DNA of 14,643 nucleotides from Candidatus Parcubacteria bacterium (lineage in GTDB: Bacteria > Patescibacteriota > Minisyncoccia > Phycocordibacterales > Phycocordibacteraceae): the NCBI GenBank assembly GCA_027459545.1, contig DAIDID010000008.1, positions 1 to 14,643 on the forward strand, read 5' to 3'. Under the pieces are notes generated by a model. It was not told where the DNA came from and did no database searches. It was given only the letters and a program-made list of their open reading frames with translations. The number at the start of each line of letters is the position of its first letter. Position 1 is the stretch's first letter. Shown here one piece after another: positions 1 through 14,643 of this stretch. The position numbers and the translations under genes are program-made.

Positions 1-618
1 TGGGTAGGGGCAAATGAAGAAGTTTTCCATCCACGCAAGGGCACCAATCAAGGAGTGTCTAAGGTAGTTCATTTTCATGGATCGTTTATTCCACTACAAG
101 GAATTTCATACATACTCGATGCTGCAGAATTGCTTCTCAAAGAATCAATTGAATTTCGTATTGTAGGAAACGGTCAAGAATATAAATCAATGACGCATAA
201 AGCAGATGAACAAAATCTCTCAGCCGTTACATTTATAGGACCTGCTTCCTTACAGGATCTTTCACAATACATGTCAGAAGCAGATCTTTGTCTCGGTATC
301 TTTGGCAATACTGAGAAAACGATGCGCGTAATTCCAAATAAAGTCTTTGAAGGAATGGCAATGGGTAAAGCGATCATTACTGCAGATACTCCAGCTATTC
401 GTGAGCTTTCTGTGTATGGAGAATTACCGCTTGTATTAGTGCCCACAGGAAATCCGCGTGCACTTGCAGACGCAATTTTAAAACTATGTAACGAAGACGA
501 CGTTCGAAATAAATTAGGAGCAGCAGCCGCTAGTTTTTTTGAGGCGAATTTGCAAGAAAAAAGTATTGTCGCACAGCTCTTCGAAGAGCTTACAAAACCT
601 CATTTTCAGAAAATCTAA
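1..618 (+). CDS. GT4-family glycosyltransferase, 5' end outside the window
   Basis: Retaining-type (GT-B fold) glycosyltransferase, expected to move a sugar from a nucleotide-sugar donor to a growing surface glycan at the cytoplasmic membrane face. Only the C-terminal, nucleotide-binding half is present: 205 codons read open from base 1. The frame before the first possible start (GTG at 55) already encodes family-like sequence (a VGANEEVFHPR segment, then FHGSFIPLQG), so GTG 55 is internal and the gene starts upstream. Visible GT4 landmarks are the FHGSF..LQG strand-loop, FRIVGNGQEY, VTFIGP, and near the end NKVFEGMAMGKAIITADTP..RE, which carries the Glu of the donor-binding EX7E-type region. 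A methyltransferase follows after 20 bases. The fold is secure; the sugar is unknown. Confidence 0.88.
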   Translation, partial: WVGANEEVFHPRKGTNQGVSKVVHFHGSFIPLQGISYILDAAELLLKESIEFRIVGNGQEYKSMTHKADEQNLSAVTFIGPASLQDLSQYMSEADLCLGIFGNTEKTMRVIPNKVFEGMAMGKAIITADTPAIRELSVYGELPLVLVPTGNPRALADAILKLCNEDDVRNKLGAAAASFFEANLQEKSIVAQLFEELTKPHFQKI

Positions 619-632
619 TACTCCGCTATACT
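605..632 (+). promoter_or_regulatory. Candidate promoter with -10 six bases before the ATG
   Basis: TATACT at 627-632 is a good -10 hexamer. A partial -35 (TTCAGA, 605-610) lies 16 bases upstream, inside the end of the preceding gene. The -10 ends six bases before ATG 639, so the expected transcription start is at or next to the ATG, giving a leaderless mRNA. No Shine-Dalgarno sequence is present. The same geometry is seen at 14503-14515. Confidence 0.5.
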
Positions 633-638
633 TTCCGT

Positions 639-1307
639 ATGACACGATTCCCGAATGTTGGTCGATTAGACTACTCTGACTATTGGAAAGCGCGTGGGTT
701 TGAGCTTCAATCAAAACTGCGCGAGCGAGAAGTGCTAATGCTTAAACTAATTCCTGCTGGAGCACGCGTACTTGATGTGGGCTGCGGAAATTCGCGTCTT
801 CCTGTTGAACTAAAAGAAAAAGGATGTACCGTAGCGGTTGCAGATATTTCGCCTATAGTACTCGATGCTTTTCATAAAAGAGGAATTAGTGCAATTACTA
901 TGGATCTTGATGCGATTACAGAAACAAAAGAAATTGGTTCATACGACTACATCATTATGAGCGAAGTACTCGAACATACTCGAAATCCTGAAGAAATTCT
1001 CAAAACGCTTTCGGCGCATACAACTCACTTCATGCTTACGGTACCAAATACTGCTTTTTATAAATTTCGTTTGGCGCTTTTTTTTGGTGGTCATGCAATT
1101 AAGCAATGGGCTCATCATCCGTCAGAGCATCTACGCTTTTGGTCACATAGTGATTTTAAAGATTGGCTTCGTGGACTTGGATTTATCATTGAATACACTC
1201 GCGCTTCAAATGGTTTTGCTTCTCGCAGAACGTCCTTTTTTAAAGATCTCTGGCCAAATCTCTTTGGGCATCAAATCGTCTATTTATGCAAGGTACCCGC
1301 TTCATAA
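639..1307 (+). CDS. MetW-like class I SAM-dependent methyltransferase
   Basis: A 222-residue Rossmann-fold methyltransferase. Motif I is VLDVGCGNS (residues 44-52), the acidic residue after strand 2 is in VADIS (about 69), and a YDYIIMSEVLEH stretch at 102-113 matches the MetW/UbiG style. The segment TVPNTAFYKFRLALFFGG followed by HLRFWSHSDFKDWLRGLG resembles the MetW family, whose namesake is linked to methionine biosynthesis. Here the neighbours are glycosyltransferases, so a role in methylating a glycan or its lipid carrier is more likely; that is inference. The start follows a -10 box by six bases. The 3' end overlaps the next gene by 22 bases. Class I methyltransferase is certain; the substrate is not known. 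Confidence 0.88.
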   Translation: MTRFPNVGRLDYSDYWKARGFELQSKLREREVLMLKLIPAGARVLDVGCGNSRLPVELKEKGCTVAVADISPIVLDAFHKRGISAITMDLDAITETKEIGSYDYIIMSEVLEHTRNPEEILKTLSAHTTHFMLTVPNTAFYKFRLALFFGGHAIKQWAHHPSEHLRFWSHSDFKDWLRGLGFIIEYTRASNGFASRRTSFFKDLWPNLFGHQIVYLCKVPAS

Positions 1308-2071
1308 AAGAAATTGTTTTGAGTGGACTAACACTCCTTTCCCCAAAACTTGGCCCTTGGGCGAGCATACTTATGTATCACTCAGTAGGTGATAACTCAG
1401 CATTATTCACCGTACCAACTACTTCCTTTGAAAAGCAATTGCAGTATCTCGTAAAACATAACTATATAGTTATTCCTTTATCAGAACTAGTTTCTCGTAT
1501 AAAAAATAAAAAGTCTCTAAAAAAAGTAGTCGTACTTACATTTGATGATGGATATGCTGATAACTACGAAATAGTTTTTCCACTTCTTAAAAAATATAAC
1601 CTTTCAGCGAGTATATTTGTAACTACAGGCATGGTAGGCACTATTTCAAAAGATCGCACGGGCGCACAGCTACCAATGCTTTCAGTAGAGCAAATAAGGG
1701 AGATGAAACAAAGTGAATTAATTGAATTTTTACCACACGGTGAGCTCCATGTGAAATTACATAACGCTTCACGTGATGAAGCACAAAAGGAAATTACAGA
1801 TTCTCATATGCACCTGCAAGCAATGCTTGGAGAAGTGCCAGCAATTTTTGCCTATCCTTCAGGAAAATATTCAAAAGAAACACTACGCCTTCTTGTAGAA
1901 GAAGGGTATATAGCAGCCTGTACTGTGCGTCCTGGTTTGGTGCGCCAAGAAACTTCACTCTTTGAGTTACCACGAAATCATATAGATTCTGCAACGTCAT
2001 TTACTGAATTTTGTGCTCGACTCTCGCTTGCAGGCGAATGGTATGAGAGACTAAAGACGAATCGAGTATGA
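1286..2071 (+). CDS. Polysaccharide deacetylase (NodB homology domain)
   Basis: Metal-dependent deacetylase that would remove N- or O-acetyl groups from a sugar polymer or precursor (261 residues). The NodB motifs are in order: an ILMYHSVG opening strand (28-35), TFDDGY with the catalytic and metal-binding Asp pair (D87, D88), HGELH giving the His-x3-His metal pair (H151, H155), and FAYPSGKYS (188-196). H151 is followed by Gly where the family usually has Ser or Thr, a mild departure. No convincing signal peptide is seen, although most homologues act outside the cytoplasm; it may work on a lipid-linked intermediate inside. ATG 1286 lies within the previous gene, and the TGA overlaps the next ATG (ATGA), suggesting translational coupling. 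No SD is visible. Confidence 0.9.
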   Translation: MQGTRFIKEIVLSGLTLLSPKLGPWASILMYHSVGDNSALFTVPTTSFEKQLQYLVKHNYIVIPLSELVSRIKNKKSLKKVVVLTFDDGYADNYEIVFPLLKKYNLSASIFVTTGMVGTISKDRTGAQLPMLSVEQIREMKQSELIEFLPHGELHVKLHNASRDEAQKEITDSHMHLQAMLGEVPAIFAYPSGKYSKETLRLLVEEGYIAACTVRPGLVRQETSLFELPRNHIDSATSFTEFCARLSLAGEWYERLKTNRV

Positions 2072-3174
2072 AAATTTTATATGTAGCAAATGTGCGTATG
2101 CCTACAGAAAAGGCGCATGGTATTCAAATAATGAAAATGTGCGAGGCCTTTGCTAAGCAAGACAATCTTGCTGCTCTCCTTGTGCCAAAGCGAAAAACTC
2201 CAATCACAGAGTCACCTTTTTCTTACTACGGTATTCATACAGAATTTCCAATTAAATTTCTTCCAACGATAGACGAGGTTAGGTGGGGAAGTCTTGGTTT
2301 TTTACTACAAACGTACACTTTTACACAATCAGTTAAGAAGATACTCAAAAACTACAGTGGGGCAGTGATATATGGACGAGATGAGCGGGTATTGTGGGAG
2401 CTTATGAAAAAAGGGCCACAGCGGTCATTTGTGTGGGAAACCCACACAGGTGCATGGAATTCAGCAGCGCGTCGTGTAGCAACTCGTGCGACATACGTAG
2501 TTGCAATTTCTCAAGGACTTAAAGATTTTTATGTTTCAAAGGGTATTTCTTCAGAGAAAATTATTGTTGCTCACGACGCAATTGACCTTGCTGCATTTTC
2601 AAATCCCGAAACTAAGGAGCAAGCTCGTATGCGGCTTAGCCTCCCAGTTAATAAAAAGATTGCACTTTATATTGGCCGTGTCGATGGTTGGAAAGGAGTT
2701 GATGTTTTAGGGAAAGCATCTGAATTTCTACCAGAGGATATTTTAGTGGTGGTCATCGGCGGAGAAGTTGCACAACTTTCTGAACTTAAAAAGCTATATC
2801 CACGGGTTACATTTCTTGGACCTCGACCCTATACTGAGCTTGTACATAATCAAGCTGCAGGAGATGTACTCGTACTTCCAAATACTGGCACCAATGAAAT
2901 TTCTGCGCGATTTACATCGCCACTTAAACTTTTCTCCTACATGGCTGGGAATCGTCCGATTGTCGCTTCAGATCTTCCGAGTATTCGAGAAGTACTAGAT
3001 GACACCTGTGCGTATTTCGCAATTCCGGACGATCCCCATTCATTTTCCAAGCAAATACAAATTGCTCTTACGGATTCTGAGGCAGTTGAAAAGGTGTTCC
3101 GATCACGAGCTCGCGTTGAAGAATATACATGGGATGCTCGAGCAGAGAGAATAAAAATTACACTTTGTATTTAA
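2068..3174 (+). CDS. GT4-family glycosyltransferase
   Basis: Full-length GT-B glycosyltransferase of 368 residues, probably acting on the cytoplasmic side in surface-glycan assembly. The acceptor half opens with MKILYVANVRMPTEKAHGIQ (1-20), the usual family start with a histidine loop. The donor half begins at IALYIGRVDGWKG (198-210), followed by VTFLGPRPYTEL (248-259) and TSPLKLFSYMAGNRPIVASD (283-302). In relatives the last motif normally reads KLFEYMA; here the Glu is Ser (residue 290), so the EX7E donor-binding pair is incomplete. Start ATG 2068 overlaps the previous stop by four bases. The final residues (KITLCI) coincide with a drop in GC content and may be a recombination scar. The next gene begins two bases after the stop. 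Confidence 0.88.
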   Translation: MKILYVANVRMPTEKAHGIQIMKMCEAFAKQDNLAALLVPKRKTPITESPFSYYGIHTEFPIKFLPTIDEVRWGSLGFLLQTYTFTQSVKKILKNYSGAVIYGRDERVLWELMKKGPQRSFVWETHTGAWNSAARRVATRATYVVAISQGLKDFYVSKGISSEKIIVAHDAIDLAAFSNPETKEQARMRLSLPVNKKIALYIGRVDGWKGVDVLGKASEFLPEDILVVVIGGEVAQLSELKKLYPRVTFLGPRPYTELVHNQAAGDVLVLPNTGTNEISARFTSPLKLFSYMAGNRPIVASDLPSIREVLDDTCAYFAIPDDPHSFSKQIQIALTDSEAVEKVFRSRARVEEYTWDARAERIKITLCI

Positions 3175-3176
3175 TT

Positions 3177-3860
3177 ATGGAAGGACACTTAAGACATTTA
3201 CAAGCACTTATTTCTCTTGAGGGGAAGAAAGTGCTCGATTTAGGCTCTGGAAGAGGAGATTTTATTATTACTGCAAAGAAAAACAATATTGATGTTGTCG
3301 GAGTTGAATTAAATTCCACTTATATAGAAGAAACAAAAAGAAAAGCACAAAAAGAAAATCTCCAAATTGAAGTATTTCAAGGAGTTGGTGAAAAGTTACC
3401 TTTTACTAATAACACTTTTGATTTTATAAATATGAGTGAGGTTATTGAACACGTGAAAGATCCTGAAAAAGTTTTGTCTGAAGTATACCGCACCCTAAAA
3501 CCAGACGGATCTGTATATATAAGTGTTCCGAATAGATTCGGACTAAAAGATCCACATTATCACTTATATTTCGTCAATTGGCTTCCGAGATCTTTTTCAG
3601 ATTTTTATATATCTCTTTTTAAGAAAAAAAAGCAAGATGATAGTTCTGCGGGGCTTCAAAATCTGAAAGAAATGCATTACTACAGATTTCAAGATGCTAA
3701 AAAACTTTTTGAGAAGCTAGGATTTTCAGTTACTGATATTCGTAGCTTAAGAATTAAGAAAGAATATAAAAATGGTTTTCAATATTTACTACAATTTATT
3801 TATTTGATAATACGAGCATTTTATTTCGACACCTTTCATATACTCCTAAATCGAAATTAA
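3177..3860 (+). CDS. Class I SAM-dependent methyltransferase (Methyltransf_11/23 type)
   Basis: A 227-residue methyltransferase when started at ATG 3177 (MEGHLRHLQ). Motif I VLDLGSGRG is at 19-27, the ribose-binding acidic residue is E44, and EKLPF..NTFDFINMSEVIEH runs from 72 to 92. The VPNRFGLKDPHYHLYF segment (118-133) and an aromatic C-terminal tail fit enzymes that modify glycans or lipids. An in-frame ATG at 3129 would add 16 residues overlapping the upstream glycosyltransferase; part of that extension (NYTLYLIMEGHL) still reads like family sequence, so the natural start may have lain further upstream before a rearrangement. The gene is clearly more AT-rich than those before it. The substrate cannot be told from sequence. 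Confidence 0.85.
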   Translation: MEGHLRHLQALISLEGKKVLDLGSGRGDFIITAKKNNIDVVGVELNSTYIEETKRKAQKENLQIEVFQGVGEKLPFTNNTFDFINMSEVIEHVKDPEKVLSEVYRTLKPDGSVYISVPNRFGLKDPHYHLYFVNWLPRSFSDFYISLFKKKKQDDSSAGLQNLKEMHYYRFQDAKKLFEKLGFSVTDIRSLRIKKEYKNGFQYLLQFIYLIIRAFYFDTFHILLNRN

Positions 3861-3875
3861 ATTTTCATTTATGAT

Positions 3876-4916
3876 ATGAAAGTACATTTTTTTACAAAGG
3901 GAGATATAAATACTGGGAGTAGTAGATTAAGAGCATATCAGATTGCTGAAGCACTTAATGTAAGGCATTTTATATCGATAGTGCATACCCCTTCATCAGA
4001 AAAATTAAGTCAAACTCAATGGCCGAAAAAAGGAATAGAAATATTTATTTTTGTCAGGACTCTTTTCTCAGTTCGAAATGGGGATGTACTGTATCTACAA
4101 AGAACGATTTATAACAAATATATGTTATTGGGATTTCTCATACTTCGTCTCTTTTTTAAAGGAAAAATTATATTTGATTTTGACGATGCGATATTTATAC
4201 ACTCTCCACTAAAGACAAGATTATTAATATGGATCTCAGATTATATATTTGTTGGAAGTCATTACTTACAATCTTGGGCTAAAAAATATTCATCAAATGT
4301 TGCGCTAATTCCAACGGCATTAAAAGCTGAGCACTATTTAGCAAATACAATAACTTATATCGAGAAAGAAGTGGTTACAATTGGTTGGGTGGGGAATGGC
4401 CCCGCTCACTATGAGAATTTATGTATTTTAATTCCTGTATTTGAGGAGTTACTCAAACAGGATATTTCCATAAAGTTTATTCTTGTTGGAGCTATGTATT
4501 CCAAACAAGTAAATGAACTTTTTTCAAAGTTTACAAAATTAGACTTAACTCTTATTCAAGAACTAGATTGGGGCGACCCACTTGCAGTACCTAAAATAAT
4601 TAGTACCTTTGATATAGGTGTTATGCCACTTATTGATTCAGAATGGAGTAAAGGAAAATGTTCTTTAAAAGCTATCGAGTATATGATGTGCGGTGTACCA
4701 ACTATATGCTCAGCAGTTGGTGAAAATAATTACGTTATGTCAGAGGGGGGGGGATTATTGGCTTCAAATACCGAGGAGTGGGTTAAAAAAATAAAGATGC
4801 TCTTAGAGAGTAAGGATTTGCGAAAGCAGCTAGGTATTACAGGGCAAAGAAAGGCTTTAGAAAATTACTCACTAGATGCTATATTTCCAATGATATTTGA
4901 TATACTTTCTACATAA
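3876..4916 (+). CDS. GT4-like glycosyltransferase containing a nine-G tract
   Basis: GT-B glycosyltransferase of 346 residues. The N-terminal half has MKVHFFTKGDINTGSSRLRA and FDFDDAIF (100-107). The C-terminal half has TIGWVGNGPAHYENL (168-182), FILVGAMYS (201-209) and KCSLKAIEYMMCGVPTICSA (261-280), the donor-binding region with E268. Immediately after it, bases 4745-4753 are nine consecutive G, encoding part of E-G-G-G (G291-G293). Loss of one G would read into TAA at 4792-4794; gain of one would read into TAA at 4784-4786. Either removes about the last 45 residues. The gene is intact as given. It is AT-rich like its neighbours and follows the previous gene by 15 bases. Acceptor and donor are unknown. 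Confidence 0.87.
   Translation: MKVHFFTKGDINTGSSRLRAYQIAEALNVRHFISIVHTPSSEKLSQTQWPKKGIEIFIFVRTLFSVRNGDVLYLQRTIYNKYMLLGFLILRLFFKGKIIFDFDDAIFIHSPLKTRLLIWISDYIFVGSHYLQSWAKKYSSNVALIPTALKAEHYLANTITYIEKEVVTIGWVGNGPAHYENLCILIPVFEELLKQDISIKFILVGAMYSKQVNELFSKFTKLDLTLIQELDWGDPLAVPKIISTFDIGVMPLIDSEWSKGKCSLKAIEYMMCGVPTICSAVGENNYVMSEGGGLLASNTEEWVKKIKMLLESKDLRKQLGITGQRKALENYSLDAIFPMIFDILST
4901..4906 (+). promoter_or_regulatory. Possible -10 box upstream of the FkbM gene
   Basis: TATACT lies 20 bases before ATG 4927, inside the end of the previous gene. No recognisable -35 hexamer lies 16-18 bases upstream, and in such AT-rich DNA the match may be chance. If it is used, it would let the downstream methyltransferases be expressed when the G-tract gene is frameshifted. 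Confidence 0.25.
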
Positions 4917-4926
4917 GATCAATCCT

Positions 4927-5505
4927 ATGAATTTTTTACAAAGAATCAAACTAAATTTATACGACGATCGGGAGATACGTAGGCTCGTGGCTGAAGGAGA
5001 ATATAAATTTGAAAAACAACCTAAGTACATACTTGATCTGGGTGCACATAAGGGGTTCGCGACGACACATTTTGCAAAAAAATATAAAAATGCTCAGATT
5101 CATGCCTATGAGCCAAATCAAAAACTCTTTTCTATTCTTAGAAGACGTGTAAAACGCTATCCTCACGTTACTGTATTTAATGAAGCAATTTCAGATCACG
5201 ATGGCACTGTCTCGTTTACAATTACAGAGCGTAATGTTTCTTCCATGATTGGTTCCGGAGTAAAGGTTCCTTGTGTTTCACTAAAAACAGCAATATCTCG
5301 CATTGGAATACCTGTATCTATTAAAATGGATATAGAAGGTGCAGAATTTGATGCACTTAAAGACACACACGGAATACTGGAAATTACTGGAGAGTTACAC
5401 CCACAAAAAGCAGGTCGCAAAAATGAAGAAATAAGACAAGTTTTATCTTCATTTGCTTCAGTAACTATACAAGGAAGCGGTAAATGTCTTTTCCATGCCG
5501 TATGA
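4927..5505 (+). CDS. FkbM-family methyltransferase
   Basis: A 192-residue SAM-dependent O-methyltransferase of the FkbM family, a family often found in polysaccharide and antibiotic clusters where it methylates sugar hydroxyls. Evidence is motif I YILDLGAHKGF (34-44), the AYEPN acidic motif (60-64), and the family hallmark IKMDIEGAEFDAL (132-144), followed by a shortened end with EITGELHPQ (152-160). The chosen start is ATG 4927 because it lies outside the previous gene; an in-frame TTG at 4897 would add ten unlike residues overlapping it. The final TGA (5503-5505) overlaps the next ATG by four bases, so the two genes are probably translationally coupled. Family assignment is firm; the target sugar is unknown. 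Confidence 0.87.
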   Translation: MNFLQRIKLNLYDDREIRRLVAEGEYKFEKQPKYILDLGAHKGFATTHFAKKYKNAQIHAYEPNQKLFSILRRRVKRYPHVTVFNEAISDHDGTVSFTITERNVSSMIGSGVKVPCVSLKTAISRIGIPVSIKMDIEGAEFDALKDTHGILEITGELHPQKAGRKNEEIRQVLSSFASVTIQGSGKCLFHAV

Positions 5506-5996
5506 AACTGCTCCTTGGAGGCGGCTCGAAGCATAAAGATGGATTTACTAATATAGACATACTTCCTTTAAAGGAAGTTGATATTGTTGCAAACTTGGCG
5601 GAAGGAATACCTTTAGATGATAATTCAGTAGATGAAGTATTGGCAGAGAATATTCTTGAGCACTTACCAGATACTGTATTTATCATGGAAGAAATATGGC
5701 GCGTTTGTAAACCAACTGCAAAAGTAGTGATAAAAGTTCCTTACTTTAAATCAACTGCAGCATTTAAGGATCCAACACATATAAAATTTTTTACAGAGAG
5801 AACAATGGAATACTTTGATCGAAATTTTGTAGGAAGATTACCTGATAACAATTACAAGTGTAATTTTAAGACAGATAAAATCATCTTTAATTATTACACA
5901 CGCGGAACTAAATATATCCCATTTGTATTTCTCATGAGAAGATTCTTTTGGGATATTGTAAAAACAATAGTATTCGAGCTGACGGTTATTAAATAG
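5502..5996 (+). CDS. Small SAM-dependent methyltransferase-like protein
   Basis: A 164-residue protein of the type that begins MKLxLGxGxKxxxGFxNID: here LLLGGGSKHKDGFTNIDI (3-20), with D19 as the ribose-binding acid, then DEVLAENILEHL (44-55) and KDPTHIKFFTERTMEYF (89-105). These are typical of short predicted methyltransferases in glycan clusters. The glycine-rich loop reads GGG where relatives have GCG, and the fold lacks the long C-terminal strands of larger enzymes. ATG 5502 is preferred because it makes the ATGA overlap with the FkbM gene and gives the family's normal N-terminus; ATG 5484 would add six unlike residues. It ends six bases before the stop of the oppositely oriented flippase gene. 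Enzymatic activity is likely but not certain. Confidence 0.8.
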   Translation: MKLLLGGGSKHKDGFTNIDILPLKEVDIVANLAEGIPLDDNSVDEVLAENILEHLPDTVFIMEEIWRVCKPTAKVVIKVPYFKSTAAFKDPTHIKFFTERTMEYFDRNFVGRLPDNNYKCNFKTDKIIFNYYTRGTKYIPFVFLMRRFFWDIVKTIVFELTVIK

Positions 5997-6002
5997 ACTA
6001 GC

Positions 6003-7286
6003 TTAAGTCTTTCGTGACTCTAGATGATAAGCAATAAATATAACAACGCTCGACGAAAGACGAGTAATTACACGAGCAAAAATAAGTCCCCATAATCCCC
6101 ATACAATAGTTCCGACTGATATACACACTAGTTGAACTACAGAGTTTATGGTGGAACAAATATACTGCGCCCGAACTAATTTCTTAGCAGCAAGATATGA
6201 ACTTGCAGGTGCGAGAGCAATGCTAAAAAGAGATAAAGCATATACTTGTGAATAAGAAATCGATACTAAATATGTTGGAAAAAGTATTTTATATATAAAT
6301 GGAGCTAGGGGTATATAAACAATAATGACCAAAGTACTTAAAATAAACATCCACAAATATTTGTTCCGCATTCCTGAGTAGATAGTTGTTTTTTGTTGTG
6401 GAGCAAAACGAGCTTGCATCATCGCATCGAGAGTCTTAAGAGGTCCCTTTATTTGATCGAGTATTCCAATTGAAAAAGTATAAATAGCAAGATCAGCAGC
6501 ACTTGAAAAGTGGAAAAGAAGCACTTGATCCAAATTTCCTGCGATTCCATTTAAAATACCTATAGCACTTAGGTGTTTCCCATAGGTGAGCATTTCAGGA
6601 TCTTTTTTAGATATATCAGGTTTATATTTTTGAATAGTACGCCAGTATGCGTATATTGTTGCTCCAAAGTTAGAAAGGAAATAAACAATTATTAAGGCGA
6701 GAGGATTGGGCGCAATAAAAGCAGTGATAATTAAAGCAATCATTGGTATTACATTTGTAATAACGTCACCGAACCATGCTTGAAGTGCAAAATCACGTTT
6801 GCCTAGGAGGTATGAATTATAAAGATTAGTACTTGTAAGAAATGGAGTAATAGACCCTCCTATAAATATTCCTATACCAAGAATATAATTTCCTATTAAG
6901 AGATAATAGGCTCCGAAGGCAAGTGCACCAGTAAATATAGCAAAACTCCACTTTATATTTTTTTTTACACCTTCCATAAATGCACCATCATATCCTCGTG
7001 CGACAGATTGAAACACAGCTCCTCCAAGATTATTTAGTGAAAAAGTTGAAAGAATCGTAATAATAGCGAGAATATATTTATATTCTCCATAGACTTCTTT
7101 TGATACGAGTCTACTCATGAAAATAGAAAGAATAAAGGCTGACCCTGCTGCTGCAACTTGAGCAATTACCGACCATGACATGCCGTTCAGCAAATAACGT
7201 AAATCAGTTTTAAGTGTTTTTTCAGCCCAAAAAAAGGTCCTTTTTACAAACAAAGGTATGGGAATATGGGGGGATTTTGAATTCAT
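6003..7286 (-). CDS. Wzx-type polysaccharide flippase (MOP superfamily)
   Basis: Integral membrane protein of 427 residues with about eleven or twelve hydrophobic segments. The first follows a basic stretch (KTDLRYLLNGMSWSVIAQ), the arrangement seen in oligosaccharide flippases that turn undecaprenyl-linked repeat units outward across the membrane. The second region has MSRLVSKEVYGEYKY with ITILSTFSL after it, a classic Wzx/RfbX pattern, and the middle has GILNGIAGNLDQVLLFHF, another family feature. No soluble domain is attached. The gene converges on the methyltransferase at 5996 and diverges from the ligase at 7322, with only 35 bases between the two starts, so both halves of the export route probably share a control region. 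It is AT-rich. The exact substrate is unknown. Confidence 0.88.
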   Translation of the reverse strand: MNSKSPHIPIPLFVKRTFFWAEKTLKTDLRYLLNGMSWSVIAQVAAAGSAFILSIFMSRLVSKEVYGEYKYILAIITILSTFSLNNLGGAVFQSVARGYDGAFMEGVKKNIKWSFAIFTGALAFGAYYLLIGNYILGIGIFIGGSITPFLTSTNLYNSYLLGKRDFALQAWFGDVITNVIPMIALIITAFIAPNPLALIIVYFLSNFGATIYAYWRTIQKYKPDISKKDPEMLTYGKHLSAIGILNGIAGNLDQVLLFHFSSAADLAIYTFSIGILDQIKGPLKTLDAMMQARFAPQQKTTIYSGMRNKYLWMFILSTLVIIVYIPLAPFIYKILFPTYLVSISYSQVYALSLFSIALAPASSYLAAKKLVRAQYICSTINSVVQLVCISVGTIVWGLWGLIFARVITRLSSSVVIFIAYHLESRKT

Positions 7287-7292
7287 GGTCCT

Positions 7293-7312
7293 AGTGTACT
7301 ATGTAGTATACT
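7293..7312. promoter_or_regulatory. Overlapping divergent promoters between flippase and ligase
   Basis: The 35-base gap between the two starts contains the palindrome AGTATACT (7305-7312), which places a TATACT -10 box on both strands. On the plus strand it ends nine bases before ATG 7322. On the minus strand it lies 18 bases before the flippase ATG (7286), and a second minus-strand hexamer TACACT (7298 to 7293) ends six bases before that ATG. No good -35 was found for either direction, and neither gene has an SD. Polymerase could serve only one direction at a time if the shared box is used. Confidence 0.42.
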
Positions 7313-7321
7313 TCACTATAT

Positions 7322-9511
7322 ATGAATAAATCAGCCTTTAAAGTCGTGCGTTGGGTCACGCTCATAGCCCTTTTTATAATTCCGTTCATTCCATTATATG
7401 TTTCAGACAATCTCTTCTTTCCGTTTATCACAGGGAAGAACTTTGCATTTCGCATACTCGTTGAAATTGCCTTTGTGGGATGGTCGCTTCTTATGCTTGC
7501 AGACAAAAAGTATCGCCCACGCTTTTCGTGGACTGCTGCTCTCTTTGGTTTATTTGTAATCTGGATGGCAATTGCTGATGCTTTTGCAGTAAATCCCGCA
7601 AAAGCGTTCTGGAGTAATTTTGAGCGTATGGATGGTTGGATTACGCTCATACACCTGTTCTTATTTTTCTTGGTTGCAGGAACGATGTTTTCTGTCGATT
7701 CGCTTTGGAAAAAATGGTGGTACACCTTCCTTGGTGTCTCCGCATGGCTTTGTGCATATGGCTTCCTACAAACCTTCGGCGTACTCGCTATTCATCAGGG
7801 ATCAACACGACTCGATGCAACCTTCGGCAACTCAGACTATCTCGCGTGCTACATGATTTTTGCAACAGCCATAACACTCTGGCTTGCGCTTGAGTCTAAA
7901 GTGCCCGAGAAAGAAAATGGAAAGAAGAAGCTTAATTGGCTTAGATATATATTATTTGTACTTGCTGCAAGTGAAGTGCTCATACTCTTTCTCACTGAAA
8001 CGCGAGGAGCAGTGCTTGGATTTGTTGGAGCTGTAGGGCTTGGTGCGATTCTTTGGATGCTTGAGTCAGGAAAGAAAGGTCGAAAGATTGGCGCGATTGT
8101 ACTTGCAGGACTCATTCTTGTGGCAGGTGGGCTTTACATGGCGCGTAACGAACCAGTCATCGCCCACAGCGCGCTCTTTGGTCGTTTAGTTAGTATCTCA
8201 ATAAAAGATCCAGAAACAGACACTCGTCTCACGATATGGCACATGGCGCTCGAAGGCACCATGCAAAGACCTGTTACAGGATGGGGGCAAGAAGGCTTTA
8301 ATTACGTTTTCAATAGATTCTATGAGCCGAAATTAAACAATCAAGAGCCGTGGTTTGATCGCGCTCATAATATGTACCTTGATTGGTTGATTGCCGGAGG
8401 TGTGCCAGCCCTACTTCTTTTCCTCGCACTGCTTGGGAGTGCAGCGTATGCGCTGTATCAGCGAGACGTATCGCGCACTGAGCGTGTCATTCTTCTTTCT
8501 GCTCTTGCCGCATATTGTTTTCAGGGATTGTTTGTGTTTGATAATCTCTTTTCCTACGTGCCGTTCGTTGCGATTCTAGCTATAGCATATGGAGGAGCAT
8601 CACGTCCTATAAAAAAACTTGAGAACATTCCTGAATTAAATCCGTCTGACTTTCTAACTTTTGCGCTTCCTATTGGAGCTATTGTGCTTGCGCTGATGAT
8701 TTATTTTGTAAATGTGCCAAATATCCAAGCGGCAGGGGATTTGATTACGGCAATTACTCCTTCTTCAGACCCAACTACAAACCTCGCTGCTTTTAAACAA
8801 ACCTACGCAGATCATTCGTTTGCAAATCAAGAAGTAACTGAGCAGCTGCTCACCTTTGCTGAAAAAGTAGTGAGCGATAAATCAAACTCAGAAGCAGTTA
8901 AGAACGAAGTCTTCGCGTATGCTATGCAGCAAGCACAAACACTTGAAAAGAACATTCCATATGATGCACGCATACATCTCGAGATTTCATCCTTTTATGC
9001 TTCAGGAGGGGATTTCAATGATGCATTCAAAGAAGTGCACCTAGCAGAGCAAGAAAGTCCGCTTAAGCAAGGAATGTATCTGCAAGAAGGTATTGAAGCA
9101 ATTGAGTCTGGAGATAATCAACTTGCCGAACAGGTATTTACTAAAGCTTACGCGCTCGATACCTCTTTCAGTACTGTTGGAGTATATGCAGCGGCAGGAG
9201 ATATATTAAATGGTCAAATTCCGCTCGGTAAATCAGTCCTCATGCAAAATTTTGGAACCACTACAGTTGATCAAGATATAATTCTATATGCATACTACCA
9301 AGTGAAAGATCTTCCGGATTTTATTGCAGTATGGAAACAGCGTGTCATAGACCAGCATAATGCTGATACGGCGGAATTTGGACTTGCAGCAGCGTATGCA
9401 GACTCAGGTGATGTAGCAGATGCAAAAGCCGAGCTTCAAACTGTCGTTTCGCAGCATCCTGAGGATGCGTCGCAGGTGAGTTCATATCTCTCACAAATAA
9501 ATGGGAAGTGA
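7322..9511 (+). CDS. Wzy/WaaL-family O-antigen ligase-like membrane protein with C-terminal TPR-like region
   Basis: A 729-residue protein. Residues 1-465 hold about a dozen membrane segments and the Wzy_C/O-antigen-ligase signature: FGNSDYLA (168-175), TETRGA (225-230, with R228 matching the conserved ligase arginine) and WGQEGFN..(about 20 residues)..DRAHNMYLDWLIAGGVPA (321-363, with the conserved H349). Such proteins transfer or polymerise lipid-linked glycans on the outer membrane face. Residues 480-729 are soluble helical repeats of TPR type (for example FNDAFKEVHLAEQESP and SGDVADAKAELQTVVSQHPE), which would face outward and may bind protein acceptors. It could be a polymerase, a ligase, or a protein O-oligosaccharyltransferase. 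No lipid A genes are in the window, so a protein or carrier-lipid acceptor is plausible. MurB follows directly. Confidence 0.86.
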   Translation: MNKSAFKVVRWVTLIALFIIPFIPLYVSDNLFFPFITGKNFAFRILVEIAFVGWSLLMLADKKYRPRFSWTAALFGLFVIWMAIADAFAVNPAKAFWSNFERMDGWITLIHLFLFFLVAGTMFSVDSLWKKWWYTFLGVSAWLCAYGFLQTFGVLAIHQGSTRLDATFGNSDYLACYMIFATAITLWLALESKVPEKENGKKKLNWLRYILFVLAASEVLILFLTETRGAVLGFVGAVGLGAILWMLESGKKGRKIGAIVLAGLILVAGGLYMARNEPVIAHSALFGRLVSISIKDPETDTRLTIWHMALEGTMQRPVTGWGQEGFNYVFNRFYEPKLNNQEPWFDRAHNMYLDWLIAGGVPALLLFLALLGSAAYALYQRDVSRTERVILLSALAAYCFQGLFVFDNLFSYVPFVAILAIAYGGASRPIKKLENIPELNPSDFLTFALPIGAIVLALMIYFVNVPNIQAAGDLITAITPSSDPTTNLAAFKQTYADHSFANQEVTEQLLTFAEKVVSDKSNSEAVKNEVFAYAMQQAQTLEKNIPYDARIHLEISSFYASGGDFNDAFKEVHLAEQESPLKQGMYLQEGIEAIESGDNQLAEQVFTKAYALDTSFSTVGVYAAAGDILNGQIPLGKSVLMQNFGTTTVDQDIILYAYYQVKDLPDFIAVWKQRVIDQHNADTAEFGLAAAYADSGDVADAKAELQTVVSQHPEDASQVSSYLSQINGK

Positions 9512-9528
9512 GAGTCATACGAAGTGTA

Positions 9529-10545
9529 ATGGAGTTATTTGAATCCGTACCCCTCGCAACACTCACCACACTTAAAGTAGGTGGCACTGCATCGTACGTT
9601 GCGCTTTGCAGAAAAAACGATGACATAGAAGCCGCGCTCGCGTTTGCACGCGAGCGCGGTCTGCCGTGGTACGTGCTTGGGGGCGGGAGTAATGTCCTTG
9701 CACCAGATGAAGGATTTCACGGAGTGATAGTGCGCGCTCTTTTTGAAGGAATGGTGTTTAGAAATGTAGATGAACGCGTTGAGGTGGAAGTTGGTTCAGG
9801 AATTGTGTGGGATGAACTCGTGCAAGAAAGTGTCGAGCGAAAGTTGTGGGGGCTTGAAAATCTCGCTGGAATTCCGGGATTGGTTGGAGCTGCGCCTGTG
9901 CAAAATATCGGCGCCTACGGCGCCGACGTATCAAACACAATCATTCATGTAGATGTCTTCGATACAAGTAGCAAAAAAGTCATTCGGTTTTCAAAAGAGC
10001 AGTGTGCATTTTCGTACAGAGATAGTTTTTTTAAACACAATCCAGCGTTCATTATTATAAGTGTATGCTTTTCGCTTTCCGTAAAAGATGCTCCGCACAT
10101 AGAGTATCCAGATATTCTCGCGCGAAAAGGGCAGGGAAGTACGCTTACTACTTCTAAAGAAATTGCAGAAGTCATACGAGAAATTCGTTCTAAGAAATTT
10201 CCTGATTTGGTTTTAGTGGGAACTGCAGGATCTTTTTTTAAAAATCCAATTATTTCAGAAGAGACATACGCCGCGCTTCGCGCGGCGTATCCTGAGCTTC
10301 CTGGGTTTCCACAAGCCGAAAATAAAACTAAAGTAAAAGTTCCGCTTGCGTGGATACTCGATCATATACTTCATTTGCGCGGATATACTAAGGGTCTAGT
10401 TAGACTTTTTGAAAAGCAGCCACTAGTGCTTGTAGCAGAGCATAATGCAACAGCAACCGAAATTAATTCATTCGCAGATGAGATAGCAGCAAAAGTAAAA
10501 GAAGCAACAGGAATTCAGATTGAGCGAGAAGTGCAGAGTTTGTAA
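9529..10545 (+). CDS. murB: UDP-N-acetylenolpyruvoylglucosamine reductase, type I
   Basis: FAD- and NADPH-dependent reductase that makes UDP-N-acetylmuramate, the second committed step of peptidoglycan synthesis (338 residues, close to the E. coli length). Motifs are LTTLKVGGTA (12-21), YVLGGGSNVL (48-57, FAD binding), GLENLAGIPGLVGAAPVQNI (108-127), SYRDSFFK (162-169, with the conserved Arg and type I loop), GTAGSFFKNP (231-240, with S235 as the proton-donating serine), and IEREV (331-335) carrying the last catalytic Glu. ATG 9529 is preferred: it gives the usual MurB N-terminus and has GAAG five bases upstream. The GTG at 9508, overlapping the ligase stop, would add seven residues. The gene contains three unusually perfect internal hairpins and ends in a strong terminator. 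Confidence 0.95.
   Translation: MELFESVPLATLTTLKVGGTASYVALCRKNDDIEAALAFARERGLPWYVLGGGSNVLAPDEGFHGVIVRALFEGMVFRNVDERVEVEVGSGIVWDELVQESVERKLWGLENLAGIPGLVGAAPVQNIGAYGADVSNTIIHVDVFDTSSKKVIRFSKEQCAFSYRDSFFKHNPAFIIISVCFSLSVKDAPHIEYPDILARKGQGSTLTTSKEIAEVIREIRSKKFPDLVLVGTAGSFFKNPIISEETYAALRAAYPELPGFPQAENKTKVKVPLAWILDHILHLRGYTKGLVRLFEKQPLVLVAEHNATATEINSFADEIAAKVKEATGIQIEREVQSL
9632..9659. repeat. Perfect 11-bp inverted repeat inside murB
   Basis: CCGCGCTCGCG (9632-9642) is followed by a six-base loop and its exact reverse complement (9649-9659). It encodes the end of a helix (AALAFARERG). It is GC-rich and would form a very stable hairpin in mRNA or single-stranded DNA. Confidence 0.8.
9908..9926. 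repeat. Perfect 8-bp inverted repeat inside murB
   Basis: TCGGCGCC (9908-9915), loop TAC, then GGCGCCGA (9919-9926). It lies in the conserved NIGAYGAD coding region. Confidence 0.75.
10266..10290. repeat. Perfect 11-bp inverted repeat inside murB
   Basis: ATACGCCGCGC (10266-10276), loop TTC, then GCGCGGCGTAT (10280-10290). In frame it encodes the palindromic peptide YAALRAAY. Confidence 0.8.
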
Positions 10546-10567
10546 TTTACAGCAAAGTCTTTTACGG

Positions 10568-10631
10568 AAAATAAAAACCCTTCAAAGTTTTTCGTTGTGA
10601 TGTTAGAAAAACTTTGAAGGGTTTTTATTTT
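10568..10631 (+). terminator. Strong intrinsic terminator after murB
   Basis: The arms 10568-10593 and 10606-10631 are perfect reverse complements (26 pairs) around a 12-base loop. The arms carry A5CCC and GGGT5, so the stem is bounded by T-runs on both strands and could also stop transcription arriving from the right. The stem is much longer than a usual terminator. It begins 22 bases after the murB stop. Confidence 0.85.
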
Positions 10632-10713
10632 TAAAAACTTTTTTCGTGAGCATTTATTAAAAAAGTTTCTCACACATATTTTTTCAAAACTTTTATAAAA
10701 AAATTTTAAAAAG

Positions 10714-10722
10714 TTATCCACA
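10714..10722 (+). promoter_or_regulatory. Perfect DnaA-box sequence
   Basis: TTATCCACA matches the DnaA-box consensus exactly and sits in the most AT-rich part of the window. It is the only exact copy noticed. DnaA also acts as a transcription regulator from isolated boxes, and a chance match is possible. Confidence 0.4.
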
Positions 10723-10782
10723 ACTTTTTTTTTACTTCATACAAATTTTTTATTTGCGCGCGATAATACATATACAACATTC

Positions 10783-10841
10783 GCGCACAAAACTTTTTTG
10801 AAAATGTTGTAAGAAATTTTTTTGAAAAAAGTTTTGTGCGC
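10783..10841 (+). repeat. 17-bp perfect inverted repeat with 25-base loop
   Basis: GCGCACAAAACTTTTTT (10783-10799) pairs exactly with 10825-10841. Part of the loop (ATGTTGT, 10804-10810) can instead pair with ACAACAT just upstream (10774-10780), and TGCGCG at 10755-10760 can pair with the left arm start (10782-10787). The structures are mutually exclusive. There is no T-run after the stem, so it is not a plain plus-strand terminator. Confidence 0.7.
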
Positions 10842-10865
10842 AAATGGGTCGACTTTAGTCGTAGC

Positions 10866-10871
10866 TATAAA
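10866..10871 (+). promoter_or_regulatory. Candidate -10 box for the lysine-rich protein
   Basis: TATAAA ends 12 bases before ATG 10884, so the leader would be only about five bases. A small inverted repeat CGACT-TT-AGTCG (10850-10861) lies immediately upstream and could be an operator. No -35 is evident. Confidence 0.4.
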
Positions 10872-10883
10872 TTCAAAACGTAT

Positions 10884-10988
10884 ATGGCCGCAAAAAAGAA
10901 AGTTGCTAAGAAAAAGGTAGCAAAGAAAGCAGCAAAGAAGACAGTAAAGAAAGTTGCTAAGAAGAAGATGGCAAAAAAGCGAAAGTAA
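10884..10988 (+). CDS. 34-residue lysine/alanine-rich histone-H1-like protein
   Basis: ATG to TAA gives 34 residues built from VAKKK and AAKK units: 18 Lys, 8 Ala, 4 Val, one Arg, one Thr, two Met and no acidic residue. This resembles the basic tails of bacterial histone-H1-like proteins (Hc1 type) and of many ribosomal-protein extensions, so binding to DNA or RNA by charge is likely; that is inference from composition. Despite the repeats, codons vary between AAA and AAG and among GCA, GCC and GCT, which suggests it is not a recent simple-repeat expansion. A TATAAA box lies upstream and a clean terminator follows eight bases after the stop, so it is a self-contained transcription unit. Such short genes are usually missed by gene callers. 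Confidence 0.72.
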   Translation: MAAKKKVAKKKVAKKAAKKTVKKVAKKKMAKKRK

Positions 10989-10995
10989 TTTTGCA

Positions 10996-11025
10996 CAAAA
11001 AATCCTCCATACGGAGGATTTTTTG
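10996..11025. terminator. Bidirectional intrinsic terminator between convergent genes
   Basis: A 13-bp perfect stem (10996-11008 with 11013-11025) and a four-base loop ATAC. The core is CCTCC/GGAGG, flanked by A6 on the left and T6 on the right, so it works for the small basic gene on the plus strand and for the gene ending at 11065 on the minus strand. Confidence 0.88.
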
Positions 11026-11064
11026 ATAAAAAGATAGAAGTTAAACACATGCCCGTTTGACTTT

Positions 11065-11703
11065 CTACGTGCCCTTATCACCAGCTTTCCATTCGGTGAG
11101 TTTTCCAGCTTTTCGTTCCATGGAGTCTGCTTTTCGTATAAATTTTCCGTTTTCTTTTGGAAATAAAAGATAGTGTGGCGCAGTGTCGAGGTCTTGTGCT
11201 ATATCCCAGAGATCTTCTTCAGCAGTAATCCACGAAGTACCATAGCGAGACAAATTAAATGGTCCTGAGTGGCTACGAAGTGTTTTTTCTCCATTTGAGT
11301 CGAGAAAGTATTCATGAAAGTACGACGCTGCAAGCTCGCGCACAGTTTTATATATAGGATCGCGAAATCGCAGCGTTGCGTGATTTGTTTTGCTTATGGC
11401 ACCCCTGTGGCTATTTCTTTTGTAAAGAGCAATAACGTGGTCGTCGTCTCCTTTAATTGTTTTTAAATCAAGCACAAGAGGTTTTTCTTCTTGAAGCATA
11501 AGTGCGAGCGCAGCGAGCATAGCTCCTTCCATGCAGTGTGCTTTCTGCTCACGTAGTACGCGCCGAGGTGACATATTGGTCTCGCCTTTCTTTTCAAAAT
11601 TTATCGGCAGGGTGTCGAGATAGTTTTGAATTTTTTCGGGTGTTGAGAGGTTTTTTAGTATGGCGAACTCTTCTGGATACAATAGTTCACTGATCGCAAT
11701 CAT
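11065..11703 (-). CDS. Conserved protein with a possible transglutaminase-like Cys-His-Asp arrangement
   Basis: A 212-residue soluble protein, no signal peptide or membrane segment. The layout is TPEKIQNYLDTLPINFEKKG (21-40), then SPRRVLREQKAHCMEGAMLA (45-64) with C57 starting a small-residue helix, LVLDLKTIKGDDDHVIALYK (76-95) with H89, and GAISKTNHATLRFRDPIYK (101-119) with H108 and D115. A cysteine at a helix start, followed by a His strand and an Asp strand, is how transglutaminase-like and papain-like folds are built. I recall similar uncharacterised proteins in varied bacteria, but no function. The tail (from about 185) is basic. Start ATG 11703 follows a TACTAT box by eight bases, with AGG three bases before the ATG. 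It diverges from secA and converges on the small basic gene. Confidence 0.75.
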   Translation of the reverse strand: MIAISELLYPEEFAILKNLSTPEKIQNYLDTLPINFEKKGETNMSPRRVLREQKAHCMEGAMLAALALMLQEEKPLVLDLKTIKGDDDHVIALYKRNSHRGAISKTNHATLRFRDPIYKTVRELAASYFHEYFLDSNGEKTLRSHSGPFNLSRYGTSWITAEEDLWDIAQDLDTAPHYLLFPKENGKFIRKADSMERKAGKLTEWKAGDKGT

Positions 11704-11711
11704 TACCTACA

Positions 11712-11717
11712 ATAGTA
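11712..11717 (-). promoter_or_regulatory. Candidate -10 box for the 11065-11703 gene
   Basis: On the minus strand TACTAT ends eight bases before the ATG at 11703, so the mRNA would start at or within a base or two of the start codon. No clear -35. Confidence 0.35.
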
Positions 11718-11765
11718 CCGCAGTTTTTTCGTCCAAACCGAAACGTATCATTTAAAGGTTGAAAA

Positions 11766-11774
11766 TGCTATAAT
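11766..11774 (+). promoter_or_regulatory. Extended -10 promoter of secA
   Basis: TGCTATAAT is a perfect extended -10 (TGn plus the consensus TATAAT), which can act without a -35; none is seen. It ends 18 bases before ATG 11793, giving a leader of about 12 bases with no SD. Confidence 0.65.
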
Positions 11775-11792
11775 GGCCTATACGTTAGATAT

Positions 11793-14363
11793 ATGGCTAA
11801 TTTCTTGGGAAATCTCTTTGCGCAAAATCAATCCGCCAGCTTTTTAAAAGCTGGCGCTCCGGTCGTGGCTCATGCAGCGAAACTCGCAGACGAACTTTCA
11901 AATCTTTCACGAGATGAGCTCGCTGCACGGCTTGCTTCTGTAAAAGAGCGTACAAGTGGAGTACCAGAAAAAGATGAAGACATTGCTGAGGTGTTTGCGC
12001 TTGTGCGCGAGGCATCCTCGCGCACATTAAAGGAGCGTCATTATGACGTTCAGCTTCTTGGTGGACTTACGCTCGCAAAAGGAAAAATTGCTGAGATGCG
12101 TACTGGGGAAGGAAAGACGCTCGTTGCTACGCTCGCAGCTACGCTGCGAGCGCTTGCTGGCAAAGGCGTGCACTTGGTCACCGTAAACGACTATCTCGCA
12201 CGTCGTGATGCAGCATGGATGGGTCAGGTCTATTCATACCTTGGTCTTTCGCTTGGCGTAGTTACTTCGCAAGGCGCATACTTATACGATGCAACACATA
12301 TCACAAATCCCGATGAAGACGAAACACGTGATGAGCTTGGCTCGTTTAAAGTTTTTTATGACTATCTTCGCCCAGTAACAAAAAAAGAAGCGTACGCAGC
12401 AGACATTACCTATGCTACCAATAACGAGCTTGGGTTTGATTACCTTCGTGATAATACCGCGTATGATTCTTCACAGCTTGTGCAGCGCGGTCACCACTAT
12501 GCAATAGTAGACGAAATCGATTCCATTCTTATAGATGAAGCACGCACACCTTTAATTATTTCTGGCCCTGTAGGAGATGCAGAATTACTCTATGACAAAT
12601 TTGCGCGCATAGTAGCAGGATTTATTCCAGAAGAAGACTACACTGTAGATGAAAAACAAAAAGCAGTGCAGCTAACCGATGCAGGAATTACCAAAGCAGA
12701 AAAAGCGCTTGGCATAGAAAATCTCTACACGGAAGGAGGCGTAAAGTATGCACATCACCTTGAGACGGCTGTGCGTGCAAGGGCACTTTTCACAAAGGAC
12801 AAAGAGTACGTTATAAAAGACGGTGAAATAATGATTGTCGATGAGTTTACAGGGCGACTACAGCCAGGACGACGTTGGTCAGAAGGTTTGCATCAAGCAA
12901 TTGAGGCAAAGGAAGGTGTCACTATACAGAAAGAAACTCGCACCTATGCGAGCGTTACCTTTCAAAACTTCTTCCGCATGTATGACGCACTCGCAGGAAT
13001 GACAGGAACTGCGCTTTCTTCAGAAGAAGAATTTTATACTGTATATGCGCTTGATGTCGTAGTCATACCGACAAATCGCAGCATTCAGCGCATCGATCAT
13101 CACGATGTGATTTTTCAGACGACTAAAGGAAAGTACACCGCGCTCGTGCGGCAGGTTAAAGAACTTCGCGAAAAAGGTCAGCCAGTGCTGGTAGGTACGG
13201 TTTCAATAGAAGACAATGAAGTTGTAAGTGAGTACCTTACAAAAGCAAATATTCCCCACGAGCTTTTAAATGCGAAAAATCACGAACGAGAAGGTGAGCT
13301 CATAGCGCAAGCAGGCCGAAAAAATCGCGTGACAGTCGCCACAAACCTCGCTGGTCGCGGAGTTGATATAAAGCTCGGCGGCGCGCCAGTAGACTTCGAT
13401 GAGCGCGAGGCGGTAATGGATGCAGGCGGTCTGTACGTGATAGGTACGGAGCGTCACGAGGCGCGCCGCATTGATAATCAGCTCCGCGGTCGCTCAGGCC
13501 GCCAAGGTGACCCAGGTGAAACGCGTTTCTATGTATCGCTTGAAGATAAACTCATGCGGGTATTTGCGTCAGACATGATGCAAAAAGTAATGGGCACATT
13601 TAAAATTCCGGAAGACGAACCAATAGAGAGCTCGCTCATTTCAAAGTCACTCGAGACAGCACAAAAAAGAATTGAAGGATTTAATTTTGATTCTCGAAAG
13701 CAAGTACTCGCATACGACGACGTACTAAACACACAGCGCCTTTCAGTATATGCACAGCGTCGCATTGCACTTATGGGTACCGCTGAAGAGCTTGAAACCG
13801 TAATTCTCGGAATGATTGCGGGCGATGAGCAAGCACTTCAGACGTACGACACCAAGCGCGCAGAGCTTGGCATAGATGCATTTACAGGAATTATTCGTAG
13901 AATGCTCCTACAAATAATAGATACCTATTGGCTTGAGCAGCTCGAGACAATGGAATACTTGCGAAAGTCAGTTTCACTTCGTGCATACGGACAACGCGAT
14001 CCACTCATCGAATATCGTCGAGAAGGACTTCAGCGATTCACACGTATGCAGCAGGGTATTGCAGGAGCATTTGCAGAGGCACTTCCACGCATTCAGTCTG
14101 TAGATGATGCACAGGCGCGAGCAATACAAGCTGAGCAAGAACGCACGCGTAAGGCACTTGTTGCGGCGAGCGAAAGTGGAGATGGCACAGGAGGAAGAGG
14201 TGGCAAAGGAAATGGCAACGGGCAATCACAAACACCAATCATAAAAAGCGGAATTCAATTTGAGCGAAACGACGTCGTCACTATAAAGCGTGGTGAAGAA
14301 ACTCAGACACTTAAGTATAAGAAAGCAGAACCACTTCTCGCTGAGGGTTGGGTTATTGAGTAA
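11793..14363 (+). CDS. secA: Preprotein translocase ATPase SecA with reduced C-terminal half
   Basis: Motor of the Sec pathway, pushing unfolded proteins through SecYEG (856 residues). Visible in order: Walker A MRTGEGKT (102-109), VTVNDYLARRDA (129-140), TNNELGFDYLRDN (209-221), Walker B VDEIDSILIDEARTPL (239-254), MTGTALSSEEEF (about 402), GTVSIEDNE, TNLAGRGVDIKLGG (about 516) and QLRGRSGRQGDPGE (about 563). A charged segment (about 162-198, GAYLYDATH..ELGSFKVFYD) is inserted before the conserved KKEAYAADITY. Only about 50 residues separate VYAQRRIALMG (about 650) from LLQIIDTYWLEQLETMEYLR (about 704), so the helical-wing region is much shorter than in E. coli or Bacillus. The zinc-binding C-terminus is missing; a Gly-rich linker (796-812) leads to a basic tail (820-856). 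ATG 11793 follows an extended -10. Confidence 0.96.
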   Translation: MANFLGNLFAQNQSASFLKAGAPVVAHAAKLADELSNLSRDELAARLASVKERTSGVPEKDEDIAEVFALVREASSRTLKERHYDVQLLGGLTLAKGKIAEMRTGEGKTLVATLAATLRALAGKGVHLVTVNDYLARRDAAWMGQVYSYLGLSLGVVTSQGAYLYDATHITNPDEDETRDELGSFKVFYDYLRPVTKKEAYAADITYATNNELGFDYLRDNTAYDSSQLVQRGHHYAIVDEIDSILIDEARTPLIISGPVGDAELLYDKFARIVAGFIPEEDYTVDEKQKAVQLTDAGITKAEKALGIENLYTEGGVKYAHHLETAVRARALFTKDKEYVIKDGEIMIVDEFTGRLQPGRRWSEGLHQAIEAKEGVTIQKETRTYASVTFQNFFRMYDALAGMTGTALSSEEEFYTVYALDVVVIPTNRSIQRIDHHDVIFQTTKGKYTALVRQVKELREKGQPVLVGTVSIEDNEVVSEYLTKANIPHELLNAKNHEREGELIAQAGRKNRVTVATNLAGRGVDIKLGGAPVDFDEREAVMDAGGLYVIGTERHEARRIDNQLRGRSGRQGDPGETRFYVSLEDKLMRVFASDMMQKVMGTFKIPEDEPIESSLISKSLETAQKRIEGFNFDSRKQVLAYDDVLNTQRLSVYAQRRIALMGTAEELETVILGMIAGDEQALQTYDTKRAELGIDAFTGIIRRMLLQIIDTYWLEQLETMEYLRKSVSLRAYGQRDPLIEYRREGLQRFTRMQQGIAGAFAEALPRIQSVDDAQARAIQAEQERTRKALVAASESGDGTGGRGGKGNGNGQSQTPIIKSGIQFERNDVVTIKRGEETQTLKYKKAEPLLAEGWVIE
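11834..11856. repeat. Perfect 11-bp inverted repeat near the secA start
   Basis: CGCCAGCTTTT (11834-11844), one T, then its exact complement AAAAGCTGGCG (11846-11856), covering codons 14-22. It begins about 40 bases after the ATG. Confidence 0.8.
12002..12026. repeat. Perfect 11-bp inverted repeat inside secA
   Basis: TGTGCGCGAGG (12002-12012), loop CAT, then CCTCGCGCACA (12016-12026), coding for the VREASSRT segment. Confidence 0.8.
12130..12152. repeat. Perfect 10-bp inverted repeat inside secA
   Basis: CGCTCGCAGC (12130-12139), loop TAC, then GCTGCGAGCG (12143-12152), just after the Walker A coding region. Confidence 0.78.
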
Positions 14364-14392
14364 ATCCAAGTTTCGATTTGTAAGGTCGCAAC

Positions 14393-14409
14393 CTGAGTTA
14401 GAAACTCAG
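14393..14409 (+). repeat. Small hairpin downstream of secA
   Basis: CTGAGTT (14393-14399), loop AGA, then AACTCAG (14403-14409). There is no adjacent T-run, so on its own it is not a terminator; it may stabilise the 3' end of the secA mRNA. Confidence 0.5.
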
Positions 14410-14425
14410 AAAGATTTTATATCCA

Positions 14426-14454
14426 CCTCATCCTTTCATGAGGGGTTTCTTTTT
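14426..14454 (+). terminator. Probable intrinsic terminator after secA
   Basis: CCTCAT (14426-14431), a six-base loop, then ATGAGG (14438-14443), followed by GG and the T-rich stretch TTTCTTTTT (14446-14454). The stem is short, so it is moderate in strength. Confidence 0.6.
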
Positions 14455-14480
14455 ATACTTAGGTAAGTCTTTTGATAATT

Positions 14481-14508
14481 TTGTGATACACACTCTGATG
14501 TGTATACT
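14481..14508 (+). promoter_or_regulatory. Promoter with embedded operator for the RHH gene
   Basis: A -35-like TTGTGA (14481-14486) and a -10 TATACT (14503-14508) are separated by 16 bases. The inverted repeat ATACACA (14486-14492), a six-base spacer, then TGTGTAT (14499-14505) fills the spacer and overlaps the -10. A protein bound there would block polymerase. The -10 ends six bases before ATG 14515, so the mRNA should be leaderless. Confidence 0.6.
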
Positions 14509-14514
14509 GGAATT

Positions 14515-14643
14515 ATGAAAAAAGACACATCTTATCAGCGAATAAATATCACCATGCCCACCAAGACTCTCAAGAAATTAGACAAAGTTGCACCCAAAGG
14601 CGACCGTAGTGGCTTCATAACTGAGGCTGTGAATGAATACATT
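14515..14643 (+). CDS. Ribbon-helix-helix (CopG/Arc-type) DNA-binding protein, 3' end outside the window
   Basis: Forty-three codons are open to the window edge, starting MKKDTSYQRINITMPTKTLK. The pattern is a short beta strand with alternating residues (RINITMP), a helix (TKTLKKLDKVAP), a turn with GDRS, and a second helix (GFITEAVNEYI), which is the ribbon-helix-helix fold used by CopG, Arc, MetJ and many antitoxins (VapB, RelB, ParD types). Such proteins bind as dimers to short inverted repeats. One lies directly in its own promoter, so autorepression is likely (inference). If it is an antitoxin, a toxin gene should follow just beyond base 14643. The remaining length is unknown. Start choice is supported by the -10 box six bases upstream. 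Confidence 0.75.
   Translation, partial: MKKDTSYQRINITMPTKTLKKLDKVAPKGDRSGFITEAVNEYI

Follow-up and report, generated by a model that had tools for sequence, protein, structure and literature searches.

A nine-G run in a surface-polysaccharide glycosyltransferase gene of a Parcubacteria bacterium: a candidate site of phase variation

The contig analysed here, a stretch of 14,643 nucleotides from a Candidatus Parcubacteria bacterium (the window), carries nine consecutive G residues inside a glycosyltransferase gene, and we regard this G9 run as a reasonable, undemonstrated candidate for a switch. The run is real and in frame, and the gene that holds it is intact in its assembled state. It is unusual for the gene and for the window, and unremarkable among genomes of the genus. 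That it represents a contingency (phase-variation) site in a glycosyltransferase of a lineage without detected MutS or MutL is the reading that we tentatively prefer, with a confidence somewhat short of even; for this reading we infer a useful rate of slippage, inactivation of the enzyme by truncation and selection for switching.

The run, its gene and the surrounding locus

The initial annotation had placed nine consecutive G inside a glycosyltransferase, and both the position and the gene type proved right when checked against the sequence and Pfam. The run has an A on both flanks and lies 4.7 kb into the 14.6-kb contig. The features that bear on its interpretation are as follows.

3876-4916, plus strand: glycosyltransferase gene with the run, 346 aa, intact as assembled (Pfam PF13692 and PF00534; alignment A1 with 19 relatives)
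4745-4753, plus strand: G9 mononucleotide run, in frame, coding for the end of Glu290 and for Gly291-Gly293
4784-4786, plus strand: TAA used if the run is one G longer, giving a 303-aa product
4792-4794, plus strand: TAA used if the run is one G shorter, giving a 305-aa product
1-9511, no strand assigned: surface-polysaccharide locus around the gene (Pfam scan of ORFs)
6003-7286, minus strand: Wzx-like flippase (Pfam scan)
7322-9511: Wzy_C/ligase-like protein (Pfam scan)

The 346-aa protein scores 56.6 bits against PF13692 (cut-off 27) and 44.2 bits against PF00534 (cut-off 26.4) and matches its relatives over the full length, and on these grounds we assign it to the family-4-type (group 1) glycosyltransferases; in a PDB sequence search the best E value was 0.0083. 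The G+C content of the gene is 33%, against 40% for the window. According to the Pfam scan the locus also contains more glycosyltransferases, a polysaccharide deacetylase and methyltransferases, one of FkbM type lying directly downstream of the gene, and MurB is among the neighbours. A further ORF of 856 aa at 11793-14363 is presumably SecA, which it resembles. Rfam searches of the window plus ten relative loci returned one RNase P and two tRNAs, with no match at any of the runs.

A change of one unit in the length of the run turns the predicted full-length protein into one of the two truncated forms listed above. We recomputed both frames and the logic originally proposed holds, with one G lost leading to the TAA at 4792-4794 and one G gained to that at 4784-4786. 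It had also been proposed that any slip would remove about the last 45 residues; truncation is correct, and the figure requires revision, as the native sequence stops at residue 292 or 293 after a slip and 53-54 native residues are thus lost, with a product 41-43 aa shorter than 346 aa. The run sits late in the gene, at residue 290 of 346, and both alternative frames close after at most about 13 codons and add no recognisable extension.

Long G runs and mismatch repair in the genus

The assembly to which the window belongs (480,076 bases in 71 contigs, 79% complete) contains no other run of nine or more G, two runs of exactly seven and none of exactly eight. When the window was scanned by pattern for other repeats with units of 1-9, only two T9 runs were found, at 6958 and 10725. 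Markov models built on the window after masking the run predict 0.14-0.39 G9 or C9 runs in 480 kb and 0.004-0.012 in the window, and among 5,000 synonymous shuffles of the encoded residues 4.5% attain a run of nine. The density of such runs in the genus is 61 listed in approximately 37.8 Mb (the sum of rounded genome sizes, which range from 0.3 to 1.0 Mb), or 0.78 per 480 kb, across 58 genomes that include the window's own; the comparison set comprised one genome per species. The idea that G9 is improbable genome-wide was ruled out by this expectation, and with about 0.8 such runs expected from the genus background in a genome of this size, the mere presence of the run proves nothing.

The 61 runs are matches to a base other than G followed by nine G, a definition that leaves out runs at a contig start or after N, and they are spread over 35 of the 58 genomes. 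Run lengths in the genus comprise 291 exact G7 and 57 exact G8, from which geometric continuation gives 13.9 runs of at least nine, so that the 61 listed represent a roughly four-fold excess, and this persists when nine runs are removed as contig-end artefacts. The excess is no proof of function, since slippage without repair lengthens runs too. Poly-G was also seen at contig ends, at G056:C28:1-71 and G024:C3:84014-84033 and at the starts of G034:C7, G028:C2, G046:C31, G026:C7 and G008:C17; such tracts probably arose as artefacts of sequencing or assembly, and they inflate the raw counts.

Mismatch repair was looked for with MutS (PF00488), which matched in none of the 58 genus genomes, including the 41 that are at least 90% complete and at most 5% contaminated; of 14 controls, 11 gave a match. 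MutL (TIGR00585) gave no match over the cut-off in the 58 genomes, 11 of 14 controls again exceeding it, and weak short N-terminal matches were present in ten genomes, including that of the window. The available part of one comparative study lists MutS and MutL among the families that differ in presence between candidate-phyla lineages (PMC8406219), so a lack of them in this genus would not be unique.

The context of long runs was surveyed for 48 of the 61, the remaining 13 being left out because a contig end is no more than roughly 200 nt away from them (G013:C9:148559, G056:C15:9703, G042:C3:78861, G014:C28, G026:C7, two in G024:C3, G028:C2, G034:C7, G046:C31, G057:C2, G057:C13 and G008:C17). 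As a control we used 40 of the 291 exact G7 runs, 38 of them taken from every fourth of about 150 listed rows together with two others. Outside retroelements, 12 of 34 runs of at least nine fall within ORFs, compared with 31 of 40 sampled G7 (P 3.5e-4); long coding runs therefore look avoided, and an intact coding G9 invites a reason. Enrichment of the non-retroelement runs at secreted-protein genes was unsupported by a crude hydrophobic-N-terminus rule (6 of 34 against 10 of 40 G7), a rule that is weak both ways because it missed secreted proteins recognisable by eye (for example at L162 and L168). Among the run-bearing ORFs inspected, ten of which were scanned with Pfam, no other intact glycosyltransferase with a run was recognised.

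The run site in relatives and the competing explanations

We compared 99 relative loci, one set of which consists of 80 listed of 86 confirmed. None of the 88 that align over the run site, two of which (L003 and L022) are the same contig, has more than four consecutive G there, which rules out the run as a conserved feature of the family. The commonest residues at the site are D-G-x-N-G, in mixed codons. Relatives with mixed glycine codons had been named beforehand as evidence that would speak against a switch, and in form such codons are what the relatives mostly carry; they indicate that the run is young or private and are no proof that its length is fixed. Elsewhere in the gene, a C8 or C7 run is carried by three of its five genus relatives (one of the five partial): L003 and L008 share a site, L004 has its run at another, and L005 and L006 have none. 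Synonymous shuffling of these runs gave P values of 0.025, 0.106 and 0.019, and they appear only mildly unusual, offering weak support. A G8 in the contig of a relative in genome G047 (L022:1375) was put aside as lying in an apparent glycine-rich methyltransferase motif.

If the run is phase variable, replication slippage would add or drop G residues, and lengths differing from nine by anything other than a multiple of three would yield an enzyme cut before its conserved end, with loss of the invariant W302 and the near-invariant G320. A clone would then contain both cells that carry the sugar and cells that lack it, and the sequence as assembled would be in the ON state. Slippage-switch loci are often poorly conserved between relatives, so the lack of a run at the same gene lowers the standing of the gene as a phase-variable member without excluding it.

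A neutral and transient run is also quite possible: recent slippage without mismatch repair would have lengthened a G tract in a tolerant loop, where it may still mutate, with no selection for switching. The genus expectation for runs of nine or more, the restriction of the G run to the window's own sequence and the crude rule's failure to show more runs than the G7 control at secreted-protein genes all favour this reading. What argues the other way is the displacement of long runs from ORFs elsewhere in the genus, together with the nature of the gene, as the surface-glycan glycosyltransferases, to which its Pfam-defined locus context points, are a functional class typical of such switches.

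The length of the protein at the site is relevant to a further explanation. The corresponding segment is one residue longer than that of the window in 86 of the 88 relatives (L050 and L016 being equal), with the difference falling exactly at the run, and in alignment A1 all 19 relatives are one residue longer. This shortening hints at a past change in length, and would fit a three-base loss in a longer run, the simple deletion of a codon or the collapse of a run during assembly. An assembly or consensus artefact, in which the true length differs (12, for example) or a mixture was collapsed to nine, would account for the short loop, and homopolymers are error-prone and the poly-G at contig ends of relatives shows that such assemblies carry artefacts. 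We consider it improbable nonetheless, given that nine G keeps the frame, that beyond the run the alignment with relatives continues as far as the C-terminus and that the run lies well inside its contig. Programmed transcriptional or ribosomal slippage producing two protein forms from one DNA, although possible in principle at long mononucleotide runs, is very improbable here given the lack of a run in relatives and the early closure of both alternative frames.

Repeats at other genes of the genus and in known systems

Long runs elsewhere in the genus bear on the phase-variation reading of the window's run. Of the 61 listed, 16 occur at or within reverse-transcriptase genes of a single type, 14 of them among the 48 examined (that of L172 inside the gene) and two on contigs of G057; the 14 of 48 runs of at least nine compare with 0 of 40 sampled G7 (P 8e-5). 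This reverse transcriptase is present in 24 of the 58 genus genomes and had no match in the 79% complete genome of the window, and the association was ruled out as an explanation of the window's G9, whose own context is different. A divergent neighbour of the reverse transcriptase resembles Avd (NF033474) with E values of 2.5e-22 and 1.4e-15 and scores of 79.1 and 57.5 bits, below the cut-off of 80. A template/variable repeat pair was found in six of eight loci examined (none in L286 and L287), the two repeats differing at 10-21 positions at which the template has A, or T when read from the opposite strand, and at 0-1 further positions. From these features we classify the elements with these reverse transcriptases as diversity-generating retroelements. 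In G030, a single-contig genome, a run of 18 (L172:2222-2239) is located where the reverse-transcriptase gene changes frame.

In one clade of these elements (L202-L216, L221, L224 and L226) a run of C8-C13 precedes the conserved Avd core in 16 of 18 copies; L214 has nine CGAA copies (2488-2523) in place of the C run and L216 has neither. An ATG in frame with the Avd core and open to it is present in three of the 18 clade copies (L202, L203 and L224) against all seven run-less copies, a count that considers ATG starts only, leaves out L229-L231, removed ahead of the counting, and includes L223 and L225 as partial. As non-ATG starts and starts after the run fall outside this count, the run may be either inside the avd coding sequence or between two promoters. 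L216, which has no run, is out of frame, and this cuts against a simple switch reading. The avd-linked repeats are possibly a slippage switch acting on a targeted mutator.

Further runs are found at genes of other kinds. Paralogous secreted-protein genes of G013 (L162, L163, L165 and L168) are preceded by five runs that stop 38-47 nt short of the ATG, and one run in G015 (L180) is placed 13 nt before the ATG of a similar gene, these runs being G9-G13; judged from their position, the runs ahead of secreted-protein genes are candidates for promoter-type switches. Runs near the start of T2SSF/PilC-type genes occur in frame in two species, at different codons (G10 at L189:2161-2170 and G9 at L199:2149-2157), one run is in an ORF that encodes an FkbM methyltransferase domain and others were recognised by eye in ordinary genes such as ligase-like and ABC-transporter-like ones. 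A run of 16 was observed in an ABC-transporter-like gene of G030 (L173:2218-2233). In G016 a G9 (L170:2187-2195, contig C11) lies where an upstream ORF in another frame overlaps the ORF of a family-2 glycosyltransferase (PF00535, 6.7e-26), whose first in-frame start is only inside the catalytic domain and leaves 325 of 388 residues, compared with open frames of 435-474 aa in three close relatives. The upstream piece, used as a query, had no significant match. Our own reading, made by eye from an alignment with L235, would place the frame break at the G9 run, a nearby T6 being the alternative.

These cases could be combined into a genus-wide set of simple-repeat contingency loci, made up of glycosyltransferases (the window's G9 and the G016 family-2 enzyme), the G013 runs ahead of genes and the C8-C13 or CGAA repeats in the first codons of avd, where slippage would toggle targeted mutagenesis; we regard so broad a set as rather unlikely. 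The avd-linked repeats are more novel than the window's G9, and the repeats at other genes of relatives are more persuasive as switches.

The window's run resembles the poly-G/C tracts through which Campylobacter undergoes translational phase variation of surface-glycan genes. It differs from the systems of both Campylobacter and Neisseria in its late position in the gene, in a small-genome lineage without detected MutS or MutL, and in its standing as a candidate. According to the available text of a Neisseria phasome study (PMC5953494), poly-G/C of at least nine is the cut-off for phase variation, and the likeness extends to a run of this length in a glycan glycosyltransferase, off-lengths that truncate and a surface locus; the same text gives 15-19 poly-G tracts per genome, in contrast to the one run of nine or more in the window's genome. 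A hypervariable repeat gene of a gracilibacterium is likewise a repeat from the candidate phyla radiation, for which the authors discuss slipped-strand mispairing in the part of the paper available (PMC6851277). It is a 9-mer array encoding a tripeptide repeat in which the frame is kept and the reported variation is mostly synonymous (PMC6851277), whereas the run described here is a mononucleotide tract of the putative on/off kind. In PMC6792436, as far as its available text goes, 'phase variations' is used in a different sense. Literature searches found no mononucleotide switch in Patescibacteria or the candidate phyla radiation, a weak negative with many subscription papers outside the search and some sources available only in part, and nothing joining diversity-generating retroelements with slipped-strand mispairing or with the candidate phyla radiation and avd together, which is weak for the same reason of subscription papers.

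The initial proposal of a phase-variation switch is thus upheld in part. A length of at least nine, the lack of MutS and MutL matches over the cut-off and the switch-like repeats of relatives speak for it; the relatives' lack of a run at the site and a genus norm of about one run of nine or more per genome speak against. If the run is phase variable, the switching of sugars by slippage reaches a small-genome, uncultured lineage, and the surface sugars of such bacteria may govern their contact with host cells and phages. The avd-linked repeats, if functional, would set a mutable switch on a targeted mutator and so join two mechanisms of diversity.
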